Position numbers and translations under genes: made by a program. From Acidobacteriota bacterium (lineage in GTDB: Bacteria > Acidobacteriota > UBA4820 > DSQY01): a stretch of DNA of 51,268 nucleotides. Location of the stretch: NCBI GenBank assembly GCA_040752915.1, contig JBFMHB010000014.1:1-51268 (forward strand), read 5' to 3'. This document shows positions 1 through 51,268 of this stretch, piece after piece (the stretch's first letter is position 1; each line of letters starts with the position of its first letter). The notes below the pieces were generated by a model. It searched no databases. It was not told the origin of the DNA and saw nothing but the letters and a program-made list of their open reading frames with translations.

Positions 1-63
1 CCGCCCTCCCCCTCCCGGCCTCCCCCGCCGAGCCCTGCCGGTGCCGGCGGTCGGGCTGGACCC

Positions 64-92
64 AAAAAAAATGGCGGGACCTGGGTCCCGCC
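64..92 (-). terminator. Rho-independent terminator of the DUF6600-like gene
   Basis: A perfect 8-bp stem (73-80 with 85-92) and a 4-base loop are followed, on the minus strand, by a run of eight T residues (64-71). This is the classic intrinsic terminator layout, about 30 bases past the stop codon of the minus-strand gene ending at 123. Confidence 0.85.
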
Positions 93-122
93 GAAAAGGA
101 AGAAGGAGAGGGAGGTATGGCT

Positions 123-1976
123 TCAACGCCGCCGCCGCCCCCCGCCCGAGGACTTGGGCGGTGGGGAGGGCTGGTCCATTCCGCTGGAAGGCCGGCTCGG
201 AATGTAACGGGGCTGGCCGGAGGAGCGCCCCGTGTTCGGAGACGCGGACTCGCGCGAAGATTCGGGCCGCCCGGAGGATCGCGAGGTTCCCACCCTCCCG
301 GAAGAGCCCCGGGGGGGCGAAACGGGAGCGCGGACCCTCTCCCGGGACGACGGCGCAGCATCCCCTTCGCGGTCCGGAACACCGGAGGGCTCGGTCCACC
401 GGGACGAACGGGATCCGCTGGGTGTTTCCCGCCCTCCACCCGTGGAGGGACCCCCCACGGGCTCCCTCGATCTGGGCGGCCCCGTGACGGCACCGCCGGT
501 CCCGGGGTTGCCCACGGGCTGTCGGGTGCGTGGGGACACGGCCCCACCCGCTCCGTCACGCGGCGTCCGGCCCGGGTCCGAGACGCGGGATCGGCCCCCG
601 CCGGTGGGGTCCGAGACGGGGTCGGGAGGCGAGGACGTCCAACGGGATCGGCCGTCCACCGTCCCGGGATCGGGGTCGCGCCGAGAATCCCGAGCGCGCA
701 GAGGCTCCTCCGCGTCCCGCTTGAGGTCGCTCCAGGAGGTTCGGCCCCGGTCGAAGTCCCGCACGCGGTCCGGCGGGAGGTGGAGAGGGGAGATCACGGC
801 GCCGCTCCCGCGGGGACCGGACCCCCGCAGCGAGACGCCTCCCACGCCCTGAGCCCTGGGATAAATGGGCCTCGGCGGGGGGGCGGTCCGGTGGTGGACG
901 ATGACCCGATGGACGTGCGGGTCGTACAGATGTCCCACGTGAACGCTGTACCAACCGCAGTGGGACCAATAGGGGTAGCCGTCCCAGCCGAGGGGACACC
1001 AGCCCAGCCATCCGTCATCCCCCCAGTACCACGCTACCCAGGCCGGAGAGAAAATGGACAGGGGGATCCATCCCCATCCGATCCCGGCCACGAAGGTCCA
1101 ACGGCCGTAATGGAAGGGGACCCACCCCCACGTTTCGACCGGGATCCACGTCATCCCCCAGGGCCCCCACCACCATCGCCCGGTCATGTAGGGGCTCCAC
1201 TCGGCCTCCAGGACGGAAGGTCTCCAGACGTACCCGTAGTCCTGGGTGTGGACCCAGGTCCCGTACGTGTCGAAGTCGCCCGCGTAGGTCCTCAGGTTGT
1301 CGGGCAGATACCGCTGGGAAACGCCGCGCGTGCGGCGCGGAAGGGCGTCGTTGCTGAAGGCCAGCAGGGGCTCGTAGGAGGCCCTCTGGGCCGCCAGCGG
1401 GCGCAGAGGCGGGTAACCGTAGTCCGCATAGGTCATCTGGCCCGCCTCCAGCGTGATCCCCCCCCCTGCCGTCGTAACGGTGCAGGCCCCTTCGAGGCAG
1501 GTGACCCGGGTCCTGTCCACGGTTTCCACCTCGATGATGACGGCGCAGGCCCGGAGGGGAGAGACCGCCGCGGACGGCGTGGAGAGGACGGAGGAGGCCA
1601 GGGGGGGACTCCAGTTCCTCATTTCCACGAGCGCCGTTCCCTTCCACAGCCGGAGACCGATCGAACCGCCGACGTCCTCGATCCCCGAGGGGAGCCGGTC
1701 GATTTCCACGCGGGTCCCCCCGTCCAGCCAGAGGGAATTGCCGTCCGGAAGGACCGCTCCCAGGCGTCCCGCCGCTTCGGTCCAAGCCGTGTCTCCTTCG
1801 AACAGCGGGAGATTCACGGTAAGGCTCTGGGGGTCCCGATCGGCTGAAGGGTTCTGGGCAAAGGCGCCTCCCTGGACGGCCCGCACGACGCCGTAGCGTT
1901 CGGCGGGAGCCTGGGCCCAGAGCGGAATACCGCACAGGATGACGACCGTGGCTGCGAGACATGTCCTGGCGTTCAT
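123..1976 (-). CDS. Exported DUF6600/FecR-like protein with aromatic repeat region
   Basis: 617 residues. The ATG at 1976 is chosen because an AGGAGG lies 6 bases upstream and a clean signal peptide follows (hydrophobic core, then a cleavage-like site after residue about 22); an upstream in-frame start would add 20 Arg-rich residues. After the signal there is a FecR-like beta region (residues about 25-190). A Trp/Tyr/Gly-rich block of repeated W-G-W and Y-x-W-G motifs follows (about 230-370), typical of DUF6600-type proteins. Roughly 250 low-complexity residues rich in Arg, Ser, Gly and Pro form the C-terminus. The protein is probably periplasmic or surface exposed. The function of the family is unknown to me; the family name is a recognition call from the aromatic block, not a search result. 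It is followed by its own terminator and looks monocistronic. Confidence 0.75.
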   Translation of the reverse strand: MNARTCLAATVVILCGIPLWAQAPAERYGVVRAVQGGAFAQNPSADRDPQSLTVNLPLFEGDTAWTEAAGRLGAVLPDGNSLWLDGGTRVEIDRLPSGIEDVGGSIGLRLWKGTALVEMRNWSPPLASSVLSTPSAAVSPLRACAVIIEVETVDRTRVTCLEGACTVTTAGGGITLEAGQMTYADYGYPPLRPLAAQRASYEPLLAFSNDALPRRTRGVSQRYLPDNLRTYAGDFDTYGTWVHTQDYGYVWRPSVLEAEWSPYMTGRWWWGPWGMTWIPVETWGWVPFHYGRWTFVAGIGWGWIPLSIFSPAWVAWYWGDDGWLGWCPLGWDGYPYWSHCGWYSVHVGHLYDPHVHRVIVHHRTAPPPRPIYPRAQGVGGVSLRGSGPRGSGAVISPLHLPPDRVRDFDRGRTSWSDLKRDAEEPLRARDSRRDPDPGTVDGRSRWTSSPPDPVSDPTGGGRSRVSDPGRTPRDGAGGAVSPRTRQPVGNPGTGGAVTGPPRSREPVGGPSTGGGRETPSGSRSSRWTEPSGVPDREGDAAPSSRERVRAPVSPPRGSSGRVGTSRSSGRPESSRESASPNTGRSSGQPRYIPSRPSSGMDQPSPPPKSSGGGRRRR

Positions 1977-2125
1977 CGTTCGCCTCCTGAGGGAGCTTCG
2001 AGCAAGGAGAATGCCAGAGCGCCGGAGGGGCGGCATCGAAGGAAGCGCTTCACCGTCAATGCCTTAGGAGGGTCCCCCTTCCGATCCGAGCGTCCGCTCC
2101 GCCGGACGGTGGCCTTGAAAAGCGT

Positions 2126-2149
2126 CCGGCCTCCCCAGGGGGAGGCCGG
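2126..2149 (-). terminator. Hairpin terminator of the coiled-coil protein gene
   Basis: A perfect 10-bp stem (2126-2135 with 2140-2149) and a CAGG loop, about 25 bases past the stop of the minus-strand gene ending at 2175. The minus strand continues with ACGCTTTTC, so the T-tract is short and offset. Termination is likely but less certain than at 64-92. Confidence 0.6.
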
Positions 2150-2174
2150 AAAGGGGTGCGCGTGCCGGGAGGAT

Positions 2175-2918
2175 TCAGGTTCCGGGACCCTCCTCCGGGG
2201 CGGCGGTCTGCTGGATGACGACGGGGGTGGCGTTGATCTCCCTCTGAACCGAGTCGATCTGCCCCCCCAGGTCCGCGATCTGCGACTGCACCTGGCCCAG
2301 GCGGTCCTGGACCGTGTCCATGGACCGCTGGAGGGACTCCTGCTCGCCCTGCAGGACGCTGAAATTGTACTTGTCCCGAAGGCTGGAGAGTTGCGACTGA
2401 AGGTCGCTCTGCTGCTGGTAGAGGAGAGTGCGTTGATCGATGAGCCCGCCCAGCCGATTCTGGAGATCGCCCAAATTCTGGCCCGACGGGGCCTGCGGGG
2501 GCGGCATGGCGCCGGGCGCGGGGGCTTCGGCGGACCCTCCGCCCACCAGCTCGCCCTCGTTCGCCAGGCGCGCCCTCCGGCGGATGATCTCCAATTGCTC
2601 CTCGTTGATGAAGACCGCCGGCGCCTTCGCCGGAGACGCTTCCGTTGAGGGAACCGCCTCGCTGTCGATTTCGAGCTTCATGCCCGTCACGGGCGCCGCG
2701 GCCAAGGCATTGACGCGCTCGGACTTCTCGAAATCGATATCCGTCGCCGGAAGAAACAAGTACAGACCGTTCTTGAAGAAATAGGCCAGGCCTTCCTGCA
2801 CGACGGGCTTGTCGTCGGCCTTGATGATCCGGCCGTCCTGAAGCTGGATGGTGTAAGACGCCGCGGAGGCCACGGTCGTCAACAGAAGAATCGCGATCAC
2901 CGGAAGAGCGCGCCTCAT
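2175..2918 (-). CDS. Exported coiled-coil protein of unknown function
   Basis: 247 residues. The ATG at 2918 has AAGGGGG 7 bases upstream and is followed by a good signal peptide (hydrophobic core then A-S-A); a longer frame would start inside the promoter. Residues about 20-75 form a beta-rich segment beginning Y-T-I-Q-L-Q-D-G, a pattern common in small SH3-like or 'DG' domains. A Pro/Ala linker follows, then a heptad-rich coiled coil (about 140-220) in which Gln, Leu and Asp dominate. A short tail ends the protein. It is probably periplasmic and may be oligomeric. I do not recognise the family. It is divergently transcribed from the kinase gene at 3144, with a good promoter upstream. Confidence 0.75.
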   Translation of the reverse strand: MRRALPVIAILLLTTVASAASYTIQLQDGRIIKADDKPVVQEGLAYFFKNGLYLFLPATDIDFEKSERVNALAAAPVTGMKLEIDSEAVPSTEASPAKAPAVFINEEQLEIIRRRARLANEGELVGGGSAEAPAPGAMPPPQAPSGQNLGDLQNRLGGLIDQRTLLYQQQSDLQSQLSSLRDKYNFSVLQGEQESLQRSMDTVQDRLGQVQSQIADLGGQIDSVQREINATPVVIQQTAAPEEGPGT

Positions 2919-2944
2919 GGATCGACCCCCTTTCTTCACTGAAT

Positions 2945-2973
2945 AGTTTAAGTTTTTCAAGACTTGTCGTCAA
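2945..2973 (-). promoter_or_regulatory. Promoter of the coiled-coil protein gene
   Basis: On the minus strand, -35 TTGACG (2968-2973), a 17-base spacer, and -10 TAAACT (2945-2950). The expected start of transcription leaves a leader of about 20 bases containing the AAGGGGG ribosome site. Confidence 0.65.
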
Positions 2974-3050
2974 GAAGAAACGAAATCCGCGTCGGAAACG
3001 GCGCCCTGCAGGCCAAAGGTCTGGCCTGCGGCGAAGTCCCTGAGACCCGT

Positions 3051-3080
3051 TTGACACACCTTCGGCGGGATTGTTAGCCT
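3051..3080 (+). promoter_or_regulatory. Promoter of the kinase-PhoH-NtrYX-MglA gene series
   Basis: A perfect -35 TTGACA (3051-3056), an 18-base spacer and -10 TAGCCT (3075-3080). The predicted leader is about 57 bases and carries GGAGG just before the GTG start at 3144. The same -10 and the same spacing recur at 13472-13501. Confidence 0.65.
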
Positions 3081-3143
3081 AGAGGCAGGTCACCGGGCGC
3101 GTGTCCCCCCACTTCCGGCCCGCCCGGGGCCCCTGGAGGCATC

Positions 3144-6053
3144 GTGTCCGAGCTCACACGGCGGGCCTGGAAGGCGTACTTCCGCGGCAACTACCTGCAG
3201 GCCGGCGATCTGTACAAATCCGCCGGGGAGCTGGAAAAGGCCTCCAAGATGTACTGCAAGGGGGGGGACCTCCGCGCCGCCGCCGAAGTGGAAGAGGCAT
3301 TGGGCCGCGTCACGCGAGCCGTGGATTACCTCTTGCGGGCGGGCGACCCGAACTCGGCGGCCTTGATGCTCGGCCGGCACGGCCACTTCACCCGCGCGGC
3401 GCAGATTTACGCCGAGGCCGGCAACAAGGTCCAGGCCGCCGCCATGGCCCTCAAGGGAGGGAACACGGCCCTGGCCTCCCAGCTGTACGAGCAGGCGGGG
3501 CGGTACATGGAGGCGGGGCGGCTGGCCTTCAAGTCCGACAACGTGGGCCGGGCCCTGCTCCTCTTCGAGCGCGTTCTCAAGCAGCTCCCCGCGGCCGAAG
3601 CATTGACGCCGTCCGAACAGCTCCAGCAGCGGGAGCAACTGACGGAGGTGGCCCGCTACTTGGAGGAGGGCGAGGCCTACGACCGCGCCGCGGAGCTTCA
3701 CGAGAGGATGAACAACCTCCCACAGGCCGCCCAGTGTTACGAAGCTGCCAAGCAGTTCGAAAAGGCGGCGGAGCTCTATCGCCGGGTGGGTGCCCTGGAC
3801 CGGCTGAGCGCCCTCACGGACCGGGCCGCCAAGACACCTCTCGTGGTCCAGGCGGAGGGGCTCGCCGCCAAAGGAGACCTGGAAGAGGCCGCGCGGCTCT
3901 TCGCCGAAGCCGGCCTGAAGGACAGGGCCGCGGGCCTTTACGAAGAATCCGGGCACCTCGAGGCGGCCGCCGAACTGAGGAGGGAGCTGGGCGACCACGA
4001 AATGGCGGGGAACCTCTTCTACAGGGTTCAGGCCTACCTTCCCGCGGCCCAGTCCTACGAGGAAGCCCACCTCTTCGCCATGGCCGAGCAGTGCTACCTC
4101 AAGGCGGGGGACAACCTCCGCGCCGCTCGGTCGGCCTTCGAGGCGGGCCATTGGGAGCGCGCGGTGGATCTGGCCCCCGACGCGGAGGAACGCCGGGCCT
4201 TTCTCGCCCGGATTCAGGCTTTTCCCGACAACCCCGCCGAGCGCGGACGCCTGGCCATTCTCAAGGCGCGACTCCTCCTGGACCTCGGCCAGCACTCCGT
4301 GGCCGGGGCGTGTCTGGAGGGGCTGAGCCCCGCCAGCGCGGAGGAGGAGACCTGGGCCCATTACCTTCAAGCGAGGGTTCTGGAGGCGCAGGGCGACGCC
4401 GAATCCGCCACCGAGTTTTACCGAAAGGCCCTCGCCGCCAACATGGGCTTCCAGGACGCGCGCCAGCGCCTCGAGGCTCTCCAGCACTGGGCGGCGGCTC
4501 CGCATTCGCAGAAGGGCCGCTACGCGGAGGCGGAAGTCCTGTGGAGCGACGACGCCGGACCCTGGATCCGGGGTGAGGACTCCCTCCTTCACACGCCCGT
4601 CCTGATCCACCGCCTGGAGCCCCCGCTCCACACCGCCGCGGGTCTCATCGAACCGGAGCACCTGCAGCGGCTCCTCGCGCTTCGCCACCCCGGCCTTCTG
4701 GGGCTGAGGGACGCCGTACCTCGCCGGGGGGGAGCCGACCTGGTCTACGAGATGTTTCCGGGTCGTCCCCTGTCCCGCTGGCTCGAAGAGGGATATTGCC
4801 CCTCCCAGTACGCCGCCTTGGAGAAAATGCAGCCCATCCTCGAGGCCCTGGCCGAGGGCCACCGCCGGGGCCTACCCCACAACCGCCTGGGTCCCGACTG
4901 GGTCCTGATGGACAACGACGGTCGCGTCAAGATCCATGGCATGGGCCTTTTCGAGCCCCAGCCTCGGCCCCAGCCCTCGGACACGGGGGGACTGGCGGGG
5001 TCGGACCCGGAGTTTCGGACCGACCCTTCGCCGGACCTCAGGGCTTCAGGGGAACTCTTCTTGAGGCTTCTGGCCGGGCGCGGAGAAGGGGCGGGCACCC
5101 CTCCTCTCCTGAACGAACTCGACGTCCCCGAGTCCATGAGGGACCTGCTGGCGCGAATGCTGGGAGAGGTCCCCGCGCGCCCGTACACCTCCTTCGAGGA
5201 GGTCCTGACGGACCTCTCGGCCCTTGAACTCCACGTCGGCTCCATCATCGCGGGCCGGTACGAAATCCTGGAGGAACTGGGCCGGGGCGGCATGGGTCAG
5301 GTCTTCCGCGTTCGCGACCGGGAACTCAACGAGGAGGTGGCCCTCAAGACCCTGCGCCGCCGGCCCGAAATGACCGAAGAGGCCAAATCGAGGTTCATGA
5401 GGGAGATCAAGCTCAGCCGGCGCATCACGCATCCGAACGTGGTGCGCGTGTACGATTTCGGAATCTGGCGCGAGACCCTCTTCCTCACGATGGAGTACAT
5501 CCCCGGGAAGACCCTGAGCCAGTGGGTGAAGGAAGGGGCCCACGGGAGGGCCAACCTCCGTCAGAAGGTGGAGATTCTGAGAGGCGTGGCGGCTGGCCTC
5601 TCGGAGGCGCACAAGATGGGCGTCATCCACCGGGATCTGAAACCGCAGAACGTGATTCTCACGCCGGCGGGCATCCCGAAAGTCCTGGACTTCGGCATCG
5701 CTTACGCCGACGTGGAGGAGAGCGGGGACCTGACCCAGGAGGGCCACTTCGTGGGCTCGCCCAAGTACGTGTCGCCGGAGCAGATCCAGGGACTTCCCCT
5801 GGATCCGAGGTCCGACGTGTATTCGCTCGGGCTTCTCGCCTACTTCTTGCTAACGGGCCAGGACGCGTTTTCGGGCGACAAATCCGGGCTCATCCTCCTC
5901 AAGCAGCTGAAGGAGATGCCTCCGCCGCCGTCCCGGTTCGCGCGCCTGCCTCCCACTCTGGACCGACTCGTCATGAACTGCCTCAACAAGAAGCCCGAAG
6001 AGCGACCGGCGAGCCTCGATGAGGTCTCGCGGCACCTGAAGGAGATCGTATGA
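3144..6053 (+). CDS. TPR-like protein with tandem pseudokinase and Ser/Thr kinase domains
   Basis: 969 residues, cytoplasmic, no membrane segment. GTG start with GGAGG 4 bases upstream. Residues about 5-440 are helical TPR-like repeats with recurrent A-x-x-L/Y-x-x-A-G spacing. Residues about 455-690 resemble a kinase fold but lack the catalytic residues: the VAIK lysine is His489, HRD reads H-N-R (579-581) and DFG reads H-G-M (598-600). Residues about 706-965 are a complete Hanks-type kinase: Gly-rich loop G-R-G-G-M-G, Lys735, HRD with Asp831, DFG with Asp849, and a G-S-P-K-Y-V-S-P-E activation segment. It probably phosphorylates Ser/Thr targets, with the pseudokinase and TPR parts regulating or recruiting (inference). 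The 3' end overlaps the PhoH gene by 4 bases (ATGA). A single-domain annotation would miss the second kinase-like fold. Confidence 0.9.
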   Translation: MSELTRRAWKAYFRGNYLQAGDLYKSAGELEKASKMYCKGGDLRAAAEVEEALGRVTRAVDYLLRAGDPNSAALMLGRHGHFTRAAQIYAEAGNKVQAAAMALKGGNTALASQLYEQAGRYMEAGRLAFKSDNVGRALLLFERVLKQLPAAEALTPSEQLQQREQLTEVARYLEEGEAYDRAAELHERMNNLPQAAQCYEAAKQFEKAAELYRRVGALDRLSALTDRAAKTPLVVQAEGLAAKGDLEEAARLFAEAGLKDRAAGLYEESGHLEAAAELRRELGDHEMAGNLFYRVQAYLPAAQSYEEAHLFAMAEQCYLKAGDNLRAARSAFEAGHWERAVDLAPDAEERRAFLARIQAFPDNPAERGRLAILKARLLLDLGQHSVAGACLEGLSPASAEEETWAHYLQARVLEAQGDAESATEFYRKALAANMGFQDARQRLEALQHWAAAPHSQKGRYAEAEVLWSDDAGPWIRGEDSLLHTPVLIHRLEPPLHTAAGLIEPEHLQRLLALRHPGLLGLRDAVPRRGGADLVYEMFPGRPLSRWLEEGYCPSQYAALEKMQPILEALAEGHRRGLPHNRLGPDWVLMDNDGRVKIHGMGLFEPQPRPQPSDTGGLAGSDPEFRTDPSPDLRASGELFLRLLAGRGEGAGTPPLLNELDVPESMRDLLARMLGEVPARPYTSFEEVLTDLSALELHVGSIIAGRYEILEELGRGGMGQVFRVRDRELNEEVALKTLRRRPEMTEEAKSRFMREIKLSRRITHPNVVRVYDFGIWRETLFLTMEYIPGKTLSQWVKEGAHGRANLRQKVEILRGVAAGLSEAHKMGVIHRDLKPQNVILTPAGIPKVLDFGIAYADVEESGDLTQEGHFVGSPKYVSPEQIQGLPLDPRSDVYSLGLLAYFLLTGQDAFSGDKSGLILLKQLKEMPPPPSRFARLPPTLDRLVMNCLNKKPEERPASLDEVSRHLKEIV

Positions 6054-7351
6054 GCCGCACTTACGTGCTGGACACCAACGTGCTCCTCCACGACCCGCAC
6101 AGCATCTACCGCTTTCAGGAAAACACGGTGGTCATTCCGATCTGGGTCATCGAGGAGGTGGACCGGTTCAAGCGGGACGTCACGGAAATCGGCCGCAGCG
6201 CGCGGGAGGTCTCCAGGGAACTGGACAACCTGAGGCAGCTGGGCCCCCTCTCCGGGGGGGTTCCCCTCCCCGAAGGGGGCACTCTTCACGTGGCCATCGA
6301 GCGGGTGGAGAAGGAGAACCTACCGCCCACCATTCGGGAAGGAAGCGCCGACAACCTGATCCTCGGCGTGGCCCTGGCCCTGCAGAGGAAGTCCGGCGAC
6401 GTGGTGCTCGTCACGAAGGACACCAACCTGCGCATCAAGGCGGACGCGTTCGGTCTGCCCGCTGAGGATTACGAGACCGACAAGGTGCAAATCGACGAAC
6501 TCTACGCGGGGTGGAGGACCCTCACGGTCCCCAAGCGAACCCTGGACTCCCTCTTCCAGAAGCGGTCCGTCCCCTGCGAAGCGAACCTCCATCCCAACGA
6601 GATGGCGCTCCTCCTCGACGAGGAGAACCCGAACCACACGGCCCTCGCGCGCCAGAATCCTCAAGACCGGACGCTCCATCCCCTGGACGACATCAAGCCC
6701 CTGTGGGGCATCAGCCCAAGGAACAAGGAGCAACGATTCGCCCTGGACCTCCTGTTGAACGACGGGATCCCTCTGGTGACCCTCGTGGGCAAGGCGGGAA
6801 CGGGCAAGACCCTCCTCGCCCTGGCCGCCGGCCTCCACAAGGTGGCCGACCAGCAGCAGTACCAGAGGCTCCTCGTGACCCGCCCCATCTTTCCCATGGG
6901 GCGGGACATCGGCTATCTGCCCGGCGAACTCGAGGAGAAGCTGAAGCCCTGGATGCAGCCCATCTTCGACAACCTGGAACTCCTCCTGAACCTGTCCTAC
7001 AGCAACCGCGGCCACGACGCCTACCGGGAGCTCGTGGACCAGAGGATCCTGCAGATCGAGGCCCTCACGTACATCCGGGGCCGCTCCATCCCGAACCAGT
7101 TCCTCATCGTGGACGAGGCCCAGAACCTCACTCCCCACGAGGTGAAGACCATCGTCACCCGGGCCGGGGAACACACCAAGATCGTCCTGACCGGAGATCC
7201 GTACCAGATCGACAACCCCTATATCGACTCCTCGTCGAACGGTCTCACGTACGTGGTGGAGCGCTTCAAGGCGCAGAAGGAAGCGGGCCACATCACGCTC
7301 AGCCGGGGCGAGCGCTCGGACCTGGCGGAAATCGCGGCCAACGTTCTCTGA
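6050..7351 (+). CDS. PIN domain-PhoH family ATPase
   Basis: 433 residues, the usual length for the PIN-PhoH (PhoH2/YlaK) family. Residues 1-130 form a PIN nuclease domain starting Y-V-L-D-T-N, with Asp8 as the first metal ligand. Residues about 220-430 form the PhoH ATPase domain with Walker A G-K-A-G-T-G-K-T (about 246-253) and Walker B L-I-V-D-E-A-Q (about 351-357). Family members are ATP-dependent RNA helicase/nucleases, by family knowledge. The start ATG overlaps the stop of the kinase gene (ATGA), so translation is probably coupled. A link to kinase signalling is suggested only by this adjacency. Confidence 0.93.
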   Translation: MSRTYVLDTNVLLHDPHSIYRFQENTVVIPIWVIEEVDRFKRDVTEIGRSAREVSRELDNLRQLGPLSGGVPLPEGGTLHVAIERVEKENLPPTIREGSADNLILGVALALQRKSGDVVLVTKDTNLRIKADAFGLPAEDYETDKVQIDELYAGWRTLTVPKRTLDSLFQKRSVPCEANLHPNEMALLLDEENPNHTALARQNPQDRTLHPLDDIKPLWGISPRNKEQRFALDLLLNDGIPLVTLVGKAGTGKTLLALAAGLHKVADQQQYQRLLVTRPIFPMGRDIGYLPGELEEKLKPWMQPIFDNLELLLNLSYSNRGHDAYRELVDQRILQIEALTYIRGRSIPNQFLIVDEAQNLTPHEVKTIVTRAGEHTKIVLTGDPYQIDNPYIDSSSNGLTYVVERFKAQKEAGHITLSRGERSDLAEIAANVL

Positions 7352-7392
7352 ACGCACGATGGACGGACCGGACGATCGGGGGAGGAGGAAGG

Positions 7393-7992
7393 ATGGGGAT
7401 CGGACCAGGGGGCGCGTCGGGACGGAATGGCAGGCGCCGGACGGGAGCCCGGTGCCTCCTCTTCGCCGCCGCCCTCGCCGCGCTGGTCTCCGCCCCACCG
7501 ACCCGAGCCGAAGGCCCCCTCGTCAAGGACCTCCGCTGGGCCTTCGAGAACAACGCCGTGGTGGTTTCCTTCGGCGTGGCCGATGCTTTGGAACGAAAGG
7601 ATCTTCGGGAGGCCATCCTCTCCACGGCGCCCGTGACCTTGACCTTCACGGCCGAGGTGGTGAAGAGCCGTAGCCTCTGGAAAAACAAGACCGTCGGGCG
7701 CAAGGTCGTCCGGCACACGGTCCGTTACGACAACCTCACCCGCCAGTTTTCCGTGGAGACGGGCGTGGACGGCCTCCTCACTGATCAGAGGGTCCTCGCC
7801 ACGTGGGAGGAGATGGCCGCGTACATGGGTCGCGTGGAGGGGCTGGCGGTCACGTCGGTGGCGAACCTCGAACCGTCCGAGGGCGGATATCTCCTGAGAG
7901 TCAACGTGCACGTCCTGTCCGATTTCGTCCTCTGGATCATCCCCTGGAGCGTGGAGACGCCCTGGGTCTCCACGGCCCTTCCCACGCCATGA
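7393..7992 (+). CDS. DUF4390 family exported protein
   Basis: 199 residues. The ATG at 7393 is preceded by a GGAGGAGGAAGG purine run. The N-terminus is Arg/Gly-rich and then hydrophobic with an A-x-A-like cleavage region around residue 38, so the protein is exported or membrane anchored. The rest is beta-rich with the DUF4390 pattern, including a W-K-N-K segment and a D-F-V-L-W-I-I-P-W segment near the C-terminus. DUF4390 genes are commonly found just upstream of NtrY-type histidine kinases, as here; the next gene overlaps by 4 bases (ATGA). The molecular role is unknown. It may be an envelope partner of the sensor kinase (inference). Confidence 0.85.
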   Translation: MGIGPGGASGRNGRRRTGARCLLFAAALAALVSAPPTRAEGPLVKDLRWAFENNAVVVSFGVADALERKDLREAILSTAPVTLTFTAEVVKSRSLWKNKTVGRKVVRHTVRYDNLTRQFSVETGVDGLLTDQRVLATWEEMAAYMGRVEGLAVTSVANLEPSEGGYLLRVNVHVLSDFVLWIIPWSVETPWVSTALPTP

Positions 7993-10094
7993 GACTCCGC
8001 CTGACTCCCCGCTCCTTCACCGTGGTGGTGGCCTTCCTGGGGCTTTCCCTGGTGGGCGGGTTCCTGTACTCCCTGCTGAAGCAGCAGGATGCCGCCGACC
8101 TCACCTCCGCCGGCGGGTTCCTCCTGACGGGGCTCGCTCTTTTGAACCTCCTCCTCATGACGGTGCTCCTCTTCGTTCTCTTTCGGGAGCTCGTCAAGGG
8201 ATTCCTGGCATGGAGAAGGCAGCGCGAGGGCGCGCGCTTCCGGACGCGGCTCCTGGGCGCCTTCGTGCTCCTCGGCCTCCTCCCATCGCTTTTCCTGTTC
8301 ATCAGCGGGATCCTGCTCATCCAATCCTCCGTGGACCGGTGGTTCCGGTCGCCGGTGCACGGGCTGACCACCGCGAGCCAGGAACTGGTGGACCGCGCCC
8401 TGGACCTGGCCCGGGAAGAGAGCCACCGGAAGGCCAAGGCGCTCGCCTGGCAGTTGAAGCAGGTTCCAGCAGGGCTGCGGCCGGCCCTCGCTGCCCACCT
8501 ATTCTCCGCGGGCGACGTGGACGCCTACTGCCTCGTGGCCCGCGACGGCAGGATCCTGGCCAAGGCCCCCGCCAACTTCCCCGCTCCGGACGCCTACAAG
8601 ATTTCCAAGGTCTTTCAGAAGGAGGGCCTCGTGGGGTGGATGGACCTCGCCCCCTCGCCCACCGTGACGAGCGGGGTGGCCCTGGACGAGGAGACCGGGA
8701 TTCTGGTCGGGCGTCGTCTTCCCTCCCAGCTGTACGCCCAGGCCAAGTACATCTCCGAGAACAACCGGGCCTACCTCCAGATCCGGAGCCGGCAGGAGAC
8801 CTTGCGGACCTCCATGATCTCCTCCTTCCTGGCCCTCACGCTCCTCGTGATCTTCGCGGCGGTGTGGATCGGGACCCATCTCTCCAAGGAGATCAGCGTT
8901 CCGCTCCAGCTCCTGATGGAGGGCACCCAGGCCCTGTCCCAGGGCAACCTGGCCCACCGCATCGATTATGAGGCGAAGGACGAGATCGGGATGGTGGTGG
9001 AGTCCTTTAATCGGATGGCCCGCGAAGTGGAGGCGGGCAAGGTGGAACTCGAGAGGAGCAATGTCGAGCTGCGTGCCGCCACCCAGGCATCCGAGGGCCG
9101 CCGCAGGTACATCGAGACCCTCCTGGAAACCCTCAACATCGGCGTCATCTCCACGGATCCGGAAGGGCAGATCCGGACCCTCAACACCAAGGCCCGGGAA
9201 ATCCTGGGCATGGACCCCGGCGAACCCGGAAGAAACGCGCTCACCCGGCCCGAGTGGCCCCCCATCCAAGCTCTCCTGTCCCCTCTTCCCCGCCGGCCCG
9301 TGCTCAACCGTGAGATCGCCCTCTCGGGCAAGCGCGGGCAATTCATCCTGTCCGTTTCCGCGAGCCCCCTGCAGGATCCATCCGGGACCACCACGGGCGT
9401 CCTTCTGATTCTGGAGGACATCACCGACCTCATGCGCGCCCAGCGCATCGCCGCCTGGCAGGAGGCGGCCCAGCGAATGGCGCACGAGATCAAGAACCCG
9501 CTCACTCCCATCCGGCTCTCGGCCCAACGCATCCGAAAGAAGGCCCAGGAAAGGAGCGCGGACCTGCTGGACGTGGTTCTTGAGGGCTGCACGGCCATCG
9601 AACGCGAGGTCCACACCATGATGACCATGGTGAACGAGTTCTCGCGCTTCGCCCGACTGCCGGAAATCCGGCCCAAGCCCGCCTCCCTCCTGGCGCTCAT
9701 CCAGGGGACCCTGACGCCGTACCGATCCGCCGCCGATTTCGTCCTGGACCTTCCCGCATCCTTTCCCCCCGTGCGTCTGGACGTGGAGCAGATGGGAAGG
9801 GTGCTCAAGAACCTCCTCGAGAACGCCATCCAGGCCATGGACGGGCCGGGAACCATCACGCTGACCTTGAAGGAGGAATCGGGGCAGGCCGTCCTCACGC
9901 TTCGAGACACGGGTCCGGGCATTCCGCCCGAGGCCAGATCGAAGCTCTTCGCCCCGTACTTTTCCACCAAGAGGAAGGGCACGGGCCTGGGCCTCGCCAT
10001 CGTGGCGAGGATCCTGGAGGAACACGGAGGAACGATCCGCGTGGACGAAACGTATTCGCAGGGGGCCGGTTTCATCCTGACCCTTCCCCTGTAA
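7989..10094 (+). CDS. ntrY: NtrY-like membrane sensor histidine kinase
   Basis: 701 residues. The ATG at 7989 overlaps the preceding stop (ATGA). Three hydrophobic segments (about 10-30, 42-65, 88-111) precede an extracytoplasmic sensor region (about 112-275), then a fourth membrane segment (about 275-298), HAMP (about 298-350), PAS (about 370-480) and a HisKA dimerisation domain with phospho-acceptor His499 in H-E-I-K-N-P. The ATPase domain has an N-box N-L-L-E-N-A, G1 D-T-G-P-G-I and G2 G-T-G-L-G-L. This layout matches NtrY. It should phosphorylate the NtrX-like regulator encoded 54 bases downstream. NtrYX systems respond to nitrogen, redox or envelope signals in different bacteria; the signal here is not visible. 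Confidence 0.93.
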   Translation: MRLRLTPRSFTVVVAFLGLSLVGGFLYSLLKQQDAADLTSAGGFLLTGLALLNLLLMTVLLFVLFRELVKGFLAWRRQREGARFRTRLLGAFVLLGLLPSLFLFISGILLIQSSVDRWFRSPVHGLTTASQELVDRALDLAREESHRKAKALAWQLKQVPAGLRPALAAHLFSAGDVDAYCLVARDGRILAKAPANFPAPDAYKISKVFQKEGLVGWMDLAPSPTVTSGVALDEETGILVGRRLPSQLYAQAKYISENNRAYLQIRSRQETLRTSMISSFLALTLLVIFAAVWIGTHLSKEISVPLQLLMEGTQALSQGNLAHRIDYEAKDEIGMVVESFNRMAREVEAGKVELERSNVELRAATQASEGRRRYIETLLETLNIGVISTDPEGQIRTLNTKAREILGMDPGEPGRNALTRPEWPPIQALLSPLPRRPVLNREIALSGKRGQFILSVSASPLQDPSGTTTGVLLILEDITDLMRAQRIAAWQEAAQRMAHEIKNPLTPIRLSAQRIRKKAQERSADLLDVVLEGCTAIEREVHTMMTMVNEFSRFARLPEIRPKPASLLALIQGTLTPYRSAADFVLDLPASFPPVRLDVEQMGRVLKNLLENAIQAMDGPGTITLTLKEESGQAVLTLRDTGPGIPPEARSKLFAPYFSTKRKGTGLGLAIVARILEEHGGTIRVDETYSQGAGFILTLPL

Positions 10095-10148
10095 GGGCCG
10101 GCGCGGCGGGGCGCGGGGCGCGCCCGGGGAGCCCGGCGGGAGCGAGGC

Positions 10149-11525
10149 ATGGCGAGAGGGCGCATTCTGATCGTGGACGACGAGCAGGGCATTCGGAACA
10201 CCCTGCGGCAGATCCTCGAGGACGAAGGCTACTCCGTCGAGGAGGCGGAGACGGGGGAGGCCGGCCTGGCCCTCGGCCAGTCGCGGGATTTCGATCTGAT
10301 CCTCCTGGACGTCTGGCTACCGGGCATGGACGGCGTGCAGGTCCTTGAGGCCCTGAAGGCATCGGGGCGCGAGGCGGAGGTCCTCATCATCTCCGGCCAC
10401 GGGAACATCGAGACGGCGGTGAGGGCCCTCAAACTGGGCGCCTTCGACTTCATCGAGAAACCCCTCTCCATGGACCGCATCCTGATCACCGTGGCCAACG
10501 CCCTGAAGAAGCGCCGGCTCGAGGAGCGGAACGTCCTTCTCCTGGACCAGATCAAGAGGGAGGTGACCCTCATCGGAGAGAGTCCGGCCATCCGCGCCCT
10601 CAAGGAGCAGATCCGCCGCGCGGCGCCGACGACCGGTCGGGTCCTGATCTTCGGAGAGAACGGAACGGGGAAGGAGCTTGTGGCGCGCCTGATCCACCTC
10701 AACAGCGACCGAAGGGACGAGGCTTTCGTGGAAGTGAACTGCGCGGCCATCCCCACCGAACTCATCGAGAGCGAGTTGTTCGGCCACCGGAAGGGGTCCT
10801 TCACGGGCGCCATCGAGCACAAGAAAGGTAAGTTCCTCATGGCCGACGGGGGAACGATCTTTCTGGACGAGGTGGGGGACATGAGCCTGGCCACCCAGGC
10901 CAAGGTCCTCCGCGTCCTCCAGGAGCAGGTGTTCGAGCCCGTGGGCGGAACGGAGGCCCTGCAGGTGGACGTGAGGGTCATCGCGGCCACGAACAAGGAC
11001 CTCAGCGCGGAGATCGGCCGTGGGACCTTTCGGGAAGACCTGTACTACCGCCTGGCCGTGATCCCGGTTCAGGTCCCCCCTCTCCGCAGCCGGAGGGAGG
11101 ACATCCCCCTCCTCTGCGCCCACTACCTGGATCTTTTCTGCAGGCAGTACGGCCGTCCCCCGAAAACCCTGGGGCGGGACGCGCTCCAGTCCCTCGCCCA
11201 GTACTCCTGGCCCGGGAACGTGCGAGAACTCCGAAACCTCATGGAGCGGGTGGCCATCATGGTATCCTCGAACGAGGTGGCGGCTTCGGACCTTCCGCTC
11301 TTCGCGGACCGCCCCGCTCCAAGGCGGGACGAACTCCCCTGGACGGGACCCCTGAAGGAGGCGCGGGAGGCTTTCGAGCGGGAGTTCATCCGGAAGGCGC
11401 TGGTCCGGCACGGCGGGAACATCTCCCGAACGGCCGAGGAACTGGAAATCGAGCGCCGCCACCTGTACCGCCGCATGGCGAGCGTGGGTCTGCAGAAGGA
11501 GAGCGACCATGGTCATGATCAATAG
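10149..11525 (+). CDS. ntrX: NtrX-like sigma-54-dependent response regulator
   Basis: 458 residues. The receiver domain (1-120) has acidic residues Asp10-Asp11, phospho-acceptor Asp54, Ser82 and Lys104. The AAA+ domain (about 140-365) has Walker A G-E-N-G-T-G-K-E (169-176), the sigma-54 contact loop as G-S-F-T-G-A (216-221; Ser replaces the usual Ala at position 2) and Walker B ending F-L-D-E (238-241). A Fis-type helix-turn-helix (about 420-450) binds enhancer DNA. The protein activates sigma-54 promoters, paired with the NtrY-like kinase upstream. Its last 17 bases overlap the start of the MglA-like GTPase gene, which indicates co-transcription and probable coupling. Confidence 0.93.
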   Translation: MARGRILIVDDEQGIRNTLRQILEDEGYSVEEAETGEAGLALGQSRDFDLILLDVWLPGMDGVQVLEALKASGREAEVLIISGHGNIETAVRALKLGAFDFIEKPLSMDRILITVANALKKRRLEERNVLLLDQIKREVTLIGESPAIRALKEQIRRAAPTTGRVLIFGENGTGKELVARLIHLNSDRRDEAFVEVNCAAIPTELIESELFGHRKGSFTGAIEHKKGKFLMADGGTIFLDEVGDMSLATQAKVLRVLQEQVFEPVGGTEALQVDVRVIAATNKDLSAEIGRGTFREDLYYRLAVIPVQVPPLRSRREDIPLLCAHYLDLFCRQYGRPPKTLGRDALQSLAQYSWPGNVRELRNLMERVAIMVSSNEVAASDLPLFADRPAPRRDELPWTGPLKEAREAFEREFIRKALVRHGGNISRTAEELEIERRHLYRRMASVGLQKESDHGHDQ

Positions 11526-12744
11526 GGCGACCAAGGAGATCACGCTCAAGATCGTCTACTACGGTCCAGGCCTCTGCGGCAAGACGACGAACCTCGAGCG
11601 GATCTTTTCCGCGGCCAACCCGGAGCGGAGGGGCAAACTGCTCACCGTCGCCACCGAGACCGACCGCACGCTCTTCTTTGATTTCCTCCCCATGGAGCTC
11701 GGAACCATCCGGGGAATGAAGGTGCGGGTCCAGCTTTATACCGTTCCCGGCCAGGTCTTCTACGACGCGACGCGGAGGATCGTCCTCCGCGGGAGCGACG
11801 GAGTCGTCTTCGTCGCGGACAGCCAGGCCGCCATGATGGACGCAAACCACGAGAGCGTGGAGAACCTGAAGCAGAATCTCCGGTTGAACAACCTCGACCC
11901 GGAGACCATCCCTCTCGTCTTCCAGTACAACAAGCAGGACCTGCAGGATCTCTCTCCCGCGGAGGACCTGGAGGAAAACCTGAACTGGCGGAGGGTTCCC
12001 AGCTTCCTGTCCGTGGCCACCACGGGACAGGGGGTGAACGAGACCCTCAAGAAGATCATCGAGGAGGTCATTCGGGATCTGCACCGGAAGGAGGAGGCTC
12101 TCCGCATCGCGGGCGGATCGCAGATGCCCGCCAGGCCCGCACCGGAGATCTTCGTCGCGCCCAAACCCGAAGCCAAACATTCCTCCTCGGAGCCTTCGGC
12201 CCCGGTGGAACCGGAGGAGGACCTCGCGCCTCCCGCCGAGCGCACCGCAGTGGCCGATCCCCGAGCGGAGGAACCCGTCGCGGCGGACTCGGCCGGAGAT
12301 TCCGACTCGGGATCGGGGGAGATCGTCACCGTTCCCGTGGAGCACGAGGACGAGATCTCCGGGGAGGATCTGGAGATCCTCGACCTGGAAGCCGTGGACG
12401 GCGATCTGGAGGCCTCCGGGCCGGTTTCGGCGCCCGTTCTCGATGCTTCGCCCGCTCCCCAGGCTTCTGCGGCGGAGACCCTGCTGCCGCCCGTCGAGAG
12501 GGAGGCCATCGCGATGGAGCCCATCGAACCCGCGGTGAGCCCCCTCTCTGGCGTGCCCCGGCCCGAACCCACCCAGGCAACGGTCGCCGAGCCTCCCATC
12601 GGCTCTCGGGGCGGCGCGTCCGAAGAGGACCTTGGGGCGATCCGCGCCGAACTGCAATCCCTGGCCCTGGCCCTCGCCTCCTTGACCCGCCGCGCGGAAG
12701 CCCTCGCCGAGCAGATCGACGACCTCCTCGGCCGGCAAGCCTGA
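11509..12744 (+). CDS. MglA-like small GTPase with long acidic C-terminal tail
   Basis: 411 residues, about twice the usual 195 for MglA. Residues 1-200 are the GTPase: G1 G-P-G-L-C-G-K-T (19-26), switch-2 T-V-P-G-Q (78-82) with Thr in place of the usual Asp as in MglA, G4 N-K-Q-D (141-144) and G5 near 168-171. Residues about 205-365 are Pro/Glu/Ser-rich and acidic, probably disordered. Residues about 370-411 are a predicted coiled coil. MglA sets cell polarity and pilus activity in Myxococcus. No MglB/roadblock partner is encoded in the window. AAGGAG lies 7 bases before the ATG at 11509; an ATG at 11515 is a weaker alternative. The 17-base overlap with ntrX puts it in that operon. Confidence 0.9.
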   Translation: MVMINRATKEITLKIVYYGPGLCGKTTNLERIFSAANPERRGKLLTVATETDRTLFFDFLPMELGTIRGMKVRVQLYTVPGQVFYDATRRIVLRGSDGVVFVADSQAAMMDANHESVENLKQNLRLNNLDPETIPLVFQYNKQDLQDLSPAEDLEENLNWRRVPSFLSVATTGQGVNETLKKIIEEVIRDLHRKEEALRIAGGSQMPARPAPEIFVAPKPEAKHSSSEPSAPVEPEEDLAPPAERTAVADPRAEEPVAADSAGDSDSGSGEIVTVPVEHEDEISGEDLEILDLEAVDGDLEASGPVSAPVLDASPAPQASAAETLLPPVEREAIAMEPIEPAVSPLSGVPRPEPTQATVAEPPIGSRGGASEEDLGAIRAELQSLALALASLTRRAEALAEQIDDLLGRQA

Positions 12745-12840
12745 AGGCAAGGGGAACGAGGGACTAGCCTCCCTCCATTCCCCAACGGCGGAGATCCGAG
12801 AAACCTCGGCCGGCGCTTCACATTGCGGCCCGAGCCAACA

Positions 12841-12928
12841 TGGCGGTGGGGGAGGGATTCGAACCCCCGGGCGGTTTCCCGCCGTCCGCTTTCAAGGCGG
12901 ATGCCTTCGACCTCTCGGCCACCCCACC
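12841..12928 (-). tRNA. tRNA-Ser (anticodon UGA)
   Basis: 88-base tRNA read on the minus strand. The acceptor stem GGTGGGG pairs with CCCCACC (5' end at 12928), the discriminator is G, and CCA is encoded (12841-12843). The anticodon TGA lies at 12892-12894 in the loop CTTGAAA. A long variable arm with a G-C stem marks the class II serine type. The T-loop GGTTCGAATCC is intact. Confidence 0.97.
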
Positions 12929-12936
12929 CCGCACCC

Positions 12937-12965
12937 ACCCTAGCGAGGGAGAGGGCGTTCGTCAA
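12937..12965 (-). promoter_or_regulatory. Promoter of tRNA-Ser
   Basis: On the minus strand, -35 TTGACG (12960-12965), a 17-base spacer and -10 TAGGGT (12937-12942). Transcription would start within about 2 bases of the mature tRNA 5' end. Confidence 0.65.
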
Positions 12966-13002
12966 CCTCGAACCGCCCCGTGCCGAGCCGCCAGGATCGT
13001 GC

Positions 13003-13446
13003 TTACAGTAGTTTCGCGAGCTGGTCGTTGGTCCGCCGGAGCTTCTGGGCCAGGTCCCTGACCAGGTTCTTCAGGAGCTTCATTTGAAGCGCCTCGCTAT
13101 GGGCCATCAGGGTTTCGTAGGCCTCGCGGTCGAATTCCAGCAGTTCTCCCTCGGAAAGGGCTTCCACGGTGGCGGACCTCGGTCCCTGGTCGATGAGGGC
13201 CAGTTCCCCGAAGCCGTCGGCCTCCTCGAAGCGTCCCAATTCGAGCTCGCCTCCTCCGTGGTACGTGAAGGCCCGGAACCGGCCCGCCTTGACGATGTAC
13301 AGGGAATGTCCGGGCTCCCCTTCCGAAAGCACCCTCTCCCCCGCCTTCACTTTTCGGTGCTTCACGAGCTTTGACACCTGGATGAGTTCGAGGCTGTCCA
13401 GGTCCCGGAAGAGCTCCATCCGCTTCAGGATCGCCGCGTGTTCCAT
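13003..13446 (-). CDS. Single-domain cyclic-nucleotide-binding protein
   Basis: 147 residues. The ATG at 13446 has GGAGGG about 8 bases upstream; a TTG two codons earlier is too close to that site. The whole protein is a Crp-type cNMP-binding fold: beta roll from about residue 10, phosphate-binding cassette F-G-E-L-A-L followed by R-S-A-T-V, then a C-terminal helical tail. There is no DNA-binding domain, so it is not a transcription factor; it may act as a small effector-binding regulatory subunit (inference). Whether it binds cAMP, cGMP or c-di-GMP cannot be told from the sequence. It has its own promoter and is convergent with nothing nearby. Confidence 0.85.
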   Translation of the reverse strand: MEHAAILKRMELFRDLDSLELIQVSKLVKHRKVKAGERVLSEGEPGHSLYIVKAGRFRAFTYHGGGELELGRFEEADGFGELALIDQGPRSATVEALSEGELLEFDREAYETLMAHSEALQMKLLKNLVRDLAQKLRRTNDQLAKLL

Positions 13447-13471
13447 CTCCAACTCCCTCCGGTTCCAGCCC

Positions 13472-13501
13472 AGGCTACCCCAGGGGAAGCGAAAAGGTCA
13501 A
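13472..13501 (-). promoter_or_regulatory. Promoter of the cNMP-binding protein gene
   Basis: On the minus strand, -35 TTGACC (13496-13501), an 18-base spacer and -10 TAGCCT (13472-13477), identical in -10 and spacing to the promoter at 3051-3080. Confidence 0.55.
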
Positions 13502-13596
13502 AGGGGCGGCCCCCCGCCGGACGCCATCAGCCCGGAGACGGGTGCGAGCCAACCAGTTGACTTGAAAGGGCTTGCTCGCGAAGGGACCGATTCCGC

Positions 13597-13625
13597 TTGA
13601 CCGGGCTTGAAGTTGGGCCTAAGTT
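13597..13625 (+). promoter_or_regulatory. Possible promoter of the OmpW-like gene
   Basis: -35 TTGACC (13597-13602), a 17-base spacer and -10 TAAGTT (13620-13625). The -10 is weak, but spacing and distance to the start (a leader of about 38 bases) fit. Confidence 0.4.
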
Positions 13626-13669
13626 ACTTGGCATAGAGCGGGATTGTCAGAAGTCAGAAGGAGGGACAC

Positions 13670-14323
13670 ATGCGGAAGAACGGTGTAGTGTGGATCGTGG
13701 CGACGCTGTTGCTCCTGGCCCTTCCCCTCGCGGCGGCGGCCCAGGACACGGGATGGATGGTTCGGGTGAGGGCCATCAACATCGCCCCCAACGACAGCAG
13801 CGACAAGATCATCGGGACGGGCACGGAAGTGGCGGTGGACTCCAAGACCGTGCCGGAACTGGACATCGTGTACAAATGGCACGAGAACTGGGGGCTCGAG
13901 CTCGTGCTGGCGGACGCCAAACATGACCTGTCCACCACCGGCGGCCTGATCGGAGGGGCCAACGTGGGGAGCGTGAAGGTGCTCCCGCCCACGCTGGTCT
14001 GCAACTACTTCTTCACCACCCAGAGTCAGTTTGACCCCTATCTGGGCCTCGGCCTCAACTACACCCGCTTTCACGGCTTCAGCCTGGCGAGCGACCTGAG
14101 GGCCCTCGGCGTGACGGGCGTGGACTTCGACAATTCCCTCGGGCTCGCCGCCCAGATGGGTTTCGACGTGGACTTTGGAAACCACTGGGTCTTCAACATG
14201 GACGTCAAGTACGCCTGGATCGACACGGAAGCCTCCATCAAGGCGGGTGCGGTCACGCTGGACACCATCGGCGTGGACGTCAATCCCTGGATCTTCGGGA
14301 TCGGCTTCGGCTACAAGTGGTAA
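13670..14323 (+). CDS. OmpW family outer-membrane beta-barrel protein
   Basis: 217 residues, the usual OmpW length. ATG at 13670 with AAGGAGG 6 bases upstream. A Sec signal peptide (about 1-24, A-A-A-A-Q) is followed by alternating amphipathic strands. The OmpW features visible are W-M-V-R-V-R-A near the mature N-terminus, P-P-T-L-V-C-N-Y-F in the middle, F-D-P-Y-L-G-L-G-L-N-Y-T and a C-terminal strand ending Y-K-W, the aromatic signal for barrel assembly. It likely forms an eight-stranded channel for small hydrophobic compounds, by family knowledge. A UUCG-loop terminator follows immediately. Confidence 0.9.
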   Translation: MRKNGVVWIVATLLLLALPLAAAAQDTGWMVRVRAINIAPNDSSDKIIGTGTEVAVDSKTVPELDIVYKWHENWGLELVLADAKHDLSTTGGLIGGANVGSVKVLPPTLVCNYFFTTQSQFDPYLGLGLNYTRFHGFSLASDLRALGVTGVDFDNSLGLAAQMGFDVDFGNHWVFNMDVKYAWIDTEASIKAGAVTLDTIGVDVNPWIFGIGFGYKW

Positions 14324-14347
14324 GGACCGGGTCCGTTGAGAACGCCG

Positions 14348-14374
14348 GGGGGGCGGCTTCGGCCGCCCCCCTTT
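14348..14374 (+). terminator. Intrinsic terminator with TTCG tetraloop after the OmpW-like gene
   Basis: A perfect 10-bp stem of six G and CGGC (14348-14357) pairs with 14362-14371 across a TTCG loop, followed by TTT. The tetraloop closed by C-G is extra stable. The T-tract is short, but position (25 bases past the stop) fits. It lacks a T-tract for the converging lepA transcript. Confidence 0.75.
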
Positions 14375-14427
14375 GCGTGCATCCCTCAGGCGAGATCCGC
14401 CGCGGCCCCCCGCCGGACGGCCCGAGA

Positions 14428-16236
14428 TCACTCCTGTTCGCCCTGGATCCTCAGCACCGACAGGAAGGCCTCCTGAGGAAGCTGGACGTCTCCCACGGAC
14501 TTCATCCGGCGCTTGCCTTCCTTCTGCTTTTCCAATAGCTTCCGCTTCCGCGTGATGTCCCCCCCGTAGCACTTGGCCAGCACGTCCTTTCGGAGGGCTT
14601 TCACGACCGTCCGGCAGATGATCCGGCTTCCCAGGGCCGCCTGGATGACGACTTCGAAGAGCTGCCTCGGGATGGCCTCCTTCAGCCGTTGGGCCATGGC
14701 CCGGCCGCGCGCCTCGGCCTGGGAGCGGTGGACGATGAAGGAGAGCGCGTCCACAGCCTTCCCGTTCACGAGGATGTCCAGCTTCACGAGGTCTCCCGGG
14801 CGGTACTCCTCGATCTGGTAGTCCATGGAGGCGTACCCGCGCGAGAGCGACTTGAGGCGGTCGTGGAAGTCCACGATGATCTCGCTCAGGGGCAGTTCGT
14901 ACTTCAGCACGATGGTGTCCTTCGAGGCGTACTGAAACCCCTTCTGGGTGCCCCGGCGCTCCTCCATGAGCTTCAGGAGGTTTCCCACGTATTCGCCACG
15001 GGTGAGCACGGTGACGAGGGCGTAGGGCTCTCGGATGGACTCCACGTCCTGGGGCGGCGGGAGGCTCGCGGGGTTTTCCACATCCACCGTCTCCCCCGTG
15101 ACCTTGAGCACCTGATACCGCACGTTGGGCGCGGTGGTGATCAGGTCGAGGTCGAATTCCCGCTCCAGTCGTTCCTGGATGATCTCCATGTGGAGGAAGC
15201 CCAGGAAGCCGCACCGGAAGCCGAATCCGAGGGCGTCGCTTGTCTCCGGCTCGAAGAAGAAGGAGGAGTCGTTGAGACGCAGCTTGTCCAGGGCCTCGCG
15301 CAGGTCCGGGTAGGCCGCCGGATCCACCGGGTAGAGCCCGGCGAAGACCATGGGCTTCACCTGTCGGAATCCGCCGAAGGGCGCCTCGGCGGGCCGCAGG
15401 GGATTGGTGAGAGTGTCCCCGATGGACACTTCGCGCACGTCCTTGATGCCCGCGATGACGAACCCCACTTCCCCCGCCTCCAGGACCGTCACCGGAACGG
15501 GCTTCGGCGTGAACACGCCCAGGGCCTCCACCGCGAACACCCGTCCCGTGGCCATGAATTTCACCGGCTCCTTGACCGCGAGCCGCCCGTCCATGATCCG
15601 GACGAGCATGACGACCCCCCGGTAGCTGTCGTACCAGGAGTCGAAGACCATGGCCTTGAGCGGGGCCTCCCGGTCTCCCCGAGGCGGAGGGAGCTTTTCC
15701 ACGACGGCTTCGAGAATATCAACGATGCCCAGCCTCTCCTTGGCGGACGCGAGGATGGCTCCGGAGGCGTCCAATCCGATCACTTCCTCGATCTCCTCCA
15801 TGGCTTTCTCGGGCTGGGCCGAGGGGAGGTCGATCTTGTTGATGACGGGCACGATCTCCAGCCCCCCGTCCACCGCCAGATAGGCGTTGGCCAGGGTCTG
15901 GGCCTCCACCCCCTGGCTCGCGTCCACCACGAGCAGGGCGCCCTCGCAGGCCGCCAGGGCCCGGCTCACCTCGTAGTTGAAGTCCACGTGGCCCGGAGTG
16001 TCGATGAGGTTGAGGCAGTATTCCCGCCCGTCCCTCGCCGAGTAGACCAGGCGCACGGCGTGGGCCTTGATGGTGATTCCCCGCTCCCGCTCCAGGTCCA
16101 TTCCGTCCAGGAACTGCTCGACCATCTCTCTCTCCGACACGGCGTGGGTCGCCTCCAGGAGGCGGTCCGAGAGGGTGGTCTTCCCGTGGTCGATGTGGGC
16201 GATGATGCAGAAGTTCCGGATGCGGGAAAGTTCCAT
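14428..16236 (-). CDS. lepA: Elongation factor 4 (LepA) GTPase
   Basis: 602 residues, full family length. G1 A-H-I-D-H-G-K-T-T (13-21), switch-2 D-T-P-G-H, G4 N-K-I-D, and the LepA-specific C-terminal domain with the conserved [16 protein letters not shown] stretch near the end. LepA is a ribosome-bound translation GTPase that can back-translocate ribosomes. The ATG at 16236 has no Shine-Dalgarno; instead an extended -10 (TGGTTAAAT) ends 6 bases upstream, suggesting a leaderless mRNA. It lies downstream of ridA on the same strand with a 96-base gap. Confidence 0.97.
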
Positions 16237-16242
16237 GGGTCC

Positions 16243-16251
16243 ATTTAACCA
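16243..16251 (-). promoter_or_regulatory. Possible extended -10 promoter of lepA, leaderless spacing
   Basis: On the minus strand TGGTTAAAT (TG plus one base, then the hexamer TTAAAT at 16243-16248). Only 6 bases separate it from the ATG, so transcription would begin at or next to the start codon. No convincing -35 is present. Confidence 0.4.
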
Positions 16252-16332
16252 CAGAGGTCGCGGGGAGCCCAGCCGCCCCGAGGCGAGCGGCCCCGGGGCT
16301 CCCTCTCCCGCGTTCCCTCGGGTCGGGGGCCG

Positions 16333-16716
16333 CTAGGCGACCGCCGCGACGGCCTCGATTTCCACCAGTACGTCCTTGGGCAGCCGCGCCACCTCCACGG
16401 TGGCCCGGGCCGGGGCGCCTTCGGCGAAGAACTCCGCATACATGGCGTTCATGGCGGCGAAGTCCTCCATCCGCTTCAGGTACACCGTGGTCTTCACGAC
16501 TCCGCCCAGGGAGGACCCGCCCGCCTCGAGAACGGCCCGGAGGTTTTCGAGGACCCGACGCGTCTGGGCCGCGACGTCCGCCCCCTCCACCTGTCCCGTG
16601 GCGGGGTTCAGGGCGATCTGTCCCGAGCAGAAGAGAAACCCACCGGCACGGATCGCCTGGGAGTACGGGCCCAGGGCGGCGGGGGCACGGTCCGTGGAGA
16701 CGATTTCCTTCTTCAT
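16333..16716 (-). CDS. ridA: RidA family enamine/imine deaminase
   Basis: 127 residues, the normal RidA length. The ATG at 16716 has AGGGAGA 6 bases upstream; a longer frame adds 16 unconserved residues. The typical features are A-x-G-P-Y-S-Q-A-I near the start, F-C-S-G-Q-I, and the C-terminal A-R-A-T-V-E-V containing the catalytic Arg, followed by [10 protein letters not shown]. It hydrolyses reactive 2-aminoacrylate-type enamines released by PLP enzymes. It follows the secreted-protein gene by 44 bases. Confidence 0.95.
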
Positions 16717-16760
16717 TTCGATTCTCCCTGGCGCGCGGACGGCACGGAACGCCTCCACCG

Positions 16761-17471
16761 TCACGGCACCTCAAACCGGAGGAAGGGGCCCGCGAGCGAG
16801 GGCTTTGCGCCCTTGCCGAAGTCCGTGAGCGTGACCTCCTCCTCCCCGCTCGAGAGGCGGACCAGCCCGAAGGGCGACACCTCGTCCGAGAGCCAGACCT
16901 CCGCGGACCTCCCCTCCTCCGCCACGATGCGCAAACGGCGGCACAGGAGGGTCTTGCGGCCCACCTTCACCTTTTCTTCGGGAAGAGCCTCCAGACGCCC
17001 GAAGGTCGGTCCGATGGCCGCCGCCTCCCGACCGAACCGGTCTCCGCCCTGCTGCCTCAGACGCTCCAGGGCGGCGCGGTCGATTTCAACGGCCGGCCCA
17101 TCTCCGTCCTTCGCGCGCACCGAGACGATGTTGGCGTCCTCCGTCGGATCCCCCTTGAGGAGGTAAGCCGCCACCGAGGGCACTCCGCCGGAGGAGGTCC
17201 GGATCTCCATCCAGAGACCTTCGGGGACTTCCTCGACCACGGCGAAAGTCAGGTCGGCTTCCTCTCCTCGGGCGTCCCTTACGTGGTAGGAGCTCCACGC
17301 CCCCGGCCTGGGCGACCACTGGTGGTAAAACTCCGGAAAGTAGGAAGAGGCCTCCGGGGCCCGTCCAGCGAGCCACAGCGCGGCCGGAAGGAGGAGGACC
17401 GCCGCGGCCCTCAAGGCCCGAAGGGCCGGGGGGCGGGTCGGCCGGGGTATTGCGTCGGGGCGCAGGTTCAT
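16761..17471 (-). CDS. Exported protein of unknown function
   Basis: 236 residues. The ATG at 17471 lies 5 bases after the stop of the PFL gene; a GAGG inside the end of the PFL gene is about 11 bases upstream. A Pro/Arg-rich N-terminus and a hydrophobic stretch (about 20-37) form a signal peptide. The mature part is a mostly beta protein of about 195 residues with charged edges and ends in F-L-R-F-E-V-P. I see no catalytic motif. The pattern of strands resembles LolA/RseB-type or DUF3108-like folds, but that is a loose impression. It is probably co-transcribed with the PFL and ACT genes. Confidence 0.7.
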
Positions 17472-17476
17472 ATGGA

Positions 17477-18838
17477 TCAGTTCCTCAGGGACGTGATGGG
17501 TGCCGGGATCACGCCGCCCCGGCCCACGAATCCGGAGCAGGAGAGCGTTCGGATCTCCTGGATGGGGGCGTCGCCGAGGAGGCCTCCGAAGGAGACCGTC
17601 TCCCCCACCCGCTTCCCGTGGGCGGGAATGACGCGGACGGCCGTCGTCTTGTGGTTGACGATTCCGATGGCGAGTTCGTCGGCGATGAATCCGGCCAGGA
17701 CGTCTTCCTCCACGTCCCCCGGCACGGCCACCATGTCGAGGCCCACGGAGCACACGCTCGTCATGGCCTCGAGCTTCTCCAGGGAGAGGTGCCCCTCGCG
17801 GGCCGCGGAGATCATGGTGGCATCCTCGCTGACGGGGATGAAGGCCCCCGAAAGCCCGCCCACGGCGGATGTGGCCATGGCCCCGCCCTTCTTCACCGCG
17901 TCCGTGAGAAGCGCCAGCGCCGCCGTCGTCCCGCACGCCCCCACGCGCTCCAGGCCCATGGCCTCCAGGACCTCGCCCACCGAGTCGCCGAGTTCGGGCG
18001 TCGGGGCCAGGGAGAGGTCCACGATCCCGAAGGGGACGCCCAGGCGGCCCGCCACCTGGCGGCCGATCAGTTCGCCCACGCGGGTGATCTTGAAGGCCGC
18101 GCGCTTGATGACCTCCTCGAGGGTCCGCAAGTCGCAGGGGCCCGCCCGCTTGATGGCCTCGCACACGACCCCCGGGCCGCTCACGCCCGTGTGGACAACG
18201 ATCTCCGGAAGCCCCACCCCGTGGAAGGCCCCCGCCATGAAGGGGTTGTCCTCCACGGCGTTGGCGAAGACGACGAACTTGGCGCAGCCGATACTCCCCG
18301 ACTCCCTCGTCCGGTAGGCCGTTTCCTTGAGGAGCCGGGCCACGATCCGAACGGCGTCCACGTTGAGCCCCGTCCGGCTGGAACCGGCGTTGACGGAGGA
18401 GCACAGTCGCGAAGTGGAGGAGAGGGCCTCGGGGATCGAGGCCAGGAGGGCCCGGTCGGCGTCCGTGAAACCCGCATGGACGAGAGCCGAGTACCCGCCC
18501 ACGAAGTCGAACCCCATCTCCGAGGCGGCCCGGTCGATGGCCCGGGCGATTTCCAGGTAGGCCGACGGCTCGCACCGGGTGCTGATCAGGGACACGGGCG
18601 AGATGGACAACCGCCGGTTCGCTACCCGGATCCCCAGGTCGTCAGCCGTGGCGTTGACCGCGGCGGGAAGGGGGGAGGCGATCCGCCTCAGCTTTTCGTA
18701 CACCCGCCGGGCGGCCTCGCTCGGATCGGGATGGGCGCAGTCCAGCAGGCTGATTCCAAGCGTAACGGTCCGGACATCGAAGTGCTCCAGCTCGGTCATC
18801 CGGAGAGTCTCGAGGATCTCGCGCTTCGTGTAGGTCAT
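17477..18838 (-). CDS. PFL family protein (UPF0210/DUF711)
   Basis: 453 residues, the usual length for UPF0210. Family features: an N-terminal I-L-E-T-L-R-M-T-E block, S-S-V-N-A-G-S-S-R-T-G-L-N-V-D-A, C-A-K-F-V-V-F-A-N-A-V-E-D-N-P-F-M-A-G-A-F-H-G, and a Gly-rich C-terminal half. The fold is related to glycyl radical enzymes (pyruvate formate-lyase), but the family's reaction is not known to me. It sits directly downstream (28 bases) of an ACT-domain UPF0237 gene, a pairing seen widely in bacteria, so the two likely work together, the ACT protein sensing a ligand (inference). Confidence 0.93.
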   Translation of the reverse strand: MTYTKREILETLRMTELEHFDVRTVTLGISLLDCAHPDPSEAARRVYEKLRRIASPLPAAVNATADDLGIRVANRRLSISPVSLISTRCEPSAYLEIARAIDRAASEMGFDFVGGYSALVHAGFTDADRALLASIPEALSSTSRLCSSVNAGSSRTGLNVDAVRIVARLLKETAYRTRESGSIGCAKFVVFANAVEDNPFMAGAFHGVGLPEIVVHTGVSGPGVVCEAIKRAGPCDLRTLEEVIKRAAFKITRVGELIGRQVAGRLGVPFGIVDLSLAPTPELGDSVGEVLEAMGLERVGACGTTAALALLTDAVKKGGAMATSAVGGLSGAFIPVSEDATMISAAREGHLSLEKLEAMTSVCSVGLDMVAVPGDVEEDVLAGFIADELAIGIVNHKTTAVRVIPAHGKRVGETVSFGGLLGDAPIQEIRTLSCSGFVGRGGVIPAPITSLRN

Positions 18839-18866
18839 CGCAGTCCCTCTCCGTGCCCGGCCCGAT

Positions 18867-19289
18867 TCACACCCGGTTCACGGCGCGCATCATGTCCTCG
18901 TATTGCACGAAGACCAGGACGCCCACCTCTTCCCCTCGCCGCTTCAGGGAGGCCCTCAACTCTTCAAAGGAGACCGAGGCGCCCGAGGGATCCAGGATCA
19001 TCATCATGGCGAAGTTCCCGTGGACCAAGGTCTGGTTGATGTCCACGATGTCCACCGAAAGCTCCGCCAGGACCTCCGAGAACGCGTGGACGATGCCCGT
19101 GCGGTTCCGCCCGAGGGCCGTAAAGACCACGTGGCGGGTGCCCGGACCCTCTCGTTCCTGAAGGGGCTGGGATTCGAGAAGGCGGACCAGGTCCGCGACG
19201 ACCCCTTCCAGGGCTCCCCGGGGTGCTTCCCGGGGGAGGTGCCTGAGGACGATTTCCGATACGGCCACGGCCAGGGCTTCGCGGTCCAT
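18867..19289 (-). CDS. ACT-domain protein (UPF0237) with N-terminal extension
   Basis: 140 residues. ATG at 19289 with GGGAGG about 5 bases upstream. Residues about 50-140 are a textbook UPF0237 ACT domain: G-R-N-R-T-G-I-V, V-D-I-V-D-I-N-Q-T, F-A-M-M-M-I-L-D, and a C-terminal Q-Y-E-D-M-M-R-A-V-N-R. ACT domains bind amino acids or similar ligands. Family members are normally about 90 residues; here 48 extra residues precede it, predicted helical, with no recognised motif. It is first in the ACT-PFL-secreted protein gene set. Confidence 0.9.
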   Translation of the reverse strand: MDREALAVAVSEIVLRHLPREAPRGALEGVVADLVRLLESQPLQEREGPGTRHVVFTALGRNRTGIVHAFSEVLAELSVDIVDINQTLVHGNFAMMMILDPSGASVSFEELRASLKRRGEEVGVLVFVQYEDMMRAVNRV

Positions 19290-19389
19290 TGGACCCTCCC
19301 GCCTGAGAATACCCGAAGGGGCGCTTCGAAAGATAGGCCCCCGTGGCCCCTTGCACCCGACGGGGCCAACGCGTTACGCTTCTCGTGAG

Positions 19390-19788
19390 ATGTTCGAAAA
19401 CAAAATGGTGGTTCGGTTCAAGGACGGCAGCACCCTCTCCGGGTTCGGGGACAATTTCATGCCCGGCGAATCGGAAATTCTGATGCAGGACCTGGAAGAG
19501 AATCTGCACCGGCTCCCGCTTTCGAGCGTGAAAATGGTCTGCTTCGTGAGGACTTTCACTTCGGACTCCGGGGAAACGCACCGACTTCCAGGGAAAGTCC
19601 TCTATCAGCCCGTCCCCGGGTCCCGTGTCCGCATCGCCTTCCGGGACGGGGAGGTGCTGGAGGGCGTCTCGGCCATTCGATCCCGCCCCAGGACCGGCTT
19701 CTTCCTGACCCCCTTGAATCCGAACAGCAACAACCTTCACGTCTATGTGAACATGGACGAGGTCGTCAATTTCCGCTTTCTTGATTGA
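19390..19788 (+). CDS. Small protein with two V-x-F-x-D-G repeats (DUF6982-like)
   Basis: 132 residues. Starting at ATG 19390. Two similar halves each begin with V-R/V-x-F-x-D-G (residues about 7-15 and 80-88) followed by an L-x-G turn, a repeated small beta-barrel-like pattern seen in DUF6982-type proteins of Acidobacteria (family recognition from memory). There is no signal peptide, so it is cytoplasmic. There is no Shine-Dalgarno; a weak TTGCAC-18-TACGCT promoter ends 9 bases before the ATG. A TTG at 19351 would add 13 residues. The last 23 bases overlap the end of the converging chemoreceptor gene. Confidence 0.7.
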
Positions 19789-22700
19789 GCCAGATTCTCT
19801 CCGGCCGGACCATGGGCGGGGTGAGGAACAGCTTCATGCCCATGACGTCCGGCTGATGGGGCACGATGCCCCGCGTGTGGTACAGGAAGATGCAGGGCGC
19901 GTCCTCGATGAGCATGTCCTCCGCCCTCCTGTACAGGTCCACCCGCTCCTCCGGGTTCAATGAGCGTCGGGCCCGGTCCACGACCTCGTCGAACTGAGGG
20001 TTCCGATAGTGGACCTCGAGCACGTCGCCTCCCTTCGAGTGGAAGAGGAAGTGCATGAAGGAATCGGGATCCGGGTAGTCCGCGTACCAACCCGTCGCGT
20101 ACAAGGCGGGCTTTCCGCGGGTCTTCCTCAGGGCCTCGAAGGCCTCGTGGCTCATCGGCTCCGCATCCACCCTCACGTTGACGGCCCTCAGCATCTCGAC
20201 GAGGACGGAGAACTCCTTGGACTGCCTTACGCGGCTCGTGTCCACGGGGACTTTCAGATCCAACCCCGCTCCGAATCCGGCCTTCTGGAGAAGCCATTTG
20301 GCGCGCTCCGGATCGTAGTGGAAGCCCCTCAGGTCCTGGCGGTATCCAAGGATGCCGGGGGGCAGGATCCCGCGGGCCGGCGTCGAGCGGGCGTGAACGT
20401 ACTGGCCCACCAGGGAATCCCGGTCCACCGCGTAGTTCATGGCCTGCCGGACCTCCTTGATATCCAAGGGGGGAAGGTCGTTGCGGATGCTGACGAAGAT
20501 CGTGTTGAGGAGGACCGTGCTCTGGGTGTGGTTCTGCCAGAAGGGATCCTGGAGGAGCTTCTCGACGGCGTCGTTGGAGAAGTTGGAGACGAGGTGGACC
20601 TGCCCCCGTTTGAGCGCCGCCTCCAGGCAGTCCTCGTCGCGGCACGAGAAGTCGAAGACCACCCGGTCCAGGTAGGGAACTCCGCTCTCCCAGTACCCTG
20701 CGAAGCGCTCCATCCTCACCCGGTCCGGTGAAGCCTCGACGATCGAGAAGGGCCCGCATCCCAGGGGTCTGACCAGGCGGAGGGTCTGCTCGTCAAAGGC
20801 CTCCCGGGGCATGATGGAGGCCTCCGGGTACGCCAGGAAGTACAGGAAGAAGGCCAGGGGTTCCTTGAGGCACACCTCCACCGTCCGGTCGTCCGGCGCC
20901 CTCAGGCCCGACACCGTCTTGGCCTTCCCCTCCACGTAGGCCTCGATTCCCTCCACCGGCCCCAGGAAGGACTTTCCCTCGGACAGGAGTTTGGGCGAGG
21001 CCGCCCGGTGCCAGGAGTACAGTACGTCGGCGGAAGTCACGGGGCGCCCGTTGTGGAAGACCACGCCGTGGCGCAGGCGGAAGGTGTAGATCTTTCCGTC
21101 CGTGCTCAGACGCCACGATTCCGCGACGCCCGGGAGGACCTGGGTGCCCTGCCCGAGACGCACGAGGCCCTCGCAGTAGGGGTGGACCACCTCGTGGTCC
21201 CGGATGTTGTTGGCGAAGGCCGGGTCCAGGTGGTATTCGTAGGCCACCCCGCCCAGGCGGAGCTCGCCTCCCCGGCGGGCCTTCGGCAATTGAAAGGCCG
21301 TGAGTTCCTCCACGAGGATGAGGGACTCCTGTTTGAGGGCGGCCGACGTGGCCGACATCTCCCTGGCTCCGTGGAGGTTCTGCTCGGCCGATCCCGAGAT
21401 GGCGTCCATGGCGCCCACGATCTGCTGGCCCGCCTGAGACATGCGGATCAGGGCCTTTTGGATGGCCTCCACGGAACTGCGGACCTGGTCCATGCCCTCG
21501 GCGATGGTGTTGCTCCCGGCGGCTTCCTCCTCCATGGCCCGGTCCACGCTGCGGGTCAGGTCCTTCATGACCTCGGAGCGCTTGCTGATGTGGCGAGAGG
21601 TCTGCGCCTGCTCGCGGGTGGCCGTGGAGATGCGCTCGATGCGCTTGGTCATCTCCTCGATGGCCGCCGTCACCTGCCGGCTGCCCTTGGCCTGCTCCGA
21701 GGCAGCTCGGGCGATGTGGCTGATGCTCGTGCCGGCGCCTTCGATGGCCTTTCCGATCTTCTGCAGGGTGGCCTCGGCGCTCTGTCCCAGCCGGAGCCCC
21801 TCGTCCACCTTGACCATCCCCTCTCGGGCCACCCGGCTGGCCTCCTCCACCTCTCGCTGGATGGTCTGGATGATGGTGGCCACCTCGCCCGTGGAGGCCG
21901 TCGTCCGCTCGCTGAGGTCCCGGATCTCCTCCGCCACCACTCCGAAGGAGCGCCCGTGCTCTCCCGCCTGCGCGGCGATGATGGCGGCGTTGAGGGCAAG
22001 CAGATTCGTCTGGTCGGCGATGTCCCGGATCACCTTCAGGATTTTTCCGATGTCACGGGACCTGTCCACCAGGGAGTTCATGGCCTCCTGGTTCGTGGTC
22101 ATGACGTTGTGGATGGTCGAGAGGGCCACCACCGTGTGCTTGACGGCCTCCTCCCCGGAGCGGGCCGTATCGAGAACCTGCCGGGAAATCCCCTCCGTAT
22201 CCCGGATGTTCTCTTCGATCTGGCTGATGGTGGCGTCCATTTCGACCATGGCCGAGGAGTTCTCGATGGCGAAGGAGGAAAGGCTCTCCCCGTGGCCGGC
22301 CACTTCGTCGATGGAACGGGACATCTCCTCGATGGAGGCGCTGATTTCGTCCACGAGCGACGAGAGGCTGTGGGTGGCCCCGAGGACCTCCTCGATGGAG
22401 GCCCGCATCTCCAAGATCGCGCTGGACGTTTTCTCCGTGAACCCGGAGAGGCTGTCCACGCTCTCCACGACCTTTTCGATCTCCCCTTCGAGGGAGGAGA
22501 GGGAGTGCCGGACGCCGGACACGGATCTCGCCTGGTCCTCCGCTTCCGAGAAGAGCTGCTGGGCCTTCTCCGAGATGCGGCCCGAGGCTTCCGACACCCC
22601 GGCCCCCGTGTCCTGGAGGTGCCCGATGATTCCCTGGAGGGAGGAGAGGACCCGTTTCAGTCCCGGGAACGCCTCCAGGACCCCCCGCGTGGTCGAGTCC

Positions 22701-22948
22701 TGACCGACGTCCAGGCTCCCCGACGCGATCCTTCGGAGGAGGTCGTCCAGGTGCTCCTTGGAGTAGGACTTCTGCTGGAAAAGGAGGACGGCCGTCCCGA
22801 GGGCTCCCATGGCGCCCGAGACGAGGATGAAGGCCCAGAACCGGCCGCCGAAGGTGCCGGCTGGCAGGATGAGGCGGGCCAGAACGGCCAGCAGGGCCGT
22901 GGAGGCCACACCCCCCAGGATCACACTGCTCCAAGCGCGCCTCGCCAC
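19766..22948 (-). CDS. Methyl-accepting chemotaxis protein fused to a family-5 solute-binding protein
   Basis: 1060 residues. GTG start at 22948 with AGGAGG about 6 bases upstream. Two membrane helices (about 7-29 and 35-57) are joined by a very short loop, so there is almost no periplasmic sensor. Residues about 60-545 are a long chemoreceptor helical hairpin whose tip carries the [11 protein letters not shown] motif (about 312-323). Residues about 560-1055 are an entire SBP_bac_5 (oligopeptide/nickel binding) domain, with [20 protein letters not shown] and the C-terminal Y-A-D-Y-P-D-P-D pattern. No membrane segment or signal lies between them, so both parts should be cytoplasmic by the positive-inside rule. 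The protein presumably relays a ligand signal to CheA (inference). No che genes are nearby. Confidence 0.92.
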
Positions 22949-22974
22949 GAGCCCCTCCTACGACATCCTTCCCC

Positions 22975-23003
22975 ATCCTAGGCAAGAGCCCCGGGGGTGT
23001 CAA
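22975..23003 (-). promoter_or_regulatory. Promoter of the chemoreceptor-SBP fusion gene
   Basis: On the minus strand, a perfect -35 TTGACA (22998-23003), a 17-base spacer and -10 TAGGAT (22975-22980). The leader is about 20 bases and includes the AGGAGG site. Confidence 0.7.
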
Positions 23004-23141
23004 ATGAGCAGGGGCGTCTCCAACCCGGGTGGGACCGCGGGCCGGCCCACGGAATCCTAGCGGGCAATCGTCGGGAACTGACCCGGCGCTCGTCCCATGG
23101 GGGACGGGCGACCGCCGATCCGGGGGCGGGAGCGCGGTTTT

Positions 23142-23150
23142 TGCTACAAT
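23142..23150 (+). promoter_or_regulatory. Extended -10 promoter of rel, leaderless spacing
   Basis: TGCTACAAT: a TG dinucleotide one base before the strong hexamer TACAAT (23145-23150). Eight bases separate it from the ATG at 23159, so transcription should start within a base or two of the start codon. There is no -35 match. Confidence 0.55.
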
Positions 23151-23158
23151 GGTCTGCC

Positions 23159-25309
23159 ATGTTGCCGCGAATAGACCGCGTCCTCGAGAAGGTGAAGACT
23201 TACAACCCCTCGTCGGACGAACGCCTGCTCCAGAAAGCCTACCTCTTCTCGGCCCTGGCCCACGAGGGCCAGTTGCGATACACGGGGGAGCCTTACCTCG
23301 TCCATCCGGTGGCCGTCACCGACATCCTGGCGGACTTGAAAGCCGACGACACGGCCCTCGTGGCGGGGCTCCTGCACGACGTGGTGGAGGACAACCACTC
23401 GGTCAGCCTGGAGGACATCCAGAAGCGCTTCGGGCGCGACGTGGCCCACATCGTGGACGGGGTGACGAAAATCGAGGACCAGGTCCCCCTCGCAAGCCGC
23501 CAGGAAAGGGAGTGGGCCTCCCTCCGCAAGGTCATCCTCGCCATGGTGGACGACATCCGCGTGATCCTCGTGAAGCTCGCGGACCGCCTCCACAATTTGA
23601 GGACCCTCGACGGCCTTCCGCCCGACCGGCGACCGGTCAAGGCCCTGGAGACTTTGCAGATCTACGCGCCCATCGCCTATCGCCTGGGCCTCGGGCGGAT
23701 GAAGACCGAACTGGAGGACCTCTCCTTCCGGCACGCCTACCCCGAGGAGTACGCTGCCCTCTCGGAGGCCCTCCAGAACCGGCGGTCCTACAGCCAGGAC
23801 TTCATTCAGGAGACCTCCGCCGAGATCCAGGCCATCCTGGACGCGAACAAGGTTCGCGGCGAGGTCTTCGGCCGGGTCAAGCACCTCTACAGCATCTTCC
23901 TCAAGCTGAGGCGGCAGGAGATCTCCCTGGAGCAGGTTTACGACTACATGGCCTTCCGGGTCCTCGTCCCGTCGGTGAAGGACTGCTACGCGGTTCTTGG
24001 AGGCATCCACGGCAAGTGGATCCCGGTGCCGGGTCGGTTCAAGGACTTCGTGGCCCTGCCGAAGGAGAACCACTACAGGTCTCTCCACACGTCCGTCGTG
24101 GGACCCCACGGCCAGCCGTTCGAGATTCAGATCCGGACCTTCCAGATGCACGAGGAGGCCGAGAACGGCATCGCCGCGCACTGGCAGTACAAGGAGGGAA
24201 AGCTTTCCCAGGAGGACGAGGCCGCCACGACCCACTGGCTGAGGCAGCTCCTCGAATGGCGACAGGACGGCGGCACCGACAAGGACTTCCTCCAGGATCT
24301 GAGGGTGGACCTCTTCCCCAAGGAAGTGTACGTGTTCACCCCCCGCGGGGAGGTGCTGTCCTTCCCGAGGGGAGCGACGCCCATCGACTTCGCCTTCGCC
24401 ATCCATTCGGAGGTGGGACACCGGTGCGTGGGGGCCAAGATCAACGGAAAGCTCGTTCCCCTCAAGACCCCCATGAAGAGCGGCGACCGCGTGGAAATCG
24501 TGACGAGCCCTCAGGGAAGACCCTCTCGTGACTGGCTCAAGGCGGCCGTCACCGGCCGCGCCCTCTCCAAGATCAAGGCCTGGCTCAACGCCCAGGAAAA
24601 GGCCCGCGCCCTCGAAATCGGAAAGGCCGCCCTGGACCGGGAGCTGAAGCGGCTGAAGGTGGGAATCAAGGAGTCCCAGGAGTCGGGGCTCCTCCAGGAG
24701 GCCCTGAAGAAGGTCTCCGTATCGGACCTGGACGCCCTGTACGCGGAGATCGGCTACGGGAAGATCTCCGCCCGGGTGTTCGCCCGCCGCCTGGTTCCCC
24801 CCTCTCCGGAGCCGGCGGCTCCATCGGCCCCGGCCGCACAGCCCGAGACCCCGCGAGAGCCCACCCTGATGGTCCGCGGCGCCGCGGACCTCCTCACGAC
24901 CCTGGCCCGGTGCTGCAAGCCCATCCGCGGGGACGACGTGGTCGGCTTCATCTCGCGGGGCCGCGGACTCGTCATCCACCGGGCGGATTGCCCGAACGTC
25001 TCGCGGCTCAAGTACAATCCCGACCGCTTCATGGAAGTCCGTTGGAGCGAGAAGGAGACCGGGGCCGCGGGCCACGAGGTCCACCTGGCCATCCAGACCG
25101 AGGACAAGACCGGCATGGTGGCCGCCATCACCCAGATCGTGGCCGACGCGAAGGCGCCCCTGAGGCACCTCGAGGCTTCGGTCAATGACAAGGGGGAGGG
25201 CGTGATCCGCCTCGCCGTCCTCATCCGTGACAAGTCGCACCTGTCGGCCATCCAGACGCGAATCGCCCGCATCCCCGGCGTTCTCGGGCTCCGCCGGGTC
25301 AATCGGTAG
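23159..25309 (+). CDS. rel: Bifunctional (p)ppGpp synthetase/hydrolase (Rel/SpoT type)
   Basis: 716 residues, normal Rel length. Domains: HD hydrolase (about 25-180) with intact H-D (73-74) and E-D (77-78); synthetase (about 200-330) with G-R-F-K-D, the RxKD loop typical of bifunctional enzymes, Y-R-S-L-H-T and E-I-Q-I-R-T; TGS (about 390-450) starting V-Y-V-F-T-P; a zinc-finger/conserved-Cys region (about 575-620) with R-C-C-K-P and H-R-A-D-C-P; ACT (about 640-716). It makes and degrades the alarmone ppGpp in response to starvation on the ribosome. The ATG has no Shine-Dalgarno. An upstream in-frame extension is rejected because the promoter lies just before this ATG. The lipid kinase gene follows after 6 bases. 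Confidence 0.97.
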   Translation: MLPRIDRVLEKVKTYNPSSDERLLQKAYLFSALAHEGQLRYTGEPYLVHPVAVTDILADLKADDTALVAGLLHDVVEDNHSVSLEDIQKRFGRDVAHIVDGVTKIEDQVPLASRQEREWASLRKVILAMVDDIRVILVKLADRLHNLRTLDGLPPDRRPVKALETLQIYAPIAYRLGLGRMKTELEDLSFRHAYPEEYAALSEALQNRRSYSQDFIQETSAEIQAILDANKVRGEVFGRVKHLYSIFLKLRRQEISLEQVYDYMAFRVLVPSVKDCYAVLGGIHGKWIPVPGRFKDFVALPKENHYRSLHTSVVGPHGQPFEIQIRTFQMHEEAENGIAAHWQYKEGKLSQEDEAATTHWLRQLLEWRQDGGTDKDFLQDLRVDLFPKEVYVFTPRGEVLSFPRGATPIDFAFAIHSEVGHRCVGAKINGKLVPLKTPMKSGDRVEIVTSPQGRPSRDWLKAAVTGRALSKIKAWLNAQEKARALEIGKAALDRELKRLKVGIKESQESGLLQEALKKVSVSDLDALYAEIGYGKISARVFARRLVPPSPEPAAPSAPAAQPETPREPTLMVRGAADLLTTLARCCKPIRGDDVVGFISRGRGLVIHRADCPNVSRLKYNPDRFMEVRWSEKETGAAGHEVHLAIQTEDKTGMVAAITQIVADAKAPLRHLEASVNDKGEGVIRLAVLIRDKSHLSAIQTRIARIPGVLGLRRVNR

Positions 25310-25315
25310 CCCGCC

Positions 25316-26254
25316 GTGACCGAGGCTCCCGCCCGCCTCTCCAAGGCGAAGAACCGGCCGACCGCATGGCTCCTGCACAATCCGGCGGCCCGGGGCGCGC
25401 CCGACCCGACCCAGCTCTCCCGCATCGCCCGCGAATTGGCCCTGGCCGGGTTCCGCGTGGAAACCGCCGCATCGGATCGCCCGGGGGCGGTGACGGGGCT
25501 GGCGAGGCATGCGGCCTCCGAAGGCGCGGAGCGGGTCGTGGTCTGCGGCGGAGACGGAACGGTGCGGGAGGCGGCCCAGGGCTTGACCCACACCGGCGTC
25601 CCCCTCGGGATTGTTCCCCTGGGAACGGCCAATGTTCTCGCACGGGAGTTGGGCCTCCCGCTGGCCCCCGGCCCGGCGGCGGTGGTGGCCTCCAGGGGCG
25701 CCGCGAGGAGGGTGGGCGTGGGCCTCCTGAATTCGGGTCCCGTCTTCACCTTCTGCGCCTCCGCGGGGCTGGACGCCCTCGCCGTGGATCGGATCGACCT
25801 CCGGATGAAGACCCAGACGGGGGGGTGGGCCTACGTCCACGCCGCCCTTCTCGCCCTCCTGGAGGAGGCCGTCCCCAGCCTCCTGCTGGAATCGGAGGAG
25901 GGGGTAAGGGCGGAGGCCTCGCAGGTTTTCGTCCTGCGGGCGAGCCGCTACGGGGGCGACTTCCGCCTTTGCCCTGAGGCTTCCGTCTTTTCGGACACGA
26001 TGCGGGTGCTGGCCGTGGCCCCGCCTCTTGGTGCGCGCCTGATCCCTCTTCTGATCCAGGCCATGCTGGGGGGGATCGGGACGTCTCCCGGCGTGCGGTC
26101 CATCGAGACCCGGGCCCTGCGGATCACGACCCCGCATGGATTCCCCATCCAGGCCGATGGGGACGTGGTGGGACGTATTCCGGCTGAAATCCGCACCGAT
26201 CCCGGTTCCCTCGCCCTCGTCGTCCCGGACCCGAACGGGGGCTCGTTCCCATGA
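25316..26254 (+). CDS. Diacylglycerol kinase-like lipid kinase (YegS/DagK family)
   Basis: 312 residues, typical length. GTG start 6 bases after the rel stop codon; no clear Shine-Dalgarno, so coupled reinitiation is likely. The nucleotide-binding part has H-N-P-A-A near residue 21, the signature C-G-G-D-G-T-V-R-E (about 77-85) and P-L-G-T-A-N-V-L-A-R (about 101-110). The C-terminal beta domain ends with I-Q-A-D-G-D, as in this family. It phosphorylates a lipid such as diacylglycerol or a sphingoid base at the inner membrane; the exact substrate cannot be told. Transcription is probably shared with rel. Confidence 0.9.
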   Translation: MTEAPARLSKAKNRPTAWLLHNPAARGAPDPTQLSRIARELALAGFRVETAASDRPGAVTGLARHAASEGAERVVVCGGDGTVREAAQGLTHTGVPLGIVPLGTANVLARELGLPLAPGPAAVVASRGAARRVGVGLLNSGPVFTFCASAGLDALAVDRIDLRMKTQTGGWAYVHAALLALLEEAVPSLLLESEEGVRAEASQVFVLRASRYGGDFRLCPEASVFSDTMRVLAVAPPLGARLIPLLIQAMLGGIGTSPGVRSIETRALRITTPHGFPIQADGDVVGRIPAEIRTDPGSLALVVPDPNGGSFP

Positions 26255-26342
26255 GCCCCGCCGTTCTCCCCTCCCGACCCGGCTCCAGTGCCCGTTTCCC
26301 ACCCCCCTCCAGGTCGTTCATACTGGTCCTCGGGGAGGCGCC

Positions 26343-26981
26343 GTGTTCCGCCCGCCGCTGAAGGAGCCCTGGAAGTATCCCGCCCGTCTGACCTGGTGGC
26401 TGGGGTGGCTGGCCCTGGTGCCCCTTGCGGCCCCCGTCGCCGCATCGGTGGCCGCCTGCACGGCCCTGGTCAGTCACTTCCTATGCACCCGGTGGCCCGA
26501 GCGCTATACGGGAAAGAACTGGATCTGGGCCGGTCTGGGGCTGTGCATTCTGGCGCTGGCCCTCTTCTTCGCCGAGGGCTTCCTGTTCCTCTCGTGGAAG
26601 CAAGACCAGCTGTACGCCCAGAACCTGGCCGTCAGCCGGTTCCGCCTGACCCGGATAGCCGAGGCCCTGGAGAGGCATCGGGAAGAGGTGGGCCACTATC
26701 CTGAGGTTTCGGGTATTCACAGGCTCAAGGCGCTGCTCGAACCGAAGTATGTGGCCGACTGCCCGACCCGCGACGGTTTCGAGGGATCGATCTCGGCATG
26801 GAGCCGTTTCGACGGGTATCGCCTGGAAGCCCACCCGTCTCCTCGAAGGGACGGGACCCGGCCGGCCCCTTTGGTGGCCGAGGGCCACTTCCAACCCGGC
26901 CCTTCGCCTCCGCCGCCTCCCCCGCCTCCGCTCGAAGAAGCTCCGGCGGAACCCTCGACCTCACCGGCCCCCCGAGAGTAA
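26343..26981 (+). CDS. Two-helix membrane protein with GspG-like globular domain
   Basis: 212 residues. GTG start with GGGGAGG 4 bases upstream. Two membrane segments (about 16-47 and 60-84) precede a periplasmic-type domain (about 98-165) that looks like the globular part of a type II secretion major pseudopilin: a helix [13 protein letters not shown], then G-H-Y-P and L-L-E-P-K-Y-V, then P-T-R-D-G-F and a final strand. It has no prepilin cleavage motif. The tail (about 180-212) is poly-Pro and Glu/Ala. It is not a canonical pilin; a role is not assignable. Its last 21 bases overlap the convergent YyaL-type gene. Confidence 0.7.
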
Positions 26982-29018
26982 ACGGGCCACCTCCTCCGGC
27001 GACTCCACGGGCAAGTGGCAGGTCCCTCCCCGGCAGACAAAGGCCCTGGCGCTCTGAGAGGGTTGCCTGCCGGTGAAGAGGGCCAGGGAGGCCGCTTCCT
27101 CGGGCGAAAACTCCCCCCCCACGATGGGGACGACGAGGGCCCCCGGAGGGGAGGCGCCCCAGGCCGCAGCCAGGAGCGCCCTCGCTTCCCCATCCAGCGA
27201 CGGTGCGGAAACGACCACCTCGACGGGCTCCGACGCCAGGTCGGAGGCAAGGCCGGCCAGAAGGGGCGCGGCCCCGGCCCGGGCGGCAAGGGTCCCGCCT
27301 TCGGATGCGACCAAGGCATCCAGAAGCGTGCGGGCTTCCCGGCTCCCGGTGAGCCGTTGCCAGAGCCAGAGCACCCTTCCGTATACGGAGACGGCGGAGG
27401 GAAGCACCCCGTCGTCCGGATCGCGGACCGGCATCAGGAGGGCGGGGTCGCCGCCTTTCAGAGGCACGTCGTAGACTCGGCCGGTCTCGGGATGGTGAAA
27501 GTCTCGCTCCACCCGAGACAACAGGGCCTCTACCCTACGGAACCGGCGGGAGGTTCCCGTGAGCGCGAAGGCCTTCCATTCGGCGGCGGCCAGGTAGGCG
27601 TGATCGGCGAGAAGTCCCGGGACCCTGGCCCGCTCTCCATCCCACACGTGATGGAGCCGCTCACCGTCCCAAGCCCGGGCCCAGATCGAATCCAGGAGGC
27701 GAAGACCCCGGGCCAGGAGATCGGGGCCCCCGGTGGCCGCGTAGCCGTCCAGAAAGGCCTCCGCGGCCAGGGCGTTCCAGTCCGTGAGTACCTTGGTGTC
27801 GGCGCCCGGAGGAACCCGGCCCTCCCTGGCCCTTCGGAGGGCCTCCAGCGAAGCGCCGATCCGGCGCCGGAACGCCGCGGGCGCCTCCCCCGTCCAGCCG
27901 CACGCCTGATCCCAGGCCAATCGGCGGTGGAGGGTTCTCTCCTCCAAGGCGGGTCCCTCGCCCAGACCGAACAGGTCCGCCACCAGGCGCCCCTCCTCCG
28001 GACCGACCACACGAATCACCTCGTCCCGGGTCCAGAGGTAGTAGCGCCCCTCTTCCCCATCCGAATCCGCGTCCAGGGCCGCGATGAAGCCCCCGCCGGG
28101 CTCCGAGAAGGTCCTCTCCAGGTCCGCCAGCACCTCTTGCGCCACCGCGGCGAAGCCCGTTTCCCCCGTGAGGGCGAAGGCCTTGAAATACAAGGACGCG
28201 AGCTGGGCGTTGTCGTAGAGCATCTTCTCGTAGTGCGGCACGTGCCAGTCGCCGTCCACGCTGTACCGGTGGAAGCCCCCGCCCACCTGGTCCCGGATCC
28301 CCCCCGCCTCCATCCGGCGGAGGGTGGTCATCACGCGCTCGATGGGCAGGGCCTCCCGCCTTCTCGCCGCGGCGTCCAACAGAAAGGAAAGGAGGGGCGG
28401 CTGGGGAAACTTGGGACCCTCCCCGAATCCGCCCCGTTCGGGGTCCATGCGGGACAGGATCGCGTCCAGGGCCATTTCCTCGGCCCGAGACCCAGGCGGG
28501 ACCGGTTCTTCCGAAGGATTGAAGGAACTCTCCACCGCCTCCGCCACAGAGCCGGCGGAGGCATCCACTTCGCTCCTCCGGGTCTTGAAGGCCTCCAGCA
28601 CTCCCCGGAGCACCTGCCCGAACGAGGGGCGGCCCCATCCGGGCTCCGGCGGGAAGTACGTCCCCCCGTAGAAGGGTCGAAGGCCTGGCGTCAGGAAGGC
28701 CGTCAGCGGCCACCCACCCTGTCCGGAGAGGATCTGAACCGCCCGCATGTAGAGGGCGTCCAGGTCGGGTCTCTCCTCCCGGTCCACCTTGATGGAAACG
28801 AAGTGGTCGTTGAGGTATCGGGCGACGCGGGGGTTTTCGAAGGACTCGTGGGCCATCACGTGGCACCAGTGGCAGGCGGAGTATCCGATGGACAGGAAGA
28901 TGGGCTTGTCCTCCGCCCGGGCCTTCCGGAGCGCCTCCTCACCCCATGGGTACCAGTCCACGGGGTTCTCCGCGTGTTGTCGAAGATAGGGGCTGGATTC
29001 GAGGCCCAATCTGTTCAC
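26961..29018 (-). CDS. YyaL-type thioredoxin-domain protein (DUF255/SPATA20 family)
   Basis: 685 residues, full family length. GTG start at 29018 with GGAGG 5 bases upstream. The N-terminal thioredoxin-like domain (about 1-170) begins L[11 protein letters not shown] and has the C-H-W-C motif (Cys49, Cys52) in [10 protein letters not shown] six-hairpin-like (alpha/alpha) domain with F-H-R-Y-S-V-D and Y-E-K-M-L-Y-D-N-A follows, as in N-acylglucosamine epimerase-type folds. It is cytoplasmic, with no signal. The biochemical role of the family is unclear to me. Its end overlaps the converging gene by 21 bases. Confidence 0.93.
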
Positions 29019-29103
29019 GACCGCCTCCAGAATCCCTATCCAAGGCGAGGGGCCCCTCGAAAATTCCTGAACCGGTGGATTCGTGCGGCTCTTCCGATAC
29101 CCT

Positions 29104-30372
29104 TCAGCGGGACAGCCCGTGCGCCACGATTTCCTCCATTCGCCGGATGGAGCGCTGCCCTTCCCCGTAGTAGTACCGGTTCATGGCGTTTTGAAGAAAG
29201 ACCTCGCGGCTGACGAACTTCTCGGCCTCCGCAGCCCTTTCAACGAATTGGGCCTCCAGGAAGGGATTGCTGAACTTCAATCTGACCGATACAAGGAGGT
29301 CTATGGCCGGCACGCCGTAAGCCCTGGGCACCCGGGACTGAGGCTGGAACTGGGGATCCAGCACGTAGGCCTCCGGGTTGTACTGAAGAAGGCTCATGGT
29401 GTCGTCGATGTGCGCGGCCGCTGCGATGTGGTTCTCGAAGTACGACTCGGTCAGATCCTGCACCGTCTCCCGGAAGGTCTCGAATTCCCGGACGAGGGGC
29501 CCCTGGACCTCCGGTGGATACGGAAGGGACTCCAATCGGGCGCTGTACAGCTCGAGGCGGGACAGGATGTACGCCCTATGCCGGACCGAACAATCCCGGA
29601 GGTCCCCCACCGCCTTTCGAATGTCCACGATGTACCCCTGCCGGAGTTTACCTTCCAGGCCGGCGGGCTCGGGGGGACGGATGGAGGCCTCCTCCGCGTG
29701 AAAGTCCGCCACCTCCTTTTCGTAATCGAAGGCCATTGTGTGAAGGAAGTTCAGAAATGGGGCATAGTCCCCGTAGCGCCACCGGGCGTAGGAAGGGGGG
29801 GCCACCTTTCCCTCCCCGACCGATTTCTCCAGGCGTTTCAAGGCCATCTGATAGGATCGTGCCCTGCCTGAGCGGAGCAGCGAAGGCGCCCCCAAGAGGA
29901 AGAAGAAACCCTGGAGCAGGGCGAAGATGAGCGCGGCCTGGGCGAGGGACCTTTTTCTCCGGGCCGAGTCGTACCGGCTCGACCTTCCCAAGAAAAGCCC
30001 CAAGAGACCGTAGGCGGCCAACGTGGCGAAGGATCCCGCTCCCCAGGACAGGAGCCTGCGCCAGCCCGGATTCCAGGCGACGTGAGCCGCCGCGGCGGTT
30101 CCCAACACGAAGAGAAACAGCAGGAGGGAGGGCACCAGAGCACGGCTCCACGGGTCCCCCGGTGGGGATGCCCTGTCCGGAACGAAAGGCCGTCCCCCCT
30201 TTAAAGGAAAGCGGTCTTTGAGCTGGGGGTGACTCCCCGCAGGAGTCCATGCCTCTCCGTCCCCGGCTCGGACGGGCGTGTCCCTGCGTATGCTGCCTTC
30301 CGAAATGAGCCGCGGCACTTCTTCCGCGCCAACCTCCCTCGGCCCGGGATCTTCCTCCCGCCAGATCCACAT
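29104..30372 (-). CDS. Membrane protein with N-terminal GYF_2-like domain
   Basis: 422 residues. The ATG at 30372 is preceded by AGGGGGG at about 4 bases and lies downstream of the predicted promoter; a longer frame would begin inside that promoter. Residues 1-55 read as a GYF_2-like adaptor (W-I-W near the start, G[13 protein letters not shown], and W-T-P-A). Three hydrophobic segments follow (about 78-100, 107-127, 142-165), then a large mostly helical soluble part (about 175-422) with no motif I recognise. The GYF-like part would be cytoplasmic and may bind proline-rich peptides (family inference). The function is unknown. Confidence 0.7.
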
Positions 30373-30457
30373 TCCGCCCCCCTGTCCGACAGCTTTCTTC
30401 CGCCTCCCGCGGCTCCTGCCCGCGAGCCTTCCGGAGAAGGGGAAGGCAACAGGAGTT

Positions 30458-30487
30458 AGTATCCACCGCATCCCCGGTCCGGGGCAA
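30458..30487 (-). promoter_or_regulatory. Promoter of the GYF-like membrane protein gene
   Basis: On the minus strand, -35 TTGCCC (30482-30487), an 18-base spacer and -10 GATACT (30458-30463). It is back to back with the plus-strand promoter at 30512, with 24 bases between the two -35 elements. Confidence 0.45.
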
Positions 30488-30511
30488 TCGCGTCCCCTGC
30501 GCGCACCCGGC

Positions 30512-30540
30512 TTGCCGCGAGAGACGTCCGAGGCTAGAAT
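30512..30540 (+). promoter_or_regulatory. Promoter of the proline-rich protein and ankyrin genes
   Basis: -35 TTGCCG (30512-30517), a 17-base spacer and -10 TAGAAT (30535-30540, five of six to consensus). Transcription should start near 30547, giving a leader of about 38 bases with GGGAGGG. Confidence 0.65.
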
Positions 30541-30584
30541 GGCTTCAACATCCGTCGGGCCTTATCCGGCGGGGAGGGATCTCC

Positions 30585-31250
30585 TTGGAGGCGGGGCCGC
30601 TTTCCATCACGGAAAAGGACGCATCGCTTTCGGTCCGGAACGAGGCCCGAAGCCAAGCCCCCGCCTCCCGCGGCCGAGGCGCAGGCTTTCGCTGGTTCCA
30701 TGCGGGAGCGCTCCTGATGGCTCTCCTCCCGGGCATCTCCTGCGGACCGCCCCCCCCGCCGGAACCGGCCCCCCTCGCCTCCGTGAGCCTCCGGGCCCCC
30801 TTCGAGAATTTCCAGGCGGCCTATCCCAACGAGCCCCTCGGCTTCCGCGGATTCCGGTGGGAAACACCCCAAGACGAAATGGGGGCCTTGGCGGTCTTCC
30901 ACGTGGATCCACAAGAGGGAATCGCATGGTACGCAAAGCCAGGGGAGCCTCTCCGGTTAGGGGCCATCGAAGCGGACCGCTTGTTTTACGGCGTTGCCCG
31001 GGGCGGACGGCTCGTGGCGGGGCTCATCGGATTCTCCGAGGATCGGTACGATGAGGTCTCCTCGTACTTGAGAGAGACCCTTGGACCGCCGCTTTGCCAG
31101 TTGAGGGGATCCCGGATCGCTACCTGGGACGGTGACGTGGCCCTTGTCAAGTTGTTTCCGGACAAGGTGGTCGTGGTCTACACGCCGTACTTGGAGGAAC
31201 TGCGTCAAAGGGGAATCCACAATCCAAGTTACCTGCAGGAGATTTACTGA
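30585..31250 (+). CDS. Proline-rich exported or lipid-anchored protein of unknown function
   Basis: 221 residues. The TTG at 30585 is used as start because GGGAGGG lies 6 bases upstream and a promoter sits at the right distance; no ATG fits before residue 45. A 36-residue charged N-region precedes a hydrophobic stretch (about 37-52) ending at Cys53, followed by five prolines. The residues before Cys53 (G-I-S) are a poor lipobox, so lipid anchoring is uncertain. The mature part is about 165 residues, beta-rich, no motif recognised. The final base is shared with the ankyrin gene (TGATG), so translation is coupled. Confidence 0.65.
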   Translation: MEAGPLSITEKDASLSVRNEARSQAPASRGRGAGFRWFHAGALLMALLPGISCGPPPPPEPAPLASVSLRAPFENFQAAYPNEPLGFRGFRWETPQDEMGALAVFHVDPQEGIAWYAKPGEPLRLGAIEADRLFYGVARGGRLVAGLIGFSEDRYDEVSSYLRETLGPPLCQLRGSRIATWDGDVALVKLFPDKVVVVYTPYLEELRQRGIHNPSYLQEIY

Positions 31251-32287
31251 TGCGAGGCGGTTCGGCTTCCCGTTCCGGTTTCCGACCCTGGCCAAGGCCA
31301 GGGGCCTCCCTCCTCCTGGCCCTGTCCCTATTGTGCTGGGCTTTGCGGCCGTCGGCCCAGACCTCAGACGCTGCCGGACCTTCCGACCTCTTTGCGGCGG
31401 TGCGGGCGGGAGATGTCCCCACGATCCGGGCCTTCCTCACGAAGCCGGGTGCCGCGCAGGCAAGGGACAAGGAGGGCATGACGCCGCTCCATTATGCAGC
31501 CTTTCAGGGAAAGCCCGCCGTGATCGAGGTTCTGCTCGCGGGGGGTTGTGACCCGCAGGCATCCGACTCCATCGGAATGACCCCCTTGCACGCCTCATCG
31601 TTCAACGGGCACGCTGCCGCGGCCGCACTCCTCCTTAACGCCCAGGCTCCTCGAGACGCCCAGGACGTGTTCGGCATGACACCACTCCACTACGCTACGG
31701 CAAACGGGCACCCCGATGTGGTCGTCCTTCTGCTTTCCAAGGGCGCAGACCGAAGCCTGAAAGACCGGAAAGGGCGGACGGCGGAGGACTTTGCCCGTTC
31801 CTCGGGGAAAGCCGAACTCCTCGCGGCGTTCCAGACGCGACCCCCATCTTCCGAAAAGGCCGCGCCAAAGCCGGCCCTCGTCGTCACGGACGAAAATCTC
31901 GCGCGCGCCCCCGCGCCCGGCTACGCCCAGCCAACGGCGCCGGACCCGTGTTGCCCTCCCTACGCCTCCAACCCTTATTCCAACTCCAGCGTGGCATACC
32001 TGGAACGGGAACTGGCCCGCGTGGCGGCCCAATGGAGGGACATCCAAAGCCGCCTGGACGAGGCGGAAATCCAATGTAATCAGGCGAGGTCTGAGGCCAA
32101 CTCCCAGGCAGGCTTCGGTCAGGACGGATCCTACTCGCGAGAAGCCGAACTGAGGAATCGTCAGAACGCGGAGAGGATTTGCAGCGAGTACTATCAGCTC
32201 CAGAGCCAGGCAGAATACCTGAGCCGATCGCTGGATTCCATCCAGGATTCGCTGGAAGAGGCGCGCGCCAGGGCGGCAATCCCCTGA
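31250..32287 (+). CDS. Exported ankyrin-repeat protein with coiled-coil C-terminus
   Basis: 345 residues. The ATG overlaps the previous stop by one base; AGGAG lies about 10 bases upstream. A signal peptide (about 1-36, ending S-A-Q) is followed by four ankyrin repeats (about 44-190) with repeated G-M-T-P-L-H-Y-A and G-H-P-x-V-V-x-L-L-L motifs. A Pro/Ala linker contains D-P-C-C-P-P. The last about 90 residues form a charged coiled coil rich in Gln, Glu and Arg. Ankyrin repeats mediate protein binding; here this would be in the periplasm. It is paired with the preceding exported protein. Confidence 0.88.
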   Translation: MRGGSASRSGFRPWPRPGASLLLALSLLCWALRPSAQTSDAAGPSDLFAAVRAGDVPTIRAFLTKPGAAQARDKEGMTPLHYAAFQGKPAVIEVLLAGGCDPQASDSIGMTPLHASSFNGHAAAAALLLNAQAPRDAQDVFGMTPLHYATANGHPDVVVLLLSKGADRSLKDRKGRTAEDFARSSGKAELLAAFQTRPPSSEKAAPKPALVVTDENLARAPAPGYAQPTAPDPCCPPYASNPYSNSSVAYLERELARVAAQWRDIQSRLDEAEIQCNQARSEANSQAGFGQDGSYSREAELRNRQNAERICSEYYQLQSQAEYLSRSLDSIQDSLEEARARAAIP

Positions 32288-32306
32288 ACACGGCCGGGGA
32301 AGAGGA

Positions 32307-32933
32307 TCAATCGAAAGGTCCCCTTTTCCCCTTCCCCCCACACTCCGGACAGGGCTCGACCTGAGTCAAGCGCATGGCCCCCTTGCACCGGGGACAGGTT
32401 TGAAGGACTTCACCCGACCCGGCGCAATCCGCGCAGACCACTTCGCCCGACAGTTTGCCGGAGCCCTCGCAAAACGTGCAGGCGTGTTCCGCCGTCCCTA
32501 GGCACTGGGGGCACAGGCGGCTCTTTTTCGTCCGCCCAAAGGCCTCGTCGACGGCGGCGTCCCGACCCTGAAGTCTCCCGTTGACGCATGTCACCAGCTC
32601 ACGCGGCGCGTACTTGGAGAGGCCGTCCGCGGGAACGCTGCACACCCCGTAGGGGACGAAGGGGAAGGTTTCCTGGTATGTGCACTTGACCCTCCCCTTT
32701 CCCTGACAGTAGGGGCATCTCCGGTCCCCTTTGGTCCGGTCCCTTCCTGCGCAGGAGGGACAGGGTCTTCGCACGGATCCCGTCCCCACGCATTCAGGAC
32801 AAGGGACGGTCTGAAGGACCTTCCCGGATGCCGCACACCGCTTGCAGGGTTTGGAACAGGCCAGGAGGGGGAACAGGAGGGCGCACAGGAACATCGCCGC
32901 CACCAGGGCGCCCGCACCGCGCTTTTCGCCCAT
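32307..32933 (-). CDS. Lipoprotein with DnaJ-type CxxCxGxG zinc-finger repeats
   Basis: 208 residues. ATG at 32933 with GAGGAGGG about 5 bases upstream. A lipoprotein signal peptide with lipobox L-L-A-C (Cys26) precedes nine CxxC motifs: C-K-R-C, C-P-E-C-V-G-T-G, C-P-S-C, C-P-Y-C-Q-G-K-G, C-P-Q-C, C-T-F-C-E-G-S-G, C-A-D-C-A-G-S-G, C-P-R-C and C-P-E-C-G-G-K-G. Several match the DnaJ cysteine-rich consensus. There is no J-domain and no substrate-binding domain. The middle (about 85-130) is unrelated, with single cysteines. It could be an envelope metal-binding or redox-active scaffold (inference). It is the last gene of the long minus-strand run. Confidence 0.8.
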   Translation of the reverse strand: MGEKRGAGALVAAMFLCALLFPLLACSKPCKRCAASGKVLQTVPCPECVGTGSVRRPCPSCAGRDRTKGDRRCPYCQGKGRVKCTYQETFPFVPYGVCSVPADGLSKYAPRELVTCVNGRLQGRDAAVDEAFGRTKKSRLCPQCLGTAEHACTFCEGSGKLSGEVVCADCAGSGEVLQTCPRCKGAMRLTQVEPCPECGGKGKRGPFD

Positions 32934-33033
32934 GACCGCCCTCCTCGGAGTCGGGGGGAACCCGATCCGCGCGCCATTCTTTCACCCGGAGCCCGCGACG
33001 GTCAACCCAACGGGGAGGAGCCGAAGCATCGGC

Positions 33034-34611
33034 TCAGCGGGACCGGGCCCACGCCTCCACGACCCTGAGGGCGTCCACGGCGGAGGAGACGATCCCGCCG
33101 GACCAGCCCGCCCCCTCGCCCACGAGGAGGAGGCCAGGGAATCCCGGAGGCTCCCCCGATTCGCTGCGAAGGACCTGCATGGGGCTGGAGGTGCGGGTTT
33201 CGGGCGCAAGCAGGACGCCCCGTTCCACGAAGCCCGGCATCGTCCTGTCGAAGCGCGCCAAGGCGCGCACCAGAGGCCCCTCCACCCAATCGGGAAAGAA
33301 GCCGCGCAGGTTGACGTTCCGCGTTCCGGGACGAAAGGAAGTCCGCAAGGGATGCGGATCCGTCCGGTTTTCAAGGAAAGCGGCCGCCGACTGGGCGGGT
33401 GCCTTATACCCACCGCCCCCCAGGGCGTACCCGCGAGCCTCCATGTCCTCCTGGAACGAGAGGCCATTGAGGGGATCGGCTCCAAAGTCCTCCGGTCGCA
33501 CGGTCACCACGATTCCCGCGTTGGCGAAGCCGGATGCCCGATGGGACATGCTCATCCCGTTGGTGACCAGGTGCCCCTCCTCGGAGGCCGAATTGACGAC
33601 GAGCCCTCCGGGGCACATGCAGAAGGAGTAGACCCCCCGCCCCGTCTCCTCGTCGCTAAATGTGAGAAAGTACTCCGCTGGCGCGAGGTCCGGATGGCCC
33701 GCGAACTTGCCGTACTGGCGACCATCCACCCAGTTCTGGGGGTGCTCCGCCCGGACCCCCACGGCGAATCCCTTGGCCCGGAAGGGCACTCCCAGGGCCA
33801 CAAGGCGGCGGGCGAGGTCCCGGGAGGAATGACCCACGGCGAGAACCACGACGTCCGCGTCCAACGGCCCATCGGGGGTCGAGAGCCTCCATCCCCGCCC
33901 CTGTGGGGAGAGGTCCAGGAGCGGGCGGCGAAAGTGGAAGCACGCGCCGAGTCCTTCGATTTGGCCTCGCATGGACCGGACCACCCGCCTCACCCCATCG
34001 GTTCCCAGGTGCGGATGGGCCTCCTCCAGAATGGACTCCGGTGCTCCGGCCCGAGCGAACCGCCGCAGGACCTCCCGGGAAAGCGGGTCCTTGATGCGGG
34101 TCGTGAGCTTGCCGTCGGAAAACGTCCCCGCCCCCCCCTCTCCGAACTGGACGTTCGCATCCGGATGGAGCTCCCCCGCCCGCCACAATCCGGCCACCGC
34201 GGAGACCCTGCCCTCCAGGGGCGGACCCTGTTCCAGGACCGTCACCGAAGCCCCGCGCAGAGCGAAGGCTTCGGCGGCAAAGAGCCCCGAAGGGCCCGTT
34301 CCCACAACGACGGCCCGGACCCCTCCCAGGGTCCGGGAAGGCGCCGCGGAGGCGGTCGGAGGATCGGGGATGGGCCCCAGCCGGAGACCACCGGCGATTC
34401 GGGTGGGGCGGTCACGCATCTCCAGGTCGACGGTGAACACCCACGCCGGTACCCGGCGCCCCCTCCGTGCGTCCAGGGATTTGCGCACGACCCGAAGGAC
34501 CGAGAGGGCCTCGATGCGGATTCCGAGACCCCTGGCCGCGAGGCGCCGAAGGGCCTCTTCGTCGGAGGAACCCCCGAGAGGGATCTCCAGTCCCCACAGC
34601 CGGTTCTTCAT
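33034..34611 (-). CDS. FAD-dependent dehydrogenase of the COG2509 type
   Basis: 525 residues. The ATG at 34611 has GAGGAG 3 bases upstream; a longer frame adds 17 poor residues. A small N-terminal alpha/beta domain (about 1-90) precedes an FAD-binding Rossmann motif G-T-G-P-S-G (104-109). A second dinucleotide region contains F-G-E-G-G-A-G-T-F-S-D-G-K-L-T-T-R, the COG2509 hallmark, and the C-terminal G-E-G-A-G-W-S-G-G-I ends the FAD site. The substrate of this family is not known to me. It is cytoplasmic and is transcribed in the same direction as the phosphohexomutase, 75 bases away. Confidence 0.9.
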   Translation of the reverse strand: MKNRLWGLEIPLGGSSDEEALRRLAARGLGIRIEALSVLRVVRKSLDARRGRRVPAWVFTVDLEMRDRPTRIAGGLRLGPIPDPPTASAAPSRTLGGVRAVVVGTGPSGLFAAEAFALRGASVTVLEQGPPLEGRVSAVAGLWRAGELHPDANVQFGEGGAGTFSDGKLTTRIKDPLSREVLRRFARAGAPESILEEAHPHLGTDGVRRVVRSMRGQIEGLGACFHFRRPLLDLSPQGRGWRLSTPDGPLDADVVVLAVGHSSRDLARRLVALGVPFRAKGFAVGVRAEHPQNWVDGRQYGKFAGHPDLAPAEYFLTFSDEETGRGVYSFCMCPGGLVVNSASEEGHLVTNGMSMSHRASGFANAGIVVTVRPEDFGADPLNGLSFQEDMEARGYALGGGGYKAPAQSAAAFLENRTDPHPLRTSFRPGTRNVNLRGFFPDWVEGPLVRALARFDRTMPGFVERGVLLAPETRTSSPMQVLRSESGEPPGFPGLLLVGEGAGWSGGIVSSAVDALRVVEAWARSR

Positions 34612-34686
34612 GGGCTCCTCATCCTCTCTTCCCCGGGGCGCGGAGAAGGAACGGAGGGCCACGTCGCCGATCCGAGGGTTTCGAGG

Positions 34687-36108
34687 TCAGGACCGGTCGG
34701 CCTCTCCCAAGGCCTTCATCCCAGCCTCGATGAAGGCGTCGAGCTCGCTCTGGCTCGTCACCTCGCAGTACACCCGGAGCGTGGGCTCCGTTCCCGACTG
34801 GCGGAAGAGGATCCAGGAACCGTCCGAAAGCTTCAGCTTGAGCCCGTCCAGGGTGTCTGTCTCGAGAACCTTGCGGCCCGCGAAGGACTTCGGCGGCCTC
34901 TGGGACAACCGCGTCACCTGGCGCAGGCCCTTTTCGGGGGAAACGGGGAAGTCCCGCCTTCGGAAGTGAAATTCGCCGAACCTCTCGTGGAGATCCTTGA
35001 GGAGCTCGAGGCTGGTCTTCCCGCGCTTGACCATCATCTCCAGGACCAGGAGATTGATCATCACGCCGTCCCGCTCGGGCAGGAATCCCTGGATGGTGAT
35101 GCCGCCGCTCTCCTCGCCCCCGATGAGGAGGTCCTGCTGCTGCATGAGTTCGGCGATGTGTTTGAAGCCCACGGGCCGGTTCGCATAGGGAAGTCCGAAG
35201 GCTTCGGCGATCCGCTGTAGGTAGAGCGTGTTGGCGTTCGTGGCGGCTACGAGCCCCCTTTGTTTCCGGTGCTCCGCGAGGTACAGCGTCAGGAGGGCGA
35301 TCACCTCGAGGGGAGTGAAAATCGAGCCGTCCCCGTGGACGGCTCCGGAGCGGTCCGCGTCGCCGTCCGTGGCCAGCCCCACGGCGGCGCCCCGGGCGAG
35401 GACGGCCTCCTGGAGGAGGTCAAGGTATTCCTCCTTTGGCTCGGGAGCGCGCAACCCGAAAAGTGGATCCCGCTCCCACCGCAGGGTCGAGACCCGGCAC
35501 GTGGGGCTTGCGGCCCATCGCTCCAGGCGCCGCTCCCCCACTCCGTTCATGGAATCCACGACCACCTGGAGATCGGCTCCGCGGATGGCCTCGATGTCCA
35601 CGAGCGATTCGATGAGGGAGTCGTACCCTTCGTCGAGGGGCGTCTCCACGATGCGCCCCAGGTTCTTCGCTTCCCGGTAGGCCATGCGCTTGGGGGGCGT
35701 CTTCCCGAGCAGAGACTCGATCCGCGCCGTGGTCTGAGGCAGGGCGCTGCCGCCGAAGCGCTCCTTGAGTTTGAAGCCGTTGTACGTGTACGGGTTGTGG
35801 CTCGCGGTGATGACGATTCCCAGGGGAAGGCCCTGGCGCTGAACGAAATAGGAAACGTGGGGCGTGGGGCAGGCCCTCGGGCTCAGGTAGACGGTTACGC
35901 CGTTTCCGGCCAGGACCTCCGCGGCGGCTCGGGCGAACTCCTCCGAGAGGAAACGGAAGTCGTACCCGATGGCCACCCGCCGGTCCTCGGCGGCATCGGA
36001 CAGGTGGTCCGCCACGGCCTGTGCGCATAGCCTGACGTTGGCGAAGGTGAAGTCCTCTGCGATGACGGCGCGCCAGCCGTCGGTACCAAAGCGGATCTTC
36101 GCGCTCAC
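34687..36108 (-). CDS. Phosphoglucomutase/phosphomannomutase (alpha-D-phosphohexomutase)
   Basis: 473 residues, full length. GTG start at 36108 with GAGAGGTG upstream. The four family sites are present: phosphoserine loop T-A-S-H-N-P with catalytic Ser103; metal loop D-G-D-A-D-R; sugar-specificity loop G-G-E-E-S-G-G; and the C-terminal phosphate site R-Q-S-G-T-E-P-T. It interconverts hexose 1- and 6-phosphates for sugar-nucleotide synthesis. Whether it prefers glucose, mannose or glucosamine cannot be decided from the motif (GEESG fits glucose/mannose types). It lies downstream of the TPR gene with a 95-base gap. Confidence 0.93.
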   Translation of the reverse strand: MSAKIRFGTDGWRAVIAEDFTFANVRLCAQAVADHLSDAAEDRRVAIGYDFRFLSEEFARAAAEVLAGNGVTVYLSPRACPTPHVSYFVQRQGLPLGIVITASHNPYTYNGFKLKERFGGSALPQTTARIESLLGKTPPKRMAYREAKNLGRIVETPLDEGYDSLIESLVDIEAIRGADLQVVVDSMNGVGERRLERWAASPTCRVSTLRWERDPLFGLRAPEPKEEYLDLLQEAVLARGAAVGLATDGDADRSGAVHGDGSIFTPLEVIALLTLYLAEHRKQRGLVAATNANTLYLQRIAEAFGLPYANRPVGFKHIAELMQQQDLLIGGEESGGITIQGFLPERDGVMINLLVLEMMVKRGKTSLELLKDLHERFGEFHFRRRDFPVSPEKGLRQVTRLSQRPPKSFAGRKVLETDTLDGLKLKLSDGSWILFRQSGTEPTLRVYCEVTSQSELDAFIEAGMKALGEADRS

Positions 36109-36203
36109 GGCACACCTCTCATCGGTTGGCCCTCATTTCTCCGGCGAGGCCGGCCCGCCCGGATTCCATCCGGAGGTCCGCGCCGGCTCTCCGCCCTTCG
36201 GCT

Positions 36204-37397
36204 TCACAAGTCCACCTGCCGGAGGAAGACGTCGGCCTCCTCCGTGACCGGATCCCACATGTCCAGGACCTCGCCCGCATCCAGCGTGGACAGGGCCCGG
36301 TCCCTGCGTCCCGCGGCGGGAAGGCCCCGGAAAACGGCCACCTCCGACTCGGCGTCCGCCGAAGGGTCCATCATCTTCAACCGCTCCAGGGCCTCTCGCC
36401 CCTTCGTCCACCAGCCTCGGGCCAGTAGGATGCGCGCCCGGAGGCGAAGGGCTGGGACGGACTCGGGCGAACTGGCCAGGAGCTGGTCCAGCCGCCCCTC
36501 CGCCGCGGCGATTCGGCCCTCGCGAAGGTGGACCAGGGCGAGAAGGAAGAGGGCGGCGGCGCTTTCCTCCAGGGACAGGGACTGCTCGGCCCGCCTCCGG
36601 CAGGCCTTCCAATCGCCGCAGAGGGCCTCGGCGAGGGCCAGGAGACTGAGGGTCGACGCATCCTCCCGGCTTTTCTTTTGCAGGCCGCCCAGGACCTTTC
36701 TCGCCTCCGCGTTACGGCCCTCCATGAGGGCCAGGAGCCCCCACGCCTTCAGAGCGCCGACGGTGGGTTCCCGGCCCGCCAGGGCCAGGTCCAGGTGCCG
36801 CCGGGCCCGCTGGAGATCCTTGAGGCCCAGGTACATCTCCCCCAGAAAGGCGTGGAGCGGGGCGTTGGACGGATCCAGGGCGGCCGCCTCCTCCAGGGCC
36901 GCCGCGCCCGGCGCGGCCTCCAGGTTGAACAGATGATCCTCCGCGGCGAGCACCCGCTCTTCGAACTTGCGGCGGTTCTTGCCTCCGAAGGCCGAGAGGA
37001 TCTGGGCCTTGGCCTCCAGGAACCGCTCCTTGCGGGTGATCCCGCCGAGGTGGTCGAGGGTCCTCTGGCGCCAGCGGACGTGGAATTCCGAGGCCGCCAG
37101 GAGCCCCCGCTCCCGGAGCATCCTCACCAGCACGTGGATCCCCGCCCGCGTCACCATGACGTTTCGTTCCAGGAAATCGAGGGCCTGCACGAGAAGGTCC
37201 ACGTCCTCGGACGACCGGTGCGCCTGCTTCTCCACCGTGGAGATCTTGTCGATGACGTATTCTTCGATGCCGAGGAGGGACTGCAGATCCCCGCCCTCGC
37301 CCGAACGCTCCTGCCGCACCACGAGAAGGGGCGCCTTGCAGTACCGGCACCGCTCCGCCTCCGGCTTGTTGCGCTTCCCGCAGCGTTGACAGTACAT
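36204..37397 (-). CDS. Zinc-ribbon and TPR protein of unknown function
   Basis: 397 residues. The frame opens at ATG 37397. The first 24 residues are a zinc ribbon with two knuckles, C-Q-R-C and C-R-Y-C. A helical region (about 35-155) follows, then TPR-type repeats (about 155-340) with A-L-x-L-x-A-R and A-x-x-H-L-x-L-A-L spacing. No membrane segment or signal is seen, so it is cytoplasmic. It has a weak ribosome site. It is probably a protein-interaction scaffold. The neighbours (metabolic enzymes) give no clear function. Confidence 0.75.
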   Translation of the reverse strand: MYCQRCGKRNKPEAERCRYCKAPLLVVRQERSGEGGDLQSLLGIEEYVIDKISTVEKQAHRSSEDVDLLVQALDFLERNVMVTRAGIHVLVRMLRERGLLAASEFHVRWRQRTLDHLGGITRKERFLEAKAQILSAFGGKNRRKFEERVLAAEDHLFNLEAAPGAAALEEAAALDPSNAPLHAFLGEMYLGLKDLQRARRHLDLALAGREPTVGALKAWGLLALMEGRNAEARKVLGGLQKKSREDASTLSLLALAEALCGDWKACRRRAEQSLSLEESAAALFLLALVHLREGRIAAAEGRLDQLLASSPESVPALRLRARILLARGWWTKGREALERLKMMDPSADAESEVAVFRGLPAAGRRDRALSTLDAGEVLDMWDPVTEEADVFLRQVDL

Positions 37398-37464
37398 CGG
37401 TCCGCCCCGGCTCCTTCCCGTTCCTCTTGGATGCCCGCTTCCTGTCCTTCCAGCCGCCCTTGCC

Positions 37465-38313
37465 CTAGTACTTGTAGAAGCCGCGGCCCGTCTTTCGACC
37501 CAGGAACCCCGCGTCCACCATCTTGATCAATAGGGGGCAGGGGCGATACTTGGGGTCGCCCAGGCCCTCGTGGAGCACGTTCAGGATGAACAGGCACGTG
37601 TCCAGGCCGATGAGGTCGGCCAGGGTGAGGGGGCCCATGGGGTGGTTCATGCCGAGTTTCATGACCGTGTCGATGGCCTCGGGAGTGCCCACGCCCTCCA
37701 TGAGGCAGTACACGGCCTCGTTGATCATGGGCATGAGGACCCGGTTGCTGACGAACCCGGGGTAGTCGTTGACTTCCACGGGCACCTTTCCCATCTTCCT
37801 CGCCAGGTCCATCACGCCGGCAAGGACCGAATCCTCCGTGGCGATGCCCCGGATCACCTCCACGAGCTGCATCACCGGAACGGGGTTCATGAAGTGCATC
37901 CCGATGACCCGGCCCGGCCTTCCCGTGACGGCCGCCAGCTTCGTGATGGAGATGGACGACGTGTTGCTGGCCAGAACGGCCTCGGGACCCAGCGCCTTGT
38001 CGAGCGCCTGGAAAACGGTGCGCTTCACCTCGAAGTTCTCGACCACCGCCTCCACCACGATCTGGCAGGGGGCGAGGTCCGCCAGGTTCGTCGTGGTGCG
38101 AATCCGGGCGAGGACCGCCGCCTTCTCGTCGGCGCTCATTTTCCCCTTGTCCACCCCCCGCTGGAGGTTCTTGTCGATGCTCCTTACCGCCTTCTGGCAG
38201 AGCGCTTCGTCCACCTCGCACAGGAGCACGTCGAAGCCCGTTTGGGCCGCCACGTGCGCGATCCCGTTGCCCATGGTCCCGCCGCCCACCACGCCGAACG
38301 TGTTCACTTCCAT
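37465..38313 (-). CDS. 3-hydroxybutyryl/3-hydroxyacyl-CoA dehydrogenase
   Basis: 282 residues, standard length. The ATG at 38313 has AAGGAGA upstream at a good distance. The N-terminal NAD domain has G-x-G-x-x-G as [10 protein letters not shown] (about 10-19). The catalytic region has S-N-T-S-S and the G-M-H-F-M-N-P motif with the catalytic His, and the C-terminal domain has the D-Y-P-G-F-V-S-N-R motif. It oxidises (S)-3-hydroxyacyl-CoA to 3-ketoacyl-CoA in fatty-acid, butyrate or amino-acid catabolism. It follows histidine ammonia-lyase by 59 bases in the same direction, and a glutaryl-CoA-dehydrogenase-like gene lies nearby, which fits a catabolic cluster. Confidence 0.95.
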
Positions 38314-38372
38314 ATGACCTCTCCTTCCGCGTCCCGGTCCTCCGGGCCGTCCTTCTTCGGCCTGCGCCGTCC

Positions 38373-39917
38373 CTATTCCAACACCACGCCGCCCATTGCC
38401 GCCAGCCCGCAAAGGCGCCCCTCCTCGAGCCAGCCGGCGAGCGCCTCCAGCTCCGGCTGGATGAAGCGGTCCTGCTCCACGGGAGGGAATGCGCCCCGAA
38501 TCGACGCCAAGACCGGCAGGAGGGGCCGGGCCGGCTCCAGGGGGGCCAGGAACTCGAGCCCCTGGGCGGCGGCGCGGACCTCCGCGGCCAGAACCCTCGC
38601 CGCGTTGCGGGCCACGAGGAGGACCTTCCGGGCCGCCCAGAATCCCATGGAGACGTGGTCCTCCTGCCCCGCGGACGTGGGGATCGAATCCACGCTGGCC
38701 GGGTGGCTCAGCGTCTTGCATTCGGAGACCAGGGCGGCGGCGGTGACCTGGACCATCATGAACCCCGAGTTCAGGCCCCCCTCGCGGACGAGGAAGTCGG
38801 GGAGTCCCGAAAACCTCCCGTCCACGAGCCGCGCGCACCGCCTCTCGCTGATGCTGGCGAGGTCCGTCAGGGCGGCGGAGAGCAGGTCGGCGGCCAGGGC
38901 CGCGGGGGCTCCGTGGAAGTTCCCCCCGGAGAGGATCTCCCCGTCCTCCGCGAAGATCATCGGGTTGTCCGTGGCGGCGTTCATCTCGACGGCAAGAACG
39001 CGCTCCACGTACCCTACGGCGTCCCTGACGGCCCCGTGGACCTGCGGCATGCAGCGCAGGGAGTAGGCGTCCTGCACTTTTCCGCACTCCGCGTGGCTCC
39101 GTTGCATGGGGCTGTCCTCGAGGAGACGCCACAGGTTCCGAGCGCTCGCCACCTGCCCGGGGTGGGGCCGCTCCGCGTGGACCCTCGGGTCGAAGGCCCT
39201 CCGCGTGCCCCGCAGCGTCTCGAGGCTCAGAGCGCCCGCCACATCGGCTTCCTTGACCAGCCTGCGCGCCTGGGCGGCTGCCAGCGCGAGCAGGGCGGTC
39301 ATCCCCTGGGTTCCGTTGATGAGGGCCAGGCCTTCCTTCGCCTGGAGGACGACCGGGGCGAGGCCCGCGCGAGGCAGGATCTCGCACGCGGGGCCCGTTC
39401 CGAGGCCCCCGCGGACCGTGCCTTCTCCCATGAGGGCCAGGGCCACGTGCGCTAGCGGAGCAAGGTCCCCCGAGGCTCCCACGCTCCCCTGGCACGGGAC
39501 CAGCGGTACGATGCCCGCGTTCAGCATGGACGCGAGCGCCCGAAGCGTCTCGGCCCGGACCCCCGATCGGCCCCGGAGCAGGCAGTTGATGCGCAGGGCC
39601 ATGATGGCCCGCACGACGTCGTCCGGAAGCGGGTCGCCCACTCCCACCGCGTGGGACCGGATGAGGTTCTTCTGGAGGTCCTCCACTCGGTCCCGGGGGA
39701 TGGTGACGGTGGCGAAGTGGCCGAAACCGGTGGTGATTCCGTACGCGACCCGCCCCTCGTCCACGGCCTTCCGGACAAAGGCCTCGCTCCCGTCGACCTC
39801 GGCGAGGGCTCGGGGCGACAGAGACACCGGCGCCCCCCGGGCGACGGCCTCCAGGGCATCCAGGGTCAACGAGCGTCCGTCGAGAAGAACCGGGGGGCGT
39901 TCCGCCTCGTTCATCAT
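38373..39917 (-). CDS. hutH: Histidine ammonia-lyase
   Basis: 514 residues, typical. The ATG at 39917 overlaps the preceding stop (ATGA); a second ATG follows at 39914. The MIO cofactor triad Ala148-Ser149-Gly150 lies in [11 protein letters not shown]. Catalytic Tyr59 is in Y-G-I-T-T-G-F-G, and the substrate-selectivity pair is Ser89-His90, the histidine type rather than the His-Leu of tyrosine or the Phe-Leu of phenylalanine lyases. It deaminates L-histidine to urocanate. None of hutU, hutI or hutG is in the window, so the rest of the pathway must be elsewhere. Its context with CoA dehydrogenases fits amino-acid breakdown. Confidence 0.95.
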
Positions 39918-40285
39918 TCTCCGTCCGTCACCGAGAGGTCGTCCTTCGTGTCCCACTGCTGGTCCGGGCCGGCGGACGCGAGGGTGAAGCGCATCCCTTC
40001 CCCGCTGTATCGGACGGGGTTCCCCCACGGGTCCGTGACCGGCGCCGACCGGATGCCCGCCGCCAGGAGAGCCTGCCCGCCCTCCCCTTGGGGAACGTGG
40101 CCGTTCTCTCTCGCGTAGGCCCGGATCTCCTGTGCCGTGGCGTCCAGCGTGAGCCGGAAGGCGCCCCGGATCGGGGGGCCTGGATTGAGGCCGGCGGGCA
40201 TTTCCGTGCCCGAGTCTCCACAGGACAGCAGGACGGCGGACGCGATCGCGCAGGCGGAGGCGAAAAGGAGAGAGTTCACTTTCAT
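39914..40285 (-). CDS. Small lipoprotein with GspG-like C-terminal segment
   Basis: 123 residues. The ATG at 40285 has a short G-rich site (AGGGGA) upstream. A lipoprotein signal ends at Cys22 in L-L-S-C. The rest resembles the globular end of type II secretion major pseudopilins: a short helix ([11 protein letters not shown]), then [10 protein letters not shown] and finally F-T-L-A-S-A-G-P-D and D-T-K-D-D-L, which in pseudopilins forms a calcium-binding loop. There is no prepilin helix, so it cannot pack into a pilus. The gene overlaps hutH by 4 bases. A pseudopilin-like fold on a lipid anchor is unusual. Confidence 0.72.
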
Positions 40286-40306
40286 GGAAGTCCCCTGTCT
40301 TGGAAC

Positions 40307-41503
40307 TCAGTCCTTCCGCTCGGCGGCGGCGGTGCGGAATGCCTCGAATCCCGTGATCTCCGCTCCGACAGCCAGCTTGTGGATGTCGTGCGTGCCCTCG
40401 TAAGTATAGACGCTTTCCAGGTTCTGCATGTGCCGCATGGCGCAGTACTCGTCCAGGATTCCGCTGGCGCCCTCGATATCCCTCGCCATCCGCGCGCACT
40501 CCCTGGCCATGGCGACGCAGTTCATCTTCGCCAGACTGACCTGGGTGTGGCGCATCTTTCCGTCGTCCTTGATGCGCCCTAGACGCCAGACGAGAAGCTG
40601 GGCCTTGGTGATTTCGTTCAACATCCAGACGAGCTTGTCCTGAACGAGCTGGAAGCGGGCGATGGGGCCGTCGAACATGATCCGGGACCCGGCGTACTCC
40701 AGGGCCTCCTCATAACAGGCCATGGCGGCGCCCACGGCCCCCCAGGAGATGCCGTAGCGCGCTTGGGTGAGGCAGGACAGGGGTCCCTTGAGGCCCTTCA
40801 CCCCGGGGAGTCGGTTCGCCTCGGGAACGGCCGCGTTTTCCAGGATCAACTCGGCCGTCACGGAGGCGCGGAGGGAAAGCTTCCCCTTGATCTCCCGCGC
40901 CGAGAACCCAGGCGTTCCACGGTCCACCAGGAACCCCTGGATGCCGTCCTCGGTCTTGGCCCACACGACGGCCACGTCGGCGATGGTCCCATTGGTGATC
41001 CACATCTTGGTGCCGTTGAGGACCCACTCCTCGCCCCGGCGGAGGGCGCGCGTTCTCATGGATCCCGGATCGCTCCCCGCGTCGGGCTCCGTCAGACCGT
41101 AGCAGCCCACCCGCTCTCCACGCGCCAGCGCGGGAAGGTAGCGGCGCTTCTGCTCCTCGGTCCCGTACGCGTAAATGGGAAACATGACAAGCGAACTCTG
41201 GACGGAGGCAAAGGAGCGCAGCGCCGAGTCTCCCCGCTCCAGTTCCTGCATGATCAGACCGCCGGCCACGCTGTTCAGGCCCGCCCCGCCGTACGCCTCC
41301 GGAAGGGTGGCGCCGAAGAGCCCGAGGGAGGCCATCTCCGGGACCAGGTCCATCGGAAAGGTCCCTTCCTGGTAATGCCGGGCGATGACGGGCAAGACCC
41401 GCTCCTCCACCCAAGAACGGACCGTGTCTCGGACCATCCGCTCTTCCTGGGTCATCAGCTCCGATACGCCGTAGTAATCCACGCCCTGGAATCGAGAGGC
41501 CAT
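40307..41503 (-). CDS. gcdH: Acyl-CoA dehydrogenase, glutaryl-CoA-dehydrogenase-like
   Basis: 398 residues. The ATG at 41503 has GGAGGA 4-5 bases upstream; a longer frame adds 21 residues of untypical sequence. It matches glutaryl-CoA dehydrogenase closely: S-V-Q-S-S-L-V-M-x-P-I-Y-A-Y-G, G-L-T-E-P-D-A-G-S-D-P-G-S-M, N-G-T-K-M-W-I-T-N-G, and the C-terminal Y-E-G-T-H-D-I-H with catalytic Glu369, followed by I-T-G-F-E-A-F. It uses FAD to convert glutaryl-CoA to crotonyl-CoA in lysine and tryptophan breakdown. An aliphatic acyl-CoA or a decarboxylation-free relative cannot be excluded. It is 21 bases upstream of the lipoprotein gene. Confidence 0.9.
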   Translation of the reverse strand: MASRFQGVDYYGVSELMTQEERMVRDTVRSWVEERVLPVIARHYQEGTFPMDLVPEMASLGLFGATLPEAYGGAGLNSVAGGLIMQELERGDSALRSFASVQSSLVMFPIYAYGTEEQKRRYLPALARGERVGCYGLTEPDAGSDPGSMRTRALRRGEEWVLNGTKMWITNGTIADVAVVWAKTEDGIQGFLVDRGTPGFSAREIKGKLSLRASVTAELILENAAVPEANRLPGVKGLKGPLSCLTQARYGISWGAVGAAMACYEEALEYAGSRIMFDGPIARFQLVQDKLVWMLNEITKAQLLVWRLGRIKDDGKMRHTQVSLAKMNCVAMARECARMARDIEGASGILDEYCAMRHMQNLESVYTYEGTHDIHKLAVGAEITGFEAFRTAAAERKD

Positions 41504-41603
41504 GCATCCTCCGAAACGCAAACAGGAGCGGCCCCCGAGAGGACCGCCCCTTATCTTACCAAACAACAGGCCTTCGGCCTCTCTTCCGCCCCGCCCGGAG
41601 CGC

Positions 41604-42305
41604 CTATTCGGCCTCTTGGACTTCGGCGGGCTTCGCGGGCGGCTTCCCGCCCTTGCGCCGGACGGGGGCCTTCGCCGGCTTGCCCGGCGAACCCGACGGC
41701 TTGGACCGCCGGGCCTTGCGCCGCGCGGGCTTTGGGCTTTTCGCCTTCGCCGATTTGCCGGCGGGACGATTCGGCCTTCGACCGGTCCGGACCCGGCCCG
41801 TCGGAACGGACGCCCGTTCCCCCTCCTCCGTCAAGGCCCACAGCCCCCGACGGGAACCGGGGGCCACCAGCCCCTCCTCCTGCAGCGAGCGAAAATGCTG
41901 GCGGCCCGTGGGCGGGACCGGCAAGCCCTGGGCCAGAAAACAGGCATGGATGTGGGCGTCGGCGACCTCGTTCAGACCCTGGCCCTTCCAGAATTGGAGG
42001 TAGGCGAGGTAGCGGGCCTTGTTGCTGTTGGGCTTTGTTCTTCCCATGAACGTGGAAAGGGCCTTCTTGTCAATCTCCGGAACCTCGTACTTGCCCTTCC
42101 TGGGCCCGTCCTTCTTCGGCGAACGGCGCGTCTTCGCTCCGGAGAGACTCCGCCCAGCGGACCGGGCTTTCGGGGGAGGCGGGGGCTCGATGTCACCCTC
42201 CGACAGAAACGCCTCCAGGTAGGATTCGACGAAGGCCTGATCCCCTTCGATGTCCAGCTCGAACTCGCCGTGCCGGATGTGGATGCGATACGACTTTTCC
42301 GTCAT
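41604..42305 (-). CDS. Protein with histone-H1-like basic tail
   Basis: 233 residues. The ATG at 42305 has GGAGA 9 bases upstream. Residues 1-35 form a short acidic beta/helix segment (H-G-E-F-E-L-D-I-E-G-D). A proline run and a basic linker (40-72) lead to a compact helical domain (about 75-170) with W-K-G-Q-G-L-N-E-V-A-D-A and G-L-W-A-L-T-E-E-G, which reads like a winged-helix-type fold. The last 55 residues are Lys/Arg/Pro/Ala repeats like histone H1 or AlgP tails. DNA or RNA binding is likely (inference). It has a strong own promoter and is followed by a small hairpin (near 41560-41580) that may act as terminator. Confidence 0.75.
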   Translation of the reverse strand: MTEKSYRIHIRHGEFELDIEGDQAFVESYLEAFLSEGDIEPPPPPKARSAGRSLSGAKTRRSPKKDGPRKGKYEVPEIDKKALSTFMGRTKPNSNKARYLAYLQFWKGQGLNEVADAHIHACFLAQGLPVPPTGRQHFRSLQEEGLVAPGSRRGLWALTEEGERASVPTGRVRTGRRPNRPAGKSAKAKSPKPARRKARRSKPSGSPGKPAKAPVRRKGGKPPAKPAEVQEAE

Positions 42306-42353
42306 GGTCCGGTCTCCATTCGGCTCGTGGACCGCCGTTCGAATTCTAATCAG

Positions 42354-42382
42354 AAGGTACGACTTGCCCGTCGGTTTGTCAA
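42354..42382 (-). promoter_or_regulatory. Promoter of the histone-H1-tail gene
   Basis: On the minus strand, a perfect -35 TTGACA (42377-42382), a 17-base spacer and -10 TACCTT (42354-42359), giving a leader of about 40 bases. Confidence 0.6.
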
Positions 42383-42448
42383 TTGAAGCGATGAGGGAGC
42401 CGGCGGGCGCGGGGAACGCCGCGCCCAAGGCTCGAAGGGATGGCGGAG

Positions 42449-43003
42449 TCAGATCCTCCGGCGGTATGTCCCCACGGCGAAGACCGCCGCCACTTTGAGG
42501 GCTTCCCCGGGAAGGAAGGGCGCCACTCCCATCCAGAATGCTTTCCACGGCGACAAGCCCAAGAACAGCCCCAGCCAGAGGGCGCCCGCCCCGAGGATCA
42601 CCGCGTCGGCCAGCGCCAGGGAGAGCCATCGGGCCGCGGCCCCCTCCGAGCGCCTCCAGAGGGTTCCCGCCAAGGCCGCGGCGAGCGGAAAGGCCCAAAG
42701 GTATCCCGCCGTGGGCCCGAAGAGGTGCGCGGAGCCGGCCGCGGCGCCCGCGAAGGCCGCCATCCCGGCGCCCCCCAGCCCCAAATAGGCGCCCTGGGTT
42801 CCGACGGACCAACCCCGGCCGAGCAGGACGCCGGAGAGGAGCACGAAGAAGGTCTGGAGGGTCAGCGGGACCGGCGTGAACGGCAGGGGGACAGCCACGT
42901 AGGCACCGAGGAACGTGGCCAAGAGGAAGAAGAGGGAGAGGGCCCAACGCTCGAAGAGGGGGCCCGCCACGGGGACGGTCAAGGTTCGAATCACGCGCTC
43001 CAC
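42449..43003 (-). CDS. bioY: BioY biotin transporter substrate-binding subunit
   Basis: 184 residues, typical of BioY. GTG start with AGGAGGAG 3 bases upstream. Six hydrophobic segments with BioY features: A-V-P-L-P-F-T-P-V-P-L-T-L-Q-T-F near the N-terminus, G-G-A-G, and G-P-T-A-G-Y-L-W in the middle. It is the biotin-binding S-component of an ECF transporter. No EcfA/EcfT genes lie in the window, so it may work alone or share a module elsewhere. A -10-like TACAAT (43045-43050 on the minus strand) lies about 40 bases upstream with no -35. Confidence 0.95.
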   Translation of the reverse strand: MERVIRTLTVPVAGPLFERWALSLFFLLATFLGAYVAVPLPFTPVPLTLQTFFVLLSGVLLGRGWSVGTQGAYLGLGGAGMAAFAGAAAGSAHLFGPTAGYLWAFPLAAALAGTLWRRSEGAAARWLSLALADAVILGAGALWLGLFLGLSPWKAFWMGVAPFLPGEALKVAAVFAVGTYRRRI

Positions 43004-43102
43004 GGTCTCCTCCTGCGGCGCCCCACGGGGGGCCGTCGCAACTTATTGTACACCATTTTTCGCGGGTGGGGTCCAAGGCCCGCTGGGCGCCGGCCCGCAG
43101 GG

Positions 43103-45142
43103 TCATCCCGCCGCGCCCTCCCCGAGCGGGGAGGCGAACTGGGTATGGTAGAGATGGGCGTAGAGTCCTCCGCGCGCGAGCAGTTCCGCGTGGGTTCCCC
43201 GCTCCACGATCCGGCCCTTGTGGAGAACCAGGATCTGATCCGCGTCCTGGATCGTGGAAAGACGATGGGCGACGACGAGAGCCGTCCGGCCCTTCAGGAG
43301 TTCTTTGAGGGCCTCCTGAATGAGGGACTCCGTTTTCGAGTCCACGCTGGCCGTGGCCTCGTCCAGGACCAGGATGCGGGGCTCGGCCACGAGGGCCCGG
43401 CAGAAGGAGACGAGCTGGCGCTCTCCCTGGGACAGGACCGTCCCCCGTTCATTGACCGGGAAGTCCAATCCCCCCGCGAGTCGCTCGATGACGGCGCTCA
43501 TCCGGCTCGCGCCCAGGGCCGCCTTGAGGCGATCCTCCGTCACTTCCTCCCTCAGGGTCACGTTTTCCCTCAGACTGCCGGCGAAGAGGAAAAGATCCTG
43601 CTGGACGAATGCGAACCGCCGGCGGAGGGCGTGGACGTCCCACGACTCCACGGGATGGCCGTCCACCAGGATCCTGCCGTCTCCCTTGGCCAGAGGGTAG
43701 AAGCGCAGGAGTAGGGAGGTGAGGGTCGTCTTTCCCGATCCCGTCGGCCCCACCAGCGCCACGGTGGTACCTCCCGGCACTTCAAAGGACACGTTTTTCA
43801 GAACCGTCTGCCCCTCTTCGTAGGCGAAGGAGACGTTTTCGAAGGCGATCGCTCCTCCGCCCTCTTCGGGAGCCAGTCCCCCGCCCGGATCTTCCTCGGG
43901 CGTGTCCAGGATCCGGAAGAGCCGCTCGCTGGCCACCACGCTGCTCTGCACGATGTTGAACTTCTCCGCCAGATCCTGCAGGGGCATGAAGAGCATCTTC
44001 AGGTAGATCAGGAAGGCCACGAGGGTCCCGATGCTCGCCCCTCCTCCGAGCGCCTGAAGCCCCCCGTACCCGACGACGAGGGCCACCGCCGCCGTGGCGA
44101 AGGCGTCGATGAGCGGGCGGAAGACCGCGAAGACGTAAATGAGGCGCATCTGGGTTCTGAAGTTCTCCGCGCCGAGGTCGTGAAAACGCTTCGAGGCTCG
44201 CGCCTCGGCCGTGAACGCCTTGAGCACGGATACGCCCTGGACCGCCTCCTGGAGGAAGGTGTTCAGGCGCGCCAGCTGAACCCTCAGCTCGCGGTAGATC
44301 CTCTGCGACCTCGACTTGAACCACAGCGCCAGGAGGAAGAGGGGGGGCGCCAGGAGAAGGAGGCGGGCCGCCAGGCCGGCGTCCAGGGAGAAGAGGACGA
44401 CGAGAATGCCCGCGAAGAGGGCCACGTCGCTCACCGCCGTCGCCACCACGGAAGTGAACAACTCCGAAAGAGCCGCCGTATCGTTCGTGAGCCGGGTGAC
44501 CAGGCGTCCCACGGGGTTCTCGTCGAAGAACCTGATGGGAAGGCGGTGCAGGTGGGAGAAGAGCTCCCGCCGCATTCTCGCCACGGCCCTCTGTCCCAAG
44601 TCGTTCAGGCCATACGTCACCCCGTAGCCGAGCAGGAAGTTGGCGACCAGGAGCCCCACGTACAGCGCCGCGAGGACCAGGAGTCCTCCACGCTGTTCTT
44701 GAAGGACCGCCCGCCTGGATTGGGGGTCCAGGCCGCCGAGTTCGGCCTCCGAGACGAATTCCCCCGAGGGAAGCCGGTGATACCGCTCGGAGGTGAGGAG
44801 GCCTCGGGCCTTGAGCTCCTCCGAGAGGGCGCGCGGAAGGTCCGCCGACCGGACGAATGCCCCGTCCCGGGTCACCACCGCGGCCCCTTCGGACTCGCTC
44901 TCCAGGCGGCCGAGGAGGACCTCATCGGCGTTGCGCACAGCCGAATAGGGCGGGAGGATGTATGCATCCAAGCCCTTCCGGACGAGCAGCGGCAGCGACA
45001 GCTCGACGCCGGCCTGGACCACCGAGACGGCCATGCAGACCCAGAGAAGCCAGGCCCGGCCCCGCACGTACCCCATGATCCGGGCCCCGTGACGGAGGAG
45101 GGTGAAGGTTCCGAGCTTCTCCTCCTCGCGCCTCACCGCCAT
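43103..45142 (-). CDS. ABC exporter half with consensus ATPase glutamate (BmrD-like)
   Basis: 679 residues: a six-helix exporter membrane domain (about 25-360) and an ATPase domain (about 430-665). Between helices 1 and 2 there is a roughly 90-residue extra domain outside the membrane, as in BmrD-type subunits. The ATPase has Walker A G-P-T-G-S-G-K-T-T, Walker B I-L-V-L-D-E with the catalytic Glu, and a signature L-S-Q-G-E instead of L-S-G-G-Q, plus H-loop A-H-R. It pairs with the upstream gene (28 bases away) to form a heterodimeric exporter. The substrate is unknown; drug or lipid export is usual for the family. Confidence 0.93.
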   Translation of the reverse strand: MAVRREEEKLGTFTLLRHGARIMGYVRGRAWLLWVCMAVSVVQAGVELSLPLLVRKGLDAYILPPYSAVRNADEVLLGRLESESEGAAVVTRDGAFVRSADLPRALSEELKARGLLTSERYHRLPSGEFVSEAELGGLDPQSRRAVLQEQRGGLLVLAALYVGLLVANFLLGYGVTYGLNDLGQRAVARMRRELFSHLHRLPIRFFDENPVGRLVTRLTNDTAALSELFTSVVATAVSDVALFAGILVVLFSLDAGLAARLLLLAPPLFLLALWFKSRSQRIYRELRVQLARLNTFLQEAVQGVSVLKAFTAEARASKRFHDLGAENFRTQMRLIYVFAVFRPLIDAFATAAVALVVGYGGLQALGGGASIGTLVAFLIYLKMLFMPLQDLAEKFNIVQSSVVASERLFRILDTPEEDPGGGLAPEEGGGAIAFENVSFAYEEGQTVLKNVSFEVPGGTTVALVGPTGSGKTTLTSLLLRFYPLAKGDGRILVDGHPVESWDVHALRRRFAFVQQDLFLFAGSLRENVTLREEVTEDRLKAALGASRMSAVIERLAGGLDFPVNERGTVLSQGERQLVSFCRALVAEPRILVLDEATASVDSKTESLIQEALKELLKGRTALVVAHRLSTIQDADQILVLHKGRIVERGTHAELLARGGLYAHLYHTQFASPLGEGAAG

Positions 45143-45170
45143 GGATCTTCCTCCGAACCTCCGGGCCGCC

Positions 45171-46937
45171 TCATTCCCGCTCCAGTTCCTGAAGTGCCAC
45201 CATGTCCCGGTAATACCCCTCCCGGGCCATGAGGTCCACGTGCCGACCCTCCTGGACGACCCGGCCCTCCCGCAGAACGAGGATTCGATCCAGGTCGCGC
45301 ACGGCGCTCATGCGGTGGCTCACCACGACGAGCGTTCGGTCGCGGACCGCCTCCGCCATGTTGGCCAGGATGCGCCGCTCCGTTTCGGCGTCCACCGCCG
45401 AGAGGGTGTCGTCCAGGACCAGGACGCTCGAGGGTTTCAGAAGGGCTCTCGCGAGGCAGAGCCTCTGTTTCTGGCCCCCCGAGAGGGTGATGCCCCGCTC
45501 TCCCAGCAGCGTGTCGTACCCGTCGGGAAAGGCCGCCACCTCCTCGTGGAGCCCGGAGAGGCGGCAGGCCTCCTCCATTTCTTCGCGGGTCGCGTCCTCC
45601 TTGGCCAGGCGGAGGTTCTCGGCGATGGTGTCGCTGAACAGAAAGGGCTCCTGGGGAACGTAGGCGATCGTTCGGCGGAGGCTCCCTGGATCGAGGCCCG
45701 TCACGTCCTCGCCGTCCAGGAACAGGGTCCCTGAAGGGGGCTCGTGAAGCCTGAGGAGAAGCTGGGTGAGGGTGCTCTTTCCCGAGCCCACCTCTCCGAC
45801 CAGGCCAAGGGAGCCGCCCGGAGGGACGTCGAAGCGCACATCGCGGAGGGCGGGGGCTCCCGCTCGGGGGTAGGTGAAGGTGAGGCCCCTCGCCTCGAGG
45901 CCGCCCCGGGGGCCGCTTCGGGCAGGAACGGGGCGGCCTTCCCCCTCCGCGTCCCGTTCGGCGAAGAGGCCGTTGATCCGGTCCATGGACGCGGCGGCCC
46001 GCTGGGTGAGGCTCAGCATCCATCCCGCCGCGATCATGGGCCAGGTGAGCATGCCGAGGTAGGAGGCGAAGGCCACGAAGGAGCCCACGGAGGTGCGCCC
46101 CGAAAGGACGCGGCCCCCGCCCACGGCGAGGAGGATGGCCACGCTGAAACCGGCCAGAAGGAGGACGGCGGGGTGAAAGACGGCGTCCACCTTCACGTAC
46201 TTCAGGGTCTTGGCGAACACGTCCGCGTTGTACCGTTCGAAGTCGGCCAGGTCGGAACGCCCTCGGTCGTAGGCCCTGAGCACCCTCATTCCCGCCACCG
46301 ATTCCCGCGTTTTCTCCGTCAGGGCCTCGAAGGAGGCCTGGACCGCGTCCCACCGGTCGTAGATCGCCTTGAGGGAGACCGCCATGAGCGCCGCGAGGAA
46401 GGGAAGGGGCAGGATGGTCCACAGGGCCAGAACGGGGTCGAGGAAGAGCATGGCCCCGATGGCGACGAGGGCGTACACGGAGGCGTCAAAGCCCGCGACG
46501 AACCCCATGGCGAGGGCCTGCCGCACGGACTCCACGTCGTTGCTGGCGAGGGCCAGGAACTCCCCCGTTCGGGTCCGCTGGAAGAACCGGGTGGACAGCG
46601 TCAGCGCATGGTCCAGGATCCGATTCCTGAGGTCCAGCTCCGCCCGGCGAGCCAAGGAGAAGAAAAAGTGCCTCCAGAGGAACCGGAATAGGGCGATGAA
46701 CAAAGCGAGGAGGAGGAGGAGGAAGGCGCCCCGAAAAATGGTCCCGCGCGTGGCGGCGCCACGGGCGAGGCCGTCCACCACGTCTCTGACGACCAGCGGG
46801 ATCGCGAGCTGGGCCCCGTCCACCACGAGGAGGCAGAGGACCCCCAGGGCGGCGCGGGCGCGGTGGCGCCACAGGATGGCCAGGATGTCCCGGACTCCCT
46901 TCTTCACGGCGATCTCCGGCGCTCCATCATAGTCCAT
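45171..46937 (-). CDS. ABC exporter half with degenerate ATPase site (BmrC-like)
   Basis: 588 residues: membrane domain (about 25-320) and ATPase (about 345-575). The ATPase has Walker A G-E-V-G-S-G-K-S-T and a canonical signature L-S-G-G-Q, but Walker B ends V-L-D-D, Asp in place of the catalytic Glu. Combined with its partner, one ATP site is complete and one degenerate, as in heterodimeric exporters. Two starts are possible: ATG 46937, or GTG 46907, which has GGAG 6 bases upstream; a -10-like TATGAT (46926-46931 on the minus strand) lies between them, which favours the GTG. No -35 is visible. Confidence 0.92.
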   Translation of the reverse strand: MDYDGAPEIAVKKGVRDILAILWRHRARAALGVLCLLVVDGAQLAIPLVVRDVVDGLARGAATRGTIFRGAFLLLLLALFIALFRFLWRHFFFSLARRAELDLRNRILDHALTLSTRFFQRTRTGEFLALASNDVESVRQALAMGFVAGFDASVYALVAIGAMLFLDPVLALWTILPLPFLAALMAVSLKAIYDRWDAVQASFEALTEKTRESVAGMRVLRAYDRGRSDLADFERYNADVFAKTLKYVKVDAVFHPAVLLLAGFSVAILLAVGGGRVLSGRTSVGSFVAFASYLGMLTWPMIAAGWMLSLTQRAAASMDRINGLFAERDAEGEGRPVPARSGPRGGLEARGLTFTYPRAGAPALRDVRFDVPPGGSLGLVGEVGSGKSTLTQLLLRLHEPPSGTLFLDGEDVTGLDPGSLRRTIAYVPQEPFLFSDTIAENLRLAKEDATREEMEEACRLSGLHEEVAAFPDGYDTLLGERGITLSGGQKQRLCLARALLKPSSVLVLDDTLSAVDAETERRILANMAEAVRDRTLVVVSHRMSAVRDLDRILVLREGRVVQEGRHVDLMAREGYYRDMVALQELERE

Positions 46938-46991
46938 TGGGAACGCCGCGGGGGGAGCGGATTGTTCCTGGCAAGGGTCGGCCGGAGGGCC

Positions 46992-47711
46992 CTACTTGGC
47001 CATCTTGTCGGGATTGCCCTGCTTCAGGGGCCCCTGCGGCGGAGGGATGACGAGGGGCGAGAAGAACCACTCGCTGTACTTCGACGCGCCCCGGTACTCG
47101 ACGAAGGATCGGTCTTCGAGCCGGCAGTACACGCCCAAGATGGGCTGGCCCTCCTTTCCGTCAATCCGGAAGGGGAGAACCTTGTTCTTTCCGCCGGGAG
47201 AACCCTGCCCCCCTCGCCCCATTCCCGCCGCGCCGCCCGTTCCCGTGGAGGTCCCAGAGCCCTGGGGCGGGGTCGTCGTGGTGCCGGAGCGGGTGGCGGT
47301 GCCCCCCTGGGGCGTGTACACGGTCTTCCCGTTCTCGTCCACGGAGACCACCGTCGTGCCGGGGGCCAGGAGCGACCACTTGCCTTCGGGGTCGAAGGGA
47401 TTGCGGTAGAGCCGGCGGATGTACCGCCTGCGCTTGGGGCCCTCTTTGAGGAGATCCTCCAGCCGGGTCGGGAAGGTCCCCGCGTGTTCGGTCTGATACT
47501 GGCGGATGGCTTCCGTGTATTCCTCGCCCCGAAAGATGAGCTCCTGCTCGTTTTCCCGCTTGGCCACGATGGAGGCAGGCTGGACGGCGGCCATGAGCAT
47601 GACCGCCAGAATGAAGAGGGACACGAGCACCCAAATGAAGACCACGCCGCGCTCGCCCGCCGCCGGGCAGGCCCCGGGCTCCGGTCTCCCGTCGTTCCCG
47701 AAGGAACTCAT
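46992..47711 (-). CDS. Pilin-like protein lacking the Glu5 residue
   Basis: 239 residues. The ATG at 47711 has GGGGAGA about 6 bases upstream; upstream ATGs lack a site. A long leader (22 residues) is followed by G-E-R-G then V-V-F-I-W and a hydrophobic helix (about 23-42), the position of a prepilin N-helix, but +5 is Trp27, not Glu. The helix continues with charged residues, then a GspG-like segment (R-Q-Y-Q-T-E-H, F-P-T-R-L-E-D-L-L), a glycine/threonine linker (about 150-180) and a C-terminal domain with a predicted beta fold. It lies 26 bases after the GspG-type gene in the same operon. It could be a tip or minor pseudopilin (GspK-like proteins also lack Glu5). Confidence 0.78.
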   Translation of the reverse strand: MSSFGNDGRPEPGACPAAGERGVVFIWVLVSLFILAVMLMAAVQPASIVAKRENEQELIFRGEEYTEAIRQYQTEHAGTFPTRLEDLLKEGPKRRRYIRRLYRNPFDPEGKWSLLAPGTTVVSVDENGKTVYTPQGGTATRSGTTTTPPQGSGTSTGTGGAAGMGRGGQGSPGGKNKVLPFRIDGKEGQPILGVYCRLEDRSFVEYRGASKYSEWFFSPLVIPPPQGPLKQGNPDKMAK

Positions 47712-47737
47712 GGCGCTCTCCCCATTCATCCGGTCCC

Positions 47738-48217
47738 CTACCACTCGGAAAACTTGGAGCCGTCCCGGGCCGTGCCCTCGGAGGCCGAGTGGACGTCCCA
47801 GATGCCCCCGCCCCCCTCCTCCCCTTCGGTGGGCTCGAGCTGGCCCTCCTCGGCACCCGTGTAGGGGACCGTGACCCAGTCGGATTTCTCCGTGATCGGG
47901 TCCACGGGGAGGTGGCGCAGGTACCCCTCGGACACGAGCGCCTCGATGCTGTCCGGGTAGCGGCCCTTGTCCGCGTAGTACTGGTCGATGCAGTCCCGGA
48001 TCACGGACAGATTCTGCCTCAGGACCGTTTCCTTCGTCCGCTCCACGGCGGTCCGGTAGGTCGGGACGGCCATGCTGACCAGAATTCCGATGATGGCGAC
48101 GACCACCATCAGCTCCATGAGCGTGAAGCCCGACTCCCTGCGGGTCCGGCGGGAGCGCGCGGAAGGGGCGGGCCCCGCTGCCACTCGGGGGGTGTCGTCT
48201 CGGCGGTGTTCCTTCAT
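47738..48217 (-). CDS. Type II secretion/type IV pilus prepilin (GspG-like)
   Basis: 159 residues. The ATG at 48217 is preceded by GAGGTGA. The prepilin motif is S-G-F-T-L-M-E-L with cleavage after Gly30, Phe31 and Glu35 (+5). The hydrophobic helix extends to about 55, then a GspG-type globular domain has R-D-C-I-D-Q-Y-Y-A-D-K-G-R-Y-P, L-P-V-D-P-I-T and a C-terminal acidic loop (E-G-E-E-G-G-G-G). The leader is long and basic (29 residues). It is the second pilin gene downstream of the secretin and likely forms the major pseudopilus or pilus fibre with the neighbouring gene. Confidence 0.9.
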   Translation of the reverse strand: MKEHRRDDTPRVAAGPAPSARSRRTRRESGFTLMELMVVVAIIGILVSMAVPTYRTAVERTKETVLRQNLSVIRDCIDQYYADKGRYPDSIEALVSEGYLRHLPVDPITEKSDWVTVPYTGAEEGQLEPTEGEEGGGGIWDVHSASEGTARDGSKFSEW

Positions 48218-48259
48218 CGCATCTTCACCTCGTCACCTGGTTCCGTCCCCACGGCCCGC

Positions 48260-48814
48260 TCACCACTCGTTGTAGTGGGTCTTTCCGTCCAGAGCGGCGG
48301 CCGTGCTGAGAGAGTAGACGTCGTAGACGTTTTCTCCGCCCCACATCGTGGAGTCGGGTTCGTCCCGGGTGGACCTTAGCCCCCACTCGTCCGTTCCCGT
48401 CATGGGATCCACGGGGATCCTCCGAAGGAACCGCACCTTCTTGCCCGTGGGGTCTCCCACGATCGGCACGCCCTCCACCAAGGTCTCCAGCTCCTCAGGG
48501 TAGAAATCTTGGGAGACGTCGGTTTGCATGATCAGCCCCTGAACGGCGTAGCGGTGGTACTCGTCGATGGCCCGGCGCATCTCCCTCAAGGAGCGCCGCA
48601 GTTCCACCTCCTTGGCCCGCCGCGAAACGATGTGCTGGGCCGGAATGGCCACGAGGGCCAGGATGGCGAGCAGCCCGACGGCCAGCCCGACCTCAAAGAG
48701 GGAGATCCCCCGCTCGCCCCGGCGGCCGCGCGGGGTCGGGGCGGCTTCTCCCTTGGGATTGCCGCCGGAGGCCCTGAGTTGCCGTGGCGCCGAAGCGGTT
48801 CCGGTCCTGTCCAA
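48260..48814 (-). CDS. Prepilin-like protein (GspG family)
   Basis: 184 residues. The TTG at 48814 is the likely start: AGGAG lies 6 bases upstream and there is no earlier ATG. The motif E-R-G-I-S-L-F-E-V gives cleavage after Gly36 and Glu41 at +5. The helix is followed by a globular domain with R-R-A-I-D-E-Y-H-R-Y, F-Y-P-E-E-L-E-T-L and R-I-P-V-D-P-M-T-G, the GspG pattern. The protein ends T-H-Y-N-E-W, very like the K-F-S-E-W end of the next pilin gene, suggesting duplication. The secretin stop is 40 bases upstream. Confidence 0.85.
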   Translation of the reverse strand: MDRTGTASAPRQLRASGGNPKGEAAPTPRGRRGERGISLFEVGLAVGLLAILALVAIPAQHIVSRRAKEVELRRSLREMRRAIDEYHRYAVQGLIMQTDVSQDFYPEELETLVEGVPIVGDPTGKKVRFLRRIPVDPMTGTDEWGLRSTRDEPDSTMWGGENVYDVYSLSTAAALDGKTHYNEW

Positions 48815-48854
48815 CCTCGACTCCTGAAACGCGGCCGCTGGCGGCGGCCTACCT

Positions 48855-51179
48855 CTATTCCCCGGCTCCGCCCGGCTGCGGCGGACGGACCGCCACGGTG
48901 GCGAAGGCCGGGGTGAGCGGACTCGTCTGTCCCGACACGGAAGTGCTCACCAGGGTTCCCAGCTGGATCCGGCCTTCCCCGGCCGCGGCCGCTGAAAAGC
49001 GCACCCGCGCCACGAGGCCCGAGCCGGACGCGCCGGAGGCGTCTTGCCTCATGGCATCCAAGACGATGGCTCCCGGCCGGGTCTCCTGCCCGGTGAAGGA
49101 GGTCACGCCGCCTCCCATCTTCAGAAAGGTCCCCTCCTCCACGCCCTGGAATTGGAGGACGCCCGAGGGGTATTCCATTTCGGCGTGAAAGCCCTTCATT
49201 TCCTGGGCACCGATGAGGACCAGGTTCAGCACCACGGTCTCTCCGGCGCTGGCATGGATGCTCGTGGGGCTCACGAGGAGGCGGGCCTGCTGCTGGGGTT
49301 GCTTGTCCGAGGGCTTCTCTTCCTCCGCCTCCCCCGACGGGGCCTCCTCCTCGGGCACCTTGGCCTCCTCCGGCGCCTTGGGTGAGGGCTGTTGCGAGGG
49401 GGAGGGGGCGCCAGCCCCCGCCGGGGCGCCGAAGGGCGACGCGGCGCTCCCGCCCACCTTGGGGCCCTGGTCGGTGCCGACCCACAGCGGATCCAGATTC
49501 TCTTGCGTGATGTTGGGCAGGCGGATGATGTGAGGCGTGATGAGCATGACGACGTCGGTGGAGTTCTTCTCGTCCTTCGTGCTGGAGAAGAGCCGCCTCA
49601 GGACCGGGATTTCGCTCACTCCAGGAAGGCCTGAGAGGTTCTTCTTGTCCTCCTGCCGGATGAGACCCGCCAGAAGGCTCGTCTCCCCGTCTTCCAGGCG
49701 CAAGGTGGTGGTAGCCTCGCGTGTGCCGATGATGGGCTGGTCTCCCGTGAGGGATCCCGAGGCGGCGGACACGTATCCCGTGACCGAGGAGACCTCGCTC
49801 TTGAGCTTGATGGTCACCTCACGGTTGTGGTGGACCTTGGGTTCGATCTCGATCTTCACGCCCACGTCCTGGTAGGTATACGAGGTGATGGGCGTGTAGT
49901 TGGTGTTCGTGCCCGCGGTGCCCAGGTACTGCTGGGCCGTGGCGATGGGAATGCGGTCGCCGATGTGGACCGAGGCCTTCTGGCCCTCCATGACGCGGAG
50001 CTGGGGCTTGGCGAGGATCTGGCTGTCCGTGTCCGTGAGGAGCAGGTTGGCCACCAGGTTGGGGATGGGCGAGATCCAGAGCTGGCCCCGCAGGATATTG
50101 TCGAAGCGGTCGATGCGCGCCGGTCGCCCGGTCCCGATTCCCGTGGGAAGACCCGTGGTCGCGTCGCGGGTGAGGTTCCTCTCGGGGCCGATGGTGAAGC
50201 TCTTGGCCGTGAGGTCGAGGCCGAGGTTCCGGACGAGGTTGGAGTTGACCTCCAGGAGCTCCACGTCCACCACGACCTCGCCCTTGGACTTGTCGTTGTT
50301 CTCGATGATCTGCTGGGCCACCGCAACCGTCTCGGGGGTGTCCTGGATGGTGATGGAGTTCAGGTCCTGGTTCATGGCCATCTTCCTGGCCTGCAGGATG
50401 GATCGAACCAGCTGGAAGACGTCCTTCACGTCCGCGTTGGACAGGTAGAAGGTCTTGATGACCTGGTCCTGGTACTCGTCCCGCTTCTGCTTCGTGTCCG
50501 GGACGATGACCAGGGTGTGGGGGTCGAGGACCTTGTAGAAGTGCTTGGTCTGCATCATGAGGTAGTTCAGGACCTGTTCCAGGCTCACCTTGGCGAAGTC
50601 CACGCTGACGCGCTTGGTGGTCTCGGCCTTGTCGTCGTACAGAAAGTTGATCCCGGAAGCCTTGGACACGGCGTCCAGAATCGTCCTCATGGGCGTGTCG
50701 GCGAATTTCAGGACGATGGGGATGTTGGAGGCGGGATCGAGCTTGGGGGCCCCCGAGTTCTTGGCGGCCTCCGCCTTCATGGCGTCCAGCGTGAGCGCCT
50801 TGGAGCGCGCCTCCCGCTCCTTCTCGTCCACCGCCGAAAGCACCTTCTGCAGGTCGTCCTGGGCGAGCTGGTTGCCGGGATCCACGCGGAGCGCGGCCTG
50901 CAGCTCCTGGATGGCGGTGGTGTAGTCCTCCCGGGCCATGGCCAGGCGCGCGTTCTCGGAGTGCTTCCTCGCCGAGGCCAACTTGGCCCGCACGAGTTCG
51001 GTTTCGTACTTCACGTTTCCGGGATTGGATTTCACGGCCTCTTCGAGGCTCGTGACGGCCTCGTCCAGGCGGCCCTGCTCCAGGTACATCCGGCCCTTCT
51101 GGTAGGAGACGGAACCGCACCCGAGGGCCAGAAGGAGCAGGCCGGAAGCGACGGCGGTGCGAAGGATTCGAATGCTCAC
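48855..51179 (-). CDS. Outer-membrane secretin with TPR and C-terminal cohesin-like domain
   Basis: 774 residues. GTG start with GGAGGAAA upstream. A lipoprotein signal (Cys21 in A-L-G-C) and TPR-type helices (about 26-120) come first. A secretin-type STN region (about 150-230) with M-R-T-I-L-D-A-V-S-K-A-S-G-I-N-F and an N-domain (about 235-305) follow. The secretin core (about 310-560) has V-D-V-E-L-L-E-V-N, G-D-R-I-P-I-A and V-V-M-L-I-T-P-H-I-I. A Pro/Glu/Ser linker (about 575-630) leads to a cohesin-like beta sandwich (about 630-765) with G-E-T-V-V-L-N-L-V-L, F-H-A-E-M-E-Y-P-S-G-V-L-Q-F and V-A-R-V-R-F-S. The protein forms the outer-membrane gate for pilus or type II secretion. It lies two bases from the partial gene to its right. 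Confidence 0.93.
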   Translation of the reverse strand: MSIRILRTAVASGLLLLALGCGSVSYQKGRMYLEQGRLDEAVTSLEEAVKSNPGNVKYETELVRAKLASARKHSENARLAMAREDYTTAIQELQAALRVDPGNQLAQDDLQKVLSAVDEKEREARSKALTLDAMKAEAAKNSGAPKLDPASNIPIVLKFADTPMRTILDAVSKASGINFLYDDKAETTKRVSVDFAKVSLEQVLNYLMMQTKHFYKVLDPHTLVIVPDTKQKRDEYQDQVIKTFYLSNADVKDVFQLVRSILQARKMAMNQDLNSITIQDTPETVAVAQQIIENNDKSKGEVVVDVELLEVNSNLVRNLGLDLTAKSFTIGPERNLTRDATTGLPTGIGTGRPARIDRFDNILRGQLWISPIPNLVANLLLTDTDSQILAKPQLRVMEGQKASVHIGDRIPIATAQQYLGTAGTNTNYTPITSYTYQDVGVKIEIEPKVHHNREVTIKLKSEVSSVTGYVSAASGSLTGDQPIIGTREATTTLRLEDGETSLLAGLIRQEDKKNLSGLPGVSEIPVLRRLFSSTKDEKNSTDVVMLITPHIIRLPNITQENLDPLWVGTDQGPKVGGSAASPFGAPAGAGAPSPSQQPSPKAPEEAKVPEEEAPSGEAEEEKPSDKQPQQQARLLVSPTSIHASAGETVVLNLVLIGAQEMKGFHAEMEYPSGVLQFQGVEEGTFLKMGGGVTSFTGQETRPGAIVLDAMRQDASGASGSGLVARVRFSAAAAGEGRIQLGTLVSTSVSGQTSPLTPAFATVAVRPPQPGGAGE

Positions 51180-51180
51180 G

Positions 51181-51268
51181 CTACTTTCCTCCGGTCAAGG
51201 GGATGCGCTGGGTTTCCTGGAATCCCGTGAAGCCGATTTCCGCGGATTCGTACCCGATGTCCACCACT
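51181..51268 (-). CDS. Partial gene: C-terminal end of an upstream pilus/secretion protein
   Basis: Only the last 28 codons are in the window, running off the right edge. The visible C-terminus contains I-G-Y-E-S-A-E-I-G-F-T-G-F-Q and ends at TAG (51181-51183). The GGAGG for the secretin GTG lies inside its last codons, so it is almost certainly part of the same operon. In type IV pilus operons the gene before the secretin is usually pilP, but the fragment is too short to identify. Confidence 0.6.
   Translation of the reverse strand, partial: VVDIGYESAEIGFTGFQETQRIPLTGGK

Follow-up and report, generated by a model that had tools for sequence, protein, structure and literature searches.

Classical peptide chemotaxis, reportedly described by Manson in 1986 (a study cited in PMC9602780), is carried out by Tap together with periplasmic DppA. 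As would be the case for the chemoreceptor (MCP) described here, a family-5 solute-binding protein (SBP) passes peptide signals to an MCP; however, Tap and DppA are two polypeptides brought together in the periplasm, whereas the present receptor and its SBP are fused in one chain, with a contact that would be cytoplasmic. Chemoreceptors with a ligand domain after the signalling hairpin form a recognised but poorly studied group, with at least 17 types of C-terminal domain counted in Pfam (PMC7390727). By this count there are precedents for such a placement, which the preliminary description of the locus called unusual for methylation and array packing. The fusion belongs with these receptors, of which the CZB receptors are an example, because its SBP follows the MCPsignal domain with no transmembrane (TM) helix between them and its sensor lies beyond the MCP hairpin, in the cytoplasm; it appears to differ from them in that the sensor is a complete, two-lobed SBP of 500 residues. 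SBP_bac_5 is also found as a C-terminal intracellular sensor in SgrR and DsvR, where it is joined to an HTH domain (PMC13060122), and SBP profiles match the sensor domains of cytosolic receptors as well (PMC9602780). SgrR and DsvR have a transcriptional output and no MCP hairpin, whereas the fusion would signal to CheA; according to Pfam, the HTH domain of SgrR-type regulators is absent from the fusion, with the TM and MCP regions in its place. PilJ of the Pil-Chp system of Pseudomonas aeruginosa (PMC10896506) offers a parallel in its non-flagellar, pilus-steering pathway and reported peptide response, but has periplasmic sensing domains and no SBP fusion. There are thus precedents both for chemoreceptors that end in a ligand domain and for SBP_bac_5 in the role of a cytoplasmic sensor (SgrR, DsvR); the open-access literature yielded no paper on an MCP joined at its C-terminus to SBP_bac_5, or on the kinase-SBP version discussed below.

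The window examined is a stretch of 51,268 nucleotides from an Acidobacteriota genome (GCA_040752915.1), within which the fusion is a single open frame of 1060 codons with a GTG start and no interruption (Table 1). By hydropathy it has two TM helices only, separated by a loop of about 10 residues, and a hydropathy scan of residues 58-1060 revealed no membrane segment or signal peptide. The MCPsignal match (147.9 bits; threshold 34.6) and the match to the SBP_bac_5 (PF00496) core at residues 604-973 (E 1.6e-78) both lie far above the Pfam thresholds. The region between the second TM helix and the hairpin appeared HAMP-like by eye, but no Pfam HAMP match at E<=1 was present among the families listed. 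At the junction of the two halves F552, G560 and G561 are invariant in 29 of 29 aligned fusions, and P555 is kept in 28. The first residues of the SBP half, from 560 onward, form the GGxL motif with which mature family-5 binding proteins usually begin and which also stands at the start of the alignment with 8upi; the fusion looks like a binding protein that has lost its signal peptide and become attached to the end of a receptor hairpin. GC3 (0.86-0.93) is steady through the MCP/SBP junction and codon composition is unchanged there. The preliminary description had proposed a receptor with just two helices and a tiny loop, carrying in the same chain an entire peptide-type SBP of about 500 residues, with neither a signal nor a membrane segment between the two; the open frame, both Pfam domains, the hydropathy profile and the homologues bear this out.

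Table 1. Positions in the window of the fusion gene, its parts and its conserved neighbours
Feature	Residues	Position	Strand	Basis or remark
Whole fusion gene, 1060 aa		19766..22948	(-)	Open frame; fusions of equal length in relatives
Shine-Dalgarno AGGAGG, 5 nt before GTG		22954..22959	(-)	Read in sequence
TM helix 1	9-27	22868..22924	(-)	Hydropathy 2.16
TM helix 2	39-57	22778..22834	(-)	Hydropathy 2.11
Short linker with invariant GxL (G77)	58-100	22649..22777	(-)	Alignment
Signalling hairpin	100-552	21293..22651	(-)	Indel-free in 29 homologues; arms of ~222 residues per side of tip
MCPsignal (PF00015)	282-435	21644..22105	(-)	Pfam, E 3e-43
Hairpin tip	313-334	21947..22012	(-)	I and Q replace E and R/K of most receptors in flagellated relatives
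Junction FxxP....GG	552-561	21266..21295	(-)	Alignment of 29 fusions
Complete SBP_bac_5 domain	560-1056	19781..21271	(-)	Pfam core 604-973, AlphaFold model, Foldseek
Conserved motif WxADYPDPDxF	953-964	20057..20092	(-)	Alignment of 29 fusions
RelA/SpoT homologue, divergent conserved neighbour		22997..25309	(+)	True start probably downstream of 22997
ACT-domain protein, downstream conserved neighbour		18867..19289	(-)	Pfam ACT_6; synteny in most family and order mates
DUF711 protein, conserved neighbour		17477..18838	(-)	Pfam and synteny

Homologues were searched for in 60 relatives first and then in 396 genomes of Acidobacteriota, and strong matches were found in 30 other genomes of the 396; those in G005 and G229 are only partial or truncated, and G218 has two copies. 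The alignment comprises 29 full-length fusions from about ten family codes of this one phylum, and the named records among the relatives are Acidobacteriota MAGs. Identity to the fusion is 50-60% in members of the same family and order and drops to 26-38% in the phylum's other families. An alignment-based scan of named genomes recovered 11 close members, of which one is cut off by the end of its contig, the other matches being SBPs without an MCP; a single-protein scan of the named genomes gave no fusion match. Residues 100-560 contain no indels across the 29 fusions, and the SBP half contains several. Packing in the array requires a coiled-coil hairpin of constant length, and this fixed length is as expected of a working receptor. 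Counted from the tip glycines (329-332), each arm is about 222 residues long, close to 32 heptads, which suggests membership of the long 64H receptor class. In one close pair of fusions dN/dS is 0.15 for the MCP hairpin and 0.10 for the SBP, indicating that both halves are under purifying selection and in use.

In the tree of SBP domains, those fused to MCPs and those of Ser/Thr kinase-AAA_16-SBP-SBP proteins form one clade (support 98/99) apart from transport-type SBPs, and this split was recovered (99/97) after the addition of 20 SBP loci drawn from the next-best matches in relatives. Most free SBPs outside the clade have a signal peptide or lipobox. Three of the added loci fell within the clade; the long open frames concerned (L170, L171 and L186) resembled free SBPs but lack a signal peptide and were rejected as such, since by eye they appear to be fragments of the kinase/AAA-SBP type. 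The tree of the MCP half allows a single origin of the fusion (90/76). The kinase proteins combine a Ser/Thr kinase, an AAA_16 ATPase and two tandem SBP_bac_5 domains in one chain of about 1,900-2,000 aa (L080:170-5806 and L094:2944-8940, and also L027, L091, L096 and contigs of G036, a genome that seemingly has several such genes). Like the fusion they place members of this SBP clade in one protein with a signalling module, and they are without a convincing TM helix, weak hydrophobic stretches being present in L080 and the truncated L096; unlike the fusion, they have a kinase and ATPase output and SBPs in a tandem pair. As judged from sequence, the Acidobacteriota have a cytoplasmic lineage of SBPs that serves in signalling and has become linked to no fewer than two outputs.

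The window is a contig of a draft genome in 153 contigs, and an assembly error or frameshift might have fused two genes, a doubt that the preliminary description had itself located near 21265. The relatives rule this out, since 29 loci from separate assemblies, which include the single-contig genome G021, exhibit the same architecture with fixed spacing, and do so at both of the identity levels given above; the probability of such an artefact is vanishingly small. The side of the membrane on which the SBP resides also had to be considered, as SBP_bac_5 proteins are normally periplasmic or lipoproteins, like most of the free ones sampled, and an inverted or exported protein might display an otherwise ordinary binding protein on a tether in the periplasm. 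However, the MCP hairpin has to be cytoplasmic to meet CheA, and no export signal follows residue 57. None of the 29 fusions has an export signal or later TM helix beyond the N-terminal helices, and the signal peptide or lipobox that precedes the SBP in most free SBPs sampled is absent from all 29. Moreover, five fusions (L022, L126, L128, L130 and L131, the start of L128 being uncertain) have no TM helix whatever, so that their binding domain and receptor must be soluble and cytoplasmic. A periplasmic SBP was rejected because of these members, and we regard it as highly improbable. The best reading is instead a chemoreceptor that bears a peptide-type SBP in the cytoplasm, supported by the lack of an export signal, the five TM-less homologues, the ancestry shared with TM-less kinase-SBP proteins and the positive-inside rule; the earlier placement of both hairpin and SBP inside the cell is thereby supported.

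The chemosensory pathway was surveyed in 60 genomes, which are related and not independent, and of which 18 possess the fusion. Among these 18, CheA is found in 17 (the exception is 67% complete), CheR and PilT in all, and FliG, counting strong matches, in none; in reciprocal fashion, the fusion is found in 0 of 13 flagellated genomes. For the fusion versus FliG among CheA-bearing genomes, Fisher's test gives p 0.0002, uncorrected for kinship. The host genome encodes CheA, CheW and CheR, with CheA adjoining a CheY-like gene and an ATPase on contig C51 and CheW adjoining an MCP on C27; no pil genes were recognised beside the fusion receptor or the CheA/CheW loci. The tip of the fusion hairpin reads IIAAQ, with I and Q at the positions usually occupied by E and R; of the host's four other receptors, three likewise have I and Q or G there. 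In the flagellated relatives, the readable tips have E at the first position and then usually R/K (EAAR/EAAK). The replacement of EAAR by IIAAQ or IIAAG at this tip (21947-22012 in the window) was seen in receptors of non-flagellar Acidobacteriota (L002, L003, L004, L026 and L030), and an Ile plus Gln/Gly tip is a possible sequence mark of a non-flagellar Che system. The receptor on C20 (L007) is the sole host receptor with the usual EAARAGE tip and has a CheR-domain match within 1 kb, perhaps constituting a second small Che system. On C27 of the host genome G000 (L051:6461-10110), a second MCP has CheW and a free-standing ABC_sub_bind-like (PF04392) protein as neighbours, a set that may be an ordinary two-protein binding-protein/receptor pair. 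Since flagella are absent from the organism, pili rather than swimming are the probable output; on the simplest reading, reached by elimination and co-occurrence, the fusion probably feeds a type IV pilus-type chemosensory system.

The AlphaFold model of the SBP domain has a mean pLDDT of 90.9, and its nearest Foldseek matches are the peptide binders 8upi, B. anthracis 5u4o, OppA, MppA and DppA (E down to 2e-47), with TM-scores of about 0.71-0.84 against the best 50 solved family members. By phmmer, 8upi and DppA rank at the top for this domain. Within the WxADYPDPDxF motif, all 29 fusions share W954, A956, D957, D960, D962 and F964 without exception. D957 aligns with DppA D436, which we take to be the contact for the peptide amino group, and T904 aligns with DppA R383, presumably the carboxylate contact; both DppA residues are the ones altered in the mutant structure 8z1z. 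An arginine near the latter position, R906, is kept in 11 of 29 fusions. The retention of D957 makes a free amino group on the ligand likely, whereas the loss of conservation at the R383 position means that the ligand may not be a dipeptide. A di- or oligopeptide is nevertheless the most likely ligand, and the SBP_bac_5 proteins have been assigned mostly to di-, tri- and oligopeptides (PMC9602780).

The same cytoplasmic sensor could serve a non-peptide ligand, whether a murein fragment, an opine, an amino acid, a sugar-like molecule or some other amine or peptide-like compound, or could be a docking site for a cytoplasmic protein. The Foldseek list includes SBP_bac_5 proteins that bind glutathione, nickel complexes, agropinic acid and murein tripeptide. 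For SgrR, binding of glutamate is reported, and for its homologue DsvR an inducer resembling a sugar has been guessed (PMC13060122); the lost R383 position points the same way. The constancy of the amine-binding Asp and of its motif in all 29 fusions, and the predominance of peptide binders among the closest solved structures, argue for a peptide, and a non-peptide role is rather unlikely. The output can be questioned in a similar manner, since the Che pathway might control a non-pilus function such as development, a second messenger or the envelope. PilT is near-universal in the phylum and its presence is therefore weak evidence for pili as the target, and the lack of recognisable pil genes near CheA or the receptor is also compatible with another function. 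Yet the flagellum is absent while pili and Che proteins are present, and the fusion shares its tip type with the CheW-linked MCP on C27; control of a non-pilus function thus appears unlikely.

In most family and order mates the fusion gene has the same neighbours, with RelA/SpoT divergent (22997-25309, (+) in the window) and the ACT-domain, DUF711 and RidA-like genes, the last recognised by eye, downstream (16333-19289, (-)). These neighbours are suggestive of a nutrient theme. The arrangement is lost in distant families, and is thus not evidence of function by itself. A DUF6982 gene (19351-19788, (+)) overlaps the 3' end of the fusion tail-to-tail by 23 bases, and is kept in several relatives.

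Returning to the reading of the fusion as a peptide sensor, we consider it rather probable that this is a chemoreceptor, carried by some soil and sediment Acidobacteriota, with a cytoplasmic peptide-type sensor domain, whose closure on a peptide would be relayed by CheA to a non-flagellar output, be it type IV pili or some other. The two SBP lobes would close on a ligand from inside the cell that bears a free amino group, a di- or oligopeptide being the likeliest, and this closure would alter the packing of the hairpin base and thereby the activity of CheA, which CheW keeps at the far tip. A phosphorylated CheY-like partner would then act on the pili, or on whichever other non-flagellar machinery is the target, so that the pathway would match surface movement or attachment to the state of peptides or nutrients within the cell. 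The two TM helices, which some relatives lack, would be an anchor and not a sensor. The preliminary description had also proposed that an intracellular ligand is sensed; the cytoplasmic peptide-type SBP, as the best reading, agrees with this, and ligand sensing itself we infer. Because the hairpin folds back, as it does in every MCP, the SBP would be positioned at the membrane-proximal base, beside the linker that follows the second TM helix and far from the CheA/CheW layer. The earlier concern that a C-terminal placement is unusual for array packing holds only in part, since six domains of about 55 kDa per trimer of dimers would crowd the base layer but would not lie among the CheA/CheW tips. 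This crowding may be diluted by the other receptors, the fusion being one of five in the host genome. The AlphaFold model of the full-length protein is poor (pLDDT 50.5) and has a shallow alignment.

A broader proposal, which may as easily hold as fail, is that the Acidobacteriota have a dedicated branch of SBP_bac_5 that moved out of the periplasm to serve as an all-purpose sensor of peptides inside the cell, with at least two unrelated outputs, a chemoreceptor acting on CheA and a Ser/Thr kinase-AAA ATPase, through which internal peptide status would steer pilus behaviour and kinase signalling. The fusion offers a clean test case for the control of a coiled-coil receptor from its base by a large clamshell domain, and the natural TM-less variants should be easier to purify. 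Peptide-binding proteins have usually been studied as parts of transport systems that report on peptides outside the cell. If the members of this lineage are cytoplasmic sensor modules, these bacteria would keep track of peptides that have been taken up or released by protein turnover, and would tie this information to surface behaviour.
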